From Paragemmobacter kunshanensis (GTDB lineage Bacteria > Pseudomonadota > Alphaproteobacteria > Rhodobacterales > Rhodobacteraceae): 64,000 bases of DNA. The translations under genes were made by a program, and so were the position numbers. Location of the stretch: contig NZ_JAALFE010000017.1 in NCBI RefSeq assembly GCF_011059185.1, positions 1 through 64,000 on the forward strand, given 5' to 3'. Positions 1-64,000 of the stretch are shown here, one piece after another; positions within the stretch are counted from its first letter, which is position 1, and every line of letters begins with the position of its first letter. The notes beneath the pieces are model-generated. The model had not been told where the DNA came from and searched no databases. It saw only the letters and a program-made list of their open reading frames with translations.

Positions 1-73
1 TCATCATATCGGGGAGCAGCCACCCTGCTAGTCTTGATGGGGCTTAGGAGGCCGAGGACCCGCGATTACCCCA

Positions 74-265
74 TGTCGTCTGTCGGACAAGGAGATGATG
101 GTCCTGTCCTATCTGGCCGAGGGCAAGCAGAACAAGGAAATCGCCAACGACCTGAAGCTGGCGGAGCCGACGATCAAGATGCATGTGACCAGCATCTGCA
201 AGAAGCTGAACGCGTCGAACCGGACGCAGGCGGTGATCGTGGCGCGGGATCTGGGGCTGATCTGA
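74..265 (+). pseudogene. LuxR/NarL-type response regulator, C-terminal HTH remnant
   Basis: Frame 2 encodes a LuxR-family helix-turn-helix (LSDKEMMVLSYLAEG, then NKEIANDLKLAEPTIKMHV) and ends in DLGLI at a TGA. This is the DNA-binding tail of a two-component response regulator. No start codon or receiver domain can be joined to it: the same frame has stops at 29-31 and 35-37, and the upstream bases do not read as a receiver linker in any frame. The gene is therefore either broken by a frameshift or deletion, or misjoined near the window edge. The HTH itself looks intact, and there is no partner kinase in view. Confidence 0.6.
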
Positions 266-279
266 CACGTCGCGCAGGC

Positions 280-324
280 AAATCCTGACGCAGGATTTGC
301 GCCGCTTTCTGACGCAGAAAGCGG
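280..324. repeat. Double palindrome repeat, copy 1
   Basis: Two hairpins stand side by side. The first (280-298) has arms AAATCCTG and CAGGATTT around ACG. The second (302-324) has 10-base arms CCGCTTTCTG and CAGAAAGCGG, also around ACG. A second copy of the pair begins 25 bases further on. It lies in the gap after the LuxR remnant. It resembles the small dispersed palindromes (REP/BIME-like) of bacterial genomes; its function is not known. Confidence 0.75.
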
Positions 325-349
325 GGTCGGGCGGTCGTGCGGGACGCGT

Positions 350-394
350 AAATCCTGCGTCAGGATTTGCCCCGTTTTCTGCGTCAGAAAGCGG
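350..394. repeat. Double palindrome repeat, copy 2
   Basis: The same two hairpins as at 280-324 and in the same order, but the central triplet is CGT instead of ACG in both. Arms are AAATCCTG/CAGGATTT (350-368) and CCGTTTTCTG/CAGAAAGCGG (372-394, one C-to-T change that still allows a G-U pair in RNA). The inverted loops suggest each hairpin can flip relative to copy 1. Confidence 0.75.
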
Positions 395-433
395 ATGCGA
401 GGCCGGACGGTGCGCAGGGCGGCTGGCGTGGAC

Positions 434-502
434 GGGGGCTGTCTGCCCCCGCGGGGCGCGTGCCGCGCCCCTCCCCCGAGGATATTTGAGAACAGATGAA
501 GG
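434..502. repeat. Intergenic stem-loop element, Rhodobacteraceae type
   Basis: Two perfect hairpins follow each other: GGGGGC-TGTCT-GCCCCC (434-450) and GGGGCGCG-TGC-CGCGCCCC (453-471). They are followed by CCCCCGAGGATATTTGAGA and an AGATGAAGG end. Elements of this layout, I recall, are scattered after genes in Rhodobacteraceae genomes. It directly abuts the stop codon of the EamA gene at 503 and may act as its 3' mRNA element or terminator. The family assignment is from memory. Confidence 0.55.
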
Positions 503-1396
503 TCAGGCCGCTTCCGGGTTCGGGGGCGGGTTCTTCTTTCTTTCGCGGACCGAGATGTAGGTCGCGCAGGCGATGAGGATGGCGGTGCCGAGGAACGTCC
601 AGCCATCGGGGAAGTCGCCGAAGAACCACCAGCCGGCAGCGGTGGCCATGATCATTTCCGTATAGGCGAGGGGCGCGAGAAGCGAGGCTTCGGCATGGTC
701 GTAGGCGCGGACGATCAGGTAGTGGCCGGTGGTGGCGATGAGGCCGATGAGGAAGAGGAGGGCCCATTGCGCGGGGGTCGGGGATTCCCACAGGAGGAGG
801 ACCGGGAGGGCGATGAGGAGCGTGCCCATCAGGCTGGTGTGGAAGGTGGTGACCATGGCGGGGGCGCTGCCCGAGATGCGGCGGGTCATGGCGAAATAGA
901 CGGCGAGGCAGGCGCCCGCGCCGAGGGCGAGGAGGGTGCCGGGGTTCAGCTCGGTGAAGCCCGGGCGGATGATGATGAGGGTTCCCGCAAAGCCCACGGC
1001 GACGGCGGCCCAGCGGCGGGGGCCGACTTTTTCGTTCAGGACGAAGGGGGAGATGGCGGTGAGGATCAGGGGCTGGACGAAGAAGATCGCCAGCGCGTCG
1101 GCGATGGGGAGGTATTTCAGCGCCGAGAAGAAGAGGAAGGTCGCCGCGATGAGGAGGGCGGCGCGCAGCGTGTGATAGGCGGGGCGGTCGGGGCGGATGG
1201 CTTTGGCTCCGCCGTGGTGGAGGGTGAAGGGCAGCGTGAGGAGCGCGCCGAAGGCCATGCGCGCCCAGACGATCTGCAGGATCGGCATGCCCTGTTGGCC
1301 CAGCGTTTTTGCCACGACGTCGAGGAAGGGCAGCACCGCCATCGCGCCCAGCATGAGGGCGATGCCGATGATCGTGCAGGGCTTCTGGGGTTCCAT
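503..1396 (-). CDS. EamA/DMT-family membrane transporter
   Basis: A 297-residue hydrophobic protein with the ten-helix, two-repeat layout of the drug/metabolite transporter superfamily. The first repeat starts at IGIALMLGAMAVLPFLDVV and carries the typical QIVWARMAFGALLTLPF segment. The second follows at about residue 150. The chosen ATG overlaps the stop of the upstream LysR gene by one base (TGATG), which points to translational coupling. Upstream extensions of this frame only shadow that LysR gene. The substrate cannot be told from sequence; RhaT/YdcZ-like exporters of amino acids or small metabolites are close relatives. Confidence 0.85.
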   Translation of the reverse strand: MEPQKPCTIIGIALMLGAMAVLPFLDVVAKTLGQQGMPILQIVWARMAFGALLTLPFTLHHGGAKAIRPDRPAYHTLRAALLIAATFLFFSALKYLPIADALAIFFVQPLILTAISPFVLNEKVGPRRWAAVAVGFAGTLIIIRPGFTELNPGTLLALGAGACLAVYFAMTRRISGSAPAMVTTFHTSLMGTLLIALPVLLLWESPTPAQWALLFLIGLIATTGHYLIVRAYDHAEASLLAPLAYTEMIMATAAGWWFFGDFPDGWTFLGTAILIACATYISVRERKKNPPPNPEAA

Positions 1397-2313
1397 CAGG
1401 GATGGGTAGCGGGTGGCGTGGGGGAAGCCAAGGGGGCGTTGTCGGCCGGCCTGTGGCGGAGCCAGTCGGCCACGAATTTCGCCGCCGTGCCTGCGCGGAG
1501 GGGACGGTCGGACCAGAGGCGGAGGCCGCGGGGCAGCGTGAGGCGTTGGGGGAAGGGGGCGACGAGGCGGCCGTCCTTCAGGTGGTTTGCGACGAGGGCT
1601 TCGTGGCCGATGAGGAGGCCTGCGCCGTTCACGCATTCCTCCACCGCCAGAGCGTAGAGCGAGAAGGTGGGGCCTTGGGGGATGTGGGGCGGGTCGGGCA
1701 GGGTTTGCGCCCAGAGCTGCCAGTCGTCGGACCACGTGGCGTCGGAGAGGCAGGGGAAGCGCGCGATGTCCTGCGGGGTTTTCAGGCGGGCGGCGAGGGA
1801 GGGGGCGCAGACGGGGAAGAGGGTGTCGGGTGTCAGGCGGCCCTGCGGTTCGGGGCCGAAGAAAAGCGACAGGTCATAGGGGCTGCGCTTCAGGTTCGGG
1901 GGGTGTTCTAGGGCGGTGATCGACACGGTGATGTCGGGTGCCGCCGCGCGCAGGGCCGGGAGGCGGGGGGAGAGCCAGAGTTGCGCGATGGCGGGCAGGG
2001 TGGCGATGTGGACGGTGCGGGGGGCGGCGGCGGCGCGGAGGTCGTTGATGGCCTGGCCCAGCGCGTCGAAGGCTTGGGTGAACTGCGGGAGGGATTGCTG
2101 GCCAAGGGTGGTGAGGCGGACGCCGCGTGGGGTGCGGGTGAAGAGGGGCGCGCCGAGGGTCTGTTCCAGTTGCTTGATATGGGCTGTCACCGCGCCGGGG
2201 GTGACGCCGAGTTCCTGGGCTGCGGCGGCGAAACCGTTCAGGCGGGCCGCGGCTTCGAAGGCGCGCAGCGCGGTGAGGGGGAGGTCCTTGGGGCGGGGTG
2301 GGGCGACGGGCAT
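1396..2313 (-). CDS. LysR-family transcriptional regulator (GcvA-like)
   Basis: A 305-residue LysR-type regulator. The N-terminal winged HTH (LTALRAFEAAARLNGFAAAA to TPGAVTAHIKQLEQTLG) resembles GcvA, the glycine-cleavage activator, followed by an effector-binding domain. I start at the ATG just before PVAPPRPKD. An in-frame ATG at 2367 would add residues translated from an operator-like repeat and is less likely. The gene is divergent from the SHMT-like gene at 2414, so it probably controls it, and it is translationally coupled to the EamA transporter downstream. A signal related to glycine, serine or methylserine is a reasonable guess from context. Confidence 0.85.
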   Translation of the reverse strand: MPVAPPRPKDLPLTALRAFEAAARLNGFAAAAQELGVTPGAVTAHIKQLEQTLGAPLFTRTPRGVRLTTLGQQSLPQFTQAFDALGQAINDLRAAAAPRTVHIATLPAIAQLWLSPRLPALRAAAPDITVSITALEHPPNLKRSPYDLSLFFGPEPQGRLTPDTLFPVCAPSLAARLKTPQDIARFPCLSDATWSDDWQLWAQTLPDPPHIPQGPTFSLYALAVEECVNGAGLLIGHEALVANHLKDGRLVAPFPQRLTLPRGLRLWSDRPLRAGTAAKFVADWLRHRPADNAPLASPTPPATHP

Positions 2314-2413
2314 GGTGAGCCTTAGGTTTTCTGAGCCTAGATTTTCGCTTTTCTGATTTGCGGGCAAGGGGGGATGGTGGTGATCTGGCCGGGCAACAGA
2401 GGAGTTTCCGCCG
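2314..2413. promoter_or_regulatory. Divergent LysR / SHMT-like control region with direct repeats
   Basis: The 100-base gap contains two repeat pairs: TTTTCTGA at 2327 and at 2349, which is 22 bases or about two helical turns apart, and GAGCCTTAG at 2317 with GAGCCTAG at 2333. Such phased repeats suit a LysR tetramer controlling both directions. No convincing -10/-35 pair was identified. Confidence 0.5.
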
Positions 2414-3736
2414 ATGACCCATCTTGAACGCCGCGCCTGGGTGCCTGCCGCCTGCGAGGATCATGTGATGACGCTGGCCGCGCAGGCCGCCGGGGCGAGT
2501 GCCGAGGCGGTGGAGGCGCGGCTGGAGGCGTTGATGGCGTGGAACAGCGAGATCCACGACAGGGAGTGTTTCAACCTGAACCCCGCGACGAATGTGATGA
2601 ACCCGCGGGCGGAGGCGGCCTTGGCGCGGGGGTTGGGGTCGCGGCCATCGCTGGGCTATCCGGGCGACAAGTACGAGATGGGGTTGGAGGCGATCGAGGA
2701 GATCGAGGTCATCGCGGCGGAACTGGCGGCGGAGGTGTTCGGCGCTTCGTTTGCCGAGATCAGGTGCGCGTCGGGGGCGATGGCGAACCTGTACGGGTTC
2801 ATGGCGCTGGCACAGCCGGGGGATGCGATCATCGCGCCGCCGCCCTCGGTCGGGGGGCATGTCACGCATCACAAGGCGGGGTGCGCGGGGCTGTACGGGT
2901 TGGTCACGCATGACGCGCCGGTGAATGCGGATGGGTATACGGTGGACCTTGGCGCGCTTCGGGAGTTGGCGCTGCGGGTGCGGCCGAAGATCATCACCAT
3001 CGGCGGGTCGCTGAACCTGTTCGCCCATCCGGTGCGCGAGGTGCGGGCGATTGCGGATGAGGTGGGGGCGTGGGTCCTGTTCGATGCGGCGCATCAATGC
3101 GGGATCATCGCGGGGGGTGTCTGGGCGAACCCGTTGGACGAGGGGGCGCATCTGATGACGATGTCCACCTACAAGAGCCTTGGCGGGCCTGCGGGCGGGT
3201 TGATCGTGACGCGGGATGCGGGGATTGCGGAGCGGTTGGACCGGATCGCCTTTCCGGGGATGACGGCGAATTTCGATGCGGCGAAGTCGGCGGCCTTGGC
3301 GATCACGCTGCTGGATTGGCGGGTGCATGGCCGGGCCTATGCGCAGGCGATGGTGGATCTTGCGCGGGCGCTGGCGGGGGAGTTGGCGGCTTTGGGGCTG
3401 CCAGTGTTCGCGGCCGAGCGGGGGATGACGACGAGCCATCAGTTCGCGGTGGAGGCGGCGGCTTTGGGTGGCGGTCAGGCGGCGAGCAAGACCTTGCGGA
3501 AGGCGGGGTTCCTGGCCTGCGGGATCGGGTTGCCGATTGCCGCCGTGGACGGGGACCTGAACGGGCTCAGGATCGGGACGCCGGAACTGGTGCGGCGGGG
3601 GGTGACGGTGGCGGATGCGCCTGCGCTGGCGGCGCTGATCGCGGAAGGGCTGCGCGGGAACGATCCGGGGGCCGTGGCGGCGCGGGTGCGCGAGATGCGG
3701 GCGCGGTTCACGGGCGTGCATTTCATCCGGGACTAA
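2414..3736 (+). CDS. PLP-dependent enzyme of the serine hydroxymethyltransferase family
   Basis: A 440-residue fold-type I PLP enzyme of the SHMT family, slightly longer than ordinary GlyA. Visible landmarks are the N-terminal ENxxS-like region (NLNPATNVMNPRAE), YPGDKYEMG, VLFDAAHQCGIIAGG before the active site, and STYKSLGGPAGG with the predicted Schiff-base lysine at residue 254. GlyA normally has T-T-H-K-T-L-R-G-P-R-G-G there, so this is a divergent branch. Family knowledge makes alpha-methylserine hydroxymethyltransferase or a threonine-aldolase-like activity possible. It is divergent from its probable LysR regulator. A C1 link to the methylamine cluster is conceivable but not shown. Confidence 0.75.
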   Translation: MTHLERRAWVPAACEDHVMTLAAQAAGASAEAVEARLEALMAWNSEIHDRECFNLNPATNVMNPRAEAALARGLGSRPSLGYPGDKYEMGLEAIEEIEVIAAELAAEVFGASFAEIRCASGAMANLYGFMALAQPGDAIIAPPPSVGGHVTHHKAGCAGLYGLVTHDAPVNADGYTVDLGALRELALRVRPKIITIGGSLNLFAHPVREVRAIADEVGAWVLFDAAHQCGIIAGGVWANPLDEGAHLMTMSTYKSLGGPAGGLIVTRDAGIAERLDRIAFPGMTANFDAAKSAALAITLLDWRVHGRAYAQAMVDLARALAGELAALGLPVFAAERGMTTSHQFAVEAAALGGGQAASKTLRKAGFLACGIGLPIAAVDGDLNGLRIGTPELVRRGVTVADAPALAALIAEGLRGNDPGAVAARVREMRARFTGVHFIRD

Positions 3737-4214
3737 GGGCGGTCAGCAGGGTTTCCAGTGCGGGAGTGGGGTCGTCGGGGGCCTGCGCCAATGCCATGCC
3801 GTGCGCCCAGTCGATCAGGATGTCGCGCCAGAGTTTGGCCTTTGCCGCGGGGAGGGTCTGGCGGAGGAGGGTTTCCAGCGCGTCGGTGATGCGTTGCGCC
3901 TCGTGCGGGAGGGGGCCGGGGATGCGGAAGAGTGCCAGCGTCAGGTTGGGATGGCGGCGGATGGTGGCGGTGTAGGCTGTGAGCAGGTCGCGGAGTGTCG
4001 CGCCGGTTACGCCTTCGTAGGTGCGGTCGGCCAGCGCTTGGATCAGGGCGTCGCGGGTGCCGATGTGGTGTTGCACCGCCATTGGCGTGACGTTCAGGCC
4101 TTGGGCAAGCGCGCGGATCGTCAGGGCGGTTTCGGATCGGTCGAGCAGGTGCAGCGCTTCGGTCAGGATCGCGTCCTGGGTCAGGCGCGGGGTGGTGGGG
4201 CGTCCGGGCTTCAT
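3723..4214 (-). CDS. TetR-family repressor
   Basis: A 163-residue TetR-type regulator. The HTH reads LTIRALAQGLNVTPMAVQHH within residues 20-65, followed by a short ligand domain. I chose the ATG at 4214 (MKPGRPTTP) because it overlaps the stop of the upstream reductase by four bases (ATGA); an ATG four codons further upstream is possible. Its last 14 bases overlap the convergent SHMT-like gene. It is co-transcribed with the reductase, and a near-perfect palindrome over their shared promoter suggests it represses its own operon. Confidence 0.85.
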   Translation of the reverse strand: MKPGRPTTPRLTQDAILTEALHLLDRSETALTIRALAQGLNVTPMAVQHHIGTRDALIQALADRTYEGVTGATLRDLLTAYTATIRRHPNLTLALFRIPGPLPHEAQRITDALETLLRQTLPAAKAKLWRDILIDWAHGMALAQAPDDPTPALETLLTALSPG

Positions 4215-4756
4215 GCCCTGCGCCATGTGGATTGGACGAGGCCGGAGGGGAAGGCCGTGGTCGCCTCATGCGCCAGCGCGATGTCGGCGGGGAGGGTGCC
4301 GAAGAGGGGGCGGCCTTGGCCCAGAAGGACGGGGGCGGTGGTGATGGTCAGCGTGTCGATCAGGCCGACGCGGAGGAAGGACTGGATGATCTGGCCGCCG
4401 TCGATATAGGCGCGGCGGTGGCCTTGGGTGGCGAGGTGGGCCATCGCTTCGTTGGGGGGCAGGTCCGAGAGCGTGACCTTGCCGTGCAGGTGGGCGGGAA
4501 TGGTTTTCAGGCTGCGGGAAAGGACGAGGACCGGGAGGGTGTAGTGCCATTCCGGGAAGGTGAGGACGGATTCGAAGGTGCCGCGTCCCATGACGATGCA
4601 ATCCATCGTTGCGATGAAGGCGTCGTAGCCGTGATCTTCGGTCGGGTCGTCGCGGGACAGCAGCCAGTCGAGCGTGCCGTCGGGGCGGGCAATGAAGCCG
4701 TCGAGGCTGGTGGCGATGAAGACGTGGCCGGTGGTGGGGCCGGTGATGGGGGGCAT
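4211..4756 (-). CDS. Dihydrofolate reductase-family protein (RibD C-terminal fold)
   Basis: A 181-residue protein with the RibD_C/DHFR fold: N-terminal HVFIATSLDGFIARPDG, a middle CIVMGRGTFESVL nucleotide-binding segment, and IDGGQIIQSFL late in the chain. Such stand-alone proteins, often called YyaP/YwjB-like, are NADPH-dependent reductases of unknown substrate. It is the first gene of a two-gene operon with the TetR repressor. The operon is probably induced by a small molecule that the TetR protein senses. Confidence 0.8.
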   Translation of the reverse strand: MPPITGPTTGHVFIATSLDGFIARPDGTLDWLLSRDDPTEDHGYDAFIATMDCIVMGRGTFESVLTFPEWHYTLPVLVLSRSLKTIPAHLHGKVTLSDLPPNEAMAHLATQGHRRAYIDGGQIIQSFLRVGLIDTLTITTAPVLLGQGRPLFGTLPADIALAHEATTAFPSGLVQSTWRRA

Positions 4757-4765
4757 GGGGAGGTT

Positions 4766-4811
4766 CCGATTTATTTATACGATGTATAATTTAATCGGAG
4801 GCCTCTGCCAA
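4766..4811 (-). promoter_or_regulatory. TetR operator and minus-strand promoter
   Basis: The core is a perfect inverted repeat TTATAC-GAT-GTATAA (4775-4789), nested in a 33-base imperfect palindrome bounded by CCGATT and AATCGG (4766-4798). On the minus strand a -35 (TTGGCA, 4806-4811) and a -10 (TATACA, 4783-4788) lie 17 bases apart, and the palindrome covers the -10. This is the expected geometry for autorepression by the TetR protein encoded downstream. Confidence 0.8.
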
Positions 4812-4812
4812 G

Positions 4813-5202
4813 TCACCAGAAACAGGGAAGGTCCGGCAGGGTTGCGAAGGCGGGGTCTTTGGAGATCAGGAGAAGGCCCGTGACTTCGCAGGTTGCGGCG
4901 AGGATGCGGTCGAAGGGATCGCGGTGATCCCAGGGCATGGTCGCGGCGCGCAGGCAGATGTCGGGCGTGAGGGGGGCGGGACTGCCGCCCTGACGGTTGA
5001 GGATGGCGGAGAGGTCGTGGACGTGACGCTCCATCCCGGGCCATTTGCCGAGGCGGACTTTCTGGCCGATTTCGAAGAAGGTGATGGGGCTGACATGGAC
5101 CGAGGTCGCGCCCGTGATCAGGGCGCGGGCGCGGGGGGAGAGGTTGTCGTCACCCGACAGGGACCAGACCCATGCATGGGTGTCGAGGAGGATGGCGGTC
5201 AA
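4813..5202 (-). CDS. PIN-domain toxin, VapC family
   Basis: A PIN-domain ribonuclease of about 129 residues. LLDTHAWVW at the N-terminus gives the first acidic metal ligand, the FFEIGQK segment gives the second, and HRDPFDRILAA gives the C-terminal acidic pair. It is the toxin partner of the antitoxin that overlaps it. I chose the TTG at 5202, which gives a four-base TTGA overlap and a GGGAG ribosome site; a GTG at 5217 would add five residues. The toxin probably cleaves a specific RNA when the antitoxin is lost; its target cannot be read from sequence. Confidence 0.85.
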   Translation of the reverse strand: MTAILLDTHAWVWSLSGDDNLSPRARALITGATSVHVSPITFFEIGQKVRLGKWPGMERHVHDLSAILNRQGGSPAPLTPDICLRAATMPWDHRDPFDRILAATCEVTGLLLISKDPAFATLPDLPCFW

Positions 5203-5429
5203 TCGCGGGGCTCCCACCCGTCCAGGTCTTCGGGGGAGAGGGGGGCGAGGAAGTCGGGCGGCGTGCCGAGTTGCCCGGCGAGCAGGCCGAGGTGAAAGCC
5301 GCTTTGCGGGATCGGAACCAGACGTACAACGGGATGCGAGTCGCGGGCGATGACGACGTCTTCGCCTGCAAGGGCGGATTCGATCAGGCGCGACAGTTGG
5401 GTCTTTGCGGCGTGGATGTTGTACTGCAT
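5199..5429 (-). CDS. Phd/YefM-family antitoxin
   Basis: A 76-residue protein. The N-terminal MQYNIHAAKTQLSRLIESAL is the typical Phd/YefM fold, followed by the GEDVVIARDSHPVVRLVPI strand, and the C-terminal tail (FLAPLSPEDLDGW) should bind the toxin. It lies just upstream of and overlaps the PIN toxin. Antitoxins of this family usually repress their own promoter together with the toxin; I saw no clean palindrome upstream. Confidence 0.87.
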   Translation of the reverse strand: MQYNIHAAKTQLSRLIESALAGEDVVIARDSHPVVRLVPIPQSGFHLGLLAGQLGTPPDFLAPLSPEDLDGWEPRD

Positions 5430-5473
5430 CGGATCACCTTGGCTAGGTTAGTCCATATAGTGCATCGGGGCGC

Positions 5474-5504
5474 AAAAAGAAACCCGCCAGATCGCTCTGG
5501 CGGG
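5474..5504 (-). terminator. Rho-independent terminator after gmaS
   Basis: On the minus strand an eight-base stem CCCGCCAG / CTGGCGGG with a six-base loop (5483-5504) is followed by a T-rich run (the complement of AAAAAGAAA at 5474-5482). It sits about 30 bases after the gmaS stop, closing the mgsABC-gmaS operon and separating it from the toxin-antitoxin pair. Confidence 0.85.
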
Positions 5505-5532
5505 GAAGGGTCGCCCTCAGGGGGAAGGCGGA

Positions 5533-6840
5533 TCAGATGTCGAGGGTGTTCTCATGCTCCCAGCGGGAGAAGTGGGAAACGAAGCTGTCCCATTCCTTGT
5601 GCTTGAGCTTGAGGTAGGCAGAGGAGAATTCCTCGCCCATCATGGCCTTGAGCGTCTTGTCCTTGTCGTATTCGCGCAGCGCGTCGAGCAGGTTCAGCGG
5701 CAGTTTCGGCGCGCCTTTGACGCTGTGGCCCTGCGTGTACATGTCGATGTCATAGCGCTTGCCCGGGTCGGCCTTGGTGCGGACGCCGTCGAGACCGGCC
5801 GCGATGATGACCGCCTGCAGCAGGTAGGGGTTCACGGCGCCGTCGGGCAGGCGCAGTTCGAAGCGGCCCGGGCCGGGGACGCGCACCATATGGGTGCGGT
5901 TGTTGCCCGTCCATGTCACGGTGTTGGGCGCCCAGGTCGCCCCGGACGAGGTGCGGGGAGCGTTGATGCGCTTGTAGCTGTTCACCGTGGGGTTGCAGAT
6001 CGCGGCAAGGGCCGAGGCGTGCTTCATGATGCCGCCGAGGAAGTTGCGGCCCCGGTCCGAGAGGCCAAGTTCCTTGGTGTTGTCGGCAAAGGCATTGGTC
6101 TTGCCATCCAGCGACCAGACCGAGATATGGGCGTGGCAGCCCGAACCGGTGAGGCCCTTGAAGGGCTTTGGCATGAAGGTGGCGCGCAGGCCGTGCTTTT
6201 CGGCCACCGACTTCATCATGAACTTGAAGAAGCTGTGCTTGTCGGCGGTTTGCAGGGCGTCATCGTATTTCCAGTTCATCTCGAACTGGCCGATCGCGTC
6301 TTCGTGGTCGTTCTGGTAGGCCTCCCAGCCCAGTTCCAGCATGTAGTCGCAGACCTCGGAGATGACGTCGTAGCGGCGCATCACGGCCTGCTGGTCGTAG
6401 CAGGGCTTTTCCGCCGTGTCATAGGGATCAGCGGGCTTGTCGCCTTCGGGGGTGAGCAGGAAGAATTCCGGTTCCACCCCGGTCTTGATGCGCAGGCCTT
6501 CCTTGGCGGCTTCGTCGATCAGGTTCAGAAGCACGTTGCGCGGGGCCTGATTGACGGGCTTTTCCTCCATCACGCAGTTGGAGGCGACCCAGGCGACCTC
6601 TTTCTTCCAGGGCAGCTGGATGGCTGCCTCGGGGTCCGGAACGGCCATCATGTCGGGGTGGGCGGCGGTGAGATCGAGCCAGGTTGCAAAGCCTGCAAAA
6701 CCTGCCCCGTCCACCGCCATGTCATTGATCGCCTGCGTGGGCACCAGTTTGGCCCGCTGACCCCCGAAGAGATCGGTGTAGGAAATCATGAAATACTTCA
6801 CGCCCTTGGATTCGGCCCACTTGGCAAGATCTTTTGCCAT
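5533..6840 (-). CDS. gmaS: Gamma-glutamylmethylamide synthetase (glutamine synthetase type III family)
   Basis: A 435-residue cytoplasmic ligase that joins methylamine to glutamate with ATP, the first step of the N-methylglutamate pathway. The glutamine synthetase fold is clear: VEPEFFLLTPEG and HEDAIGQFEMN carry the metal and glutamate ligands, GSGCHAHIS is the nucleotide/glutamate loop, and RVPGPGRFELRLPDGAVNPY is the C-terminal active-site segment. The family alone could be read as GlnT, but it is the last gene of an operon with mgsABC, and mgdABCD lies nearby, which makes GmaS the better call. Confidence 0.9.
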   Translation of the reverse strand: MAKDLAKWAESKGVKYFMISYTDLFGGQRAKLVPTQAINDMAVDGAGFAGFATWLDLTAAHPDMMAVPDPEAAIQLPWKKEVAWVASNCVMEEKPVNQAPRNVLLNLIDEAAKEGLRIKTGVEPEFFLLTPEGDKPADPYDTAEKPCYDQQAVMRRYDVISEVCDYMLELGWEAYQNDHEDAIGQFEMNWKYDDALQTADKHSFFKFMMKSVAEKHGLRATFMPKPFKGLTGSGCHAHISVWSLDGKTNAFADNTKELGLSDRGRNFLGGIMKHASALAAICNPTVNSYKRINAPRTSSGATWAPNTVTWTGNNRTHMVRVPGPGRFELRLPDGAVNPYLLQAVIIAAGLDGVRTKADPGKRYDIDMYTQGHSVKGAPKLPLNLLDALREYDKDKTLKAMMGEEFSSAYLKLKHKEWDSFVSHFSRWEHENTLDI

Positions 6841-6884
6841 CTAAAACTCCCTGTCCTGTTCTTTGATCGGCTTTGCGCCGTTGT

Positions 6885-8210
6885 TCAGAAACCGTTCTTG
6901 CCGGGGATCCAGCTTGTGCCTGCCAGCGGAACACCCGCCATGGCGGCGGATTCGATGGTGAGGGCGCAGAGATCCTCGGGTTCGAGGTTGTGGAGGTGAT
7001 TCTTGCCGCAGGCGCGGGCGATCGTCTGTGCCTCCAGCGTCATCACCTTGAGGTAATTTTTCAAGCGGCGGCCGCCAAGGATGGGATCGAAGCGCTTGTA
7101 AAGCTCGGGGTCCTGGGTGGTGATGCCCGCGGGATCCTTGCCTTCGTGCCAGTCGTCATAGGCGCCTGCGGTGGTGCCGAGCTTGTTGTATTCGGCCTCA
7201 AGCGCCGGGTCGTTGTCGCCAAGCGCCACCAGCGCGGCGGTGCCGATGGCGACGGCGTCGGCGCCCAGCGCCATGGCCTTGGCCACATCGGCCCCGGTGC
7301 GGATGCCGCCCGACACGATCAGCTGCACCTTGCGGTGCATGCCGAGATCCTGCAGCGCCTTCACGGCCAGCGGGATGCAGGCGAGGATGGGCATGCCGAC
7401 GTTTTCGATGAAGACGTCCTGCGTGGCGGCGGTGCCGCCCTGCATGCCGTCCAGCACCACGACGTCAGCGCCTGCCTTCACGGCGAGCGCGGTGTCATAG
7501 TAGGGGCGTGCGCCGCCGACTTTCACGTAGATGGGCTTTTCCCAATTCGTGATCTCGCGGATTTCGAGGATCTTGATTTCCAGATCGTCGGGACCCGTCC
7601 AGTCGGGGTGGCGGCAGGCGGAGCGCTGGTCGATGCCCTTGGGGAGGTTGCGCATCATGGCGACGCGGTCAGAGATCTTTTGCCCCAGCAGCATGCCGCC
7701 GCCGCCGGGTTTGGCGCCCTGCCCCACCACAACCTCGATCGCGTCGGCGCGGCGGAGGTCATCGGGGTTCATGCCATAGCGGGACGGCAGGTATTGGTAG
7801 ACGAGGGTCTTGGAATGTCCGCGTTCCTCTTCCGTCATGCCACCGTCGCCGGTGGTGGTGGAGGTGCCGGCCGCCGAGGCGCCGCGACCGAGCGCTTCCT
7901 TGGCGGGGCCGGAAAGCGCGCCGAAGGACATGCCCGCGATGGTGATCGGGATGTCGAGGTGGATCGGGTTCTTGGCGAAACGGGTGCCGAGCCAGACGTC
8001 GGTTGCGCATTTCTCGCGGTAGCCTTCCAGCGGATAGCGGCTGATGGAGGCCCCGAGGAAGAGCAGGTCATCGAAATGGGGAAGCTTGCGCTTCGATCCG
8101 CCACCGCGGATGTCGTAGATGCCGGTTGCGGCGGCGCGGCGGATTTCGGCGTTGATGTCGTTGGAGAAAGTCCACGACTGCTTGGGCGGCGTATGGGGAA
8201 AATCGCTCAT
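6885..8210 (-). CDS. mgsC: N-methylglutamate synthase subunit C (FMN glutamate-synthase domain)
   Basis: A 441-residue protein of the glutamate synthase central/FMN domain family (GlxD-like). MSFGALSGPAKEALGRGA, GQGAKPGGGGMLLG and KVGGARP form the FMN and 2-oxoglutarate site, and SGGIRTGADVAKAMALGAD is the phosphate-binding barrel end. With MgsA and MgsB it should transfer the methylamino group to a keto-acid or glutamate acceptor, giving N-methylglutamate. The start MSDFPHTPP was chosen because a purine-rich ribosome site precedes it; it lies 13 bases after the mgsB stop. It is followed by gmaS. Confidence 0.9.
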   Translation of the reverse strand: MSDFPHTPPKQSWTFSNDINAEIRRAAATGIYDIRGGGSKRKLPHFDDLLFLGASISRYPLEGYREKCATDVWLGTRFAKNPIHLDIPITIAGMSFGALSGPAKEALGRGASAAGTSTTTGDGGMTEEERGHSKTLVYQYLPSRYGMNPDDLRRADAIEVVVGQGAKPGGGGMLLGQKISDRVAMMRNLPKGIDQRSACRHPDWTGPDDLEIKILEIREITNWEKPIYVKVGGARPYYDTALAVKAGADVVVLDGMQGGTAATQDVFIENVGMPILACIPLAVKALQDLGMHRKVQLIVSGGIRTGADVAKAMALGADAVAIGTAALVALGDNDPALEAEYNKLGTTAGAYDDWHEGKDPAGITTQDPELYKRFDPILGGRRLKNYLKVMTLEAQTIARACGKNHLHNLEPEDLCALTIESAAMAGVPLAGTSWIPGKNGF

Positions 8211-8223
8211 TCTTCTTGCAGCC

Positions 8224-8913
8224 TCAGTAGGACGACGCATTGTCGATATTGAAGGTGTAAAGCTTGCGGGCAGAGCCGTAGCGCTTGAATTCCTCGGGCT
8301 TGGCCAGATGGTCGGCTTCGCCCCGCTTTAGCAGATCGGCAAGGATGGCCAGGTGTTCGGGGCGCATTTCCTTTTCGATGCAGTCGGCACCGAGGGATTT
8401 GACCGAACCGCGCACGAAGAGGCGGGCCTCATAGAGCGAGTCGCCCAGCGCTTCTCCCGCGTCGCCCAGCACCACCATGTTCCCGGATTGGGCCATGAAG
8501 GCGGACATGTGGCCGATATTGCCATGCACGACGATGTCGATGCCCTTCATCGAGATGCCGCAGCGCGAGGAGGCGTTGCCCTTGATGACGAGAAGGCCGC
8601 CGCGTCCGGTGGCGCCTGCATACTGGCTGGCATCACCGTCGATGATGACGGTGCCCGACATCATGTTTTCGGCAACGCCGGGGCCTGCGGAGCCCTTCAC
8701 CCGGACGGTCGCCTGTTTGTTCATCCCGGCGCAGTAATAGCCGGTGGAGCCGCGCACGGTGACGTCGACCGGGGCATCAAGGCCCACGGCGATGGCATGC
8801 GCGCCCTTGGGGTTGATGACTTCCCAGGAGGTCTGGTTGGTCTGGCCCTTGAGGGCGTGGAGCGTCGAGTTCAGCGCCCGCAACCCTTGGGCGGAAAGAT
8901 CGAATGTCTGCAT
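8224..8913 (-). CDS. mgsB: N-methylglutamate synthase subunit B (GXGXG domain)
   Basis: A 229-residue GXGXG beta-helix protein, equivalent to the C-terminal domain of large glutamate synthase (GlxC-like). Glycine-rich coils repeat through the chain (VTVRGSTGYYCAGMN, GATGRGGLLVIKGNAS, GDAGEALGDSLYEARLFVRG). It probably forms the structural bridge between the amidotransferase MgsA and the FMN subunit MgsC. It starts four bases after mgsA stops, so the three subunits should be made together. Confidence 0.9.
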   Translation of the reverse strand: MQTFDLSAQGLRALNSTLHALKGQTNQTSWEVINPKGAHAIAVGLDAPVDVTVRGSTGYYCAGMNKQATVRVKGSAGPGVAENMMSGTVIIDGDASQYAGATGRGGLLVIKGNASSRCGISMKGIDIVVHGNIGHMSAFMAQSGNMVVLGDAGEALGDSLYEARLFVRGSVKSLGADCIEKEMRPEHLAILADLLKRGEADHLAKPEEFKRYGSARKLYTFNIDNASSY

Positions 8914-8917
8914 GGTC

Positions 8918-9814
8918 TCAGCGTTCCCAGAAGTAGACGGTGGCAGGCTCGGGTTCCCAGACGCGGGCGGATTCGATGCCCGGCAGGTTGACCATCGCGC
9001 GGTATTCGGAGCCGAAGGCGACGTATTGATCGGTTTCGGCCATGACGGCGGGTTTGCAGGCGATCGGGTCGCGGACGACGCCGAAGCCGTTCTTGGTGCC
9101 GACGACGAAGGTGAAGAAACCGTCGAGGTCGGTCAGCGTGGCCTCCATCGCCTCGCCCAGTTTGGCGCCTTCCTGCAGTTTGTGGCTGATGAAGGCGGCG
9201 GCGACTTCGGTGTCGTTCTCCGTCTCGAACGTCATGCCCGCCTGACGCAGCACGCGGCGGACGGAGTTGTGATTCGAGAGCGAGCCGTTATGGACGAGGC
9301 ACTGGTCGGACCCGGTGGAGAAGGGGTGCGCGCCCATGGTGGTGACGGCGGATTCGGTGGCCATGCGGGTGTGGCCGATGCCATGCGTGCCCGACATGCG
9401 CGAGACTTCGAAGCGCGCGGCGACGTCCTTGGGAAGGCCCACTTCCTTGTAGATTTCAATGCCTTCGCCCGCCGACATCACCTTGGCCTTGGGGCGCAGG
9501 TCGCGCATGGCGTGGCGGGCGGCCTCGATCCGGTCTTCGGGCAGTTCGAGAACCATGTGGGTGTCCTTGACCTGCCCCGTCACCTTGGCGGCGATGGCCT
9601 TTCCGAGATCATCCGCAAGGGAGGCGAAGTCGGCATCCGGGTTGGCGGATTGCACGGTCAGCTTGGCCTTGCCCTTTTCGGGGCGGCCATAGATCGCGAT
9701 CCCGGCACTGTCGGGGCCACGGTCCGTCATGGTGATCAGCATGTCGGTGAGCATGGCACCGAGCTGCGGTTCAAGCTTGGGGTCCTTCAGGAATAGACCG
9801 ACGATTCCACACAT
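8918..9814 (-). CDS. mgsA: N-methylglutamate synthase subunit A (class II amidotransferase domain)
   Basis: A 298-residue Ntn-type glutamine amidotransferase (GlxB-like). MCGIVGLFL exposes the catalytic Cys2. GIGHTRMATES and the SDQCLVHNGSLSNHNSVRR segment are the conserved glutamine-binding parts, and ENDTEVAAAFI follows. It should release methylamine from gamma-glutamylmethylamide and pass it to MgsC. It is the first gene of the minus-strand operon mgsA-mgsB-mgsC-gmaS and is divergent from the small membrane proteins and permease at 10061. Confidence 0.9.
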   Translation of the reverse strand: MCGIVGLFLKDPKLEPQLGAMLTDMLITMTDRGPDSAGIAIYGRPEKGKAKLTVQSANPDADFASLADDLGKAIAAKVTGQVKDTHMVLELPEDRIEAARHAMRDLRPKAKVMSAGEGIEIYKEVGLPKDVAARFEVSRMSGTHGIGHTRMATESAVTTMGAHPFSTGSDQCLVHNGSLSNHNSVRRVLRQAGMTFETENDTEVAAAFISHKLQEGAKLGEAMEATLTDLDGFFTFVVGTKNGFGVVRDPIACKPAVMAETDQYVAFGSEYRAMVNLPGIESARVWEPEPATVYFWER

Positions 9815-10060
9815 GGCATCGACTCCTCTGTTCGCATCTGGGGCTCACGCTAGCACCGAAGATTTCGCCGCTCAACTGGGAAGAAACTTTTTTAACTGGG
9901 GGGCAATGATTTTTTCTTTGTGCCCATTTTCTGTGCAAACCCTTTGACAGAATGCCGCAGGAGTGTTTCCTTCAGGAAAAGAAAGTTCACGCAGAGAGAA
10001 CACCTGCGCGCCATGGCCCGGGCGCGGATCAGGGAAAAAGCGGGGCCTAGGGAGGAAACT
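9815..10060. promoter_or_regulatory. Divergent mgsA / permease control region with 14-bp palindrome
   Basis: This 246-base gap separates mgsA from the permease operon. It holds the palindrome TTTCCT-TC-AGGAAA (9966-9979). On the plus strand a TTGACA (9944-9949) lies 17 bases before a weak -10 (TTCCTT) that the palindrome covers. AACTGGG appears twice nearer mgsA (9875 and 9894), flanking CTTTTTTAACT. The nearby XRE-cupin regulator is the obvious candidate to bind the palindrome; this is inference. Confidence 0.5.
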
Positions 10061-10348
10061 GTGTCAGACCTGAGTGCAAGGATCGAAGCCATGCACAAGC
10101 GGGACGTGTCCATCGCATGGGCATTCGTCATCGGTTTGTGGCTGGCTGTCATCTTCGTGGCGATTGCCACCTGGTCCCTCGCGCCGACATCGGGTGCGCG
10201 GGCCATGCTTCTGATCGGCGGAGGGGCCGTGCTGGTTCTGAATACCGCCGCGATCATGGCGATGCTGCACCATTACCGCGAGGATCGCGACTTCATGTAT
10301 GGGCTGGACATCAAGTTCCTTGATGAAGCCCGTGCCGCGAAGAGGTGA
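10061..10348 (+). CDS. Small two-helix membrane protein, permease operon
   Basis: A 95-residue protein of unknown family. It starts at a GTG preceded by a strong GGAGGAAACT ribosome site, and upstream extensions have no such site. Two hydrophobic helices lie at about residues 17-38 and 45-65, between a short charged N-terminus and a HHYREDRDFMYG tail. It is the first of three small membrane proteins directly ahead of an amino-acid-type permease in the methylamine cluster. I infer it is an accessory subunit of that transporter, but no known family was recognised. Confidence 0.7.
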   Translation: MSDLSARIEAMHKRDVSIAWAFVIGLWLAVIFVAIATWSLAPTSGARAMLLIGGGAVLVLNTAAIMAMLHHYREDRDFMYGLDIKFLDEARAAKR

Positions 10349-10352
10349 CCGG

Positions 10353-10730
10353 ATGGCACGCTACATTCCCCCGAAGCAAAGCAAGATCGGGCAGGTGATC
10401 GACGTGATCGTGCTGCTGGTCCTGTCCATCGGCGCGCTTTACATCCCGCTGTGGCTGGGCCTGGCCGGATCGTCCAAGCTGCCGCTGCCTGCCGACAACC
10501 CGACCTGGGAAAGCCTTGGCCAGAACGCGGTGATGGTCGAGCGCTGGGAGGCGCTGGGTTACGACCCGGCTTCGGCGCATGACATGATCACGGCGCGGTT
10601 CGACTATTCCTTCACCTGGGGCGCGCTGGCGCTGATGGTGGTGGTGATCGTCGGCTACTTCCTGATGATGCTGCGGCTTTCCGAAAAGGAATACCGCGAG
10701 GTCATCGCCGAAAAGTTCGAAGGCAAGTGA
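10353..10730 (+). CDS. Small two-helix membrane protein with central loop, permease operon
   Basis: A 125-residue protein of unknown family, four bases after the previous gene. A hydrophobic helix (VIDVIVLLVLSIGALYIPLW) is followed by a hydrophilic loop of about 45 residues and a second helix (WGALALMVVVIVGYFLMML), with a charged C-terminus ending EVIAEKFEGK. The topology places the loop on one side of the membrane, where it could act as a lid or binding loop for the permease downstream. I do not recognise a domain. Confidence 0.72.
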   Translation: MARYIPPKQSKIGQVIDVIVLLVLSIGALYIPLWLGLAGSSKLPLPADNPTWESLGQNAVMVERWEALGYDPASAHDMITARFDYSFTWGALALMVVVIVGYFLMMLRLSEKEYREVIAEKFEGK

Positions 10731-10743
10731 GGGAGCGCAAGAC

Positions 10744-10905
10744 ATGTGGCCAATGATCGAGACCGGCGCATGGGTGCTTTCCGCACTCTTCGCGCTGCAC
10801 ATGGTGTGGGACTGGTACAAGACCGACAGCACCTATTCCGAAGACGTCCTCACCTCATCCCGCGAAGGCGAGATCGAGGCGATGACCGAACAGCACAAGC
10901 TTTGA
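10744..10905 (+). CDS. 53-residue single-helix membrane protein, permease operon
   Basis: A 53-residue ORF begins with ATG at 10744, 13 bases after the previous stop, with a GAGGGAGCGC ribosome site. It has one hydrophobic helix (TGAWVLSALFALHMVWDWY) and a charged tail ending MTEQHKL. It ends 11 bases before the permease and fills the gap exactly, so it is very likely real and translated with its neighbours. It is short enough for automatic gene callers to miss. It is probably a small subunit of the transporter. Confidence 0.7.
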   Translation: MWPMIETGAWVLSALFALHMVWDWYKTDSTYSEDVLTSSREGEIEAMTEQHKL

Positions 10906-10916
10906 GGGGGTGAGAG

Positions 10917-12356
10917 ATGGCTGATACCGACATCACCTCGAAGACGATGGATGGCATGGGGCCGCATGGCACCAAGGTCGGCCTGCTGCGGGTTCTTGGG
11001 CCTGCCCATGTCTGGGCGCTGGGCGTGGGGATCGTGCTGGTGGGCGAATACATGGGCTGGAACTTTGCCGTGGGCAAAGGCGGGGCCTATGCGGCGCTGA
11101 TCGCCTGCTGGTTCGCGGGGATCCTGTATTCCTGCGTGGCCATGATCGATTCGGAGGTGACTTCGACTGTCGCCGCTGCGGGCGGACAGTATACGCAGGC
11201 CAAGCATATCGTGGGGCCGCTGATGGCGTTCAACGTCGGCCTCTATCTGGTGTTCGCCTATACGATGCTGGAGGCGGGGAATGCGATCACGCTGGGATAC
11301 CTCATCTCGGTCGCGGCCGACATGACGGGGGCGACGGAGGCGCTGGACCAGCGGCCCTTCATCATTCTGGCGATCATGTTCCTGGCCTGGCTGAACTATC
11401 GCGGTGTGCTGGCGACGCTGACCTTCAACCTGGTGATCACGGCCTTTGCCTTTTGCGCGATCATCCTGTTGTTCTTCGCCTCGGCCCCGTGGAGCGAGGG
11501 GACGATGCTGGCCCATGCCGACCTGATGTCAGGGCAGGCCGCCCTGCCCTATGGCTGGCTGGGGGTGCTGGCGGCGATGCATTTCGGGCTGTGGTTCTAC
11601 CTTGGCATCGAAGGCACGACGCAGGCGGCAGAGGAAGTACGGTCACCCGCGCGGTCGCTACCCTTCGGCACGCTGGCGGGGATCATGACGCTGCTGATCG
11701 CGGCGACACTGACCTGGTATATCTGCGTGGGCTATCTGCCCTGGGAATATCTGGGTGACGGGGTGAACGGGGCGGTGGCGCCGCTGTTCAGCGCGGCGCA
11801 GATGACGGGTTCGGACGGGCTGATCCTGATCCTTGGCTTCGGGACGCTGTTTGCGACGCTGGCCTCGGCCAATGGCTGTATCAACGATGCGTCGCGGGCG
11901 TGGTTTTCCATGGGGCGCGACCATTACCTGCCGCAGTGGTTCGGGGCGGTGCATCCGACCTATCGCACGCCCTATCGCGCGATCCTCTTCCTTGTTCCCA
12001 TCGCGCTGATCTTTGCGCTGGGGGCGCCACTCGATCAGGTGATCACCTTCTCGATCCTGTCGGGGCTCTTGGGATATACGTTCATGCCCATCAACGTGAT
12101 CCTGTTCCGCAGGAAGTGGCCGCTGGACACGATCAAGCGGGGCTATGTGCATCCGTTCCATCCGATCCCGGCGCTGGTTCTGCTGGCGCTGTGTTCGGTG
12201 ACCTATTTCGCGGTGTTCCTGGGCTATGGCACGCAGCTTATCGCGATGGTCAGTTTCTATATCGTGGTGTCGCTGTGGTTCCACTTCTGGCGCTATCGGT
12301 TCGTGAAGCGGGCGGATCAGTTCACGATGCCCTGGCCGAAGCCGCGCGGATACTGA
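10917..12356 (+). CDS. APC-family amino acid permease, methylamine cluster
   Basis: A 479-residue permease of the amino acid/polyamine/organocation family with about twelve hydrophobic helices. The GPAHVWALGVGIVLVGEYMG start of helix 1, the SEVTSTVAAAGGQYTQ segment and GIEGTTQAAEEVRSPARSLP are typical of ethanolamine- and amino-acid-type APC carriers. It lies between mgsABC-gmaS and mgdABCD and shares an operon with three small membrane proteins. Import of methylamine, a methylated amine or an intermediate such as N-methylglutamate is the likeliest role, but the substrate is inferred from position. Confidence 0.85.
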   Translation: MADTDITSKTMDGMGPHGTKVGLLRVLGPAHVWALGVGIVLVGEYMGWNFAVGKGGAYAALIACWFAGILYSCVAMIDSEVTSTVAAAGGQYTQAKHIVGPLMAFNVGLYLVFAYTMLEAGNAITLGYLISVAADMTGATEALDQRPFIILAIMFLAWLNYRGVLATLTFNLVITAFAFCAIILLFFASAPWSEGTMLAHADLMSGQAALPYGWLGVLAAMHFGLWFYLGIEGTTQAAEEVRSPARSLPFGTLAGIMTLLIAATLTWYICVGYLPWEYLGDGVNGAVAPLFSAAQMTGSDGLILILGFGTLFATLASANGCINDASRAWFSMGRDHYLPQWFGAVHPTYRTPYRAILFLVPIALIFALGAPLDQVITFSILSGLLGYTFMPINVILFRRKWPLDTIKRGYVHPFHPIPALVLLALCSVTYFAVFLGYGTQLIAMVSFYIVVSLWFHFWRYRFVKRADQFTMPWPKPRGY

Positions 12357-12364
12357 CACTGGAT

Positions 12365-12385
12365 CGGCCCGCTTGACGCGGGCCG
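12365..12385 (+). terminator. GC-rich hairpin after the permease
   Basis: A perfect eight-base stem CGGCCCGC / GCGGGCCG with loop TTGAC starts nine bases after the permease stop. No run of T follows, so it may be an attenuator or mRNA-stabilising element rather than a full terminator. The next gene starts 23 bases later on the same strand. Confidence 0.45.
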
Positions 12386-12407
12386 GTTCCCGGACCGAAA
12401 TGGAAGA

Positions 12408-13097
12408 ATGACAGATTTTCCGATGATCGCGGTGGCGGCGCTGGCCCTTGGGACCGGCGCCGCTGTCATCTGGGCGCTGGGCCGGGCGCAGGGCGCGCGG
12501 GCCGCGCGGCGGGCAGGCTATCTGGCGGCCGGGGCCACGCTTTTGACGGACCGGGTGGAGGTGCTGCAACCTTCGGGTTTTCCGCGGCTTTCCGGGCAGC
12601 ATGAGGGCGCGCAGTTCGACCTGCAGGTGGTGCCCGACACGCTGAGTGTGCGCAAGCTGCCGGCGCTTTGGGTTCTGGTCAGCCTGCCCGATCCGCTGCC
12701 CATCCATGACACGGTCGATCTGATGATGCGCCCGACTGGGATGGAGACGTTTTCGAATTTCGGGCGGCTGCCGGTGCAGGTGCCCGCGCCGCCCGGCTTT
12801 CCGCCGGACTGCGCGATCCGCACCGATGCGCCGGGGGCGATGCCCTTTGCCGAGGCCGTGCGCGAGGTGCTGGCCTCGGTCGACATGCAGAGATTGAAGG
12901 AAGTGCTGGTCACGCCCAAGGGGGTGCGGCTGGTCTTTCTGGCGGAAGAGGCGCAACGGTCGCGATACCTGCTGTATCGCGATGCGGAAATGGGGCGGGA
13001 GCCCCTGCCCCCGGCCCGGCTTGCGCCGTTCCTGGCGGCGGCGCAGGGGCTGCGGCGCGCGGTTCTGGCAGAGGTGGAGGCAAGGCAGAAGACATGA
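12408..13097 (+). CDS. Hypothetical protein with N-terminal membrane anchor
   Basis: A 229-residue protein of unknown family. One N-terminal hydrophobic helix (MIAVAALALGTGAAVIWALG) is followed by an arginine-rich turn and a soluble domain of about 190 residues. That domain contains PSGFPRLSGQHEGAQFDLQV and VLVTPKGVRLVFLAEE, which suggest a mainly beta structure. The arginines after the helix place the soluble part in the cytoplasm by the positive-inside rule. It overlaps the next gene by four bases and lies in the methylamine cluster; no function can be assigned. Confidence 0.7.
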   Translation: MTDFPMIAVAALALGTGAAVIWALGRAQGARAARRAGYLAAGATLLTDRVEVLQPSGFPRLSGQHEGAQFDLQVVPDTLSVRKLPALWVLVSLPDPLPIHDTVDLMMRPTGMETFSNFGRLPVQVPAPPGFPPDCAIRTDAPGAMPFAEAVREVLASVDMQRLKEVLVTPKGVRLVFLAEEAQRSRYLLYRDAEMGREPLPPARLAPFLAAAQGLRRAVLAEVEARQKT

Positions 13098-13381
13098 GGA
13101 AACCGTTGAACCCCTATCTGGTTCTGGCCATTGCCATCGCGCTTCCGGGTGTGGGGCAGGTGGTGAACCGCCAGCCCCTGCGCGGGCTGATCTTCCTGTT
13201 CTTCACCATCCTGCTGGGGGCCTATACCGTGAAGACCGCCGCGCCCGAGGTTTCGATGATCGGCAAATATGCCGGCGGGATCTTTGTCTGGGCCATCGCC
13301 ATTCTGGACGCCTACAAGGTGGCGCGGGTCAGATACGAGGTCTGGCGTCACGCCGCCGTCACGCCTGCGGATAGCAGATGA
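13094..13381 (+). CDS. Small multi-helix membrane protein
   Basis: A 95-residue hydrophobic protein with three likely helices, in the style of TM2/DUF5683-type proteins (YLVLAIAIALPGVGQVVN, LIFLFFTILLGAYT, GGIFVWAIAILDAYKVA). The GVGQ-x-x-N-R-Q turn between the first helices resembles that group. It is translationally coupled (ATGA) to the preceding gene, so the two proteins may work together. Its last 23 bases overlap the end of the convergent regulator gene. Function unknown. Confidence 0.7.
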   Translation: MRKPLNPYLVLAIAIALPGVGQVVNRQPLRGLIFLFFTILLGAYTVKTAAPEVSMIGKYAGGIFVWAIAILDAYKVARVRYEVWRHAAVTPADSR

Positions 13382-14024
13382 TCGACAGATAGCGCGCGGG
13401 CAGTTTCACAAGCACTTCGGGGCCGTGCTGGGCATCGGCATCGAAGAACAGGCTGTCGCCCGGTTCGAGGTGGAAAAGCTGATCGCCGTGGCGGTATTTC
13501 ACTTCACCTTCAAGCATGTAGAGCAGTTCGATCCCGTCATGCTGAAAGGTGGGGAAGGTATCGGATTCCGCGGTCAGGGTGATGAGATAGGGTTCCACCA
13601 CGACGCCCGAACTGTTCGATCCGATATGGCCCAGAAGGTGATACTGGTGCCCCGCGCGGGTGCCGCGGCGTTCGATTTCCAGATGCTCGCCGGATTTGAC
13701 GTGCTGGACTTCGCGGCGTTCCTCGAAGCCGCGGAAGAAGGAGGTGATGGGGGTGGAAAAGGCGTGCGAAAGGATCTGCAGGGTGGTGAGCGAGGGCGAG
13801 GTGATGCCGTTCTCGATCTTGGAGAGCATTCCGATGGAGAGGCCCGTGACCGCGGCGAGGTCTGCCACCGTCATGCCCTGCTGGCGGCGGAAGGCGCGGA
13901 CGGATCGGCCGATGGCCATTTCGAGATTGCGTTCCGCCAGTTCGCGGACACGGTGAGGATCCTGGCTGAAGACAGGTTTGGATTTGGGGATCGTGGTTTC
14001 CGGTGCCGTATCCTGATCTGTCAT
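13359..14024 (-). CDS. XRE-family regulator with cupin sensor domain
   Basis: A 221-residue regulator. An XRE helix-turn-helix covers about residues 38-95 (MTVADLAAVTGLSIGMLSKI, then SPSLTTLQIL), followed by a C-terminal cupin barrel (HDGIELLYMLEGEVKYRHG, HLEPGDSLFFDADAQHGPE). Regulators of this build sense small metabolites in the cupin and often control amine and amino-acid catabolism. The start MTDQDTAPE was chosen over longer forms that run through the non-coding gap. It lies between the two halves of the methylamine cluster, which makes it the best candidate for their local regulator. Confidence 0.88.
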   Translation of the reverse strand: MTDQDTAPETTIPKSKPVFSQDPHRVRELAERNLEMAIGRSVRAFRRQQGMTVADLAAVTGLSIGMLSKIENGITSPSLTTLQILSHAFSTPITSFFRGFEERREVQHVKSGEHLEIERRGTRAGHQYHLLGHIGSNSSGVVVEPYLITLTAESDTFPTFQHDGIELLYMLEGEVKYRHGDQLFHLEPGDSLFFDADAQHGPEVLVKLPARYLSIICYPQA

Positions 14025-14036
14025 ACATACCCGCCA

Positions 14037-14064
14037 AGTAAACAAAGGTGATATCTTTTTTACT
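14037..14064. promoter_or_regulatory. Inverted repeat ahead of the XRE-cupin gene
   Basis: AGTAAA (14037-14042) and TTTACT (14059-14064) form an inverted repeat with a 16-base spacer in an AT-rich patch 13 bases upstream of the regulator start. CTTTTTTACT here resembles CTTTTTTAACT at 9887 near mgsA. Autoregulation is possible. The rest of the gap to 14223 shows nothing I can assign. Confidence 0.35.
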
Positions 14065-14223
14065 ATAGGGAAAGTCGGCAATCGGACAAGTCGGCAAAAC
14101 CGATGTGCCGCAGGCGGTGCAGACAAATGGTGCAGCAGCGCGTATGCACGCGGGCCGGGCGGTGAGGGTTCAGGACGGATACACCCGCGCCACGGGTCAG
14201 GCCCGAAGCGCGGGGTCTTTGGG

Positions 14224-14790
14224 TCAGAAGGCCGAGCGCGCCGCCGTTTCCAGCGCGTGGAACACCGATGCGGCGGAGGAGCGAGGGCCGATGACCGACA
14301 GGTGGCCTTCGGCGCGGATGACGACATAGCAGCCCAGGTGTTCGATCACCGTCCGCGTGGCCGATCCGGGGCCATGGGCGCGGAGGTCGAAGTTGCAGAG
14401 GCGTTCGAACATGGCGGGCAGGTCCGCGCCCGTCACGTCAAACCGCGCCCATGCGTCGGTCTGTTCGGTGATCGACGCGGTTTCGCCGAAATGGGGTTTG
14501 AGGATCGCCACGATATCTTCATGCGTGGCGAAGGGGGCCTCGACCATCCACATGTCGGGCGAGAGCCAGAAGGTGGCATAGGTCGCGGCCTTTGCCGCCT
14601 TGCCGGGGGGTGGCAGGGGGATGCCTGCGGCATCCGCGATGTCGGCGACGGCCTTCCCCTCACCCATGCGGGCGGCGAGGGAGGCGAGGGCGGTGTCCAC
14701 GACTTCGGTGATCGTGACGGGGCCGAGGGTGACGCTGTGGGGGACGTCATGGCCAAGGGGGGTGATCGGTTTCAGGCGATGGTCAGCCAC
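14224..14790 (-). CDS. mgdD: N-methylglutamate dehydrogenase subunit D (SoxG-like)
   Basis: A 188-residue protein of the sarcosine oxidase gamma-subunit family, last gene of the mgd operon. Segments such as FWLSPDMWMVEAPF, ARFDVTGADLPAMFERLCNFDL and IRAEGHLSVIGPRSSA follow the SoxG pattern, related to the GcvT fold. It starts at a GTG with a GGAGA ribosome site and overlaps the mgdC stop by eight bases. As in heterotetrameric sarcosine oxidase, it should be a structural subunit beside MgdC. Confidence 0.87.
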   Translation of the reverse strand: MADHRLKPITPLGHDVPHSVTLGPVTITEVVDTALASLAARMGEGKAVADIADAAGIPLPPPGKAAKAATYATFWLSPDMWMVEAPFATHEDIVAILKPHFGETASITEQTDAWARFDVTGADLPAMFERLCNFDLRAHGPGSATRTVIEHLGCYVVIRAEGHLSVIGPRSSAASVFHALETAARSAF

Positions 14791-17734
14791 GGAGGCGTTC
14801 TCCTTCCGGGTCGAAGAAGTGGGGCGAGACGATTTCGACCTCTACCTCTGTCTTGGCGAGCAGGTTCACGGCGCGCATGCGGTCGCCGATGCCGGCCGAG
14901 CCGTTCTTGAGGTAGCCGAGCGCGATGGAGCAGCCGAGGTGGGGCGAATAGACCACCGAGGTGAGCCAGCCGCCATCATTCGCCGCCGTCGCCGCCGCGC
15001 CCTTGTCGAGGAAGTGGGAGCCTGCGGTGAGGGGTTGCGACGGGTCCACGGGTTTGACGCCGACGATGCGGAGGCCCTTTTCATCGGTCAGGCCTTCGCG
15101 TTGCGAAAGGACCATGCCGATGCTGTCCTTCTTCTTCGACACCATCTTGCCCAGGCCCATGTTGAGCGCGGTGGTCTGGCCGTTGAGTTCGTTCCCCGCG
15201 ACGTGGCCCTTTTCGACGCGCATGACGCCCAGGGATTCCGTGCCATAGGCGACGGCGCCGAAGTCTTCGCCTGCCTTCATCAGCTCGCGGATCATGGCGT
15301 CGCCGTAGCGGGTGGGGACGGCGATTTCATAGGCCAGTTCGCCCGAGAAGGAGATGCGGAAGAGCCGCGCGCGCAGGCCGCCGCAGACGGTGATGTTGGC
15401 GCAGGCCATGTAGGGGAAGGCGGCGTCCGAGATGTCCTGATCCACCACCTTTTGCAGCAGTTTGCGCGCGTTGGGTCCGGCGACGGAGAATTGCGCCCAG
15501 GCCTCGGTCGTGGAGATCAGTTGCACGTCCATGTCGGGATAGAGGCATTGGCGGACATATTCCATGTGCCGGAAGACGGGGACGGCGTTGGCGGTGGTGG
15601 TGGTGGTGACCCATTCGTTTTCGCCAAGGCGGGCGGTGGTGCCGTCATCCATGACGATCCCGTCTTCGCGCAGCATCAGGCCATAGCGGACCTTGCCGAC
15701 GGGAAGGGTGGAGAAGGTGTTGGCATAGACGCGGTCGAGGAAGGCGCCTGCGTCGCGGCCTTGGATGTCGATCTTGCCCAAGGTCGTGACGTCGCAGATG
15801 CCGACGGAGGCGCGGGTTTGCAGGACCTCGCGGTCGACCGACTGGCGCCATGTGGTTTCACCCGGTTTGGGGAACCATTGCGCGCGGAGCCACATGCCGA
15901 CTTCGACGAAGATGGCGCCCTGTTCGCTGGCCCATTTGTGCGAGGGGGTCAGGCGGGTGGGTTTGAAGTCATGCCCGCGCGAGCGCCCGCCCAGCGCGCC
16001 CATGGCGACGGGGGTGTAGGGCGGGCGGTAGATCGTGGTTCCCGTTTGCGGGATCGTGCGTCCCGTCAGTTCGGCCATGATGGCGAGGCCGGTGACGTTG
16101 CTGGTCTTGCCCTGATCCGTTGCCATGCCGAGCGTGGTGTAGCGTTTCAGGTGTTCGACGGAGGTGAAGTTTTCCTGTTTGGCGAGTTTGACGTCCTTGA
16201 CCGTGACGTCGTTCTGCTGGTCGATCCAGGCGCGGCCCTTGCCTTCGTGGACATACCAGAAGGGGGTGAGGTTGAGGGGGGCGTCTTCGGCCTTGGGGAT
16301 GTCTGCCGTGTGGGTTTTGAGGCCGAGCGCCTCCAGCGCGGCGTTGGCCTGCGCCGCGCCCGTGGAAAGGGCGGCGTGGGTGGAGAGCGCGCCTGCGGCT
16401 GCCCCTGCAGCGGTCAGGTTCCTGGGGCCGTCAGTGGGCGGGGTGAAGGCGTGGATCGCGTCGTTCCAGACGGGGCGGCCCCGGTGGTGGCTGGCGATAT
16501 TGAGGTTGGGGTTCCAGCCGCCCGAGACGCCGAGGGCGTTGACGGAGAGGGTTTCCGAACGACCGTTCGCGTGGCGGATGGTGATGGATTTCAGGCCGAG
16601 TTTGCCTGCCGTGTCGATCACCTGCGCGCCTTTGAGGTGGCGGATGCCGGGAAGGAGGTCGCCTTCCTGCCGCGTGTCGATGACGGCGGCGATGTCGATG
16701 CCTTTGGCCTGAAGGTCGGTTGCGGTGCGCAGGCCGTCGTCATTGTTGGTGAAGACGGCGACGCGGTCGCCCACGGCCACGGCGTAGCGGTTGGCATAGG
16801 TGCGGAGTGCGCCTGCCAGCATGATGCCGGGGCGGTCGTTGTTTTCGAAGGCGATGGGGCGTTCGGTGGCGCCGCCTGCGAGGATGGCTTGGCGCGAATA
16901 GATGCGCCAGAGGATCTGGCGGGGTTTGCCGGGGGCGGGGACAGGCAGGTGGTCGGAGACGCGTTCAACGGCGGAATAGATGCCGTGGTCCATCGCGCCC
17001 AGCACGGTGGTGCGGGGCATGAGCCGGACGTTGGGCATTTGCGCCAAGGTGCGGACGGTGTCTTCGGCCCAGTCGGCGCCCGAATGGTTGCCGATGGTCA
17101 GGGTTTCGGCGTTGAGGCGGCCGCCCATGCGGAAATCCTCATCCGCGAGGATGACGCGCGCGCCCGCGCGGCCTGCGGTGAGCGCCGCCATCAGGCCTGC
17201 GGGACCCGCGCCGATGATCAGGATGTCGCAGTGGAGGAAGCCTTTGTCGTATTGATCGGGGTCTTCTTCGCGGGTGAGGGAGCCGAGGCCTGCGGCGCGG
17301 CGGATGATGGGTTCGTAGATCTTTTCCCAGAAGGACGCGGGCCACATGAAGGTCTTGTAGTAGAAGCCTGCGGCGAAGAAGGGGGAGAGGCGGTCGTTGA
17401 TCCCCATCAGGTCGAATTTGAGCGAGGGGAAGCGGTTCTGGCTGTTGGCTTCCAGCCCGTCGAAGAGTTCGGCCACGGTGGCGCGGGTGTTGGGTTCCTG
17501 CCGCGCGCCGGTGCGCAGTTCGACGATGGCGTTGGGTTCTTCGGACCCTGCCGAGATCGGGCCGCGCGGGCGGTGGTACTTGAAGCTGCGGCCCATGAGG
17601 CGGACGCCGTTCGCGAGCAGGGCGGAGGCCAGCGTGTCACCCGGGTGGCCCGTGTAGGGGTGGCCGTCGAAGGTGAAGCGGAGCGTTTTGGTGCGGTCGA
17701 TCTGGCCGCCATTGATGCGGTTCTCTTGCGTCAT
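14783..17734 (-). CDS. mgdC: N-methylglutamate dehydrogenase subunit C (SoxA-like alpha subunit)
   Basis: A 983-residue protein, typical SoxA length. The N-terminal ferredoxin-like domain (FDGHPYTGHPGDTLASALL) lacks iron-sulfur cysteines, as usual in SoxA. A dinucleotide domain follows at about residue 170 (DILIIGAGPAGLMAALTAG), and the last 380 residues form a GcvT-like tetrahydrofolate domain (VGICDVTTLGKIDIQG, TESLGVMRVEKGH). It should take the methyl carbon from oxidised N-methylglutamate as methylene-tetrahydrofolate. The ATG overlaps the mgdB stop by four bases; the longer frame upstream only shadows mgdB and mgdA. Confidence 0.9.
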   Translation of the reverse strand: MTQENRINGGQIDRTKTLRFTFDGHPYTGHPGDTLASALLANGVRLMGRSFKYHRPRGPISAGSEEPNAIVELRTGARQEPNTRATVAELFDGLEANSQNRFPSLKFDLMGINDRLSPFFAAGFYYKTFMWPASFWEKIYEPIIRRAAGLGSLTREEDPDQYDKGFLHCDILIIGAGPAGLMAALTAGRAGARVILADEDFRMGGRLNAETLTIGNHSGADWAEDTVRTLAQMPNVRLMPRTTVLGAMDHGIYSAVERVSDHLPVPAPGKPRQILWRIYSRQAILAGGATERPIAFENNDRPGIMLAGALRTYANRYAVAVGDRVAVFTNNDDGLRTATDLQAKGIDIAAVIDTRQEGDLLPGIRHLKGAQVIDTAGKLGLKSITIRHANGRSETLSVNALGVSGGWNPNLNIASHHRGRPVWNDAIHAFTPPTDGPRNLTAAGAAAGALSTHAALSTGAAQANAALEALGLKTHTADIPKAEDAPLNLTPFWYVHEGKGRAWIDQQNDVTVKDVKLAKQENFTSVEHLKRYTTLGMATDQGKTSNVTGLAIMAELTGRTIPQTGTTIYRPPYTPVAMGALGGRSRGHDFKPTRLTPSHKWASEQGAIFVEVGMWLRAQWFPKPGETTWRQSVDREVLQTRASVGICDVTTLGKIDIQGRDAGAFLDRVYANTFSTLPVGKVRYGLMLREDGIVMDDGTTARLGENEWVTTTTTANAVPVFRHMEYVRQCLYPDMDVQLISTTEAWAQFSVAGPNARKLLQKVVDQDISDAAFPYMACANITVCGGLRARLFRISFSGELAYEIAVPTRYGDAMIRELMKAGEDFGAVAYGTESLGVMRVEKGHVAGNELNGQTTALNMGLGKMVSKKKDSIGMVLSQREGLTDEKGLRIVGVKPVDPSQPLTAGSHFLDKGAAATAANDGGWLTSVVYSPHLGCSIALGYLKNGSAGIGDRMRAVNLLAKTEVEVEIVSPHFFDPEGERLRG

Positions 17735-18030
17735 TTGCTGCGCCCCTTTGCGCGTGCCACATCGCGGGCGAGTTCGACCTTCGTGATCTCGTGCGTCACG
17801 GTGTTGCGGGTGACGACCAGCCATGAGCGGTCGCCCTGTTCGTGGAACCAAAGCTCGCGGTGTTCGCCTGCGGGGTTGTCGCGCAGGTAGAGGTAGTCGT
17901 GGAAGGCGTCCAGCGCAGCCTCGGTCGAGGGGAAGGAGAGCGCGTCGGGCCGGTCGATCAGGGCGGCGTCGCCGAGATAGGTGAATTCCTGCGCGTCGCG
18001 GGGGCCGAGGAGGGGGTGGTTGATGATCAT
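17731..18030 (-). CDS. mgdB: N-methylglutamate dehydrogenase subunit B (SoxD-like), zinc cysteines absent
   Basis: A 99-residue protein of the sarcosine oxidase delta family, with the diagnostic FHDYLYLRDNPAGEHRELW and HEQGDRSWLVVTRNT blocks. Classic SoxD begins with a CPxCGPR zinc-binding motif; here the same place reads NHPLLGPRDAQEF and the protein has no cysteine at all, so the structural zinc of the oxidase is probably missing. It lies between mgdA and mgdC and overlaps mgdC by four bases. Confidence 0.88.
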   Translation of the reverse strand: MIINHPLLGPRDAQEFTYLGDAALIDRPDALSFPSTEAALDAFHDYLYLRDNPAGEHRELWFHEQGDRSWLVVTRNTVTHEITKVELARDVARAKGRSK

Positions 18031-18042
18031 CTGTCGGCCCTC

Positions 18043-19293
18043 TCAGTGCAGGTTGGGCTGCGCGCCCTGCCCTTTTTCGTCGATCATCAGGCCCTTGCGG
18101 AAGCGATCGAAGCGATAGGCGGTGGCGGTGGGATGGGGTTTGTCGGTGGCGAGGAGATGCGCGAAGCACCAGCCGGAGGCGGGCGTGGCCTTGAACCCGC
18201 CATAGCACCAGCCGCCGTTGAAATAGAGGCCGTCGATATGGGTGCGGTCGATGATGGGCGATCCGTCCATCGACATGTCCATGATCCCGCCCCATGAGCG
18301 GAGAAGGCGCGCGCGGCCGATCATGGGCATGAGGGACATGCCGCCTTCGGCCACGTCTTCGACCACGGGCATGTTGCCGCGTTGGGCGTAGGAGTTGTAG
18401 CCGTCGATATCGCCGCCGAAGACGAGGCCGCCCTTGTCGGATTGGCTCACGTAGAAATGGCCTGCGCCATAGGTCATCACCCCGTCGATCAGGGGTTTCA
18501 GGCCTTCGGAGACGAAGGCCTGAAGGACGTGGGATTCCATCGGCAGGCGCATGTTGACGTGGGACATGACCTTGGACGACGAGCCTGCGACGGCGACGCC
18601 GACCTTTTTCGCGCCGATGAAGCCGCGGGTGGTTTCGACGCCGGTGACGCGGCCGCCTTCGGTGCGGATGCCGATGACTTCGCAGTTCTGGATCAGGTCC
18701 ACGCCGCGCTGGTCTGCGCCGCGCGCATAGCCCCAGGCGACGGCGTCATGGCGGACGGTGCCGCCGCGCCGCTGCATCAGGGCGCCCTTGATGGGGAAGC
18801 GGGCATTGTCGAAGTTCAGGAAGGGATACATGGCGCGGACCTGATCGCGGTTCAGGAGTTCCGCGTCCGCCCCGTGCAGGATCATCGCATTGCCGCGCCT
18901 TGTATAGGCGTCGCGCTGCGCGTCGGTGTGGTAGAGGTTGATGATGCCGCGCTGGGACACCATGGCGTTGTAGTTGAAGTCCTGCTCCAGCCCTTCCCAG
19001 AGTTTGAGCGAGAATTCGTAGAAGGGTTCGTTGCCATCAAGCAGGTAGTTGGAGCGGATGATGGTGGTGTTCCGCCCCACATTGCCGCCGCCGAGATAGC
19101 CCTTTTCCAACACCGCGATGCGGGCCTGTTTGAATTCCTTGGCAAGGTAATAGGCCGTGGCGAGGCCGTGGCCACCGCCGCCTACGATGATGTAGTCGTA
19201 GGAGGCTTGCGGTTCGGGGTCGCGCCATGCGGGTTTCCACCCTTTGTGGCCTGTGAGGGCCTCGGCGATCACACGGAAGCCGGAATAGCGCAT
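18043..19293 (-). CDS. mgdA: N-methylglutamate dehydrogenase subunit A (SoxB-like beta subunit)
   Basis: A 416-residue flavoprotein of the sarcosine oxidase beta-subunit family. The dinucleotide fold near residue 32 reads YDYIIVGGGGHGLATAYYLA, and GGTVRHDAVAWGYARGA contains the histidine that holds covalent FMN in the oxidase. The end (WGGIMDMSMDGSPIIDRTH, FNGGWCYGGFKATPASG) is typical. It should oxidise the N-methyl group of N-methylglutamate. The start MRYSGFRVIAEAL is preferred; a longer frame reads into the divergent promoter. First gene of mgdABCD. Confidence 0.9.
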   Translation of the reverse strand: MRYSGFRVIAEALTGHKGWKPAWRDPEPQASYDYIIVGGGGHGLATAYYLAKEFKQARIAVLEKGYLGGGNVGRNTTIIRSNYLLDGNEPFYEFSLKLWEGLEQDFNYNAMVSQRGIINLYHTDAQRDAYTRRGNAMILHGADAELLNRDQVRAMYPFLNFDNARFPIKGALMQRRGGTVRHDAVAWGYARGADQRGVDLIQNCEVIGIRTEGGRVTGVETTRGFIGAKKVGVAVAGSSSKVMSHVNMRLPMESHVLQAFVSEGLKPLIDGVMTYGAGHFYVSQSDKGGLVFGGDIDGYNSYAQRGNMPVVEDVAEGGMSLMPMIGRARLLRSWGGIMDMSMDGSPIIDRTHIDGLYFNGGWCYGGFKATPASGWCFAHLLATDKPHPTATAYRFDRFRKGLMIDEKGQGAQPNLH

Positions 19294-19507
19294 GGTCGGT
19301 TCCCACCGTTGTTGTTGGGCGGAATATGCGCCTGCGGCAGGACAAAGCACCCGCCATTTCCGCCATCGGCCATTCCGGAACCGACTCCTTTCCTTTTGTG
19401 ATCCGTGCTATCCCACGGGAGCCGGACCGCTTTGCCGTGATTTCACATTGCAAAATTTGAATGTATCTCTATATCCCGGGGGAGACGACCAGAAAGCGAG
19501 GCCACGC
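19294..19507. promoter_or_regulatory. Divergent mgdA / MBL hydrolase region with SqrR-like site
   Basis: The 214-base gap contains ATTG-N8-GAAT at 19447-19462, 46 bases before the metallo-hydrolase start. This is one base off ATTC-N8-GAAT, the site I recall for the persulfide-sensing repressor SqrR (BigR group). The sulfur-related genes downstream make that reading sensible. Closer to mgdA I see only a half match to the 9966 palindrome (TTTCCT at 19389) and no clear promoter boxes. Confidence 0.45.
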
Positions 19508-20392
19508 ATGACCACCTATCCTGTCGACATGTCCCTGTCGCCCGAAGTGAAGGGTTTCTTCGACCCGGCGACGAACACGATCAGCCATGTGGTGCGCGAC
19601 CCGGGTTCGACGGCCTGCGCGGTGATCGATTCCGTGATGGACATAGATTACGCGGCCGGGCGGATCACCTATGACCATGCCGACGAGATCATCGCCTATA
19701 TCCAGGGCAAGGGCTGGACTCTGGAATGGCTGATCGAGACCCATGTCCATGCCGACCATCTGTCAGCCGCGCCCTATATTCAGGAAAAGCTGGGCGGAAA
19801 GATCGGGATCGGCGCAAACATCACCATCGTGCAGGACACGTTCGGGAAGATCTTCAACGAGGGGACCGAGTTCCAGCGCGATGGCAGCCAGTTCGATGCG
19901 CTGTTCCAGGACGGGGATCGCTATCGCATCGGGGGGATGGAAGCCTTCGTGATCCATACGCCGGGGCATACGCCCGCCTGCATGACGCATGTGATCGGGG
20001 ATGCGGCCTTTGTGGGGGATACGCTGTTCATGCCGGATGGCGGATCGGCGCGGGCGGATTTTCCGGGGGGCGATGCGGGGGTTCTGTATGACAGCATCCA
20101 GAAGGTGCTGTCGCTGCCCGACGAGATGCGGCTGTTCATGTGCCACGATTATGGCCCCAACGGCCGCGACATCCAGTGGGAGACCACGGTCGGCGAGGAG
20201 AAGGCGCATAACATCCATGTGGGTGCGGGCGCGACGCGGGAAAGCTTCATCAAGTTCCGGACCGAGCGCGATGCGACGCTGGCCATGCCGAAGCTGATCA
20301 TCCCGTCCCTGCAGGTGAACATGCGGGCGGGCGAGATTCCGACCGATGCCAGCGGGCGGCCGATGCTGAAGGTGCCGGTGAACGGTCTGTGA
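19508..20392 (+). CDS. MBL-fold hydrolase, persulfide dioxygenase-like (Blh/ETHE1 group)
   Basis: A 294-residue metallo-beta-lactamase-fold enzyme. THVHADHLSAAPYIQEKLGG holds the HxHxDH metal motif, IHTPGHTPACMTHV the second histidine, and GDTLFMPDGG the bridging aspartate. The LFMCHDYGPNGRD ending is typical of the ETHE1/Blh branch, which oxidises glutathione persulfide to sulfite with iron and oxygen. The SulP gene follows within a few bases, and a possible SqrR/BigR box lies upstream, so a role in sulfide or persulfide detoxification fits. No rhodanese or SQR gene is adjacent. Confidence 0.82.
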   Translation: MTTYPVDMSLSPEVKGFFDPATNTISHVVRDPGSTACAVIDSVMDIDYAAGRITYDHADEIIAYIQGKGWTLEWLIETHVHADHLSAAPYIQEKLGGKIGIGANITIVQDTFGKIFNEGTEFQRDGSQFDALFQDGDRYRIGGMEAFVIHTPGHTPACMTHVIGDAAFVGDTLFMPDGGSARADFPGGDAGVLYDSIQKVLSLPDEMRLFMCHDYGPNGRDIQWETTVGEEKAHNIHVGAGATRESFIKFRTERDATLAMPKLIIPSLQVNMRAGEIPTDASGRPMLKVPVNGL

Positions 20393-20396
20393 TGTG

Positions 20397-22106
20397 ATGC
20401 CCGATCTGCGGCGGTTTTTCCCCATCCTCGGATGGGCGCGCGTCTATTCGCGGGCCGATCTTGGCAATGACCTGCTGGCGGCGGTGATCGTGACGATCAT
20501 GCTGATCCCGCAATCGCTGGCCTATGCGCTGTTGGCGGGGTTGCCGCCGGAGGCGGGGCTTTACGCATCCATCCTGCCCATCCTGATCTATGCCGTCTTC
20601 GGCACGTCGCGCGTTCTGGCGGTGGGGCCGGTGGCGGTGGTGTCGCTGATGACGGCGGCGGCGGTGGGCGAGGTGGCGGCGGCGGGCACGGCGGATTACG
20701 CCACGGCGGCGTTGACGCTGGCGGCGATGTCGGGGGTGATGCTTTTGGCGATGGGCGTGCTGCGGCTGGGATTCATCGCGAATTTCCTGAGCCATCCGGT
20801 GATTTCGGGGTTCATCACGGCATCGGCGCTGCTGATCGCGGCGGGGCAGTTGGGGCCGCTTCTGGGGGTGAAGGTCAGCGGGGATACGCTGCCAGAGCTG
20901 CTGGGCGGGCTGCTGGGCGGGATCGGCGGGGTGAATTGGATCACCGCGATGATCGGGGCGGCGGCGGTGGGGTTTCTGGTCTGGGTGCGCAAGCGGATGA
21001 AGGGCTGGCTGCGGGGCCTGGGCGTTCCGGCGCAGGTCGCGGATGCGCTGACCAAGGCGGGGCCGGTGCTGGCGGTGGCGGGGACGACGGTGCTGGTCTG
21101 GGGGCTGGGGCTTGAGGCGCGGGGGGTGGCGGTGGTGGGGGCGGTGCCGCAGAGCCTGCCGCCCTTTACCACGCCGGTGTTCGATGCGGATTTGTGGCGG
21201 GCGATGCTGGTGCCGGCGCTGCTGATTTCGCTGATCGGCTTTGTGGAATCGGTTTCGGTCGCGCAGACGCTGGCGGCGCGGCAGGGGCAGCGGATCGTGC
21301 CGGATCAGGAACTGGTGGCGCTGGGTGCGGCCAATCTGGGCGCGGCGGTGACGGGCGGCTTCCCGGTGACGGGGGGGTTTGCGCGATCGGTGGTGAATGC
21401 CGATGCGGGGGCGGCGACGCCTGCGGCGGGGGCCTTTACCGCGCTGGGGCTGGCGGCGGCGGCGCTGCTGCTGACGCCTCTGCTGTTCTTTCTGCCCAAG
21501 GCCACGCTGGCGGCGACGATCATCGTGGCGGTGCTGGGGCTGGTGGATCTGTCGGTTCTGCGGCGGACATGGGATTATAGCCGCGCCGATTTCGCGGCGG
21601 TGGCGGGCACGGTTCTTGTCACGCTGGGGGCCGGGGTGGAGGCGGGGGTTTCGGTGGGTGTGGCGGTTTCGGTTCTGCTGCATCTGTGGCGGACGTCGCG
21701 GCCGCATGTGGCAGAGGTGGGGCTGATCGCGGGGACGCAGCATTTCCGCAATATCCACCGGTTCGAGGTGCTGACCCACCCGTCGCTGGTGACCTTGCGG
21801 ATCGACGAAAGCCTGTATTTCGCCAATACGCGGTTCCTGGAGGACATGATCATGGCACGGCTGGCAGAGGCGCCAGAGGTGCGGGATGTGGTGCTGATGT
21901 GTTCCGCCGTGAACGAGATCGACATGACCGCGCTGGAGACGCTGGAGGCGATCAACGCCCATCTGCGGGGCCTTGGCGTGCGGCTGCACCTGTCAGAGGT
22001 GAAGGGGCCGGTGATGGACCGGCTGAAGCGGTGCCACTTCCTGCAGACGCTGACGGGGCAGGTCTTCATCAGCCAGTATGATGCCTGGTGCGCGCTGGCG
22101 CGCTGA
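20397..22106 (+). CDS. SulP-family anion transporter with STAS domain
   Basis: A membrane protein of about 569 residues in the SulP (SLC26) family. NDLLAAVIVTIMLIPQSLAYA is the family signature near the N-terminus, followed by 12-14 hydrophobic helices and GFVESVSVAQTLAARQGQR. A C-terminal STAS domain lies at about 440-560 (LVTLRIDESLYFANTRFLED, VVLMCSAVNEIDMTALETLE). The start is GTG 20394 or, more likely, ATG 20397, just past the hydrolase stop. It probably moves sulfate, sulfite or bicarbonate; pairing with the persulfide dioxygenase suggests sulfite or sulfate. Confidence 0.87.
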   Translation: MPDLRRFFPILGWARVYSRADLGNDLLAAVIVTIMLIPQSLAYALLAGLPPEAGLYASILPILIYAVFGTSRVLAVGPVAVVSLMTAAAVGEVAAAGTADYATAALTLAAMSGVMLLAMGVLRLGFIANFLSHPVISGFITASALLIAAGQLGPLLGVKVSGDTLPELLGGLLGGIGGVNWITAMIGAAAVGFLVWVRKRMKGWLRGLGVPAQVADALTKAGPVLAVAGTTVLVWGLGLEARGVAVVGAVPQSLPPFTTPVFDADLWRAMLVPALLISLIGFVESVSVAQTLAARQGQRIVPDQELVALGAANLGAAVTGGFPVTGGFARSVVNADAGAATPAAGAFTALGLAAAALLLTPLLFFLPKATLAATIIVAVLGLVDLSVLRRTWDYSRADFAAVAGTVLVTLGAGVEAGVSVGVAVSVLLHLWRTSRPHVAEVGLIAGTQHFRNIHRFEVLTHPSLVTLRIDESLYFANTRFLEDMIMARLAEAPEVRDVVLMCSAVNEIDMTALETLEAINAHLRGLGVRLHLSEVKGPVMDRLKRCHFLQTLTGQVFISQYDAWCALAR

Positions 22107-22124
22107 GCGGTCACGAGGGGCGGA

Positions 22125-23333
22125 TCAGCCTGCGGGCGCGGGCGGGGCGGCATCCGGGGCAAGGCGGACATATTTGATCGCGCGGCGGTGGTAGGTATAG
22201 GCGATATGCAGCGCGCCATCGGGACCGGCGAGGATGGAGGGGTAGGAATATTCCTTGTTCAGCCCATCCTTGGAATTGTTCGTCAGGCAATAGCCGCTGC
22301 CCTCTTCCAGGGGGCGGATATGGGGAAAGGTTGCGCCGTCGTCCGCTGACAGGGCAAGGACGAGCGGCGCGCGCGGGACGCCCCAGATCGCGCCGCCGGT
22401 GGCCGGGGCGGCGGCGGTGACTTCGGTGTCTTCGTCTTCGATTTCATCATAGAGCGAGGCGCGGCGTTGATCCGACATGCGGGCATTGACCGGGTTGCCG
22501 ACAAGGGCGATGCGGCCATCGGCAAGGCGGATCGCCTGAACCGAGGAGTTGTTATTGGGAAGATCGGTCGGTTCGGGGGGCGTCCAGTGAAGGCCGCCGT
22601 CGCGCGAAAGGCTGCGGCGGACCTGCGCGGAGAAGCGGTCCCGGTAGAAGGCGGGCATGAGGCCATTGCGGGGCGCGACGGGGTTCATGTGAACGGCGCC
22701 GAGGCTGTCGGGCACTTCGGCGGCGGACCAGGTGGCGCCGTTGTCACGCGAGACGAGCATGACGGCGGTGTCGAGAGAGCCGGTCCAGCGGCCCTGCGGC
22801 GGGGTCACGCAACGGAACCCGGGCAGCAGCCATTCGCCCTGCGGGCCGATCAGCGGCGGCTGGCGGACGAAGATGCCCTTGAAATCGCCAACCCGCCGCG
22901 AGGGGCCGAAACTGGCCCCGCCATCCCGGGACAGGCGGCAGTGGATTTCGCATTCGTCCTGCCGGCCACCGGGCTGCGAGGTATGGAAGAGCCAGACATC
23001 GCCGCCCGGGGCCACGAAGAGGACGGGGTTCTGTTCTGACCTGTCGGCCCGGTCCGTCAGGCGTTCGGCGGGGTCCCAGGCATCGGCCCCCGGACGCAGG
23101 CGCGAGATCCAGACGGAGATGTCGCCCATGCCTTCCATGGTGCCGCCGAACCAGACGCAGGCCAGCGTTCCATCGGGAAGCCAGCACAGATTGGCCGCGT
23201 GATTCTGCACGCAGGGCGAGGGAAGCATCGCTTCGATGCGATCGGGCTGGGCCGCATGGGGGCGCAGCGCGCCGTCCATGCAAGCCTCTGTTTCGGCGGG
23301 CGAAAGTTCACCCGGACGCATCGCTTCCTTCAT
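22125..23333 (-). CDS. Sialidase-fold (BNR repeat) protein, cytoplasmic
   Basis: A 402-residue six-bladed propeller of the BNR_2/exo-sialidase superfamily. Four Asp-box-like repeats are visible (SRDGGASFG, SRDNGATWS, SRDGGLHWT, SADDGATFP), with NHAANLCWLPDGTLACVWFG at the start and SYPSILAGPDGALHIAYTYH near the end. It has no signal peptide, unlike secreted sialidases. The start at 23333 has a good ribosome site; longer frames extend into the promoter. It is divergent from an ABC transporter operon for what looks like sugar-acid breakdown, so the substrate may be an imported glycoside rather than sialic acid. Confidence 0.75.
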   Translation of the reverse strand: MKEAMRPGELSPAETEACMDGALRPHAAQPDRIEAMLPSPCVQNHAANLCWLPDGTLACVWFGGTMEGMGDISVWISRLRPGADAWDPAERLTDRADRSEQNPVLFVAPGGDVWLFHTSQPGGRQDECEIHCRLSRDGGASFGPSRRVGDFKGIFVRQPPLIGPQGEWLLPGFRCVTPPQGRWTGSLDTAVMLVSRDNGATWSAAEVPDSLGAVHMNPVAPRNGLMPAFYRDRFSAQVRRSLSRDGGLHWTPPEPTDLPNNNSSVQAIRLADGRIALVGNPVNARMSDQRRASLYDEIEDEDTEVTAAAPATGGAIWGVPRAPLVLALSADDGATFPHIRPLEEGSGYCLTNNSKDGLNKEYSYPSILAGPDGALHIAYTYHRRAIKYVRLAPDAAPPAPAG

Positions 23334-23649
23334 TCCCTGTTTCCCCCCGAATTTGCCGTTGGCACCGCCATGGCGGCCCGCATCCATTGAGGAGAAGGGA
23401 GTCAAAATTACAAGTTGTCAAACAGATTGTTTTGGGGTCTTCGCGCGGACGATCATCTAGAATATTGTTTCTAAATCATTTATTCCGATTAATACCTGTA
23501 TTTTCCACCGCCTCTGCGTGCAGGATGGCACCGAATTAATAACAAGTTGACATGACAGGGTGAAGCTGTTCCATTTCCGGATGCAGACGGCCGAACCGGA
23601 GGAGAGCCATGAAGGCGCGGGCGGCCCGCTTTTCGCTTGGGAGGAATTC
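23334..23649. promoter_or_regulatory. Divergent control region with two related operator-like sites
   Basis: About 316 bases between the sialidase-fold gene and the binding-protein gene. Two related 13-mers occur: TTACAAGTTGTCA (23408-23420) and TAACAAGTTGACA (23540-23552). Both fit a pseudo-palindrome TNACAASTTGTNA once one is turned over. The AT-rich stretch between them (23450-23500) stands out from the GC-rich surroundings and probably holds promoters in both directions. The GntR protein at 32278 is the natural candidate to bind. Confidence 0.5.
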
Positions 23650-25284
23650 ATGGACGTGAAGACAGGAGAGCGCACCGGGCTGACGCGTCGCGGTGCATTG
23701 AAGCTGGGCCTTGGATCGGTGGTTGCCGCAGCGGCCTTTGGCCCGGGGGCGCGGATCGTGATGGCGCAGGAGGGGCAGGTTCTGAAGGCGATCAATCCCG
23801 CCTTTTCGCAAGACTGGTCGCCGCTGCGCGGGGGCGGCGTGCCGTTCCGCTGGAATTCGGTGTGGAATGCCAGCGCGATGTATTTCAACGAAAAGGGCGA
23901 GATCCAGCCCTATGTCCTGACGGAATGGACGCCTTCGGCGGATTACCTGACCTGGACGCTGAAGGTGAACCCGGATGCGAAATTCGCCGATGGCTCGGCG
24001 ATCACGGCGGCGGATGTGAAGGGCTCGTGGGAGCTTTCGGCCATGCCCGCCACGCAGAACCAGCGGATTGATCAGGTTCTGGCCGGGGTCGCGGGCTATG
24101 GGGCGGTCAAGGACGGATCGGCGACCGACATTTCGGGCATCGTGGCGAATGAGGACGGGACGCTGACGGTGACGCTTGCCTCGCCCGATCCGATCTTCTT
24201 CCAGCGGCTGGCGAACCATATCGCCCCCATCGTGAAGGTGGCGGTGGCGCGGGGCGCGGATGGCAACGAGGTTCCGGATTTCTTCCTGGCGGCCAATGGC
24301 GCGACTTCGGGGCCGTTCATGCTCGAGTCCGCCAATCTGGACACGGGCGAGCTGGTCTGGGTGCCCAATCCCAACTTCTTTGGCCCGGCGCCGAAGCTGG
24401 CGCGGATCGAGTTGACGGCGGTGGAGGACAATGTGACGGCGACGCAGATGCTGGCCTCGGGCGAGTATCAGGCGCATACGGAACTGGTGACATCGACCAT
24501 CGTGCTGGATCTGGGGGCGGAATTCGCCGCCGGGGCGGAGATTCCGACATCGCAGCATTTCTGGTTCAACACCGCCCGCGCGCCGATGGACGACCCGAAG
24601 GTGCGCGAGGCGCTGATCCTTGCCGTGGATCGCGAGGGGCTGATCAAGGCATCCTTCCCGGACGGGCCGCATCAGAAGACGGACATGGTGCTGAACGCCG
24701 TGCCGGGCGCGGATGATCCGGCCTTCGTGCCCTATCCGTTCGATCCCGAGCGGGCCAAGGCCCTGCTGGCGGAATCGAGCTATGGCGGGCCGGAGCGGCT
24801 GCCGAAGCTGATGTTCGTGGGCATCTCCAGCCCCGCGAACGAGGCGGCGGCGCAATACATCGCCGAGCAGTGGCGGCAGAATCTGGGGATCACCGCGGTC
24901 GACATGAAGCCGCAGCAGGACCAGTATTCCGGCCCCGACCAGAACGCGATCCAGATCTTCCGCGACGATGTGGGCACGCGGGTACCGGATGCGGCAAGCT
25001 ATCTGGCGGGATCCATCGCCTCGACCTCGGGCAATGCGACGGGGAAGATGTCCTACAAGAACGACAAGGTGGATGCGCTGATCACCGAGGCGCTGACCAA
25101 GGCGGCGGACGATCCGGCGCGGGTCGCGCTGGCGCAGGAGGCGCAGCGCCTGTTCCGGGACGATTTCTGCTTCATCCCGTGGTACAAGCAGACCATGTCG
25201 CGCTGGGCTTCGGCCAATGTCGCGGGGATGGAGAAGAACCTGGACTGGCAGGTGGTTGCCCCCTGGAACATCGCCATCGCCTGA
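23650..25284 (+). CDS. ABC transporter periplasmic binding protein (peptide/nickel type, Tat signal)
   Basis: A 544-residue solute-binding protein of family 5 (DppA/OppA type). The start at 23650 follows a GGGAGGAATTC ribosome site. The N-terminus carries a twin-arginine signal (TGLTRRGALKLGLGSVVAAA, cleavage near MAQEG), so it is exported folded. Landmarks are LTEWTPSADYLTWTLKVNPD, FADGSAITAADVKGSWE and the C-terminal CFIPWYKQTMSRW. Members of this family bind peptides, nickel, or oligosaccharides and sugar acids; the neighbours favour a carbohydrate-like ligand. Confidence 0.88.
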   Translation: MDVKTGERTGLTRRGALKLGLGSVVAAAAFGPGARIVMAQEGQVLKAINPAFSQDWSPLRGGGVPFRWNSVWNASAMYFNEKGEIQPYVLTEWTPSADYLTWTLKVNPDAKFADGSAITAADVKGSWELSAMPATQNQRIDQVLAGVAGYGAVKDGSATDISGIVANEDGTLTVTLASPDPIFFQRLANHIAPIVKVAVARGADGNEVPDFFLAANGATSGPFMLESANLDTGELVWVPNPNFFGPAPKLARIELTAVEDNVTATQMLASGEYQAHTELVTSTIVLDLGAEFAAGAEIPTSQHFWFNTARAPMDDPKVREALILAVDREGLIKASFPDGPHQKTDMVLNAVPGADDPAFVPYPFDPERAKALLAESSYGGPERLPKLMFVGISSPANEAAAQYIAEQWRQNLGITAVDMKPQQDQYSGPDQNAIQIFRDDVGTRVPDAASYLAGSIASTSGNATGKMSYKNDKVDALITEALTKAADDPARVALAQEAQRLFRDDFCFIPWYKQTMSRWASANVAGMEKNLDWQVVAPWNIAIA

Positions 25285-25303
25285 CGGCCTGATGGAACCG
25301 TGG

Positions 25304-25326
25304 CGGGCAGGGCCAATCCCTGCCCG
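25304..25326 (+). terminator. Stem-loop between binding protein and permease
   Basis: A perfect nine-base stem CGGGCAGGG / CCCTGCCCG with loop CCAAT, 20 bases after the binding-protein stop and 28 before the permease start. No T run follows. Such stem-loops commonly protect binding-protein mRNA and reduce read-through, giving more binding protein than membrane subunits. Confidence 0.7.
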
Positions 25327-25353
25327 TTCCAATCTGGATCAGGACCTTTCGCC

Positions 25354-26313
25354 ATGATTGCCTATATCCTTCGCCGCCTGCTGCTGTGGGTGCCTTCGGT
25401 CATGCTTGTGATGCTGGGGGTCTATGCGCTGGCCTTTTACGGGGCGGGAGATCCCATCAAGCTGATCTTCCTGCGCGCGCCGGGGGATGTGGCCTATGAC
25501 CCCGTCAAGATCGAGGCGATCCGCGAACAGGCGGGCCTAAACGAGCCGTTCCTGGTGCAGTTCGGGACTTACCTGCTGAACCTGGTGCAGGGGAATTTCG
25601 GGAATTCGCTGTTTTCGGGCCGGTCTGTCTGGGCGATGATTTCGGCGGCGGCGCCGGTTTCGCTTTTGCTGGGGCTGATGGCGATGATCGTGACGGCGCT
25701 GGTCGCCATCCCGCTGGGGATGATCGCGGGCATGAACCAGAACAGCCGGCTGGATTACACGATCCTTGGGACGGCGGTCACGCTTTGGGCGATACCGGCC
25801 TATGTGGCGGGGCCGCTGTTGATGGTGATGCTGCTGGCGATCCTGCCGAAAGGGGCGATGCCCTATGGCTGGGGCGGGTTGTTTTCGGTGAAGATCATCC
25901 TGCCGCTGATCGTGCTGTCGTTCCAGCCCATCGCGCTGATCATCCGGCAGACGCGCGCGGCGGTGATCGACGTGATGACCGAGGATTTCGTGCGCACCGC
26001 CCGCGCCAAGGGCGTGCCGGAGCGTGTTGTCGCGCTGCGCCATATCCTGCGGCCGGTGCTGACGCCGGTGGTGACGCAGCTTGGCCTGATCATGATCACC
26101 ATCGTGAACGGGGCGATCTTCGTGGAACTGGTCTTTGGCCTGCCGGGGCTGGGCCGGTTGACGGTGCAGGCGCTGATCAATTCGGATTATCCGGTGATCC
26201 TGGCGGTGACGCTGATCGGGTCATTCCTGGTGATGGCGTCGAACCTGCTGGTGGATATCCTTTATCCGCTGCTTGATCCGCGGGCGACCGATCCGAAGGC
26301 GAGCCGGGTATGA
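25354..26313 (+). CDS. ABC transporter permease (DppB type)
   Basis: A 319-residue inner-membrane permease of the peptide/nickel family. It begins MIAYILRRLLLWVPSVMLVM and shows REQAGLNEPFLVQFGTYL, the EAA-type loop DFVRTARAKGVPERVVALRH, and the FVELVFGLPGLGRLTVQAL segment common to DppB proteins. Six hydrophobic helices are expected. The start was moved to the ATG at 25354, past the stem-loop. Its stop overlaps the next permease by four bases. Confidence 0.9.
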   Translation: MIAYILRRLLLWVPSVMLVMLGVYALAFYGAGDPIKLIFLRAPGDVAYDPVKIEAIREQAGLNEPFLVQFGTYLLNLVQGNFGNSLFSGRSVWAMISAAAPVSLLLGLMAMIVTALVAIPLGMIAGMNQNSRLDYTILGTAVTLWAIPAYVAGPLLMVMLLAILPKGAMPYGWGGLFSVKIILPLIVLSFQPIALIIRQTRAAVIDVMTEDFVRTARAKGVPERVVALRHILRPVLTPVVTQLGLIMITIVNGAIFVELVFGLPGLGRLTVQALINSDYPVILAVTLIGSFLVMASNLLVDILYPLLDPRATDPKASRV

Positions 26314-27263
26314 CCGCGGGACCGATCATCACGCCCGGCGACGACCGGCCCGGCAGCCTGTGGCGGGACGCATGGCGCCGCCTGCGGCGCAACCGGCTGG
26401 CGGTGGCGGGGCTTGTCATCCTGGCGCTGCTGGTGCTGGTGGCGGCCTTCGGGCCATGGCTGACGCCCTATGATTTCCTGAGCCAGAACCTGGATGCGCG
26501 GAACCTGCCGCCGTCGATGGCCCATCCCTTCGGGACGGATGACCTGGGGCGGGATGTGCTGTCGCGGGTGATCTATGGGGCGCGGACGGCCTTTCTGGTG
26601 GCGGTGCTGGTGACGGCGGTGGCCCTGCTGATCGGGGTGGTGCTGGGGGCGATTGCCGGGTTCTATGGCGGGGCCTTCGACAAGGGGCTGATGTGGGTGA
26701 CGGACATGACGATGTCGGTGCCGCAGCTTCTGCTGGTGGTGGTGATCAATGCCTCGCTCAAGCAGCCCATCACGCTGTGGATGGAGGCGCGCTATCTGGA
26801 GACGCTGAACCCCATCTACCGCAATTCGGCGATCATTGATTTCGTGCTGGTCTTCGGATCCATGGCGCTGATTTCCTGGCCGCCCTATGCGCGGCTGGTG
26901 CGGGCGCAGGTGCTTTCGATCCGCAATCGGCCCTATGTCACGGCGGCGCGGGCGCTGGGGCTGACGAACCGGATCATCCTGACGCGTTATGTTCTGCCCA
27001 ATGCCGCCGGGCCGCTGATCGTGGCGGTATCGGCGGGGCTGGGCACGGCGATGGTGCTGGAAAGCGCGTTTTCCTTCCTTGGCATCGGGGTGAACCCGCC
27101 GACGCCAAGCTGGGGGAACATGATTTCCGACGGGCTGCGCGTCTGGACGAATTACCCGCATCTTCTTCTGGCGCCGGCCGCGGTTCTGGCCGTGGTCACC
27201 GTCGCCTTCAACTTTCTGGGCGACGGGCTGAATGACGCGCTTAATCCCAAGGGGCAGAAATGA
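26310..27263 (+). CDS. ABC transporter permease (DppC type)
   Basis: A 317-residue partner permease. LWRDAWRRLRRNRLAVAG is the classic DppC N-terminus before helix 1, followed by HPFGTDDLGRDVLSRVIYGA and the cytoplasmic loop PYVTAARALGLTNRIILTRY that docks on the ATPases. The end (FLGIGVNPPTPSWGNMISDG) is characteristic. A loop of about 35 residues (ASLKQPITLWMEARYLETLN) interrupts the usual middle part. Four-base overlaps on both sides place it firmly in the operon. Confidence 0.9.
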   Translation: MTAGPIITPGDDRPGSLWRDAWRRLRRNRLAVAGLVILALLVLVAAFGPWLTPYDFLSQNLDARNLPPSMAHPFGTDDLGRDVLSRVIYGARTAFLVAVLVTAVALLIGVVLGAIAGFYGGAFDKGLMWVTDMTMSVPQLLLVVVINASLKQPITLWMEARYLETLNPIYRNSAIIDFVLVFGSMALISWPPYARLVRAQVLSIRNRPYVTAARALGLTNRIILTRYVLPNAAGPLIVAVSAGLGTAMVLESAFSFLGIGVNPPTPSWGNMISDGLRVWTNYPHLLLAPAAVLAVVTVAFNFLGDGLNDALNPKGQK

Positions 27264-28252
27264 GCGCGCTGCTGGAGATCCGCGGGCTGACCATCGACAT
27301 CGAGCGGGACACGGGCCCGGCCCGGGTGGTGGACGGCATCGACCTTGCGGTTGAGGAGGGGGAATCCCTTGGCATCGTGGGGGAATCCGGCTGCGGCAAG
27401 AGCCTGACCATGCTGTCGCTGGTGGGGCTGCTGCCCAACCGCATCCGGGCGACCGGGGGCAGCGCGCGGTTTGCGGGGCAGGATCTGCTGGCCCTGCCGC
27501 AGGAGGCGCTGCGCAAGCTGCGGGGATCGCAGATCGGGTTCATCTTCCAGGACCCGATGACAAGCCTGAACCCGGTGATGCGCGTGGGCGAGCAGATCGC
27601 CGAGGCGCTGATCCATCAGAGCGGGATGGCCAAGCCCGCCGCGATGGAGCGGGCGGCGGAACTGCTGGAACTGGTGGGCATCCCCTCGCCCCGGGATCGG
27701 CTGATGGCCTATCCGCACGAGCTTTCCGGTGGGATGCGGCAGCGGGTGATGATCGCCATCGGCCTTGCCGGTTCGCCGCGCCTTCTGATCGCGGATGAGC
27801 CGACGACGGCGCTGGATGTGACGATCCAGGCGCAGATCGTGGATCTGGTGCGTGACCTGAAGGATCGTTTCGGAATGTCGGTGGTGTGGATCACGCATGA
27901 TCTGGCGCTGATCGCGGGGTTGGCCGACAGGATCGCGGTGCTTTACGCCGGGACGGTGGTCGAGGATGCGCCGGTGGAGGTGATCTTTGACCGGCCCACG
28001 CATCCCTATACGCGCGGGTTGCTGGCCTCGTTGCCGACGTTGACGGACAGGCCGATGACGCGGCTGCCCTCGATCGGGGGCACGCCGCCCGAGCCGGGGC
28101 GGCGTCCGCCGGGATGCCCCTTTGCGCCGCGCTGCACGCTGGCCGAAGCGGCCTGTGACGCCGCCGTGCCGAAGCTGGCCGCCGTGCCGGGCAGCGACCC
28201 GCGCCACCGCGTCGCCTGTTTCGTGACGGCGGGGGAAGGGGGGCGGGCATGA
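27260..28252 (+). CDS. ABC transporter ATP-binding protein (DppD type)
   Basis: A 330-residue ATPase. The Walker A is GESGCGKSL, the Q-loop is IFQDPMTSLNPVM, the signature is LSGGMRQRVMIAIGLA, the Walker B is LLIADEPTTALD, and the switch histidine is in WITHDLALIAG. The C-terminal oligopeptide-transporter extension (CPFAPRCTLAEAACDA) has the usual cysteines. It pairs with the following ATPase to energise the two permeases. Its stop overlaps the next gene by four bases. Confidence 0.92.
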   Translation: MSALLEIRGLTIDIERDTGPARVVDGIDLAVEEGESLGIVGESGCGKSLTMLSLVGLLPNRIRATGGSARFAGQDLLALPQEALRKLRGSQIGFIFQDPMTSLNPVMRVGEQIAEALIHQSGMAKPAAMERAAELLELVGIPSPRDRLMAYPHELSGGMRQRVMIAIGLAGSPRLLIADEPTTALDVTIQAQIVDLVRDLKDRFGMSVVWITHDLALIAGLADRIAVLYAGTVVEDAPVEVIFDRPTHPYTRGLLASLPTLTDRPMTRLPSIGGTPPEPGRRPPGCPFAPRCTLAEAACDAAVPKLAAVPGSDPRHRVACFVTAGEGGRA

Positions 28253-29253
28253 GCGCGACATTGCTGTCGATCCGCGACCTGCGGAAGGAATTTCCCGTGC
28301 GGCTGGGGGCCTTTGGCGAAAGGGCGGCCACGGTACATGCGCTGGACGGGTTCAGCGTGGATATCGTCGAGGGCGAGACGCTGTCGCTTGTGGGGGAATC
28401 GGGCTGCGGGAAATCGACCACGGGCTATTGCGTGCTGAACATCCAGCGGCCCACCAGCGGATCGGTGATCTATGCGGGCACGGATATCGCCAAGCTGGAC
28501 GATGACGGGATGCGCCCCTTCCGGCGCGATCTGCAGATCGTTTTCCAGGATCCCTATTCGACGCTGAACCCACGGATGACCATCGGCGATGCGCTGGCCG
28601 AGCCGATCCTGTTTCACGGGCTGGCCCCGAAGGCCGAGATCCGCGACAGGCTGCGGCAGTTGCTGGCCGATGTCGGGCTGTCGGAGCGGTTCGCCAACCG
28701 CTATCCGCACGAGCTTTCGGGGGGGCAGCGGCAGAGGGTGGCGATTGCGCGGGCGCTGGCCTGCCGACCGCGGTTCATCGTCTGCGACGAGGCGATTTCG
28801 GCGCTGGATGTTTCGGTGCAGGCGCAGATCCTGAACCTGCTCTTGGACCTGCAGGAGAAATACGGGCTGACCTATCTGTTCATCGCGCATGATCTGGCGG
28901 TGGTGCGCCATATCTCGGATCGGGTGGGGGTGATGTATCTGGGCCGGATGGCCGAGCTGGCCCGGGCCGAGGCGCTGTTTGCGCGGCCGTTGCATCCCTA
29001 TACGCGGGCGCTGCTGTCGGCGGTGCCATCGACCGATCCGCGCGCGGCGCGCAACCGGCAGCGGTTGCAGGGCGAGGTGCCTTCGCCGCTGTCGCCGCCA
29101 TCGGGGTGCCGGTTCCATACGCGCTGCCCCTTGGCGCGCGACCGCTGCCGGAGCGAGGCCCCCGCCCTGCGCGAGGTGGCAGAGGGCCAGTCGGTGGCCT
29201 GCCATGCCGTTGCCTCAGCCACTGAAACGAATTGGGAGAACAGCCCGGCATGA
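28249..29253 (+). CDS. ABC transporter ATP-binding protein (DppF type)
   Basis: A 334-residue ATPase, second of the pair. Walker A is [16 protein letters not shown]-loop [13 protein letters not shown], signature [16 protein letters not shown], Walker [13 protein letters not shown] (alanine replaces the usual proline after the glutamate), switch [11 protein letters not shown]. The C-terminal cysteine-bearing extension reads [14 protein letters not shown]. Its stop overlaps the start of the PdxA-like gene by four bases, so transport and catabolic genes are one transcript. Confidence 0.92.
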
Positions 29254-30206
29254 CGACCGATCTGATTGGCATAACCATGGGGGATCCGGCTGGCGTGGGG
29301 CCGGAGATCATCGTGAAGTCGCTGGCGGCGATGTCGCCCGAGGCGCGGCGGGGCATCCGCATCTATGGCAACCGCGACAGCCTTGCCGCGGCAGAGGCGG
29401 TGCTGGCGACGGGGTTGGATCTGGCGGCGCTGGATGTGGCGCATGTGGAGATTCCCGGCGCGCGGCCCGCCTTTGGCAAGCTGGATCCGCGCTGCGGCGA
29501 AGCCTGCTATCGGTTCATTGCACTGGCCGTGCAGGATGCGATGGCCGGGCGGATCGGCTGCATCGTGACCGCGCCCATCAACAAGGCCGCGCTGAATGCG
29601 GCGGGGCATCACCATGACGGGCATACCGGGCTGCTGGCGCATCTGACCGGGACGCCGCGCTGCCATATGCTGCTGGCCTCGGAGCGGTTGTCGGTGATCC
29701 ACAATTCGACCCATGTGTCGCTGCGCGATGCCATCGCGCGGGCCACGACCGAGCGGGTGCTGGAGACGATCCGCGCCGGGCATCGGCATCTGGTGCGGCT
29801 GGGGATGGCGGCGCCGCATATCGCGGTGGCGGGGGTGAACCCGCATTGCGGCGAGGGCGGGTTGTTCGGCAGCGAGGATGACGATCAGATCACGCCAGCC
29901 GTTGCGGCGGCGCGGGCCGAGGGCATCAATGTGGAAGGCCCGATATCGGCGGATACGGTCTTTCACCGGGCCTATACCGGGGCCTTCGACCTGGTTGTCG
30001 CGCAGTATCACGATCAGGGGCATATCCCGATCAAGCTGGTGGCCTTCGACACGGCGGTGAATGTGTCGGTCGGGCTGCCGATCGACCGTTGTTCGGTGGA
30101 TCACGGCACCGCCTTTGACATTGCCGGACGCGGGATCGCGGACAATGGCAACCTTGACCATGCGCTGGCCTATGCCGCGCGGCTGACCGCCAGCAGGAGG
30201 CGCTGA
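29250..30206 (+). CDS. PdxA2-type 4-phosphothreonate/erythronate dehydrogenase
   Basis: A 318-residue enzyme of the PdxA family. [40 protein letters not shown], and [10 protein letters not shown] supply the phosphate and metal-binding residues, and the end reads [15 protein letters not shown]. True PdxA makes vitamin B6, but the PdxA2 branch next to DUF1537 kinases oxidises 4-phospho-D-threonate or D-erythronate to dihydroxyacetone phosphate and CO2. The kinase at 33033 therefore supports a four-carbon acid sugar route. The start was set at the ATGA overlap with the ABC gene. Confidence 0.82.
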
Positions 30207-30209
30207 TCC

Positions 30210-31136
30210 ATGTCTGTTTCCCTTTCCGGTGTGCATTGCGCGGCGGCAACGCCGGTGCGGCCCGACCTTTCGCCCGATCTGGTGGCCTTTGCCGCGCATT
30301 GCCGCGCCTTGCTGGAGGATGGCTGCGACGGCATCGCGCTTTTGGGCACGACGGGCGAGGCGAATTCCTTTTCCTCGGTCGAGCGGCGGGAGATCCTTGA
30401 GGCGGCGCTGAAGGCGGGGATCGCGGCGGATCGGCTGTTGCCGGGAACAGGGCTTGCGAATGTGCCCGAGACGGTGGAGTTGACGCGGCATGCGCTGTCT
30501 TGCGGGGTGACGACGGTCGTGATGCTGCCGCCCTTCTACTACAAGGGCGCAAGCGACGAGGGCCTTTATGCGGCCTATGCGCGGGTGATCGAGGCGGTGG
30601 GAGATTCGCGGCTGCGGGTGGTTCTTTACCACATCCCGCAGATGACGGGCCTGCCCATCAGCCATGACCTGATCGACCGGCTGCGCACGGCCTTTCCGGA
30701 AACGGTGGTGGGCATCAAGGATTCCGCCGGGAAGATCGAGAACATGGAGGCGATGATCGCGCGCTTTCCGGGCTTTGCCGTGCTGGCGGGGGCGGATCCG
30801 CTGCTGTTGCCGCTGATGCGGATGGGCGGGGCGGGCTGCATCACTGCCACATCGAACCTTGTGGCGCGGGAACTGGCCTTCATCTTTCGCCATGCCACGG
30901 ACCCGGCGCGGGAGGCCGACGTGGCCGCCGCGCAGGCCCGGATCAACGCCTATCGCGACCTGTCCAATTCCTATGTCCAGATTCCCGCGATCAAGGCCAT
31001 GATCGGCCGCCGTCATGGCGATGCAGGCTGGGCGCGCACGCGCCCGCCGCTGGTGGCAGTGGATGCCGCAGGGCAGGCCGACCTGGCCGCCAGGCTTGAC
31101 GAGATCGACACCCTTTTTCCCGGAGCCATGGCATGA
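30210..31136 (+). CDS. DapA/NanA-family Schiff-base aldolase or dehydratase
   Basis: A 308-residue TIM-barrel lyase of the dihydrodipicolinate synthase family. GTTGEANSFSSVERREILE is the keto-acid carboxylate loop, the tyrosine of VVLYHIPQMTGLPIS and the lysine of VVGIKDSAGKIENM form the catalytic pair, and GADPLLLPLMRMGGAGCI closes the barrel. It is unlikely to be the lysine-pathway DapA because it lies inside a sugar-acid operon. It may split a 2-keto-3-deoxy acid or act as an N-acetylneuraminate-type lyase. It overlaps the next gene by four bases. Confidence 0.82.
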   Translation: MSVSLSGVHCAAATPVRPDLSPDLVAFAAHCRALLEDGCDGIALLGTTGEANSFSSVERREILEAALKAGIAADRLLPGTGLANVPETVELTRHALSCGVTTVVMLPPFYYKGASDEGLYAAYARVIEAVGDSRLRVVLYHIPQMTGLPISHDLIDRLRTAFPETVVGIKDSAGKIENMEAMIARFPGFAVLAGADPLLLPLMRMGGAGCITATSNLVARELAFIFRHATDPAREADVAAAQARINAYRDLSNSYVQIPAIKAMIGRRHGDAGWARTRPPLVAVDAAGQADLAARLDEIDTLFPGAMA

Positions 31137-32257
31137 ACGACTATGCCTCACCCTTGCGGTTGTTCCAGCCGCGCCAGTTCGACTATGGCGCGGGCAGCGC
31201 GGCGCAGGTCGGTGTCTGGGCCGCGACAGAGGGGTTCGGACGCATCCTTGTCCTGACCCAGAAGGTGATGGTGCCGCTGATCGACCGGCTGGCCCTGCCG
31301 GGGCAGGTGGTGGTGTTTGACGGGGTGCAGCCGGAGCCGGACAGCGCGAACCTTGCCCAGGCGCTGGAGGCGGCGCGGGCCGCGGCGCCGGATCTGGTGA
31401 TCGGCTTTGGCGGCGGATCGGTGATGGATCTGGCCAAGCTGGTGACGGTGCTGCGCGGCGGTCAGGAACTGGCGGATGTGATCGGGCCGAACCGGGTGGC
31501 AGGGCGGCAGAACGCGCTGGCGCTGGTGCCGACGACGGCGGGAACGGGATCGGAGGCGGGTATCCGCGCGCTGGTGACGGATGCGGCCACGATGAACAAG
31601 GTGGCGGTAGAGAGCCGCCATCTGATGCCCGACATGGTGGCGCTGGACCCGGACCTGACGATGTCGGTGCCGCCTGCGGTGACGGCGGCGACGGGGATCG
31701 ACGCCATGGCGCATTGCGTGGAGGCCTTCACCAACCGCAAGGCGCATCCGCTGATCGACAATTATGCGCGGCTGGGGTTCGGGCTGGTGGCGCGGTATCT
31801 GCCGCGCGCGGTGCGGGACGGCGCGGATGCCGAGGCCCGCGCGGCGCTGCTGCTGGCGGCCTATTACGGGGGCATCTGCCTTGGCCCGGTGAATACGGCG
31901 GCGGGGCATGCGCTGGCCTATCCGCTGGGCACGCGGTTGAAGCTGGCGCATGGCCTGGCGAATGCGGTGATCTTTCCGCATGTCCTGGCCTTCAACCAGC
32001 CGGTTGCGGGGGCCAAGACCGCCGAGATCGCGGCGGCCCTGGGCCTGCGGCATGACAGCGAGGCGGCGCTGCGCGAGGATGCGGCGCGGTGGTGCGCGCA
32101 GTTCGGGGTGGAGATGCGGCTGTCGCGGCTGGGCGCGACCGAGGATCAGCTGGCGGGCTGGGCGGCCGAGGCCCATGCCATCCGCCGCCTGATGGACAAC
32201 AACCCGCGCGACATGACGGTGGACGAGGTGCTGACGATCTATCGCGCCGCCTTCTGA
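31133..32257 (+). CDS. Iron-containing alcohol dehydrogenase
   Basis: A 374-residue group III alcohol dehydrogenase. The nucleotide motif is GFGGGSVMDLAKL, followed by PTTAGTGSEAG. The metal ligands are visible as the Asp and His of TGIDAMAHCVEAF and the two histidines of GHALAYPLGTRLKLAHGLANA. It should reduce or oxidise a short aldehyde or hydroxy acid with NAD(P), perhaps the aldehyde released by the upstream lyase. It is the last gene of the plus-strand operon and faces the GntR gene 20 bases away. Confidence 0.87.
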   Translation: MNDYASPLRLFQPRQFDYGAGSAAQVGVWAATEGFGRILVLTQKVMVPLIDRLALPGQVVVFDGVQPEPDSANLAQALEAARAAAPDLVIGFGGGSVMDLAKLVTVLRGGQELADVIGPNRVAGRQNALALVPTTAGTGSEAGIRALVTDAATMNKVAVESRHLMPDMVALDPDLTMSVPPAVTAATGIDAMAHCVEAFTNRKAHPLIDNYARLGFGLVARYLPRAVRDGADAEARAALLLAAYYGGICLGPVNTAAGHALAYPLGTRLKLAHGLANAVIFPHVLAFNQPVAGAKTAEIAAALGLRHDSEAALREDAARWCAQFGVEMRLSRLGATEDQLAGWAAEAHAIRRLMDNNPRDMTVDEVLTIYRAAF

Positions 32258-32277
32258 CCGGGGCGGCGCGCGGGCCG

Positions 32278-33036
32278 TCAGCCGCGGGAGGAAAGGTCCA
32301 GCAGCCGGCCTTCGAACAGCCGGTCGCGCGATCCGGTGATGTGGCGGCGCATGCAATCGCGCGCGGTTTCCGCCTCTCCGCGCCGGATGGCATCGAAGAT
32401 GGCGGCATGTTCGTCCAGCACATGATCCAGCCCGCCACGCACGGTTTGCAGCGACAGGCCGTGAAACTTCATCCCGATGGCGATGTGTTCGCGCAGGGCG
32501 CGCATCGAGGTTTCGAAATACTGGTTGTTCGCCGCCGCGGTGATGGCGAGGTGGAAATCGAAATCGGCATCCTCGCGGTGGCTGCGGCGTTCGGTTGCCT
32601 CGCGCATGATCTGCAGGCAGGTGCCGATTTCCGCCAGTTGCGCATCGCCGCGCCGTGTGGCGGCAAGGGCGGCGGCCTCGGGTTCGATGGTCAGGCGGAA
32701 TTCGTAGCAGCGCTGCAGATCGGCGATGGTTTCAAGCGGCTGGAAGGCGATGGGCCTGGGTGTGACGGGGGCGCTGACGAAACTGCCAGCGCCCTGGCGC
32801 GAGGTGATGAGTCCCTCTTCGCGCAGGCGCAGGAGGGCGGCGCGGACGACGGGGCGCGAGACCTGATGCTGTTCGGCAAGGACATTTTCGCCGGGGAGGC
32901 GTTCCTCGGGGCCGTATTCGCCGTTCAGGATGGCCCGGCGGATGCGATCATGCACGACATCGGCAAGCAGCATCGACTTTGGCCGATCCGCGGTGGTGGC
33001 CTGTTTTGCGTTCTTCATGCCGGCCGCGAGGTTCAT
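32278..33036 (-). CDS. GntR-family regulator with FCD domain
   Basis: A 252-residue FadR-type regulator. The winged HTH (MLLADVVHDRIRRAILNGEY, VSRPVVRAALLRLREEGLI) is followed by an FCD all-helical domain with metal-type residues (DFDFHLAITAAANNQ and ERRSHREDA). FCD proteins usually sense organic acids. It is translationally coupled to the acid-sugar kinase upstream (ATGA). It is the only regulator in this unit and should control both the divergent catabolic operon and its own. Confidence 0.88.
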   Translation of the reverse strand: MNLAAGMKNAKQATTADRPKSMLLADVVHDRIRRAILNGEYGPEERLPGENVLAEQHQVSRPVVRAALLRLREEGLITSRQGAGSFVSAPVTPRPIAFQPLETIADLQRCYEFRLTIEPEAAALAATRRGDAQLAEIGTCLQIMREATERRSHREDADFDFHLAITAAANNQYFETSMRALREHIAIGMKFHGLSLQTVRGGLDHVLDEHAAIFDAIRRGEAETARDCMRRHITGSRDRLFEGRLLDLSSRG

Positions 33037-34091
33037 GGCTCTGCTTTCTGGTCAGCGGTTGAGCGAAGGATCAGGTTGAGGCAATCCGGATCGCCGAAAC
33101 CGCCCGATTTCGTGACAATAAGTGGTGCAGGGGAAAAATCCAGCGGCAGGCTGACGGGCATTCCGGGCAGCACCTCGCCCATCACGCGAAGCACGCCGGC
33201 GCCCATGCGGTGCAGGGCTGCGGCAGCGGTTTCCCCGCCGGTGAGAAGCAGGCTGTGCCGCCCCTGCAGCAAGCCGTCGGCAAGGCTTTCGGCAAGACGG
33301 GCGGCCACCGTCGCCCCATCCGCGCCCGGGCCGGGCGTGGCCTGGAGGATGGCGATGTCCGGCAGGGGGCCGTGTGGGGCGGCGAGGCCATCCGGTGCCG
33401 CGACCCAGAGCGCGCCCGGATGGGCGGCGCGCAGGCGTGCGACCTGATCGAGCGTCGCCAGATCGCGCGAGCCGATGAGGAAGGTCATGGGCAGGTGCAG
33501 GCGGACGGGCGGCGGCGGGGGCCGGTCCGGGCGGCCCGATGCCCGGGCCAGGGCCGAGGCAAGGCCGCGCGCGCCTGCAAGCAGCGCCCCCTGCCCCGCC
33601 GCGACGATCCGGTCGAGATCGGCATCGGTGCAGGCATCCGGGCAATCCACGCGAAGGCCGGGGGATACCGGCGGGATGACGGGGATCGGACGGTCCACGC
33701 CAAGGCCGGCCACCTGTCCTTTCACCACATAACGGCCCAGTTCCGGGATCGCGGGACAAAGGACGAGCCGGGGCGGTTGCCGCACGGCGGCGATCGCCAG
33801 GGTTTCGGCCGCAACATGGCCCTTCATCCGGCTGTCGATCTTCTTGAACAGGCGCGGGACTTCGGCCAGGGCCAGGGCCGCGTGCCGGGCGCGGGAGGCG
33901 GCCTCGTCGCTTGTCAGTTCGCGGCTGTTGAGCGAGACGGCAAGGACATCCGGACCGGCGGCAAGGGCCCGGTCGAGTGCGACGGGATCGGTGGCGACAA
34001 GTGTCGTCCAGCCTGCCCGCGCGAAAGGCACGACGGAATCGAGCGCGCCGGTCAGATCGTCCGAGATCAGGGCCGTATGGGGAGGGGGCAT
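33033..34091 (-). CDS. Four-carbon acid sugar kinase family protein (DUF1537)
   Basis: A 352-residue kinase of the DUF1537 group (DtnK/OtnK/LtnK family). The N-terminal domain carries ALISDDLTGALDSVVPFA and LFKKIDSRMKGHVAAET, which bind the acid sugar. The C-terminal nucleotide part has LLTGGETAAAALHRMGAG and IVTKSGGFGD. Family members phosphorylate D-threonate, D-erythronate or 3-oxo-tetronates, and the PdxA2 enzyme acts on the product. It is somewhat shorter than the usual 420 residues. The start at 34091 was chosen over one that runs into the operator region. Confidence 0.83.
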   Translation of the reverse strand: MPPPHTALISDDLTGALDSVVPFARAGWTTLVATDPVALDRALAAGPDVLAVSLNSRELTSDEAASRARHAALALAEVPRLFKKIDSRMKGHVAAETLAIAAVRQPPRLVLCPAIPELGRYVVKGQVAGLGVDRPIPVIPPVSPGLRVDCPDACTDADLDRIVAAGQGALLAGARGLASALARASGRPDRPPPPPVRLHLPMTFLIGSRDLATLDQVARLRAAHPGALWVAAPDGLAAPHGPLPDIAILQATPGPGADGATVAARLAESLADGLLQGRHSLLLTGGETAAAALHRMGAGVLRVMGEVLPGMPVSLPLDFSPAPLIVTKSGGFGDPDCLNLILRSTADQKAEP

Positions 34092-34137
34092 GTCCAACCT
34101 TTCCTTGGCCCCCGAGTAAAGCGCACAGCCTGTAAAG

Positions 34138-34154
34138 TTGCAAACCATTTGTAA
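34138..34154. promoter_or_regulatory. Candidate GntR operator ahead of the kinase
   Basis: TTGCAAA (34138-34144), CCA, TTTGTAA (34148-34154) form a near-perfect inverted repeat with one mismatch in seven. It is centred 55 bases before the kinase start, in an AT-rich island within GC-rich DNA. The size and symmetry fit a GntR/FCD dimer, suggesting autoregulation of the kinase-regulator pair. Confidence 0.65.
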
Positions 34155-34196
34155 ATCCACCGCAGGCGGGACCGGGTGGGCAGAAGGTCTGGTCGA

Positions 34197-34718
34197 TCAG
34201 GCGGCGGGGATCTGCGCGCCGGTTGCGAAAAGCGCCCAGTCTTCCAGACTGTCGATATCGGGGGCGATCTGCCGGGCGCATCCTTCGGCGAAGGATTGGA
34301 AGGCGGGCAGGTTCAGGCTGTTCACCCCGACGAGGACGGGCAGGCCGAGGCCGATGGCATCGGCAATGATGCTGCGGAAACCGCGGCCCTCGGCCTCGTG
34401 CTTGCCGAACTTGTTGACGATCAGGATATCGGCCCCCTCGGCCAGACTGGCCGAGACGAGCCCTGCGGCGGTTTCGAGGGCGGAGGGATCGAGCCTGCAT
34501 CCGCGGGCGGACTGGCCCAGTGCCTGGCTGATGCGCAGGATCCGGCCTTCGGGCAGGACGCGGACATCCATGTCGCAGGGGCCGGAATCGCCGCGGTCGG
34601 AATTGATCTGGACAATGCCCCGGCAGCGCAGGCCGCGGGCGGCAAGGCGGGCGGCAAGGTGGAAGAGGATCAGGTCGGTATCGCCCCGACCGGGTGCCAT
34701 TGTGAAGGCAAGGTGCAT
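34197..34718 (-). CDS. DUF2478 protein, nucleotide-binding-like
   Basis: A 173-residue protein matching the DUF2478 pattern. The N-terminal MHLAFTMAPGRGDTDLILFH looks like a degenerate P-loop region, and ILIVNKFGKHEAEGRGFRS like a Walker-B-type strand; GVNSLNLPAFQSFAEGCA follows. DUF2478 genes are known near molybdenum cofactor and nitrate-reductase genes. It is the last gene of the nar-moeA operon, 14 bases after moeA, and may take part in cofactor handling. Biochemical function unknown. Confidence 0.8.
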   Translation of the reverse strand: MHLAFTMAPGRGDTDLILFHLAARLAARGLRCRGIVQINSDRGDSGPCDMDVRVLPEGRILRISQALGQSARGCRLDPSALETAAGLVSASLAEGADILIVNKFGKHEAEGRGFRSIIADAIGLGLPVLVGVNSLNLPAFQSFAEGCARQIAPDIDSLEDWALFATGAQIPAA

Positions 34719-34732
34719 GGGACGCTCCGGTA

Positions 34733-36007
34733 TCAGCAGAAGGGAAGGAATTCGGCAAGTGCGCCGGGTGGCAGATCCGCGGCATCGGCGGGGATGAGCA
34801 TCAGCCCGTCAGCCGCATGCAACGCGCCGACCCTGGCGGAATGGGTTTCGGCGGCGAAGGTGACCACCTCGCGCCCCTGCGGATCGAAGCCGATGCAGCG
34901 GGCGGGGCGGTATTCGCAGCGCCCCGGCTTGTGCCGGACGGGATCGGCCGTGACGACATGGCGACGGGCAGGACCGGCGGAGTGGTTGCCGGTGAGCCTG
35001 TGCAGCAGCGCCTGGCCGAAGAGATGCCAGGTGACGAAGGCAGAAAGCGGATTGCCCGGCAGGCCAAGCCAGTGTGTAGACCCGATCTGTCCGTAGGTGA
35101 CGGGTTTGCCGGGCTTGATCGCGACGCCGCTGAAGGCGATCCTGCCGCCGCGGGCGAGGATGGCGGGTTTGACGTGATCCTCTTCCCCGACGGAGATCCC
35201 GCCGGTGGTGATCAGGAGATCGCTGGCCCCGGCCAGTTCGGCGATCTGGAGGAACAGGCCGTCGCGGCTGTCGAGGCCGGTTTCCACGGCGATGAGATCG
35301 ACCTCGGGTCGGGCCGCGAGAAGGGTGCGCAGCATGGGGGTGTTCACATCCCAGATCTGCGCCGCATCGCGGGGCGCGCCGGTCTGGCGCAGTTCGTCGC
35401 CGGTGACGAGCAGCGAGACGCGGAGGCGGCGGCGCAGCAAGAGGTGCGATGCACCGGCGCTGGCACAGGCGGCAATCTCGCGCGGGCCGAGCCTGCTGCC
35501 CTCGTGCAGCATCACGGCGCCGCGGGGCATTTCACTGGCCGCATGGCGGATGTTCTGGCCCGGGATGGGACGCTGGGCGATGCGGATGCTATGGGCGTGG
35601 CGGCGGACTTCTTCCTGCATGATGACGGCATCCGCCCCGGCCGGGAGGGGCGCGCCGGTGAAGATGCGGCTGGCCTGAAGGCCCGACAGGGCGGCCGCAG
35701 GTTGCCCGGCCGGGCCCCGGGCGACGACCGGAAGCGTCCATGGCCCCGGACCGGACAGGGCAGACGTGGCGAGGGCATAGCCATCCATCGCGGCGCTGTC
35801 GAAGGGCGGGATCGCCGCTTGCGCGACAACGGGCGCGGCAAGGATGCGGCCCCGCGCATCCTGCAGGTAGAGCGTTTCGGTTTCCGCCACGGGCTGCGCC
35901 CGGTCGGCGATGAGGGACAGCGCCGTGTCGATGGGGATCAGCTTTCCGGCGGTATCGCGCCGGTCGCATCCGCAGCCTGAGGGGGCGAGGGGTTCAAGCG
36001 CGGTCAT
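34733..36007 (-). CDS. moeA: Molybdopterin molybdotransferase MoeA with cysteine-bearing N-terminus
   Basis: A 424-residue MoeA that inserts molybdate into adenylyl-molybdopterin to make the cofactor NarG needs. PPFDSAAMDGYALATSAL, IFTGAPLPAGADAVIMQEEV, LITTGGISVGEEDHVKPAI and LGLPGNPLSAFVTWHLF are the conserved blocks. The N-terminus begins MTALEPLAPSGCGCDRRD, an extra cysteine pair not found in E. coli MoeA. It overlaps the carbonic anhydrase stop by four bases, tying cofactor synthesis to the nar operon. Confidence 0.92.
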   Translation of the reverse strand: MTALEPLAPSGCGCDRRDTAGKLIPIDTALSLIADRAQPVAETETLYLQDARGRILAAPVVAQAAIPPFDSAAMDGYALATSALSGPGPWTLPVVARGPAGQPAAALSGLQASRIFTGAPLPAGADAVIMQEEVRRHAHSIRIAQRPIPGQNIRHAASEMPRGAVMLHEGSRLGPREIAACASAGASHLLLRRRLRVSLLVTGDELRQTGAPRDAAQIWDVNTPMLRTLLAARPEVDLIAVETGLDSRDGLFLQIAELAGASDLLITTGGISVGEEDHVKPAILARGGRIAFSGVAIKPGKPVTYGQIGSTHWLGLPGNPLSAFVTWHLFGQALLHRLTGNHSAGPARRHVVTADPVRHKPGRCEYRPARCIGFDPQGREVVTFAAETHSARVGALHAADGLMLIPADAADLPPGALAEFLPFC

Positions 36008-36618
36008 CTTTCCCCTGCCCCGAAATGGCCGGGCCCCATGCTGCAATCCAGATCGCGCAGGAGGCCATCCTTCAGCCCGTAGATCAGGCCATGCACCCGG
36101 ATATCGGCGCCCCTTTCCCAGGCGCGCTGGAGGATGGGCGTTTCGCAGACGCGGCGGACGCCTTCCACGACGTTCAGTTCCGCCAGCCTGTCGCGGCGGC
36201 CTTCGGCATCGGATTCGCGCCCCAGATCGACGGCATAGCTGCGGGCAAGGCGGCGGATCGGTTCCAGCCAGTGATCGGCAAGACCATGGGGCAGATCCTC
36301 GGTCGCGGCGCGGACACCGCCGCAGCCGTAATGGCCGCAGACGATGATTTCGCGCACATGCAGCGTGTCCACCGCGAATTCGAGCGAGGAGAGGAAGTTC
36401 ATGTCGGCGGAATGGATCACATTGGCCACGTTGCGATGCACGAAGACCTCGCCGGGGTCGAGACCCGCGACGACATTCGCCGGAACGCGGCTGTCCGAAC
36501 AGCCGATCCAGAAGAATTCCGGGGCCTGAAGCGCGGCAAGGCGGGTGAAGTAATCCGGTTCCTGCCGCTGGCGGAGGTGCGACCAGTCGCGGTTGCGGCT
36601 GAGCAGATCGTTCAGCAT
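36004..36618 (-). CDS. Beta-class carbonic anhydrase
   Basis: A 204-residue enzyme interconverting CO2 and bicarbonate. The zinc ligands are clear: the Cys of WIGCSDSRVPAN (with the Asp-Arg dyad), and the His and Cys of IVCGHYGCGGVRAA. QRAWERGADIRVHGLIYGLK closes the fold. It is of normal length and ends in a four-base overlap with moeA. Its place in a nitrate-reductase operon is unusual; it may buffer pH or supply bicarbonate during nitrate respiration. Confidence 0.92.
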   Translation of the reverse strand: MLNDLLSRNRDWSHLRQRQEPDYFTRLAALQAPEFFWIGCSDSRVPANVVAGLDPGEVFVHRNVANVIHSADMNFLSSLEFAVDTLHVREIIVCGHYGCGGVRAATEDLPHGLADHWLEPIRRLARSYAVDLGRESDAEGRRDRLAELNVVEGVRRVCETPILQRAWERGADIRVHGLIYGLKDGLLRDLDCSMGPGHFGAGER

Positions 36619-36669
36619 GCTGTTGGCCCCGGAATGCGTGTCTGGTTCATGTCAGGCCCCGTGCAGGGT

Positions 36670-37470
36670 TCAGATCGGATCGAGGGATGCGCCCGAGATG
36701 ACCGACTGGCGGGCAAGCGCGGCGACGAAGGCCTGCGAGGCGCGGGCCCAGGCCATCTTTTCCAGCGCCTCGGCAAGGCGCGGGCGCAGGGTTTCGAAGG
36801 GCAGGACCTGCCCGGGAGCCGTGGCGTTCAGCCGGATGATGTGCCAGCCGTGCCGCGACTGGACGGGATCCGGCGTCATGCCGCCTTCGGGAAGGGCGCG
36901 CAGGGCGGATTCGAATTCGGGGACGGTGTCGCCCGGGCCGATCTGGCCCAGATGGCCGCCTGCCGCCCTTGATCCGCAATCGCTTTGCCCGGCGGCGGCG
37001 GCGAAGCCCCTGGCGTCATCCCCGAGGCGGGCGAGGATCGCCCTTGCCCGGGCCAGCGCGGCCGCGCTTTCGGCTTCGTCGCGCGGATCGCAGGCGCAGA
37101 GGATATGCGAGACATCCCAGAGCGGGGCCGACCGGAAGCGGGACGGATCCTTCATCCATTCGGCGCGCATCGCCTCTTCCGTGATCGGGGGAAGGGTGAT
37201 CGACTGGTCGAGCAGCGCGCGGATCAGGGCCTCGTCCTCGGTCTCGGTCCGGCCGGGGGCCAGTTCCATCGGATCGGGAACAAGGCCGCGACGCCGGGCC
37301 TCTTGCAGCAGAAGCGCGCGGATCGTCAGCGCCTGCGCCGCCTTGCGCCAGGCAATGCCGGGCTTTCCCCTGGGCGCGGCGTGGTTCTGCGCCTCGGATG
37401 CGATGGCGGCGGCGGGGATGGTTTCGCCGTTCACGATGACATCGGGGTGGAGGCTGGCGAGAATGGCCAT
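36670..37470 (-). CDS. Parvulin-type peptidyl-prolyl isomerase, nar operon
   Basis: A 266-residue protein with a SurA/NifM-like N-terminal helical chaperone part and a parvulin domain at about 120-225 (WDVSHILCACDPRDEAESAA, GGHLGQIGPGDTVPEFESAL, VQSRHGWHIIRLN). No signal peptide is seen, so it should act in the cytoplasm. NifM-like isomerases commonly follow narI in proteobacterial nar operons and are thought to help nitrate-reductase maturation. Its start shares one base with the narI stop (TGATG). Confidence 0.87.
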   Translation of the reverse strand: MAILASLHPDVIVNGETIPAAAIASEAQNHAAPRGKPGIAWRKAAQALTIRALLLQEARRRGLVPDPMELAPGRTETEDEALIRALLDQSITLPPITEEAMRAEWMKDPSRFRSAPLWDVSHILCACDPRDEAESAAALARARAILARLGDDARGFAAAAGQSDCGSRAAGGHLGQIGPGDTVPEFESALRALPEGGMTPDPVQSRHGWHIIRLNATAPGQVLPFETLRPRLAEALEKMAWARASQAFVAALARQSVISGASLDPI

Positions 37471-38231
37471 CACTTGCCCCCCGCCTTGGGGCCGGCCACG
37501 GCCTGCCGCCGGTCGAAGGCCGCGCGGCGTTCGTCCAGAGGGCGACGGCGGCGCGAGCGGACCAACTGGTATCCCGGGCGCAGGAAGAGATAGCGCAGGG
37601 GTGCGAAGAAGCCCGACAGGACATGCGCGAGGCGCGTGAAGGGGAAGACGAGGAAGATGGTCAGGCCAAGGAAGAGGTGCATCTTGAACAGAAGCGCGAC
37701 ATCGGCGATCTGGTCCGCCGCGCCGGAGCGGAAGGTGAAGATCATCTGCGCCCAGGTCATGAACTTTGTCATTTCGTGCCCGTCGAGGTGTTGCAGCGAA
37801 ATGAAGATCGTGCCCAGCCCGAGGATCAGTTGCGCCAGAAGCAGGACAAGGATCGCGATGTCGGCGAAGCTGGAGGTCTTGCGGATGCGCGGATCCATCC
37901 AGCGGCGGTGCAGGAGCATCGCCCCGCCGACGAGGGCCATGATCCCGGCCACACCGCCGGCGATCACGGCCAGCAATTGCTTGGCACCATGGCTGATGCC
38001 CAGCGCATCGAAGAGGGCGATGGGTGTCAGCAGGCCGACGAGATGTCCGAAGAAGATCACCAGAACGCCGACGTGAAACAGCGTCGAGCCGATCATCAGC
38101 TGGCGGCGCCGCAGCAACTGGCTGGAGGAGGTCTTCCAGGTGAAGGGATCGCGTTCGTAGCGGGCGACAGAGCCGATCAGGAGGACGGCAAGGGCGATGT
38201 AGGGATAGATGCCGAAAAGGAAGTCGTGCAT
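37470..38231 (-). CDS. narI: Respiratory nitrate reductase gamma subunit (cytochrome b)
   Basis: A 253-residue membrane protein, normal NarI length. It has five hydrophobic helices from MHDFLFGIYPYIALAVLLIG onward. Histidines in FHVGVLVIFFGHLVG and in the late helix LTIFLVFPFTRLAHVLSG bind the two hemes b. It passes electrons from quinol to NarH. It lies 11 bases after narJ and is one base-coupled to the isomerase gene. Confidence 0.93.
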   Translation of the reverse strand: MHDFLFGIYPYIALAVLLIGSVARYERDPFTWKTSSSQLLRRRQLMIGSTLFHVGVLVIFFGHLVGLLTPIALFDALGISHGAKQLLAVIAGGVAGIMALVGGAMLLHRRWMDPRIRKTSSFADIAILVLLLAQLILGLGTIFISLQHLDGHEMTKFMTWAQMIFTFRSGAADQIADVALLFKMHLFLGLTIFLVFPFTRLAHVLSGFFAPLRYLFLRPGYQLVRSRRRRPLDERRAAFDRRQAVAGPKAGGK

Positions 38232-38242
38232 GGCCCTCTCCT

Positions 38243-38956
38243 TTACAGGTTGGACGGGCGCGCCGGGGCGGCGGGCCGGGTGGGGCTGTCCATGGAGGCG
38301 AGGATGTCGCGCATCTGGGGGCAGCCTGCATTGGGATCGGGGCCGAAGGTCACCTCGGTTTCCTGCCAGATCGCATCCAGCGCGGCGAGATCGGCAGGGT
38401 CATCCTCGGGTTGGGCCAGCAGGGCGGCGAGCGCCTCTGCATCCACTTCGGCCGCGGCGAGACCCGAAAGGGCGGCGAACGCGGCGGCATATCCACTGCC
38501 GCGCCGGGTGAGCCGCGCGGCAAGCGCATCGAGGATATGCGCCGCGTCCGCCAAGGTTTCCCGCGCCTCGCCTGTGGGACGCGAGGACAGGAATTCGAGG
38601 AGGACCGGCAGATGATCGGGGAGTTCGGTCGTCATGGGTTCGAAACCCGCGGCGCGATAGGTTTCGATCAGGCTGACCATGGCACCGCCCCTGTCGCGGC
38701 TTTCGCCATGGACATGTTCGAAGAGATTGAGCGACAGGCTGCGCGAGCGATCGAAGAGCATCACGTAGCGTTCCTGCAGATCATAGAGATCGGCCTGAGC
38801 CAGATCGTCTGCGAGTGCCTGCAGGGCCGCCCTGATGGGGGCGGCGATCCGCAGATCGGCACGGAACACTGCCGCAATGGCGGGCATGGCCTGTTGCAGT
38901 TCGGCGGACGGGTAGCTGAGCGTCAGCGACAGGGCCTTCAGGGTGCGATCGTTCAT
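38243..38956 (-). CDS. narJ: Nitrate reductase assembly chaperone
   Basis: A 237-residue TorD-family chaperone. The N-terminus reads KALSLTLSYPSAELQQAMP, with YVMLFDRSRSLSLNLFEHVH and ESRDRGGAMVSLIETYRAAG as the conserved core. It holds apo-NarGH until the molybdenum cofactor is inserted and membrane docking occurs. Its start overlaps the narH stop by one base. Confidence 0.93.
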   Translation of the reverse strand: MNDRTLKALSLTLSYPSAELQQAMPAIAAVFRADLRIAAPIRAALQALADDLAQADLYDLQERYVMLFDRSRSLSLNLFEHVHGESRDRGGAMVSLIETYRAAGFEPMTTELPDHLPVLLEFLSSRPTGEARETLADAAHILDALAARLTRRGSGYAAAFAALSGLAAAEVDAEALAALLAQPEDDPADLAALDAIWQETEVTFGPDPNAGCPQMRDILASMDSPTRPAAPARPSNL

Positions 38957-40482
38957 CAGAAGGACTCCAGCGGAAGGGCGAAGGATTTCTTCTTGCCGCC
39001 GAAGAGGCCGGTCTTGCCGGTTTCCCCGCCGGAACAGCCGTTGCCATCGGTGAAGCCGCAGCCGCCGCGGATGTCGGCGCCCTGTTCGTTCTGTTCGCGG
39101 TGGGCGGTGGGGATGGCGAAGCGGTCTTCGTAATCGGCGATGGCCATGATCCTGTACATGTCCTCGATCATCCGGCCCGACATGCCGACGCGGGCAGCGA
39201 TGCCTTCGTCGCGCACGCCATCCACCGTAAGCGCCCGCATGTAGAGCCGCATGGCCGACATGCGTTCGAGGGCGGAGACGATGGGTTCTTCATCCCCTGC
39301 CGTCAGCATGTTCGCCAGATACTGAACCGGGATGCGGAGAGAGCGCACATCGGGCATCTGGTCGCTCATGGCGATCTGGCCGGCCTGGGCGGCGTTCTGG
39401 ATGGGCGAGAGCGGCGGGATATACCAGACCATGGGCAGGGTGCGGTATTCCGGGTGCAGCGGGAAGGCGACCTTCCATTCCATCGCCATCTTCCAGATCG
39501 GGCTGATCTTCGCGGCTTCGATCCAGTCTTCCGGCACGCCATCGCGGCGGGCGGCGGCGATCACCTCGGGGTCGTTCGGATCGAGGAAGACGTCAAGCTG
39601 CGCGCCGTAGAGATCTGTTTCCCGTTCGGCGCTGGCGGCGGCCTCGATCCTGTCGGCGTCATAGAGGATCACGCCGAGATAGCGGATGCGGCCGACGCAG
39701 GTTTCCGAACAGACGGTCGGTTGTCCGCTTTCGATGCGGGGATAGCAGAAGGTGCATTTCTCGGACTTGCCGGTATCCCAGTTGTAATAGACCTTCTTGT
39801 AGGGGCAGCCGGAGATGCACATCCGCCAGCCGCGGCATTTTTCCTGGTCGATCAGGACGATGCCGTCTTCTTCCCGCTTGTAGATCGCGCCCGAAGGGCA
39901 GGAGGCGGAACAGGTGGGGTTGAGGCAATGCTCGCACAGGCGCGGCAGATACATCATGAAGGTATTCTCATACTCTCCGTAGATGTCCTTCTGGACCTTG
40001 TCGAAGTTGTAGTCGGCCGAGCGTTTGGCGAATTCGCCGCCGAGGATTTCCTCCCAGTTCGGGCCCTTCTCGATCTTTTCCATCCTTTCGCCGGTGATCC
40101 TTGACCGGGGGCGGGCGGTGGGGAAAGCCTGCATGTCTGGCGCGGATTTCAGGTGGTCGTAGTCGAAATCGAAGGGTTCGTAGTAATCGTCGATCTCGGG
40201 CATCGAGGGGTTGGCGAAGATGTTCGCCAGGATGCGCCACTTGGCCCCCTGCCTTGGCTGGAGCTTGCCCGATTTCGACCGGACCCAGCCGCCATTCCAG
40301 CGTTTCTGGTTTTCCCAATCGGTCGGATAGCCGGTGCCGGGCTTGGTTTCGACATTGTTGAACCAGGCGTATTCGACGCCTTCGCGGCTGGTCCAGACGT
40401 TCTTGCAGGTGACAGAACAGGTGTGGCAGCCGATGCACTTGTCCAGGTTCAGGACCTTGCCGATTTGTGCGCGAACCTTCAT
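38956..40482 (-). CDS. narH: Respiratory nitrate reductase beta subunit (iron-sulfur)
   Basis: A 508-residue iron-sulfur protein. The first cysteine cluster is in LDKCIGCHTCSVTCKNVW; others are in CEHCLNPTCSASCPSGA, CRGWRMCISGCPYKK and KCTFCYPRIESGQPTVCSE. The tryptophan in CRGWRMC marks the [3Fe-4S] cluster typical of NarH. It relays electrons from NarI to NarG. The last 25 residues include a Cys-rich GGCGFTDGNGCSGG stretch common in this lineage. It overlaps narG by four bases. Confidence 0.95.
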   Translation of the reverse strand: MKVRAQIGKVLNLDKCIGCHTCSVTCKNVWTSREGVEYAWFNNVETKPGTGYPTDWENQKRWNGGWVRSKSGKLQPRQGAKWRILANIFANPSMPEIDDYYEPFDFDYDHLKSAPDMQAFPTARPRSRITGERMEKIEKGPNWEEILGGEFAKRSADYNFDKVQKDIYGEYENTFMMYLPRLCEHCLNPTCSASCPSGAIYKREEDGIVLIDQEKCRGWRMCISGCPYKKVYYNWDTGKSEKCTFCYPRIESGQPTVCSETCVGRIRYLGVILYDADRIEAAASAERETDLYGAQLDVFLDPNDPEVIAAARRDGVPEDWIEAAKISPIWKMAMEWKVAFPLHPEYRTLPMVWYIPPLSPIQNAAQAGQIAMSDQMPDVRSLRIPVQYLANMLTAGDEEPIVSALERMSAMRLYMRALTVDGVRDEGIAARVGMSGRMIEDMYRIMAIADYEDRFAIPTAHREQNEQGADIRGGCGFTDGNGCSGGETGKTGLFGGKKKSFALPLESF

Positions 40483-43400
40483 TCCGCTGCCTCCACCTTG
40501 CCGGTTGCGGGTTGATCGAGCCAGTCGACCTTCTTCATCTTGCGAACGATCACGAATTCGTCGCGGTTGCTGCCGACGGTGCCGTAGTAGTTGAAGCCGT
40601 AGGACAACTGGGCATAGCCGCCGATCATGTGGGTCGGCTTGAGCGTGGCGCGGGTGACGGAGTTGTGGATGCCGCCGCGGTTGCCGGTCTTTTCGGAACC
40701 GGGCGTGTTCACGATCTTTTCCTGCGCGTGATACATGAAGAGCGTGCCCTGCTTGATCCGCTGGGACACCACGACCCGCGCGGTCAGCGCGCCGTTGATG
40801 TTGTAGGCCTCGACCCAGTCGTTATCGACGAGCCCCGCCTTCGCGGCATCCACCTCGGACATCCAGACCACCGGCCCACCGCGGTTGAGCGTCAGCATCA
40901 GGAGGTTGTCGGTATAGGTGGAATGGATGCCCCATTTCTGGTGCGGCGTGATGAAGTTCAGGACGACATGGGGGTTGCCCTCGGCCGCGTCGTTGTTGAC
41001 GGCCTTGGTGATGGTCTTGAGATCCACCGGCGGGCGGTAGCTGACGAAGCCTTCGCCGAAGGCCCGCATCCAGAGGTGATCCTGATAGAGTTGCTGCCGC
41101 CCTGTCAGGGTGCGCCACGGGATCAGTTCGTGGACGTTGGTATAGCCCGCATTGTAGCAGACCTCTTCGCTTTCGATGCCCGACCAGGTGGGGGAGGAGA
41201 TGATCTTGCGCGGTTGCGCCGCGATGTCACGGAAGCGGATCTTCGTGTGATGCGCGCCTTCGGCCAGATGGGCATGATGGCGGCCCGTGGGTTTTTCCAG
41301 CTCTTCCCAAGCCTTGACCGCGACTTCGCCGTTGGTTTCCGGCGCCAGCATCAGGATCATCTCGGCGGCGTGGATGGCGGTATCAAGCCTGGGTTGCCCC
41401 TTGGCCACGCCATCTTCGACCCTGCCGTTCAGATCGCCGAGATGGCCCACCTCGACCCTGGTATCCCAGGTGATGCCCTTGCCGCCATTGCCCAGCTTTT
41501 CAAGCAGCGGGCCGACAGAGGTGAATTTTTCGTAGAGATTGGGATAATCCCGTTCGACCGCGATGTAGTTGGGGGCCGTCTTGCCGGGGATCAGGTCGCA
41601 TTCGCCCTTCTTCCAGTCCTTCACATGGGCCTGCGCCAGTTCGGCGGCGGTGTCATGCAGGAGCGGAAGCTGGACGATATCCGTCTCGACGCCCAGAACC
41701 TCTGGCGCGACCTCGCTGAACTTCTTCGCGATGGCCTTGAAGATCTCCCAGTCCGACCGTGACTCATAAGCCGGGTCCACGGCCGCCTGAAGCGGGTGGA
41801 TGAAGGGGTGCATGTCCGAGGTGTTCAGATCATCCTTTTCGTACCACGAGGCCGTGGGCAGCACGATGTCGGAGTAGACGGCGGTGGTGGACATGCGGAA
41901 GTCGATGCAGACCAGCAGGTCGAGCTTGCCCTTCGGCGCCGCGTCGTGCCAGGCGGCCTCGACCGGCTTGGCATGGCCTTCCTCGCCCAGGTCCTTGCCC
42001 ATGACGCCGTGATCGGTGCCGAGAAGGTGCTTGAGGAAGTATTCATGCCCCTTGCCCGATGAGCCGAGCAGGTTGGAGCGCCAGACGAAGAGGTTGCGCG
42101 GCCAGTTCTCTGGCGCGTCCGGATCCTGGCAGGACATTTCCAGATCGCCGGATTTCAGCTGTTCGGCCACATAGGCGGGGATCGCCTTGCCCGCCGTCCT
42201 TGCGGCCCTGGATACATCAAGCGGGTTGGTCTTGAGCTGGGGGGCGGAGGGCAGCCAGCCCATGCGTTCGGCGCGGATGTTGTAGTCGATCAGGCTGACA
42301 TTCCAGTCGCCTGCGGGCGCGGTGGGCGACAGGATCTCGCCCGCGCGCAGGGTTTCATAGCGCCACTGGTCGGTATGGGCATACCAGGCGGAGGTGGAAT
42401 TCATGTGCCGCGGCGGGCGGTTCCAATCCAGCGCGAAGGCAAGGGGTTGCCAGCCGGTCTGCGGGCGGAGCTTTTCCTGGCCCACGTAATGCGACCAGCC
42501 GCCGCCCTCTTGCCCGATGCAGCCGCACATCACCAGCATGTTGATGATGCCGCGGTAGTTCATGTCCATGTGGTACCAGTGGTTCAGGCCGGCCCCGAGG
42601 ATGACCATGCTCTTGCCGCGGGTCTTTTCGGCATTGCCTGCGAATTCCCGCGCCACGGCGATGATCTTCTCGCGCGAGACCCCGGTGATCCGTTCGGCCC
42701 AGGCCGGGGTGTAGGGAATGTCGTCGTTGAAGTTCTTCGACACCCAATCGCCGCCAAGGCCGCGATCCAGACTGTAATTCGCGCAGAACAGATCGAAGAC
42801 CGTGGCAACCATCACCTCGCGCCCGCCCGCAAGGGTGACGCGGCGGGCGGGGATGTTGCGGGTCAGCACTTCCGGCGCGGCGCATTTCACGAAATCGCCG
42901 GTTGCCGCGCCGCCGAAATAGGGGAAGTCGACGGCCACCACCTCATCATGGTCGCTGTCGAGGATCAGGCTGAGGCGCAGGCGCGTGTCGGTGTCTGCGG
43001 CCTTTTCCTCGAGGTTCCATTTGCCCTCTTCGCCCCAGCGGAAACCGATGGAGCCGTTTGGCGCGACGATGCGGCCCGAGCTTTCCTCGAAGGCGACGGT
43101 CTTCCAGTCGGGGTTGTTGGTTTCGCCCAGCTTGCCATCGAGATCGTCGGCCCGCAGCATCCGGCCCGGAACAAGGCGGCCGTCCACCTCATCCAGCTGC
43201 ACCAGCATGGGCATGTCGGTGTATTTGCGGGCATAATCCTCGAAATACTCGGCCTGCCGGTCGAGATGGTATTCGCGCAGGATGACATGGCCCATCGCCA
43301 TGGCCAGCGCCGCATCGGTGCCTGCCTGCGGGTTCAGCCAGATATCGCCGAACTTGGCCGCTTCGGAATAGTCGGGACTGACGACGGCGGACTTGGTGCC

Positions 43401-44222
43401 GCGATAGCGGACTTCGGTGTAGAAATGGGCATCCGGTGTGCGGGTCTGCGGGACGTTCGAGCCCCAGAGCATGATGAAGCCCGCATTGTACCAATCCGCG
43501 CTTTCCGGAACGTCGGTCTGTTCGCCCCAGGTCTGGGGCGAAGCGGGCGGCAGGTCGCAGTACCAATCGTAGAAGGACATGCAGGTGCCGCCGAGAAGCG
43601 AGAGATAGCGCGATCCGGCGGCATAGCTGACCATCGACATGGCGGGGATGGGCGAGAAGCCGAAGACGCGGTCGGGCCCCCAGACCCTGGCGGTATGGGC
43701 ATTGGCGGCGGCGACTATCTCGGTCGCTTCGTCCCAGGTGGCGCGGACGAAGCCGCCCTTGCCGCGGGTGCCGGTATAGCTGGCGCGCAGGGCCGGATCG
43801 TTCTGGATCGCGGCCCAGGCGGCGACCGGTGTCATCGTGGCGCGCATCCTGCGCCAGGCGCGCATCAGGTTCCCCCGGATCAGCGGGTTCTTCACGCGGT
43901 TCGCAGAGTAGAGATACCAACTGTAGGAGGCCCCCCGCGCGCAACCGCGGGGTTCGTGGTTCGGCAGGCCCGCCCGCGTGCGCGGATAGTCGGTCTGTTG
44001 CGTCTCCCACGTCACGATGCCGGACTTGACGTAGATCTTCCAGGAACAGGACCCCGTGCAGTTCACGCCATGGGTTGAGCGGACGATCTTGTCATGCCGC
44101 CAGCGGTTTCTGTAGGTGTCCTCCCAGTCGCGGTTTTCGCGCGTGGTCTGGCCCCAGCCGTTTGAGAACTGTTCCAGTTCCTTGCTCTGGAAGAAGTTCA
44201 GTCTGTCGAGCAGGTGGCTCAT
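40479..44222 (-). CDS. narG: Respiratory nitrate reductase alpha subunit (molybdenum)
   Basis: A 1247-residue catalytic subunit facing the cytoplasm, normal NarG length. RNRWRHDKIVRSTHGVNCTG and CSWKIYVKSG carry the histidine and cysteines of the FS0 cluster; the Mo-bisMGD domains follow (TWGEQTDVPESADWYNAG, MVILGAGLNHWYHMDMNYRG). It reduces nitrate to nitrite with electrons from NarHI. There is no twin-arginine signal, so it is a Nar, not a Nap or archaeal-type, enzyme. It starts 15 bases after narK. Confidence 0.95.
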   Translation of the reverse strand: MSHLLDRLNFFQSKELEQFSNGWGQTTRENRDWEDTYRNRWRHDKIVRSTHGVNCTGSCSWKIYVKSGIVTWETQQTDYPRTRAGLPNHEPRGCARGASYSWYLYSANRVKNPLIRGNLMRAWRRMRATMTPVAAWAAIQNDPALRASYTGTRGKGGFVRATWDEATEIVAAANAHTARVWGPDRVFGFSPIPAMSMVSYAAGSRYLSLLGGTCMSFYDWYCDLPPASPQTWGEQTDVPESADWYNAGFIMLWGSNVPQTRTPDAHFYTEVRYRGTKSAVVSPDYSEAAKFGDIWLNPQAGTDAALAMAMGHVILREYHLDRQAEYFEDYARKYTDMPMLVQLDEVDGRLVPGRMLRADDLDGKLGETNNPDWKTVAFEESSGRIVAPNGSIGFRWGEEGKWNLEEKAADTDTRLRLSLILDSDHDEVVAVDFPYFGGAATGDFVKCAAPEVLTRNIPARRVTLAGGREVMVATVFDLFCANYSLDRGLGGDWVSKNFNDDIPYTPAWAERITGVSREKIIAVAREFAGNAEKTRGKSMVILGAGLNHWYHMDMNYRGIINMLVMCGCIGQEGGGWSHYVGQEKLRPQTGWQPLAFALDWNRPPRHMNSTSAWYAHTDQWRYETLRAGEILSPTAPAGDWNVSLIDYNIRAERMGWLPSAPQLKTNPLDVSRAARTAGKAIPAYVAEQLKSGDLEMSCQDPDAPENWPRNLFVWRSNLLGSSGKGHEYFLKHLLGTDHGVMGKDLGEEGHAKPVEAAWHDAAPKGKLDLLVCIDFRMSTTAVYSDIVLPTASWYEKDDLNTSDMHPFIHPLQAAVDPAYESRSDWEIFKAIAKKFSEVAPEVLGVETDIVQLPLLHDTAAELAQAHVKDWKKGECDLIPGKTAPNYIAVERDYPNLYEKFTSVGPLLEKLGNGGKGITWDTRVEVGHLGDLNGRVEDGVAKGQPRLDTAIHAAEMILMLAPETNGEVAVKAWEELEKPTGRHHAHLAEGAHHTKIRFRDIAAQPRKIISSPTWSGIESEEVCYNAGYTNVHELIPWRTLTGRQQLYQDHLWMRAFGEGFVSYRPPVDLKTITKAVNNDAAEGNPHVVLNFITPHQKWGIHSTYTDNLLMLTLNRGGPVVWMSEVDAAKAGLVDNDWVEAYNINGALTARVVVSQRIKQGTLFMYHAQEKIVNTPGSEKTGNRGGIHNSVTRATLKPTHMIGGYAQLSYGFNYYGTVGSNRDEFVIVRKMKKVDWLDQPATGKVEAAE

Positions 44223-44237
44223 CTTGGCGTCCTTTCG

Positions 44238-46955
44238 TTATTCGGCAGGGTGGGCGGCAGCGAAGGTGCGGCCACGCTCGATGTCGTGCAGAAGTCCGCC
44301 GGGGCGCGTGTAGACGGCCCATGTCAGGACAAGGCAGATCACGTAGAAGGCGAGGAACAGCCAGAGCGCGCCGATGGGGCTGCCGGTCATCGCGATGGAA
44401 GAGCCATAGGCCTTGGGGATGAAGAACCCGCCATAGGCGCCGATGGCACTTGTGAAGGCGACGATGCCGCTGGATTCCATGGCGATCTGGCGGGCGCGGT
44501 CGGCCCCGGAAAGCTGTGGCATCAGGCGGGGGACTTCGCGGCCCATGATCACGGGGATCATCTGGAAGGTGGAGGCATTGCCGACGCCGGTGAAGAAGAA
44601 CAGCGCCATGAAGCCCGCGAAGAAGCCCGCAAAGCTGCCCGACTGAAGCGAGAGGATCACGCCCAGGACAGAGGCGATCATGCCGGCAAAGACCCAGAAG
44701 GTGACCCTGCCGCCGCCGAAGCGATCCGCAACCCAGCCGGTGCCGGCGCGCGACAGCGCACCCACCAGCGGGCCGAGAAAGACATATTGCAGCGCGTTCA
44801 CATCCGGGAAAGCGATCTTCGACAGCAGCGGAAAGCCCGCCGAATAGCCGATGAAGCTGCCGAAGGTGCCGATATAGAGGACGCACATCAGCCAGTTGTG
44901 GGTGCGGCCGAAGATCACCGATTGCCGGGCGAAGCTGGCCTTGGCATCGGCGATGTCGTGCATGCCCGCCCAGGCCGCGAGGGTGGAGGCCAGGATGAAG
45001 GGAACCCAGATGAAGCCCGCGTTCTGCAGCCAGAGCGTGCCCCCGTCGGCAAGCGGCTTGCCTTCGCCCCCCATAGCGCCGAAGACCCCGGCGGTGATGA
45101 CGAGCGGCACGAGGAACTGCATCACGCTGACGCCCAGGTTGCCAAGGCCTGCGTTCAGAGCAAGCGCATTGCCCTTCTCCGCCTTCGGGAAGAAGTAGCC
45201 GATGTTGGCCATCGAAGAGGCGAAGTTGGCCCCGCCAAGCCCACAAAGAAGCGCCAGGACGAGGAAGATGAAATAGGGCGTTTCGGGGTTCTGCACGGCA
45301 TAGCCGATGCCGATGGCGGGCAGCATAAGCGAGGCCGTGGAAAGCGTCGTCCACAGCCGCCCGCCGAAGATCGGAACCATGAAGCCGTAGAAGATGCGCA
45401 GCGTCGCCCCCGACAGCGCGGGAAGCGCTGCCAGCCAGAACAACTGCTCGGGCGTGAAGGCAAAGCCGATCAGCGGCAATTTGGCGACCACCATCGACCA
45501 GACCATCCAGACCGAGAAGGCCAGCAGCAGGGCCGGGATCGACAGCCACAGGTTGCGGCGGGCGATCGCGCGGCCCTCGCCTGCCCAGAAGGCCGGATCT
45601 TCAGGGCGCCAGTCGCCCAGCACGCGCGGCATGGCCGTCCGCTCCGGATGATGGATGGGCTGCATTTCGGGCAGTTGCGGCAGGCGGTCCAGCGCCTCGC
45701 CATGGGCGGCGCGTTCCATCGCGCGGATGGACAGGTGCATCCAGGTCAGGGCGATGCCCACCAGCAGGAAGAGCAGCGCGAAGCACGAGGTGTAGATCCC
45801 CGTAAGATCGAGCAAGGCACCGAAGGCGATGGGCAGGACAAAGCCGCCAAGCCCGCCGATCATGCCGACAAGGCCACCCACGGCGCCGACATGGTTGGGA
45901 TAGTAGACGGGGATATGCTTGAAGACGGCGGCCTTGCCCAGGCTCATGAAGAAGCCCAGCGCGAAGAGCGTCGCCACGAAGGGCCACAGGCCCATCTGCG
46001 TGGAGAAGGAGATGACACCGTCCTTGCCCTGGATGGCGTAATCGGTGGGCGGGTAGGACAGCATGAAGAGGAACATGAGCGAGAAGCCGAAGGTCCAGTA
46101 CATCACCGACCGCGCGCCGAACTTGTCGGACAGGTGCCCGCCATAGGCGCGGAAGAGGCTGGCCGAGAGGCTGAACGAGGCGGCGGCCATGCCTGCCGTG
46201 CGCACATCGACGGAATAGACGTCGATCAGGTAATGCGGCAGCCAAAGGGCCAGCGCGACGAAGGCCCCGAAGACGAAGAAGTAGTAGAGCGAGAAGCGCC
46301 AGACCTGCAGGTTCCGGAGCGGCGCGAATTGCTGGGCAAGGCTGGGGGGCTTGCTGCCGGTCCGGCGCCGCTCGACCAGGGCCGGATCGTCCTTGGCAAA
46401 CAGGAAGAAGACCACGCCCATGAGCGCGAGCGCGGCGGCCCAGGCATTGGCGACGCCCTGCCAGCCCCAGGCGACCATGACGAAGGGCGCCACGAACTTC
46501 GTGACCGCGGCACCGATATTGCCCGCCCCGAAGATGCCGAGTGCCGTGCCCTGATGGCCCTTGTCATACCAGCGGCTGACATAGGCCACGCCAATGATGA
46601 AGGAGCCCCCGGCAAGGCCGACGCCCAGCGCCGCGACCAGATACATCACATAGCTGTCGGCCAGGGTCAGCGCCCAGGTGGCCAGCGCCGCCAGCAGCAT
46701 CTGGGCCGAGAAAACGAGCCTGCCGCCGTATTTCTCCGTCCAGACACCAAGGAAGATCCGCGTCAGCGACCCGGTCAGGACCGGCGTCGCGACGAGCAGG
46801 CCGAACTGGGTATCGTTCAGCCCGAGATCGGCCTTGATGGCCACGCCGATGATGGAAAAGATCGTCCAGACCGCAAAGCAGGCGGTGAAGGCGATCGTGC
46901 TGAGACCAAGGGCGCGTCTCTGGTCGGCACGGGAGGCGATGGCGACGGTCTGCAT
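44238..46955 (-). CDS. narK: Fused NarK1-NarK2 nitrate/nitrite transporter
   Basis: A 905-residue membrane protein made of two complete major-facilitator units. The first (about 1-430) has FSIIGVAIKADLGLNDTQFG, GLAGGSFIIGVAYVSRWYDK and YPNHVGAVGGLVGMIGGLGG, as in NarK1. The second (about 470-905) has FTPEQLFWLAALPALSGATL, GLGGANFASSMANIGYFFPK and GAYGGFFIPKAYG, as in NarK2. The fusion is known from Paracoccus, where one half is a nitrate/proton symporter and the other a nitrate/nitrite exchanger. The start MQTVAIASRADQ was preferred; it is the first gene of the nar operon. Confidence 0.93.
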   Translation of the reverse strand: MQTVAIASRADQRRALGLSTIAFTACFAVWTIFSIIGVAIKADLGLNDTQFGLLVATPVLTGSLTRIFLGVWTEKYGGRLVFSAQMLLAALATWALTLADSYVMYLVAALGVGLAGGSFIIGVAYVSRWYDKGHQGTALGIFGAGNIGAAVTKFVAPFVMVAWGWQGVANAWAAALALMGVVFFLFAKDDPALVERRRTGSKPPSLAQQFAPLRNLQVWRFSLYYFFVFGAFVALALWLPHYLIDVYSVDVRTAGMAAASFSLSASLFRAYGGHLSDKFGARSVMYWTFGFSLMFLFMLSYPPTDYAIQGKDGVISFSTQMGLWPFVATLFALGFFMSLGKAAVFKHIPVYYPNHVGAVGGLVGMIGGLGGFVLPIAFGALLDLTGIYTSCFALLFLLVGIALTWMHLSIRAMERAAHGEALDRLPQLPEMQPIHHPERTAMPRVLGDWRPEDPAFWAGEGRAIARRNLWLSIPALLLAFSVWMVWSMVVAKLPLIGFAFTPEQLFWLAALPALSGATLRIFYGFMVPIFGGRLWTTLSTASLMLPAIGIGYAVQNPETPYFIFLVLALLCGLGGANFASSMANIGYFFPKAEKGNALALNAGLGNLGVSVMQFLVPLVITAGVFGAMGGEGKPLADGGTLWLQNAGFIWVPFILASTLAAWAGMHDIADAKASFARQSVIFGRTHNWLMCVLYIGTFGSFIGYSAGFPLLSKIAFPDVNALQYVFLGPLVGALSRAGTGWVADRFGGGRVTFWVFAGMIASVLGVILSLQSGSFAGFFAGFMALFFFTGVGNASTFQMIPVIMGREVPRLMPQLSGADRARQIAMESSGIVAFTSAIGAYGGFFIPKAYGSSIAMTGSPIGALWLFLAFYVICLVLTWAVYTRPGGLLHDIERGRTFAAAHPAE

Positions 46956-47034
46956 GGCAGGACTCCGGCAGGAAGGACGTGGCACCCCGTTCTGGGGGAT
47001 GGGCCAGTCCTGCGGCCGGAGGGGGCAGGGAGAC

Positions 47035-47048
47035 TTGATCTAGATCAC
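47035..47048. promoter_or_regulatory. FNR box for the narK operon
   Basis: TTGAT-CTAG-ATCAC matches the FNR consensus TTGAT-N4-ATCAA except for the last base. It is centred about 86 bases before the narK start; a class II arrangement would put the transcript start near 47000 with a leader of about 45 bases. Oxygen-limited activation of nar by FnrL/FnrP is the expected role. Neither gene is in this window. Confidence 0.75.
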
Positions 47049-47148
47049 ATATCCGAGAATAATATCGCAAAATAAATGGGTTACACAATTTTATCAAATG
47101 TCGGACGGTGGCGGATCAAGCCCAGGGCCGCAGATGCGCCACCGCATT

Positions 47149-47164
47149 CTTGACAATTGTCAAG
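47149..47164. promoter_or_regulatory. 16-bp palindrome, second Crp/Fnr-type site
   Basis: CTTGACAATTGTCAAG is a perfect palindrome built from TTGAC half-sites with an AATT spacer. It is centred about 48 bases before the chosen start of the Crp/Fnr gene at 47205. The half-site differs from the FNR box by one base, as expected for Nnr/NarR-type proteins. Autoregulation or divergent control of nar is likely. Confidence 0.65.
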
Positions 47165-47204
47165 CCAACGCGGGATGATGGGGCCAGAACAGAAAGGTCG
47201 GACC

Positions 47205-47903
47205 ATGCCTGAGGTGCGTTACCCGGAGATTCGCGCACTCGGCCTGTTTTCCGGGATGGCGACCGCGCATTTCGAGGCCCTGATGCGGGGGGCCTATGTC
47301 CAGAACTTTCCGCCACAGATCGAATTGATCAGCGAGGGCGAGCCAAGCGATTTCCTGCATGTGCTGCTTTCGGGATCCGTGGACCTGTTTTCCGAATGGA
47401 ACGGGCGCGAGACCAGCCTTTCCACGGTGCGGCCGATCTCGACCTTCATCCTGGCGGCCACGATCCGCAACGCGCCCTATCTGATGTCGGCCCGGACGCT
47501 GGAGAAAAGCCGGATCGTGCTGATCCCCAGCCAGGATGTGCGCGAGATCTTTGATGTGGATGGCGAATTTGCCCGGGCGATCGTTGCGGAACTTGCGCAG
47601 TGTTATCGAGCGGTGGTGAAGTCGCAGAAGGATCTGAAACTGCGGACATCGCTGGAACGGCTGGCCAATTACCTGCTGCGGCTGCAGAAGCGCGCGGACG
47701 GCGCGGCGCAGTTCGAACTGGATCACGAGAAGCGGCGGCTTGCCTCGGTTCTGGGGATGACGCCAGAGAATCTGAGCCGGGCCTTCAAGGGGTTGCAGCC
47801 CTATGGCGTGACGGTGGATGGCACACGCATCACCATCGGGGATCAGGCCGATCTGGAGCGTTTTGCCCGGCCCAATCCGTGGATCGACGATCACGCCAGC
47901 TGA
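47205..47903 (+). CDS. Crp/Fnr-family regulator, NarR-like
   Basis: A 232-residue regulator with a cyclic-nucleotide-like beta-barrel (about 20-130) and a C-terminal winged HTH (KRRLASVLGMTPENLSRAFK). The E-N-L-S-R recognition helix is the FNR type that reads TTGA half-sites. The N-terminal cysteines of FNR are absent (one cysteine in all, in ELAQCYRAV), so it is not an oxygen sensor. Its position next to narK suggests NarR, the nitrate/nitrite-responsive activator of Paracoccus nar operons. Start at MPEVRYPEI, after an AGAAAGG site. Confidence 0.83.
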   Translation: MPEVRYPEIRALGLFSGMATAHFEALMRGAYVQNFPPQIELISEGEPSDFLHVLLSGSVDLFSEWNGRETSLSTVRPISTFILAATIRNAPYLMSARTLEKSRIVLIPSQDVREIFDVDGEFARAIVAELAQCYRAVVKSQKDLKLRTSLERLANYLLRLQKRADGAAQFELDHEKRRLASVLGMTPENLSRAFKGLQPYGVTVDGTRITIGDQADLERFARPNPWIDDHAS

Positions 47904-47906
47904 GGG

Positions 47907-48572
47907 CTAGGGCAGCGGGCTGACGCCGATCACCGCGGGATGAAGCCAGATCAGCAGGGCGTAGAGCGCCATGCCAAGACCGATGCGCAGCAGGGTTTCG
48001 GTGCCGGGCCTGCCGAAGGCGGAAGGCGCGGCAGCCATGGCCTGGCGCAGGTGGTGCCACGAGGCCCCCATCTCGTGCTGTCGGCGCCTGTCGATGAGGC
48101 GCATTCCCAGAAGGGCAAAGCCCGCGAATGTGCCGAACAGGGCCAGATGGGCGAGATCGCCGTTCGGCACGAGATGCGCGCCAGACCAGAGCGCGAGTGC
48201 CAGCAACAGGGGATGGCGATGCAGGCGCAGGATGCCGGGATTGGCAGGGTCGAAACCTTGATTCCGCGCGCCGCCGAAGGAAAAGGGATTGGGCCGTGCG
48301 ATGGAGAGCGTGAGGATTAGGCAAACGGGCAGCATCACCACCAGCGGCACCAGCATCTGCCACGGCACCCAGGTCCAGAGCGGAAGATGGGGTGCGCGAC
48401 CTGCGGCAAGGATGAGCCAGGACAGGGCGGCCAGTGACAGGGCGGAATAGGCGAGGGAAAAGCCGCGAGGCCCCAGACTGGCACGCAGACGGGGCCGCAG
48501 CGACGGGCGCAGCGGCAGCGAATGCGTCAGGAAGAAGGTCGCGAAGGCGGCGATGAATTCTGCCCAGTCCAT
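47907..48572 (-). CDS. nnrU: NnrU-family membrane protein
   Basis: A 221-residue membrane protein of the NnrU family with about six helices. WAEFIAAFATFFLTHSLPLR, the GFSLAYSALSLAALSW helix and HRHPLLLALALWSGAHLVPN with paired histidines are typical. NnrU is known near nitric-oxide and nitrite reductase genes and is related to isoprenoid/heme-handling membrane proteins, but its exact job is unclear. It is the last gene of the NO-response operon and meets the regulator gene end to end three bases away. Confidence 0.88.
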   Translation of the reverse strand: MDWAEFIAAFATFFLTHSLPLRPSLRPRLRASLGPRGFSLAYSALSLAALSWLILAAGRAPHLPLWTWVPWQMLVPLVVMLPVCLILTLSIARPNPFSFGGARNQGFDPANPGILRLHRHPLLLALALWSGAHLVPNGDLAHLALFGTFAGFALLGMRLIDRRRQHEMGASWHHLRQAMAAAPSAFGRPGTETLLRIGLGMALYALLIWLHPAVIGVSPLP

Positions 48573-48585
48573 GCCGTGTCATCCC

Positions 48586-49791
48586 TCACCGGGTCTTGCC
48601 GGGTGGCTGGCGGAGCAGGAGCGGACCGTAGATCACGGCATATCCCGCAAAGGCCAGCGCCCAGCCCAGACCTGCCAGATCATGCAGGAGGGTGGCATGA
48701 TCCGGCAAGGCACCCGCCGCAACGCGGGCAAGGACGGCAATGATCATGGAGGCATAGATGGCAAGGGTTCCGGGGCCTGCCGTCAGGGCCTGCCCGGTAT
48801 GCCCGAGTGTGGCACGGGTCATCACGGCCAGTGTCATCAGGCCCGCGGCACCGCCCATCCACAGATGCTGTGCCGCCGCCATGCCAAAGAGGCCATGGCC
48901 CAGGATCTCGGCCCCGAGGGCAAGGGCGCCGAGCGGAAGGAAGGCATAGCCCAGATGCAGAACCGCGACGAGCGGTTCCCCCAATGTCCGGTCGCCGGCC
49001 CAGCGGGCAAGGCGGATCAGGTGCAGGGCGCCGGCACAGAGCAGGGACCAGCCCGCTGCAGGATGTTCCGGCAGGGCGACCCAGATCAGGAGGGCCAGCA
49101 GAAGCGACAGAAGCGCGAGGCGGTCGATCCCCTGCATCGGCGCCACGGGCAGGCGGCCCGGGCCCTGGCGGACAAGCCAGTTGCGCGTGAAGGAGGGGAC
49201 GATCCGCCCGCCGATCACCGCGATCATCATCACCACGGCGCCCAGCCCGATCCGCAGGCCAAGGCCCTGAGCGGCATAGTCGCCCCGGAGGGATTCCCAG
49301 TGAAAGACTGCGTTGCCAGCGGCCATCACGCCCAGCATCGCAAGGACGATCAGGTTGCGCCAGTTGCGACCGGCGACAATCTCGCGTCCGATGACGGCGG
49401 AGAGGGCCAGCGGCAGGGCAAGATCGGCCGACAGCACGGCGAGCGGCGGCAGTTCGGCCGAGACGGCAATCGCACCGCGCCCTGCCAGCCAGAGTGCGAC
49501 CAGCAGGGCCAGGGGCCAGCCGATGACGGGAAGCCGTCCGGTCCAGTTGGGAACCGCTGTCAGCAGGAACCCGGCGACGACGGCACCAAGGTAGCCGAAC
49601 AGGAATTCATGGGCATGCCAGGAGATCGGATCGAAGGCGGTGGGGAGGGTCAGCCGACCGGCGAGGATCGGGATCCAGAGCGCCATGGCAAGCAGGGCCC
49701 AGAGCGCCGCACCCAGGAAGAAGGGCCGAAAGCCATAGGCAAGAAGGGCGGGACCGCGCCAGGCGCGCATCTGTCGGGCGGTGGTGGTCAT
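48586..49791 (-). CDS. nnrS: NnrS-family heme-copper membrane protein
   Basis: A 401-residue protein with about twelve helices. The diagnostic WHAHEFLFGYLGAVVAGFLL and TAVPNWTGRLPVIGWPLALL lie near the N-terminus, with further histidines in MAAAQHLWMGGAAGLMTLAV. NnrS binds heme and copper and lowers nitrosative stress by reducing damage from NO and iron-nitrosyl species. It is coupled by four bases to the cyclo-ligase gene upstream. Confidence 0.93.
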   Translation of the reverse strand: MTTTARQMRAWRGPALLAYGFRPFFLGAALWALLAMALWIPILAGRLTLPTAFDPISWHAHEFLFGYLGAVVAGFLLTAVPNWTGRLPVIGWPLALLVALWLAGRGAIAVSAELPPLAVLSADLALPLALSAVIGREIVAGRNWRNLIVLAMLGVMAAGNAVFHWESLRGDYAAQGLGLRIGLGAVVMMIAVIGGRIVPSFTRNWLVRQGPGRLPVAPMQGIDRLALLSLLLALLIWVALPEHPAAGWSLLCAGALHLIRLARWAGDRTLGEPLVAVLHLGYAFLPLGALALGAEILGHGLFGMAAAQHLWMGGAAGLMTLAVMTRATLGHTGQALTAGPGTLAIYASMIIAVLARVAAGALPDHATLLHDLAGLGWALAFAGYAVIYGPLLLRQPPGKTR

Positions 49792-50459
49792 GGATCCTCG
49801 GGGGTTGGCTGAAGCCCGGCCTCGGTCAGGATGGCATCCATGGGGATGTCATGCGGCTGGGGAAAGATGGTGGACAGGCGGGCAGACTGAAAGCCGATGC
49901 CGATGGTGAAGGGGCGGGGTGTCAGGCTGTCGAGGGTTCGGTCGAAATAGCCGCCGCCATAGCCCAGCCGGAACCCGGCCCCGTCCCAGCCCACAAGCGG
50001 GGCCAGCGCGACAGTGGGGATCACAAGGTCTGCCGAGGGGGGAGGGACGGGAATGTTCCAGTGGCCCCGGATCAGGGGCTGCCCCGGGTGCCAGCGCCGG
50101 AAGACCAGCGGGCTTGCCTTCACCTCGACCACGGGAAGGGCAATGACGCGGCCCGCGGCGTGCAGGTCCGCAAGAAGCGGGCGCAGATCGGGTTCGCCCT
50201 TGATCGGCCAATAGGCCGACAGGACCATCCCCCGGGCTTCGCCGAACCTTTCGGCAAGAAGGGCCCGGAGGTGGCGCGAGATCGCCTGTCCGGCGGCCGC
50301 GCGGGCGGCAACCGCGAGGGCATCACGTTCGGACCGAAGGCGCAGGCGTTCGGCCCGCCGCCAGCGCGCGACGTCGAGGGCCTGCTGGGGATCAGGGCCG
50401 TCAGGCGCGAAGTCTGCGGCCATGCAGGGCGGTGACGCCGGGCGGCCTGGATCAGGCAT
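49788..50459 (-). CDS. 5-formyltetrahydrofolate cyclo-ligase
   Basis: A protein of about 223 residues in the 5-FTHF cyclo-ligase family, which converts 5-formyl-THF to methenyl-THF with ATP. Key segments are MVLSAYWPIKGEPDLRPLL, GHWNIPVPPPSADLVIPTVA and the ATP-site motif GFRLGYGGGYFDRTL. I start at 50459, which overlaps the hemerythrin stop by eight bases; 50501 or 50423 are alternatives. Finding a folate enzyme between NO-defence genes is unusual; nitrosative damage to folate or heme metabolism might be the link. Confidence 0.88.
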   Translation of the reverse strand: MPDPGRPASPPCMAADFAPDGPDPQQALDVARWRRAERLRLRSERDALAVAARAAAGQAISRHLRALLAERFGEARGMVLSAYWPIKGEPDLRPLLADLHAAGRVIALPVVEVKASPLVFRRWHPGQPLIRGHWNIPVPPPSADLVIPTVALAPLVGWDGAGFRLGYGGGYFDRTLDSLTPRPFTIGIGFQSARLSTIFPQPHDIPMDAILTEAGLQPTPEDP

Positions 50460-50937
50460 GGGCGCGCCCGGCGGTTTCGAACCGGGGGAAAAGCACGTCA
50501 TTTTCCAGCCGCATGTGTTCGGTCAGATCCTGAATGAATTCCTCCAGTCCCTGATAGAGGCGCGTCCATGTCCCGCATGCCGCTTCGGGCAAGGAAAGAT
50601 CGGCGGTGAGATGCCGGATCTGCGCCAGGTCGGAGTCATGGGCGGCATGATCGGCACGCATCACCGCGATGGGATGGTCGATCCCCGGCATGCCGCCCTT
50701 CCGGATCGCCGGGAAGAGGATCAGTTCCTCTTTCTTCATGTGGACCTCCATCTCGCCGCTCATGCGGTGCAGAAGAAGGGAAAGGCCACAGGGAACGCCC
50801 GGTTCACCAAAGTGGACATCTTCCACCCGCGCGGCCATGGCGGCAAGCGCGGGCAACTGATCACGGTGGCGGGCGTGATAGCGTGTCTCGATATGGCGGG
50901 TCAGCGCCGCGGCGTCATGGATCGGTGCGGTGTTCAT
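50452..50937 (-). CDS. Hemerythrin-domain protein (YtfE/ScdA-like di-iron repair)
   Basis: A 161-residue four-helix bundle of the hemerythrin/RIC type. The histidine and glutamate ligands appear in HIETRYHARHRDQLP, HRMSGEMEVHMKKEELILFP, HPIAVMRADHAAHDSDL and LTEHMRLENDVLFP. It lacks the N-terminal ScdA cysteine domain. YtfE-type proteins restore NO-damaged iron-sulfur clusters. It is the first gene of the operon with cyclo-ligase, nnrS and nnrU and is divergent from the NsrR-like gene. Confidence 0.87.
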   Translation of the reverse strand: MNTAPIHDAAALTRHIETRYHARHRDQLPALAAMAARVEDVHFGEPGVPCGLSLLLHRMSGEMEVHMKKEELILFPAIRKGGMPGIDHPIAVMRADHAAHDSDLAQIRHLTADLSLPEAACGTWTRLYQGLEEFIQDLTEHMRLENDVLFPRFETAGRAHA

Positions 50938-51096
50938 CGGGGCTTCCTTTCTTCCCGGATCGCGCTTCCGCACCGATGACCGGGACCAAGGCGGATCACC
51001 CGGGCCATGTGGCAACCGGACGGAACAGGAAGGCGGTGCGTTGAGACGGAGCGCCCTTTGGGTGCCGACAGGTTCACCGCCCTGCGAGTCTTTGTC

Positions 51097-51142
51097 TTGA
51101 TTTCCGGGATAGGCGCGTTAATAGGTATTGTAAATACCCATT
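51097..51142 (+). promoter_or_regulatory. NsrR promoter with NsrR-type operator
   Basis: A -35 TTGATT (51097-51102) and a -10 TAATAG (51119-51124) are 16 bases apart on the plus strand. The -10 is covered by a 23-base inverted repeat (51120-51142) with 11-base arms around one T; the inner core is GGTATT-GTA-AATACC. The 11-1-11 build and AT-rich arms agree with NsrR operators. It probably controls both nsrR and the divergent hemerythrin operon. Confidence 0.75.
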
Positions 51143-51157
51143 CTGGAGTCTGCGGCA

Positions 51158-51592
51158 ATGCGCCTTACCTCGTTCACCGATTTCGGACTGCGGATGCTGA
51201 TGCGCATGGCGGGCGAGCCGATGCGGGCCTTCTCCTCCGCGGAACTGGCGGATGAGTTGGGGCTGTCGCGCAACCATCTGGCCAAGATCATGCAACATCT
51301 TTCGCGAGCCGGACTGATCGGAACGCGGAGGGGAGGTGGGGGCGGCGCGCTGCTGGCCCGCCCGGCAACCGAGATGCGGCTGGGTGATGTCGTGCGTATC
51401 CTGGAAGAAGGTCAGGCGCTGGTGGAGTGCCTGGGCGTGGATCCGGGCCGATGTTCCATCGACGGGCGCTGCCGGCTGAAGGCGCGGCTCAGGTCTGCCG
51501 AGACGGCCTTCCTGGCTGATCTTGATCGTTCGACGCTTGCCGATATCGCGCTGTCGCCGCCAATCCCTTCCGGCCCTGGTGTGCCTGCATGA
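51158..51592 (+). CDS. nsrR: Rrf2-family NO-sensing repressor, NsrR-like
   Basis: A 144-residue Rrf2 protein. MRLTSFTDFGLRMLMRMAG is the signature N-terminus, and AELADELGLSRNHLAKIMQH the HTH. Three cysteines in VECLGVDPGRCSIDGRC (spacing 7 and 5) form the iron-sulfur site that reacts with NO. When nitrosylated it should release its operator and turn on the hemerythrin-nnrS-nnrU operon. It starts 16 bases past its operator and overlaps the next gene by four bases. Confidence 0.9.
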   Translation: MRLTSFTDFGLRMLMRMAGEPMRAFSSAELADELGLSRNHLAKIMQHLSRAGLIGTRRGGGGGALLARPATEMRLGDVVRILEEGQALVECLGVDPGRCSIDGRCRLKARLRSAETAFLADLDRSTLADIALSPPIPSGPGVPA

Positions 51593-51861
51593 GCGGGATC
51601 GAAAGAGAGGGGGATCGCTTTGTCGTTCCTGCGGCCCTGCTGGCGGAGGCCTTCGGATTGCCCGAAGAGATGATCCGGCAGGCGATGGGGGAAGGCCGGA
51701 TGAAATCCCTGAGCGAAATGGGTGAAGGGCGGGACGCGGGCCGATGGCGGCTGACCTTCCGGCTGGACGGCCAGGCCTGCCGGTTCATCGTGGATGAAAC
51801 CGGGGCGGTTCTGGCGCGGTCGCGCTTTCCGATCGGACCCGGCGGAAAGACGGGCCCCTGA
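51589..51861 (+). CDS. Small conserved protein of the DUF6522 type
   Basis: A 90-residue soluble protein co-transcribed with the NsrR-like gene (ATGA overlap). FVVPAALLAEAFGLPEEMIR and WRLTFRLDGQACRFIVDETG make a two-part pattern that I associate with DUF6522, found beside nitrogen-oxide genes in this lineage. One cysteine (QACRFIV) is present. The function is unknown. Confidence 0.7.
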   Translation: MSGIEREGDRFVVPAALLAEAFGLPEEMIRQAMGEGRMKSLSEMGEGRDAGRWRLTFRLDGQACRFIVDETGAVLARSRFPIGPGGKTGP

Positions 51862-51878
51862 CCCTGGGCAGGCTGTCT

Positions 51879-52013
51879 TCAGCCCGCCATGACGTCAAGC
51901 CGCCCGTCTTCGCGCCAATCTGGCAGGCCACCATCGAGGCGTCGGGCGTTGTAGCCGCGTTTACGCAGAGCGGCGACGGCCATTCGGAAGCCATGACCGG
52001 ATAGCCTGCGGGA
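51879..52013 (-). pseudogene. Rhodanese-domain C-terminal remnant
   Basis: On the minus strand GHGFRMAVAALRKRGYNARR continues as LDGGLPDWREDGRLDVMAG, the end of a single-domain rhodanese (after the usual CRSGHR active-site loop). Upstream sequence in this frame shows no rhodanese start or active-site cysteine, and the next 90 bases look unrelated. It is best read as the end of a deleted gene. Confidence 0.55.
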
Positions 52014-52107
52014 GGGCCAATGGTGCTTGCGGCTGGAAGGCCTGACCGCGCATGACAGCGCGACGGGCGAGCGCATGCTTCGTCCCTTCAGGATCGGGGG
52101 AAGCCTT

Positions 52108-53100
52108 TCAGAAGCTGGCATCCCGGTCCAGCGGCCAGACCGGGCGGCGCACCCGCGCATAGGGGCGGAGATGGGCCTGCGGGGTGGCCAGGGCGCCGGT
52201 ATCGCAAACGATCACCTCGCCGGAGACGGGTTCGAAGGCGGCCCGGAAATGCTGCATCGACTTGACCACAAGAAAGCGCAGATCAGCCGGTTCGATTCCG
52301 AAGGTGCGCACCTGTTGCAGATCGAGCATCTGGCCCGGCAGGGTGACGACGAGAATGTCGATGCCTTGCACGCGCAGCACGGCCGTCGGGCCGAAGCTGT
52401 GGGTAATGCCACCGAGGATCGGGCCATCGCCCGTATAGGTGCCGTCGGACAAATGCCTGATCTCGCCTGTCAGTCGAAGCGGGCCACCGCCAAAGGTGGG
52501 GTCGCATTTCCCGCCGAGTTCAAGGGTCACGCTGTCCCCGACCTTGTGTCGGTGCAGGATCGCTGCCGCTTCGGGATCAATCATGGGGGCGAAGGCGCCG
52601 GGGCCGGCGCCCGCGCGCAGCAGCGCCTGCAACAGTGCCGTCGCGTCGCCATAGGCGCCTGCCCCGGGGTTGTCGGCATAGTCGGCAATCACGAGCGGGC
52701 CCTTTGCGGCATCGAAATCCCGCGCCCGCGCTGCTGCCTGATCGGGCGTGAGAAAGGCATTGGCCACCTTGCCGCGCCCGTCCCAGATCCGGCGGGCCAG
52801 GCTTTCGGCGATCCGGGCCGCGCGGGCCTGGTGGCCCTGGTCATGGGTGACAAGGACCGTGGGCCCCATCTCGGTGATGTCGGCTTCGGAGAAGCCGGCA
52901 TTGATCGACACGGCGAGGATTCCGGGTTCTGCCTCATGGGTTGCGGCATCGGCATAGAGGGCGGCGGTTTCGGGCACGTCGGTCCGGCCGGCATTGGCCT
53001 CGTCCAGCATGGGTATGTGAACGCGCAATGTCCGGGGGGCCACCCTTCCCCGCATCGTCGCCTCCAGTAGATCACCCGCCTGCCGACCGATGCTGCGCAT
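52108..53100 (-). pseudogene. MlrC/M81-family metallopeptidase, N-terminus missing
   Basis: A 330-residue frame matches the C-terminal two thirds of MlrC (microcystinase C family, about 490 residues): DLLEATMRGRVAPRTLRVHI, AVSINAGFSEADITEMGPTV, VIADYADNPGAGAYGDATAL, and the end LRFLVVKSMQHFRAAFEPVS. The first 170 or so residues, with the zinc-binding start of the family, are absent. The frame ends abruptly at about 53100, where phage-type sequence begins on the opposite strand. It is probably an inactive remnant, though an ATG at 53100 leaves it open. Confidence 0.75.
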
Positions 53101-53500
53101 GTCGACATGCGGATACGGCTACACGCCCGAACGGCCGATGCGGGTGATACCTAGCGCAGCCGCCATCAGCAGGATGGAGGAATGCTTCGACTGGCTCCTG
53201 ATGCTGAACCCTGAGGATGCCCGGATCGTCTGGCTCAGGGCCGAGGGTGCTCGCTGGCGGCAGGTCTGCATTCGCGCCGGGGTGGTGCGATCGACAGCCT
53301 GGCGGCGCTGGGTGGCCGCTCTTCTGACCATCTCGAAGAAGCTGGAAAAGCTCGATAAATCAAAGGGCAAAGGCAAGGGCGCAAAACCCCTCACCGCAAC
53401 CGCCCGCAATCAACCGCGCGAAAGCGGCGCGGAAGCCGACGACAACCGGCCCGATCCGTCGAACTTCGGGCGCGACACTTTCCCGGGTTTTGATGCATAA
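53090..53500 (+). pseudogene. DUF6362-type phage protein, truncated
   Basis: The frame carries GYGYTPERPMRVIPSAAAIS and RMEECFDWLLMLNPEDARIV, then VWLRAEGARWRQVCIRAG and STAWRRWVAALLTISKKL. This matches the latter part of DUF6362 proteins of prophages and gene-transfer-like elements; the usual N-terminal 50-60 residues are absent. The C-terminal tail is lysine- and proline-rich. Its left border coincides with the broken MlrC gene. Confidence 0.6.
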
Positions 53501-53679
53501 AAAGGGCAAGATGGCGAAGGGTGCAGGCGACGATCGCTTCACCTGATGCCCTCACCCCTGCTTCCGCCGCCGCTCCCGGCTGCCCCCCCGCGTTAGGTTC
53601 TCCCGGAAGGGAGACGTATGCGGGGGGCCTAGGCGCGACTAACCGCTAGTGACAGAACAAAAATCTGGGTCCGCGCCTT

Positions 53680-53709
53680 GGGTGCGCGCTTTGGGTGCGC
53701 GGGTGCGCA
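53680..53709. repeat. Short tandem GGGTGCGC repeats
   Basis: GGGTGCGCG occurs at 53680 and 53693, and GGGTGCGCA at 53701, in the 257-base gap between the two phage-type fragments. The rest of the gap has no gene I can support. Confidence 0.5.
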
Positions 53710-53757
53710 CCTGACGCCGCACCTCGCCTCAGACCCTTCCGAAAGGCCCCGCGCCCC

Positions 53758-54021
53758 ATGCTTCAGATCGACATGCTCCCGGTTGACCGGCTGGTTCCCT
53801 ACATCCGCAACGCCCGGACCCATGAGCCGGATCAGATCGCCCAAATTGCGGCCTCGATCGCCGAGTTCGGCTTCACCAACCCGATCCTGATCGGCGAGGA
53901 CGAGGTGATCATCGCAGGCTACGGCCGCCTGATGGCCGCCAACGCGCTGGGCCTGACCGAAGTTCCGGTGATCGCGCTGGACCATCTGTCCTCCAACGTT
54001 CCCAGAGTCTGCGGTCACTAG
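53758..54021 (+). pseudogene. ParB/Srx-like domain of a phage DNA methylase, truncated
   Basis: MLQIDMLPVDRLVPYIRNAR, HEPDQIAQIAASIAEFGFTN and VIIAGYGRLMAANALGL are the N-terminal ParB-like domain that precedes a DNA methyltransferase in many Rhodobacteraceae prophages. Homology stops after VPVIALDHLS at about 54000, where SNVPRVCGH and a stop follow. The methylase part is missing. With the DUF6362 remnant it marks a decayed mobile element. Confidence 0.65.
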
Positions 54022-54101
54022 GTCAAGATCGCCCGTTTCTGGCTGCCCCGGAACCGATAACTCGATAAGCACTTTCGACCAATAGAGGCTGATACCGCTC
54101 G

Positions 54102-54854
54102 TCAGTCGAGGACGATGCCGCCGTCGACGTTCAGGGTCTGTCCGGTCACGAAGGCGCTGTCATCCGAGCAGAAGAAGGCCACGGGACCGGCCACATCTTC
54201 GGGATCGCCGATGCGGGCCATCGCGGTCTTTGCCTGCCAGGCGCCACGGATCGCGGGATCGTCAAGGTTCACGCGGCCCATGTCGGTCAGGATGATGCCG
54301 GGGCAGACGCAATTGGCGGTGATACCCAATGGGCCGACCTCTTGGGCCAGCACGCGGGTAAAGCCCATCACGGCTGCTTTCGATGCCGAATAATGCGCCT
54401 GCTCCGGCGCGCCATGCTTGCCGCCGATCGAGGCGATGTTGCAGATGCGCCCGTAGCCCTTGGCCTTCATCGCGGGGAGGACGGCCTGGGTAACAAGGAA
54501 GGTGCCCTTGGCATTCACGTCCATGACGCTGTCCCAATAGTCTTCGGGGCAATTTTCGACGTCCGAGGCGCGCAGGATACCGGCATTGTTCACGACGGCA
54601 TGGATCGTGCCGAAATCGTGCAGGATGCGGGCAACCATCGCCTGCACCGCGGCTTTCGACGACACGTCGGCGTGGTAGGGAATGGCGCGGATGCCGGCGG
54701 AGTGGGCTTCGGCTGCGACAGCTTCCAGCGCCTCCGCCTGACGGTCTATGTCGTTCAACGCAAGGTCGAAACCCCTCCGCGCAAGCCCAAGCGCGATGGC
54801 CCGTCCGATCCCCCTGCTTGCCCCAGTGACCAGCGCCACCCGTCCGTTGCCCAT
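54102..54854 (-). CDS. Short-chain dehydrogenase/reductase
   Basis: A 250-residue classical SDR. The nucleotide motif is VTGASRGIGRAIALGLARRG, then NNAG, the catalytic serine in IASIGGK, and YSASK (Tyr and Lys). The end reads GQTLNVDGGIVLD. I start at MGNGRVALVTG, which has an AGGGGAGGC ribosome site; a longer frame would overlap the upstream gene. It is the last gene of the sugar operon and probably oxidises a polyol or reduces a keto-sugar. Substrate unknown. Confidence 0.88.
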   Translation of the reverse strand: MGNGRVALVTGASRGIGRAIALGLARRGFDLALNDIDRQAEALEAVAAEAHSAGIRAIPYHADVSSKAAVQAMVARILHDFGTIHAVVNNAGILRASDVENCPEDYWDSVMDVNAKGTFLVTQAVLPAMKAKGYGRICNIASIGGKHGAPEQAHYSASKAAVMGFTRVLAQEVGPLGITANCVCPGIILTDMGRVNLDDPAIRGAWQAKTAMARIGDPEDVAGPVAFFCSDDSAFVTGQTLNVDGGIVLD

Positions 54855-54867
54855 TTCTGCCTCCCCT

Positions 54868-55614
54868 TCAAAGCGCGGTATATCCACCATCCACCGTCAG
54901 CACCGTTCCGGTCACATAACTGGCGGCATCAGACGCAAGGAAGGCCACCGCCGTTGCGATCTCGCGCGGGTCGGCAAGGCGGCCCATCGGAATGCCCTGA
55001 AGCCAGCGGTCGAACCATTCGGGGCGGGACCGGCCAGCCAACGTCAGCTCCGTCGCCGTATAGCCGGGGGCCACGGCATTGACCCGCACCTTGCCCGCCC
55101 ATTCCACCGCAAGGGATTTGGTCAGCATGTTCACCCCCGCCTTGGCCGCGTTATAGGCGGCCTGTGCCTGCGGGAAGACGACGATCTCGCCGCACATCGA
55201 GCTGATGTTGACCACCGATCCGCTCCCCGCCGCGACCATTGGGCGACCAAAGGCGCGGGCGGTGTGAAAGACGCCGTGCAGGTCCACGTCGATGACGCGC
55301 CGCCAGTCCTCCAGCGCGGTCTCCAGTGCGGGTCCGTTCTGCACGATCCCTGCATTGTTGACGAGGATCTGCGCCGGACCAAGGCGCGCGGCCAGCCCGG
55401 CGGCTGCGGTTTCGCAGGCGTCAGGATCGGTTACGTCCAGCAGCAGCGCCTCTCCCCCGATGTCGCGGGCGGTCTGTTCGGCGCGGGGAAGGTCGCGGTC
55501 CGCGATGACGACACGCGCGCCGCCTTCGGCCAGAACCTCGGCAATGGCGCGGCCGATCCCGGTGGCCCCGCCAGTGATGACGGCAAGGCGGCCCGATATG
55601 TCGAAGGCCTTCAC
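54868..55614 (-). CDS. Short-chain dehydrogenase/reductase
   Basis: A 248-residue classical SDR distinct from its neighbour. ITGGATGIGRAIAEVLAEGG, LVNNAGIVQNG, serines in NISSMCGE, YNAAKAGVNML for the catalytic Tyr and Lys, and GTVLTVDGGYTAL at the end. Related enzymes act on sugar alcohols or 3-oxo compounds. It starts at a GTG that overlaps the kinase stop by four bases (GTGA). Two SDRs in one operon would suit stepwise oxidation at different carbons. Confidence 0.88.
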   Translation of the reverse strand: MKAFDISGRLAVITGGATGIGRAIAEVLAEGGARVVIADRDLPRAEQTARDIGGEALLLDVTDPDACETAAAGLAARLGPAQILVNNAGIVQNGPALETALEDWRRVIDVDLHGVFHTARAFGRPMVAAGSGSVVNISSMCGEIVVFPQAQAAYNAAKAGVNMLTKSLAVEWAGKVRVNAVAPGYTATELTLAGRSRPEWFDRWLQGIPMGRLADPREIATAVAFLASDAASYVTGTVLTVDGGYTAL

Positions 55615-57110
55615 GCCCCGCTTCCCAGCGCGGATTTCAGCGCGGGGTAAAGCGCCTTGTAGCGGGCGTAGATTTCCGCGTAGGCGGCGACATTCGCGGG
55701 ATCGGGTTCCACCACGCGGCCCGGCTTGACCATGGCGGCAATGCCTTCGTCGATGCTGGCGAAGCGCCCTGCCCCATAGGCGGCAAGCACCGCCGATCCG
55801 ACCGAAGGCGCGTCGGGCGAATGGGGGATGCGGACGGGCAAACCCGCCGTATCGGCATGGATCTGCATCCACAGATCTGATGCCGTGGCCCCGCCGCCCA
55901 CCGTGATCTCGTTCGACGTGTAGCCCCCGGCGGCAAAGGCGTCGAGGATGGCGCGGGTGCCGAAGCCAATGCCCTCCATGATAGCGCGGAAGACGTGGTG
56001 GGGTTCATGCGCCAGCGTCAACCCGACGATCGCCCCGCGCGACAGCGGGTCGGTATAGGGGGTGCGGTTGCCCTGGAAATGATCCTGCACGATCACGCCT
56101 TCGGCCCCCGGGGGAAGGGCTGCGGCCTTCGCGTTCATTTGGTCCAGGTCCAGCGTTCCCCCCGTAAAACGGCGAAGCCAGTTGATGATCGAGCCGGTCG
56201 AGGTCTGCCCCCCTTCGACGATCCAGCGGTCGGGATAGACGATGTCGGGATAGGCCCCCCAGACGCCCGGCGCGTGCAGGGGGGCAGAGGTGACGCCGAA
56301 CTGCAGATGCGACGATCCGGTGATCAGCGCCAGTTGGCCAGGTTGCGCCACGCCCAGACCGATCATCCCGATCAGCGCATCGGCCCCGCCTTGCACCACC
56401 TTGACCGACTGCGGCAGGCCAAGCTCCGCCGCGGCGCGGGAGGTGAGGGTGCCCACCACCTCACCCGGCGCAAGGACGCGGGCGGGCCATTTCTCGACCA
56501 GCTCCTCCATCCCCAGCGCGCGGAGGATGCCGGTCGCCCAGCCGCCATTGCGCGACGAATAGTGCCAGCGCAGGCCTGCATTATCGAGGCTGGCAACCCG
56601 TTCGCCGGTCAGGCGCAGCGTCAGGAAATCCTGATATTCGCAGATCGTCCTGGCGCGGTCGAAGTTCGCGGGTTCGTTGCGTTTCAGCCAGAGCGCCTTG
56701 GGGATCATCCATTCCGCCGAAACTGGCCCCTGCCCCGCGCCGTTGATCCGCAGTGCGGCGTCGCCGGTGGCCAGCACCGCATCGGCCTCGGCGCTGGCGC
56801 GGACGTCCATCCACATCAGCGCGGGCCGCAGCGCGCGGCCTTCGGCATCCAGCGCAACGACGGTGCAGCAGGTGGTGGCGAAGGCCATCGCTTCGACCTC
56901 GCGCGGGTCGATCCCCGCTTCGGCCAATGCGCCGCGCGTTGCCTTGGTCAGACTGGACCACCAGTCCTCGGGGTCCTGTTCGGCGCGGGCGCCGGGGTAG
57001 AATTTTGTCTCGTAGGGTGCAGCGACCGAGGCGAGACAGTTCCCCGACAGGTCGAAGATGCGCACGCGAAGGCTTTCGGTTCCGCCGTCTGCCGCAAGAT
57101 AACAGGCCAT
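55611..57110 (-). CDS. FGGY-family carbohydrate kinase
   Basis: A 499-residue sugar kinase. The N-terminal phosphate loop is YLAADGGTESLRVRIFDLSG; MWMDVRASAEADAVLATGD and TICEYQDFLTLRLTGE follow in domain I. Domain II has VVQGGADALIGMIGLGVAQP and ITVGGGATASDLWMQIHAD, the FGGY signature. It should phosphorylate a pentulose, tetrulose or related sugar. I prefer the ATG at 57110 with GGGGGAGAAGG ahead of it; a TTG at 57143 overlaps the previous stop. Confidence 0.9.
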   Translation of the reverse strand: MACYLAADGGTESLRVRIFDLSGNCLASVAAPYETKFYPGARAEQDPEDWWSSLTKATRGALAEAGIDPREVEAMAFATTCCTVVALDAEGRALRPALMWMDVRASAEADAVLATGDAALRINGAGQGPVSAEWMIPKALWLKRNEPANFDRARTICEYQDFLTLRLTGERVASLDNAGLRWHYSSRNGGWATGILRALGMEELVEKWPARVLAPGEVVGTLTSRAAAELGLPQSVKVVQGGADALIGMIGLGVAQPGQLALITGSSHLQFGVTSAPLHAPGVWGAYPDIVYPDRWIVEGGQTSTGSIINWLRRFTGGTLDLDQMNAKAAALPPGAEGVIVQDHFQGNRTPYTDPLSRGAIVGLTLAHEPHHVFRAIMEGIGFGTRAILDAFAAGGYTSNEITVGGGATASDLWMQIHADTAGLPVRIPHSPDAPSVGSAVLAAYGAGRFASIDEGIAAMVKPGRVVEPDPANVAAYAEIYARYKALYPALKSALGSGA

Positions 57111-57139
57111 CGCCTTCTCCCCCCAAGTCAACCCGTCAC

Positions 57140-57475
57140 TCAACCCAGATCGCGGAATATCTGCAACGCCTTGGCTGCATACATGACCGCCGGGCCGCCG
57201 CCCATTTCAACCGCGATCTCCAGCGCCTCGATCAGCTGCGCCTCGTCCGCGCCGTGACGTCGGGCGGCGTCGGCGTGGTAGAGCAGACAATCCTCGCAGC
57301 CCTTTGCCGCCGCGATGGCCAGCGCGATCAATTCGCGTTCTGCAGCGTCAAAGCGGCCTGCCGTCGTCGCGGCCTTGCTGACCGCGCCGAAGCCCTGCAT
57401 CAGCGCGGGTGCCGCCCGCGAGAAGGCGGCAAGACGGGCCTTCGCGGCCTGAAGCTCTGCTTTGCTGTCAGACAT
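57140..57475 (-). CDS. Carboxymuconolactone decarboxylase/AhpD-like protein
   Basis: A 111-residue AhpD-fold protein. AIAAAKGCEDCLLYHADAAR contains the CxxC-x3-H redox centre of AhpD-type disulfide reductases. In mycobacteria AhpD takes electrons from lipoylated E2 proteins, so its position next to a lipoyl E2 gene here is striking. It overlaps the E2 stop by eight bases. Confidence 0.88.
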   Translation of the reverse strand: MSDSKAELQAAKARLAAFSRAAPALMQGFGAVSKAATTAGRFDAAERELIALAIAAAKGCEDCLLYHADAARRHGADEAQLIEALEIAVEMGGGPAVMYAAKALQIFRDLG

Positions 57476-58637
57476 GCTGGATCGCTCCTGTCACGATGGC
57501 GGCCACGTCGGCGGGCGCATCCCATTGCGGCATGTGGCCGGTCGGCAGGACATGCACCGCCGCGCGGGGCGGAAGGTTGAACAGATGCGCCGCGGGGATG
57601 ATGCGGTCGTCGCGCCCGATCAGCACGCGCAGGGGGATGCGGTCCGGCAGCCGCGACAGGGGGGCGAGCGTGTCTATGCGCTGGCCGTTCGGCCCTGCGA
57701 TGGCGGCGGCAAGAACGCCAAGGCGGCCTTGCGACAGGGTCTTGGCCATCGCCTCCAGCGCGTCGGTCGACAGTGTCGCGGCCTTGGGGCCGAGTAGGCG
57801 CAGCAGGTGGGCGATTTCACCCCCCGTTCGGGCATGGGCCATGCCGTGGACGAAGGCCACCTCGATCTCGCGCCCCAGTCCGGCGGGGGCGATGAGGGTA
57901 AGGGAAGCGACGCGGTCGGGGTATGCGGCGGCGTAGAGGGCGGCGAGATGACCGCCCAGCGAATGGCCGACGAGGTGGATCTTGCCTGTCACGCCTGTGG
58001 CATGGCGGTTGACGGCAGAAAACAGGTCGTCGATCCCCTGCGGCACCGTCCCATCGCTGCCGTGGCCCGGAAGGTCGGGGGCAAGGACGCTGTGGCCCGC
58101 GCGGGAAAGCGCAGCAGCGAGAGCAGCCCATGTCGCCCCGTCGCCCGCAAAGCCATGGAGGAGGAGGATGGTCGCGGGGCCTGCGGCGGGAATGTCCTCC
58201 GCCTCGATCCGGCCACGGCGGCCGGTGCCGGTGACGACTTCCAGCGCGACGCCGGACTGGCGGGCAAGGCGGCGCGCAGCGGGGGTGGCGCGGAGCGCAG
58301 CGGGCGCGGCCGCGGGCGCGCGGTGCGGTTCCGGCACAACGGGAGTGGCGGCGGGTTCGGGCGCAGGCGGCGACGGGGTGCCTGCGTCTTCCCACTGCGT
58401 CGCCTCGATCCGCGCGATGGGGGCGTCCACCGCCACCACATCGCCCGGCGCCACCAGCGTTTCCACCAGCACGCCATCGCCCAATGCGGGGTATTCCACG
58501 ACGGTCTTGTCGGTTTCCACCTCCAGCAGGGGCTGGCCGCGCTTGAAGGATTGGCCCGGCTCGATCAGCCATGCGGCGATGGTGCCTTCCTCCATCGTCT
58601 CGCCCAGACGGGGCATGGTCAGGGTGCGCGTTGTCAT
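57468..58637 (-). CDS. Acetoin dehydrogenase-type E2 (lipoyl domain fused to alpha/beta hydrolase)
   Basis: A 389-residue AcoC-like protein. An N-terminal lipoyl domain (about 1-78; lipoyl lysine at residue 44 in EVETDKT) is joined by a proline/alanine linker to an E3-binding segment (ATPAARRLARQSGVALEVVT) and then an alpha/beta hydrolase (LLLHGFAGDG; nucleophile Ser226 in VGHSLGG). Ordinary E2 enzymes have an acyltransferase core instead. AcoC accepts the acyl group formed by E1 and gives acyl-CoA. No E3 gene is in the window, so the cell's common E3 may be used. Confidence 0.9.
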   Translation of the reverse strand: MTTRTLTMPRLGETMEEGTIAAWLIEPGQSFKRGQPLLEVETDKTVVEYPALGDGVLVETLVAPGDVVAVDAPIARIEATQWEDAGTPSPPAPEPAATPVVPEPHRAPAAAPAALRATPAARRLARQSGVALEVVTGTGRRGRIEAEDIPAAGPATILLLHGFAGDGATWAALAAALSRAGHSVLAPDLPGHGSDGTVPQGIDDLFSAVNRHATGVTGKIHLVGHSLGGHLAALYAAAYPDRVASLTLIAPAGLGREIEVAFVHGMAHARTGGEIAHLLRLLGPKAATLSTDALEAMAKTLSQGRLGVLAAAIAGPNGQRIDTLAPLSRLPDRIPLRVLIGRDDRIIPAAHLFNLPPRAAVHVLPTGHMPQWDAPADVAAIVTGAIQHV

Positions 58638-59620
58638 GCGAACAGCCGCCCTGCCGTCTCGGCGATCAGCTTCGGCCCCGGGACCGACCCGCTTTCCAGC
58701 TGGGTGGAGACGGAGATGGGGATATCCTCGCCCGCCACGCGGATCACGGGGTCATGGAGGAAGTCGAAACATTCCTCAGTGATCCGCGCCGCCAGTTCCG
58801 CAGCCACCCCACAGGTCATCGCCCCTTCGGACACGACCATGACGCGCCCCACCCGTTCCACATGCGGGCGGATCGTTTCGAAATCCAACGGGTTCAGGGT
58901 GCGCAAGTCGATCACCGTCGCCTCGATCCCCTGTGCCGACAGGGTCTTGGCGGCGTCGAGCGCATAGTGGAGCTGGCGGGAATAGGTCACGATCACCAGA
59001 TCATCCCCTGTCCGCCGCACCGCCGCCTTGCCCCATTCCAGGGCGGGGGCGGAAAGGTCCACATCCTCTTTCATCGTGTAAAGCGCCTTGTGTTCGATAA
59101 AGACCACGGGATCGGGTTTCGTCAGCGCCTGACGGAGCAGATGGTAGGCATCGGCCACCGTGGCGGGCATCGCCAGACGCAGGCCGGGGGTGTGCATGAC
59201 ATAGGCCTCAAGGCTCTGGCTGTGCTGGGCCCCCGCCGACCGCCCCGTGCCGCCTTGGGTGCGAAGGACCATCGGCACGCCGATCTGGCCGCCGAACATG
59301 TAGCGGATCTTGGCGGCCTGATTGGCAAGCTGGTCCATCGTCATGCCGATGAAATCGACATACATGAGTTCGGCGACGGGGCGCAGGCCGGTCATCGCCG
59401 CCCCCACCGCCGCGCCGACGATGGCGGGTTCGGAAATCGGCGTGTCGATCACTCGGTCGGGGCCGAAGTCGCGGATCAGGTCCTTGGTCACGCCGTAGGC
59501 TCCGCCGTAGCGGCCCACTTCCTCGCCCATGATGACGACATCGGGATCGTCGCGCATCGCATCTGCCAGTGCCTGACGCAGCGCGTCACGATAGGTCATT
59601 TCCATGGCAGGGCCTTTCAT
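58634..59620 (-). CDS. Thiamine-diphosphate dehydrogenase E1 beta subunit (acetoin/2-oxoacid type)
   Basis: A 328-residue transketolase-like pyrimidine-binding subunit. MTYRDALRQALADAMRDDPD, VIMGEEVGRYGGAYGVTKDL, PISEPAIVGAAVGAAMTGLR and AQHSQSLEAYVMHTPGLRL are typical of E1 beta. It joins the alpha subunit to cleave its substrate through thiamine diphosphate. Four-base overlaps link it to genes on both sides. Confidence 0.92.
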   Translation of the reverse strand: MKGPAMEMTYRDALRQALADAMRDDPDVVIMGEEVGRYGGAYGVTKDLIRDFGPDRVIDTPISEPAIVGAAVGAAMTGLRPVAELMYVDFIGMTMDQLANQAAKIRYMFGGQIGVPMVLRTQGGTGRSAGAQHSQSLEAYVMHTPGLRLAMPATVADAYHLLRQALTKPDPVVFIEHKALYTMKEDVDLSAPALEWGKAAVRRTGDDLVIVTYSRQLHYALDAAKTLSAQGIEATVIDLRTLNPLDFETIRPHVERVGRVMVVSEGAMTCGVAAELAARITEECFDFLHDPVIRVAGEDIPISVSTQLESGSVPGPKLIAETAGRLFA

Positions 59621-60654
59621 TCGCGCGCCAGCACACGGTCAAGCCGGGTGCGGACGGGTTCGGGTTCGGGTTCGGACGGGTCGTAGACATCGCGGAACAT
59701 GGAGGAGAGCGGAGGTTCCGCCTGCGCGATGGTGAAATCGATGGTGGCGTCCATCTCGGCGTCGATGGCGGCGTCGAGCGCATCCAGATCGGCCGCCGTC
59801 ACCAACCCTGCCGCGATGAGGCGGGCGCGGGCATGGGCAACGGGGTCTTTCTGGCGGCCCGCGTCTTCTTCCGCCGCGTCGCGGTAGGGGGATTTGTCCT
59901 TTCGCGCGTGGCCGTAGAAGCGGTAGCAGTCCACGGCAAGGAAACCGGGTTTGCCCGCGCGCGCAGCATCGACGATGCGGCGGGCGGCGGCGGCGACGGA
60001 TTCCACGTCCAGCCCGTCCACCGTTTCGCCGTTCAGGCCGAAGGCCTGTGCGCGTTCATGCAGGCGGGTGTTTGCGGTGGCCTGATCGATGCGGGTGCCC
60101 ATGCCGTATTGGTTGTTGATGCAGCAGAACACCACCGGCAGACCCCAGAGCGCGGCCATGTTCATGGATTCGTAAAGAATGCCCTGCCCTGTCGCCCCGT
60201 CGCCGAAGAAGGCGACCGAGACGGCCCCCGTCTTCTTGTGCCGCGCGGCAAGCCCCGCGCCCACAACGGTGGGGATGCCGCCGCCCACGATGGCATTGGC
60301 CCCCAGATGGCCCAGCCCCATGTCGGCGATATGCATGGACCCGCCCTTGCCGTGGCAATAGCCCGCCTCCTTGCCGCCGATTTCGGCCATCATCCGTGCA
60401 GGATCGGCCCCGCGCGCAAGGAAGATGCCGTGGCCACGGTGATGCGTCGTGAAGGTGTCCTGCGGCTGCATCGCTGCGCAGACGCCGACCGCCGCGCTTT
60501 CCTCGCCGATGGAAAGGTGGAGCATGGAGCCTGCCGTCTGGCCGCGCACGAAGAGTTCGCCCACGCGTTCCTCGAAGCTGCGGACGCGCCGCATCTCTTG
60601 GTAGAGCCGGTGCAGGTCGGTGTTCGACCCCGGGATGGGATGTTGGAGGGTCAT
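59617..60654 (-). CDS. Thiamine-diphosphate dehydrogenase E1 alpha subunit (acetoin/2-oxoacid type)
   Basis: A 345-residue E1 alpha. SIGEESAAVGVCAAMQPQDT, RGHGIFLARGADPARMMAEI and GGSMHI precede the ThDP motif GDGATGQGILYESMNMAALW...N, and FYGHARKDKSPYRD is conserved. The length and the E2-hydrolase downstream favour the acetoin dehydrogenase group over pyruvate dehydrogenase. This type splits 2-hydroxy ketones (CH3-CO-CHOH-R), leaving acetyl on E2. It starts seven bases after the permease. Confidence 0.9.
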   Translation of the reverse strand: MTLQHPIPGSNTDLHRLYQEMRRVRSFEERVGELFVRGQTAGSMLHLSIGEESAAVGVCAAMQPQDTFTTHHRGHGIFLARGADPARMMAEIGGKEAGYCHGKGGSMHIADMGLGHLGANAIVGGGIPTVVGAGLAARHKKTGAVSVAFFGDGATGQGILYESMNMAALWGLPVVFCCINNQYGMGTRIDQATANTRLHERAQAFGLNGETVDGLDVESVAAAARRIVDAARAGKPGFLAVDCYRFYGHARKDKSPYRDAAEEDAGRQKDPVAHARARLIAAGLVTAADLDALDAAIDAEMDATIDFTIAQAEPPLSSMFRDVYDPSEPEPEPVRTRLDRVLARE

Positions 60655-60661
60655 GACTTTC

Positions 60662-61651
60662 TCAGAGCAGGTTGAGTTTCGTGGACCGCGACACGATGGC
60701 GACGGCGATGAGGATGATGGCGCCCTTCACGATGGACTGGATGTAGGTGTCCATCCCGATCAGGTTCAGCCCGTTGTTGATGATGCCGATGAAGAGCGCG
60801 CCGAAGAAGGTGCCAAGGACGGTGGCGGTGCCGGGGCGCAGCATCGTCATGCCGATGAAGACCGTGGCCAGACCGTCGAGCAGATAGCGTTCCCCCGCAT
60901 TGGGTTGACCGGAACCGAGCCGGGCGGCGAGCAACATCCCCGCGATGACGGCAAAGACCGAACAGACGATCAGCGCGGCGGCACGGTAGCGGCGCACGGT
61001 GACGCCGGACAGTTCGGCGGCCTTCTGGTTGCCGCCCACGGCATAGATGTAGCGGCCGAAGACGGTGCGTTCCATCACGAACCATGCCACGGCGACGACG
61101 GCGACCATGAAGAAGGCCAGCACGGGGATGCCCGCGATGCGGCCCTGCCCAAGCCAGAGATAGGCGTCGGGCAGCCCGCCATAGATCGCGCGGCCTCCCG
61201 TAGAGAGGAAGTTGATGCCGAAGAGGATGGAGCCAGTGGCCAGTGTGGCGATGAGGGAGGGGATGCCTACCACCGTGACGAGGAGGGCATTGGTGGCCCC
61301 GATGGCCAGCCCCGCCGCCAGCCCGCCGAGGATCGCCACGGGCAGCGGCACGCCGCTGATGAGCATGAGCGGCACGAGGATGCCCGCCATGCCGACCGCA
61401 TAGCCGACCGACAGGTCCATCTCGCGCGCGGCGAAGCCGAAGGTCAGCCCCGCCCCCACGATGGTCAGCATCGAAATCTGCTGGGCGATGTTCAGCAGGT
61501 TCTGCGAGGTGAGGAACCTGTCGACCGTGAGCGAGAAGATGACGAACATCAGCGCCAGCACAACCAGCGTGGAATAGCGCTGGATCAGGTCCTTGCGGAT
61601 GCCCAGCACCGCATCGTGCTGCGGGGCGGTGGGGGAGGTCGCGTCGCTCAT
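60662..61651 (-). CDS. Ribose-type sugar ABC transporter permease
   Basis: A 329-residue RbsC-like permease with eight to ten helices. LLNIAQQISMLTIVGAGLTF, REMDLSVGYAVGMAGILVPL, and YAVGGNQKAAELSGVTVRRY are the family blocks; FGALFIGIINNGLNLIGM ends it. The start overlaps the ATPase stop by four bases. It should form a homodimeric channel for a pentose, hexose or polyol. Confidence 0.92.
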   Translation of the reverse strand: MSDATSPTAPQHDAVLGIRKDLIQRYSTLVVLALMFVIFSLTVDRFLTSQNLLNIAQQISMLTIVGAGLTFGFAAREMDLSVGYAVGMAGILVPLMLISGVPLPVAILGGLAAGLAIGATNALLVTVVGIPSLIATLATGSILFGINFLSTGGRAIYGGLPDAYLWLGQGRIAGIPVLAFFMVAVVAVAWFVMERTVFGRYIYAVGGNQKAAELSGVTVRRYRAAALIVCSVFAVIAGMLLAARLGSGQPNAGERYLLDGLATVFIGMTMLRPGTATVLGTFFGALFIGIINNGLNLIGMDTYIQSIVKGAIILIAVAIVSRSTKLNLL

Positions 61652-63150
61652 GCGGCTACTCCTGACATGGATTGGATGAAGCGGGCTTCGGAGAATTCTG
61701 TGGCCGGAATGGCGGGGCCGGGTCTGCCTCCCGTGAAGGGGATGACGCGGTGGGCAAGTTCGGCCACTTCGCCAAGGTCGGAAGAGGCGATGAGGATGCC
61801 CACGCCCTGTGCAGCGAGGCGGCGCATTTCGGCGTAGATTTCGGCCTTGGCACCGATGTCGACGCCTTCGGTCGGTTCGATGAAGATCATCACGCGGTAG
61901 CGGCCTTCGGCTCCGTAGAGCCATTTGCCGATGGATATCTTCTGCTTGTTCCCGCCTGAGAGGGTTTTCAGCGCCTGGCCGGAGCCATGCGCCTTGACGT
62001 TAAGGAGGCGCATGACGCGGCGGGCCTCGGCCTCTTCCTTGCGGGGGAAGAGGATGCCTGCGGTGGCGGCGTGGCGGGTGTGGACCATGGCGAGGTTTTC
62101 GCGCAGGTCCCAGTCGCCGATGAGGGCGTATTCCATGCGGTGATCGGGGACGAGGGCCAGCCCTGCCGAGAGCATGGCGCGCACGTCGCGGGGGCTGACG
62201 GGGCGGCCCGCGATGGAAAGCGCGTCGACCTGCACCCCTGCGGGATTGTGCAGGGCGCGGGCAAAGCCGACATGGCCCGCCCCGGTGAGGCCGATCAGGC
62301 CCACGATTTCGCCCTCGTGGAGGGTGAAGTCCGACACCTCGATCCGTCCGGAGCGCCAGTTGCGGAGCGCGAGGACGGGGTTCCCCGTCGGGGGCGCGTG
62401 GACGTTGGCAGAGGCGCGGCGGGTGTCATCGGTGCGGCGGAGCATGAGGTCGACCATGCGGCCTTCGGACATGCGGTCGGCGGGTTCGGTCGCGATCAGG
62501 CGTCCGTCGCGCAGGACGGTGATGCGGTCGGACAGCGCCTTTATTTCAGAAAGGAAGTGGCTGATCAGCACGACCCCCACGCCGCGCGGCGGAAGAGAGC
62601 GGATGATGCGCCAGAGCTGTTCCTTTTCGCGCACGGGCAGGGTAGCGGTGGGTTCGTCGAGGATGAGCAGGTGGACCTGTCCGCGCAGGGCGCGCACGAT
62701 TTCGATCACCTTGCGGTCGGCCATTGGGAGTTCGCCCACCGGGCGGTCGAGGTCGATGGCGACTTCGGGGAACCAGCGGGACAGGGCCTCTGTCGCGGCA
62801 GCGCGGAGAGCGGCGCGGTGTATGACGCCGAAGCGGCGGGGTTCGGCGCCCAGGAAGATGTTTTCCGCCCCCGTGAGCGCAGGGACAAGGCTGCCTTCCT
62901 GACTGACATGGGCGATCCCGCGCAGGAGCGCAGCGCGGGGAGAGGTCAGGTGCAGCTTTTCGCTGCCGATGGCGATGCTGCCCGAAGTCGGGGCAAGGCT
63001 TCCGCCGAGAATGGAGACAAGGGTGGATTTGCCCGCGCCATTCTCACCGATAAGGCCATGCACCTCGCCGGTGTGGAGAGCGAGCGAGACGTCATCAAGC
63101 GCCCGCGTGCCGGGGAACTGCATGGTGATGTTGGAAAGTGTGATGTCCAT
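61648..63150 (-). CDS. Ribose-type sugar ABC transporter ATPase (two ATPase halves)
   Basis: A 500-residue RbsA-like protein. The first half has Walker A GENGAGKSTLVSILGG, Walker B LLILDEPTATLP and switch LISHFLSEIKA, but a degenerate signature (VGELPMADRKVIEIVRA). The second half has a degenerate P-loop (GLTGAGHVGFARAL) with a good signature LSGGNKQKISIGKWL and EPTEGVDIGAKAEIY. This split of active and inactive parts is usual for the family. I start at MDITLSNITMQF; longer frames read through the hairpin. Confidence 0.92.
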   Translation of the reverse strand: MDITLSNITMQFPGTRALDDVSLALHTGEVHGLIGENGAGKSTLVSILGGSLAPTSGSIAIGSEKLHLTSPRAALLRGIAHVSQEGSLVPALTGAENIFLGAEPRRFGVIHRAALRAAATEALSRWFPEVAIDLDRPVGELPMADRKVIEIVRALRGQVHLLILDEPTATLPVREKEQLWRIIRSLPPRGVGVVLISHFLSEIKALSDRITVLRDGRLIATEPADRMSEGRMVDLMLRRTDDTRRASANVHAPPTGNPVLALRNWRSGRIEVSDFTLHEGEIVGLIGLTGAGHVGFARALHNPAGVQVDALSIAGRPVSPRDVRAMLSAGLALVPDHRMEYALIGDWDLRENLAMVHTRHAATAGILFPRKEEAEARRVMRLLNVKAHGSGQALKTLSGGNKQKISIGKWLYGAEGRYRVMIFIEPTEGVDIGAKAEIYAEMRRLAAQGVGILIASSDLGEVAELAHRVIPFTGGRPGPAIPATEFSEARFIQSMSGVAA

Positions 63151-63178
63151 TCGCGCCGACCCCTGCTGCCCTTGTGGA

Positions 63179-63203
63179 GGACCGGGCCATCGCGGCCCGG
63201 TCC
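63179..63203 (-). terminator. Stem-loop after the sugar-binding protein gene
   Basis: A perfect ten-base stem GGACCGGGCC / GGCCCGGTCC with loop ATCGC lies between the binding-protein stop and the ATPase start. No T run follows in either direction. As with the hairpin at 25304, this probably keeps binding-protein mRNA more abundant than the membrane-component mRNA. Confidence 0.7.
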
Positions 63204-63214
63204 CATGGTTGGGA

Positions 63215-64000
63215 TCACATGAAGTCCTGGCAGTTCTTCTTGGTGACGAGGGGGGCATCCATGTAGACGGTCTTGGACGGGATCACATCATCGGCGGGTT
63301 TGCCGTTCACGACGATCTCTTCGATCCACTGGCCGACCTGCTTGCCCATGCCCTCGAAGGGCTGCGAGACGGTGGCAATCATCATGCTGTCGGGTTTGCA
63401 GACCTCGGCCACGGCCTGCGGGTGGCCATCGATGCCGATCACCTTCACTCCGGTGATCCCCGCCGCGGTAAGCGCGTTGATGGCGGCCTGCGCCGGTTCG
63501 TCCCACGGTGCCCAGACGGCGTTGATTTCCGAACCGAAACGGGCGGCGTAATCTTCCATCGTGCGAGATGTGTCTTCGAAGAAGGCGGTGTAGTCGATGT
63601 TGTGTTCCGCCAGCACCTTGACGTCGGGATATTCCTTCAGCACGTCTTCCATCACGTCGCCACGCTTGCGCGTGCCGTGATGTTCGGCCATGCGCAGAAA
63701 GATAATGTTGCCCTGACCGCCCAGCTGATCGAGCAGATAGGGAGACACATCCGAGGACATGGCCCAGTTGTTCGTCGTCACGTCGACCACCACTCCGTCG
63801 ATATACCCGCTGTCCACAGAAAACACCGGGATGCCCGCCGCGACGGCGGCGTCGATGGCGGCGCGGCTGGCGCGCAGGTCGGACATGGTGATGATGATGG
63901 CGCCCACGCCACGGTTGGCGGCATCCTGGATGTTCGAAGCCGTCGCCTCTCCCGAGCCTGCGCTGTCGAGGAAGCTGATGTTCCAGTCCGTCTTGCCGCT
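63215..64000 (-). CDS. Ribose-type sugar ABC transporter periplasmic binding protein (5' end outside window)
   Basis: At least 261 residues of a periplasmic binding protein type 1 domain (RbsB/XylF-like), open at the window edge; its signal peptide and start lie beyond 64000. Visible blocks are NISFLDSAGSGEATASNIQD, GAIIITMSDLRASRAAIDAA, GIPVFSVDSGYIDG and GVKVIGIDGHPQAVAEV. It should be the first gene of the long minus-strand operon and sets the sugar specificity. Confidence 0.9.
   Translation of the reverse strand, partial: SGKTDWNISFLDSAGSGEATASNIQDAANRGVGAIIITMSDLRASRAAIDAAVAAGIPVFSVDSGYIDGVVVDVTTNNWAMSSDVSPYLLDQLGGQGNIIFLRMAEHHGTRKRGDVMEDVLKEYPDVKVLAEHNIDYTAFFEDTSRTMEDYAARFGSEINAVWAPWDEPAQAAINALTAAGITGVKVIGIDGHPQAVAEVCKPDSMMIATVSQPFEGMGKQVGQWIEEIVVNGKPADDVIPSKTVYMDAPLVTKKNCQDFM

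Follow-up and report, generated by a model that had tools for sequence, protein, structure and literature searches.

Why would genes for an acetoin-type cleavage complex share a unit with those of a sugar-type importer and a carbohydrate kinase? This question is raised by positions 54102-64000 of the window, the whole 64,000-nucleotide stretch of Paragemmobacter kunshanensis DNA analysed here. The minus strand of this region carries ten genes, and the families that an initial annotation had given them were borne out by gene calls and by NCBIfam and Pfam scans. The reading that we prefer, at a probability of about 0.53, is that the unit serves the catabolism of a sugar or polyol with a methyl-ended carbon chain through acetoin-type cleavage, with the kinase acting first. 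The features are as follows.

63215..64000, minus strand: ribose-type ABC solute-binding protein (SBPA), truncated by the window end
61648..63150, minus strand: sugar-type ATPase of the ABC family, whose two nucleotide-binding domains give two PF00005 stretches
60662..61651, minus strand: ABC permease, ribose type (PF02653)
59617..60654, minus strand: TPP-dependent E1 alpha subunit with acetoin-like signature residues (PF00676)
58634..59620, minus strand: E1 beta subunit (PF02779 and PF02780)
57468..58637, minus strand: AcoC-type E2 that combines a lipoyl domain, an E3-binding domain and an alpha/beta hydrolase (NF011457)
57140..57475, minus strand: AhpD-like member of the carboxymuconolactone decarboxylase family, carrying a CxxCxxxH motif (PF02627, TIGR00778)
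55611..57110, minus strand: FGGY carbohydrate kinase, XylB/ribulokinase-like (PF00370, PF02782)
54868..55614, minus strand: SDR oxidoreductase 1 (PF13561), GTG start placed by comparison with relatives
54102..54854, minus strand: SDR oxidoreductase 2 (PF13561), start placed by comparison with relatives
about 64298-65272 of the contig, divergent, just past the window end: SorC-type regulator

The listed likely starts were chosen from codons and comparison with relatives (the latter for the ATPase start at 63150), while the family scans used slightly different starts for the ATPase, permease, kinase and SDRs. The gene of the solute-binding protein (SBP) extends beyond the window to about 64162-64168 of the contig (L009). 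Four-base overlaps occur at four of the nine junctions (ATPase/permease, E1alpha/E1beta, E1beta/E2 and kinase/SDR1), so that their earlier description as the prevailing arrangement was overstated; the E2 and AhpD-like genes overlap by eight bases, and the remaining four junctions leave 7 to 64 bases between the genes. The transport genes have the make-up of a CUT2 (ribose-type) importer, namely a Peripla_BP_4-type SBP, a two-domain ATPase and a BPD_transp_2 permease. The top NCBIfam matches of the ATPase (AraG, 382 bits) and the permease (PRK09512, 215 bits) were both under the respective cut-offs.

The E1/E2 complex

The E2 protein passed the AcoC-type model NF011457 (328 bits; cut-off 307) and contains PF00364, PF02817 (E3-binding) and PF12697. 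Its catalytic part is thus an alpha/beta hydrolase, not the chloramphenicol-acetyltransferase type found in the pyruvate dehydrogenase (PDH) complex. The lipoyl residue Lys44 is kept in 81 of 81 aligned rows, and S226, D344 and H368 each in 80. For E1alpha, 24 invariant columns are common to three AcoA rows and absent from 23 PDH rows, whereas 13 columns show the opposite pattern. The passed model supports the proposal of an acetoin-type E2, and the column count leans towards an acetoin-like E1.

The E1alpha tree, built with a quick method and with long branches flagged, placed the 85 rows of this cluster in a clade of their own (SH-aLRT 99). The 23 PDH rows formed a separate clade (SH-aLRT 99), outside which the cluster lies; nor did it group with the AcoA rows in this tree, since the split (SH-aLRT 92, not starred) left it on the PDH side. 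E1alpha is 43% identical to AcoA and 44% to the PDH of its own genome, and scored 322 bits against TIGR03182, under the cut-off. E1beta, which shares 43% identity with the PDH of this genome, passed the subfamily model PRK09212, named 'PDH E1 beta' (352.8 bits; cut-off 321), and was under the cut-off of the equivalog PRK11892 (343 bits; cut-off 454).

As previously stated, neither AcoR nor E3 is encoded by any of the ten genes; two E3 genes pass the curated cut-off elsewhere in the genome in a profile search. The scans also assigned none of the ten to the NAD kinases (AcoX) or the sigma-54 regulators. Together with the SorC-type regulator, these absences support the view that the unit does not serve plain acetoin use. 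The CxxCxxxH motif of the AhpD-like protein is kept in 51 of 51 sequences, and a 42% identical protein occurs in a Paracoccus acetoin/butanediol operon.

Conserved core and exchanged surroundings

The unit recurs on plasmids. Nine plasmid records have an SBP at least 76% identical to that of the window and also top the E2 search, and the gene order was kept in the seven of them examined; the arrangement is therefore not due to chance. Across six plasmid copies, E1beta is 80-83% identical. Flanking genes, compared by eye, vary by locus, with no neighbours conserved outside the type A unit (defined below). The sole cross-genus repeat noticed in the flanks is a set of ABC importer and amidohydrolase genes by the Tritonibacter and Shinella copies.

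The locus survey covered 80 of 538 relatives, with gene labels assigned by our own tblastn thresholds, under which small counts may shift. The unit was found in 54 of the 80 named loci. Among loci with enough sequence, E1beta and E2 are each present in 70 of 70 and the FGGY kinase in 69 of 70. The SorC regulator occurs in 73 of 74. These proteins and E1alpha make up a constant core (for L079, L081 and L088, where an overlapping frame had displaced the label of E1alpha, the match position was taken instead). According to the E1alpha tree with locus types mapped, which excluded the long rows L040 and L102 and left mixed or untyped rows unlabelled, the uptake part around this core has been exchanged at least seven times. 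In type A, to which the window belongs, the core is surrounded by the importer, the AhpD-like protein and two SDRs; type B has a different importer, a ketose 3-epimerase, DhaKL and an aldo-keto reductase, and was assigned when the stretch covered contained at least one among SBPB, DhaK and the epimerase. Single type B parts were found in 14-20 of 21 type B loci, and the aldolase in 6. For the type B epimerase, a match to D-tagatose 3-epimerase chains was obtained at 456 bits; the type B SBP belongs to the LsrB/rhamnose group.

The 5-deoxyribose/methylthioribose salvage genes mtnK-mtnA adjoin 11 of 22 type B loci, within about 12 kb on the same contig (L025, L031, L032, L034, L039, L043, L044, L051, L058, L095 and G035). 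Six have no such adjacency (L038, L046, L047, L050, L089 and L098), and the remaining five (L029, L040, L060, L083 and L094) reach contig ends that leave it undecidable. A class II aldolase is also present in nine of the 11. Among these, L058 combines mtnK-mtnA with a core of type A that resembles that of the window, and L025, with MtnK, MtnA and aldolase at the locus, is among the rows nearest the window's E1alpha. By its gene neighbourhood, then, type B putatively ties the core to methyl-ended pentoses. For the window's own unit this link is indirect, since mtnA was never beside a type A unit: judged from positions and contig extents, none of the 18 type A genomes carrying mtnA has it adjacent, and in the nearest case (L052) it is about 37 kb away. 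The earlier proposal of a methyl-ended substrate gained from the type B relatives. Profile scans found no mtnK, mtnA or class II aldolase in the window's unit, and the genome's own mtnA is on another contig. In 81 genomes, mtnA was present in 22 of 22 with type B (in two pieces in L029; partial and below the cut-off in L040), in 18 of 52 with type A (no match in the other 34) and in six of six with neither type; the window's own type A genome, outside the 52, also has it, and the search of the L071 genome served for L072 too, which lies in it. Taken by itself, the presence of mtnA is a weak signal that kinship confounds.

Proposed pathway and alternatives

From these genes we infer the following reactions and substrate. 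The ribose-type importer would take up, in type A, probably a deoxy-alditol, for which 5-deoxyribitol is one candidate. Oxidation by an SDR at the carbon adjoining the methyl group would yield a 1-deoxy-ketose, CH3-CO-CHOH-R, whose far end the XylB-like FGGY kinase would phosphorylate. E1alpha/beta with thiamine diphosphate would then split the C2-C3 bond as in acetoin, freeing a shorter aldose phosphate, and the acetyl unit would pass to the E2 lipoyl domain and onto CoA, with E3 from the housekeeping complexes reoxidising the lipoyl group with NAD. The net reaction would be 1-deoxy-ketose phosphate + CoA + NAD to acetyl-CoA + aldose phosphate + NADH. The probable signal for the SorC-type regulator is a sugar phosphate.

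The initial annotation had let the kinase take the other cleavage fragment, which is probably not the case. The kinase scored 304.7 bits against XylB (TIGR01312; cut-off 380.25), 266.3 bits against ribulokinase and 113.4 bits against fuculokinase, each under the cut-off. Because it is XylB/ribulokinase-like and a member of the constant core, and because XylB is reported to phosphorylate 1-deoxyxylulose (excerpts of PMC3424233), action on the 1-deoxy-ketose before cleavage seems more likely. The same excerpts report that purified PDH makes 1-deoxyxylulose, and a title cited there names acetoin dehydrogenase as well. A more specific version, which we put forward tentatively and hold to be doubtful, is that the core splits 1-deoxy-D-xylulose 5-phosphate, or a close 1-deoxypentulose phosphate made by the kinase, with CoA and NAD into acetyl-CoA and a triose phosphate; it would then belong to a series of acetoin-type complexes each adapted to different sugars, another of which would be the fused E1 lineage of pRL8-type plasmids.

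Several points count against the proposed methyl-ended pathway. 5-Deoxy-D-ribitol would give an L-series ketose, leaving L-glyceraldehyde 3-phosphate; the pathway gives no role to DhaKL in type B or to a second SDR in type A; and the position of the E1alpha clade and the PDH-named subfamily passed by E1beta may point towards PDH.

An unlikely alternative is that, after polyol import and SDR oxidation, the complex splits ordinary 2-ketoses of the form HOCH2-CO-CHOH-R, for example xylulose or ribulose, into glycoloyl-CoA and a shorter aldose. Pentitol use commonly relies on a set like the one here, consisting of an importer, SDRs and a kinase related to XylB or ribulokinase, and the type B epimerase groups with 3-epimerases named for ordinary ketoses. 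However, the AcoC-type E2 and the acetoin-like E1 columns suit an acetyl donor, mtnK-mtnA beside type B points towards 5-deoxy sugars, and such a ketose phosphate requires no complex of this kind.

Rather unlikelier, the complex might take the acetaldehyde or lactaldehyde left over when a deoxy sugar is broken down and oxidise it to an acyl-CoA, while an aldolase would act on a deoxy-ketose 1-phosphate made by the kinase. In the rhamnose regulon of Caldicellulosiruptor bescii, a three-subunit enzyme resembling acetoin dehydrogenase has been proposed to metabolise lactaldehyde (excerpts of PMC8579813), and the products of the class II aldolase in the nine mtnK-mtnA loci would include acetaldehyde (parts of PMC6079011). 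The type A unit nevertheless contains no aldolase gene, such an aldolase was labelled in only 6 of the 80 loci surveyed (flanks of at most 10 kb), and the kinase ranks XylB and ribulokinase far above fuculokinase.

It is improbable that small acyloins or vicinal diols, as in acetoin/2,3-butanediol use, enter via a sugar-like transporter, despite the AcoC-type E2 and a Paracoccus acetoin operon that also has an SDR and an AhpD-like protein. Acetoin use is not known to need an ABC importer or a sugar kinase; plain acetoin use was rejected on the E1alpha tree, with E1alpha apart from AcoA, and on the constancy of kinase and SorC across loci.

More improbable still is uptake and destruction of an autoinducer-2 (AI-2)-like molecule, with E1/E2 replacing LsrF/LsrG. 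The logic would be that of the lsr operon for AI-2 uptake and breakdown, which combines a SorC-type regulator, a ribose-type importer, an FGGY kinase and an acetyl-CoA product; the regulator's best solved relative is LsrR, and the type B SBP falls in the LsrB/rhamnose group. On the other hand, the kinase scored only 177.7 bits against the AI-2 kinase model (cut-off 528) and is not of the LsrK type, the list of 40 relatives of the window's SBP includes no chain named LsrB, and profile scans found no LsrF or LsrG among the ten genes; an lsr-type AI-2 pathway was rejected on the kinase and SBP results. Predicted models of both SBPs (of middling confidence for type B, pLDDT 77.7) gave only family-level structural matches with many tied rows, and the 50 listed for the window's SBP include no AI-2 receptor. 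Least probable of all is a second pyruvate or branched-chain dehydrogenase sited beside sugar genes, which the E1 identities, the E1beta subfamily and the PDH side of the tree would favour but which the AcoC-type E2, the own E1alpha clade, the 24 AcoA-like columns and the kinase kept with the core speak against, so that it was rejected.

Significance and comparison with known systems

A prior description of an acetoin-type complex acting on methyl-ended sugars was not found in the open-licence papers searched, within which the earlier label 'undescribed' holds; a term search of PMC3333776 turned up no passage on the pRL8 fused-E1 genes. If the methyl-ended reading is true, a recurring, often plasmid-borne unit would provide a new route from such sugars to acetyl-CoA, a function for genes now labelled 'pyruvate dehydrogenase E1' and a natural setting for a ketose 3-epimerase family with solved structures. 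In the more specific and doubtful version, the core would in effect undo the carbon bond made by DXP synthase and offer S-adenosylmethionine-derived methyl-ended pentoses an oxidative exit, with both fragments staying in central metabolism. According to excerpts of PMC6079011, 5-deoxyribose derives from a by-product of radical S-adenosylmethionine enzymes, rats excrete 5-deoxyribitol, and the authors who first described 5-deoxyribose salvage saw in its limited spread a sign of other disposal strategies.

That pathway, the DHAP shunt (MtnK or DrdK, MtnA or DrdI, and a class II aldolase), also degrades methyl-ended pentoses, but it does so by aldol cleavage of the 1-phosphate to DHAP and acetaldehyde, without TPP or CoA (parts of PMC6079011 and PMC12632272). 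The MTA-isoprenoid shunt of Rhodospirillum rubrum converts a methylthiopentose to 1-deoxyxylulose 5-phosphate; unlike the proposed route, it supplies isoprenoid synthesis, and no E1/E2 complex is described for it in excerpts of PMC4958253. Athe_0702-4 of C. bescii is, like the complex proposed here, of the acetoin type and in a deoxy-sugar regulon, a likeness drawn from description and not from sequence, but is said likely to metabolise lactaldehyde (excerpts of PMC8579813).

With the acetoin dehydrogenase system (AcoA/AcoB/AcoC), the unit has in common the RGHG, IAD and GAN stretches of E1alpha and an E2 composed of lipoyl, E3-binding and alpha/beta hydrolase regions. The Paracoccus pantotrophus acetoin/butanediol operon (L104) likewise contains genes for an SDR and an AhpD-like protein alongside AcoABC. 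The unit differs in the absence of AcoR, AcoX and E3 and in having its own E1alpha clade, a sugar importer, an FGGY kinase and a SorC regulator. The last three, together with the acetyl-CoA product, would be common to the proposed unit and the lsr operon, from which it is set apart by an E1/E2 complex in place of LsrF/LsrG and by a kinase and an SBP from other subfamilies.

Gene content of the unit and its borders

Domain and family profile searches placed ten genes on the minus strand at 54102-64000, the number given in the initial annotation, with the following products.

Within 54102-64000, minus strand: ribose-type ABC importer (solute-binding protein, SBP; ATPase; permease)
Within 54102-64000, minus strand: E1 alpha and E1 beta
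Within 54102-64000, minus strand: E2 combining a lipoyl domain, an E3-binding domain and an alpha/beta hydrolase domain
Within 54102-64000, minus strand: AhpD-like protein
Within 54102-64000, minus strand: FGGY kinase
Within 54102-64000, minus strand: two SDRs (SDR1 and SDR2)

Four-base overlaps, earlier said to join most of these genes, were found at only 4 of the 9 junctions. The SBP gene is completed beyond the window on the same contig, and a divergent SorC-type regulator gene comes next. The earlier remark that E3 is absent was borne out, as none of the ten genes encodes one; two E3 genes above the curated cut-off are present in the genome, and the unit's E2 carries an E3-binding domain. 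The kinase resembles XylB/ribulokinase in profile searches. Just beyond the 3' end of the unit, the region 52108-54021 contains an MlrC-type gene whose N-terminal domain is missing its first half, together with a DUF6362 protein and a weakly ParB_N-like fragment, which are perhaps mobile-element or prophage debris at the border.

Conserved core and exchangeable entry parts

Tblastn against plasmids returned nine records with an SBP at least 76% identical to that of the window, and the same nine headed the tblastn search with E2. Seven of them were read (Tritonibacter, two Rhizobium, Nitratireductor, Sinorhizobium, Shinella and Roseateles), and gene order and orientation are retained across all seven. 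Identity to the window in six of these seven is 80-83% for E1beta, 77-80% for the SBP, 74-77% for E1alpha and 72-74% for the kinase. The Nitratireductor copy has a single SDR (38% identity to SDR1), the R. hidalgonense record stops partway through the kinase, and in the Sinorhizobium meliloti Ak57 copy the frame encoding E2 is split in two (L015:19537-20855). The distribution is patchy, because E2 was found at E 1e-60 or better in only 2 of 295 sampled genomes of the window's family, its own genome included.

An E1alpha scan of genome contigs yielded at least 538 relatives, the best 80 of which were examined. Among these 80, downstream sequence of 4.5 kb or more was available for 70 loci, of which all 70 had E1beta, all 70 had E2 and 69 had the kinase, while 73 of 74 loci with at least 5 kb upstream had the SorC-type regulator. 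The window's SBP type (type A) occurred in 54 of the 80; where such loci had at least 6.5 kb downstream, 49 of 50 carried at least one SDR and 41 an AhpD-like gene. In 21 of the 80 there were components of a second set (type B), which comprises a different importer, having two permeases, as well as a ketose 3-epimerase, DhaK, DhaL and an aldo-keto reductase; 6 of the 21 also had a class II aldolase. One locus (L058) had both types and six had neither. At least seven A/B changes are required on a tree of 83 E1alpha rows (79 labelled), which indicates that a single core has been coupled repeatedly to different entry parts.

A fused E1alpha/beta was found in 16 plasmid records. In the four places read, on plasmids of rhizobial, Agrobacterium and Pleomorphomonas hosts, a separate lipoyl protein and a separate alpha/beta hydrolase come after it, a SorC-type regulator lies nearby, and the other neighbours are these:

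L020 (2469-6000) and L181: sugar kinase, TIM-barrel isomerase/epimerase, type B-like importer
L182: mannitol-dehydrogenase-family gene, sugar importer
L183: FGGY kinase

The fused E1 falls outside the cluster clade in the E1alpha tree, on a very long branch and by a quick method. Acetoin-type complexes therefore seem to have been recruited into sugar units more than once. Elsewhere, Sinorhizobium meliloti Rm41 pRM41A (L108, 160000-196000) carries two acetoin-type E1-E2 sets with an identical E1beta protein accession; the sets are placed around genes for a Gfo/Idh oxidoreductase and a sugar isomerase and around sugar ABC genes. The window's own genome also has a fused E1-like open frame of 745 residues in another gene setting (L022, C31:15000-34999).

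Acetoin-type or pyruvate dehydrogenase-type E1/E2

The window's E2 passed the curated acetoin dehydrogenase E2 model. All 81 E2 rows have the lipoyl lysine, and the Ser, Asp and His of the triad are each present in 80; 40 of the 81 proteins have two lipoyl motifs and 41, including the window's, have one. In a quick tree with long branches flagged, the 85 cluster E1alpha rows formed a single clade separate from 23 pyruvate dehydrogenase (PDH) rows and the AcoA references, and the split from the AcoA side had an SH-aLRT of 92; the tree therefore puts the cluster no nearer AcoA than PDH. E1beta passed the cut-off of a PDH-named subfamily. Against this tree placement and the E1beta model stand 24 E1alpha columns at which the cluster residue is that of three AcoA rows and not of PDH (13 are PDH-like), among them H72 and G74 (both within THHRGHG), I109-A110-D111 and A119-N120. 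A Paracoccus plasmid acetoin/butanediol operon also has an SDR and an AhpD-like gene with its AcoABC genes, and such accessory genes are therefore not peculiar to the unit. By analogy with AhpD, the AhpD-like protein may exchange electrons with the lipoyl group.

A possible route for methyl-ended sugars

The normal acetoin reaction cleaves CH3-CO-CHOH-R into an acetyl unit and an aldehyde. Given this chemistry, the XylB/ribulokinase-like kinase and 5-deoxyribitol as a deoxy-alditol that the type A SDRs may meet in nature, we propose that the substrate would be imported, oxidised by an SDR at the carbon adjoining the methyl group, phosphorylated and thiolytically cleaved to acetyl-CoA and an aldose phosphate. 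We give this route, in which every enzymatic step is inferred, a probability slightly above one half (about 0.53). According to a passage in PMC6079011, rats reduce 5-deoxyribose and excrete it as 5-deoxyribitol. With 5-deoxy-D-ribitol as substrate, the resulting ketose would belong to the L series and L-glyceraldehyde 3-phosphate would be left to dispose of; the true substrate may be another isomer or chain length.

In the set at L025, one of the related loci, APH, IF-2B and class II aldolase domains occur among the encoded proteins, and passages in PMC6079011 and PMC12632272 assign mtnK, mtnA and a class II aldolase to 5-deoxyribose salvage (the DHAP shunt). We searched 81 genomes for mtnA and fetched the surroundings of the matches. 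Of 22 type B loci, 11 had mtnK and mtnA on the contig that carries the set and no more than about 12 kb away from it, among them G035 from the window's own family and L058, whose core is type A; 9 of the 11 also had the class II aldolase. Adjacency was assessed in 17 of the 22, and 6 had no adjacent mtnK-mtnA. Among type A genomes, mtnA was found in 18 of 52 and adjoins the unit in none of the 18; in the window's own genome it sits on another contig. There (L177, C41:108000-127999), mtnK-mtnA lies beside a class II aldolase fused to an SDR, a ribose-type importer, a RuBisCO-like protein and a split transketolase. The latter may be a further TPP enzyme, acting on 1-deoxy or 1-methylthio xylulose phosphate; a transketolase pair at L157 resembles it by eye.

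No description of such a unit was found in the open-licence papers searched. The nearest published statement found, in a passage of PMC8579813, concerns an acetoin-dehydrogenase-like enzyme in the rhamnose regulon of Caldicellulosiruptor bescii, which likely metabolises lactaldehyde. We rate the machinery of the unit as acetoin type and its setting and probable substrate as new.
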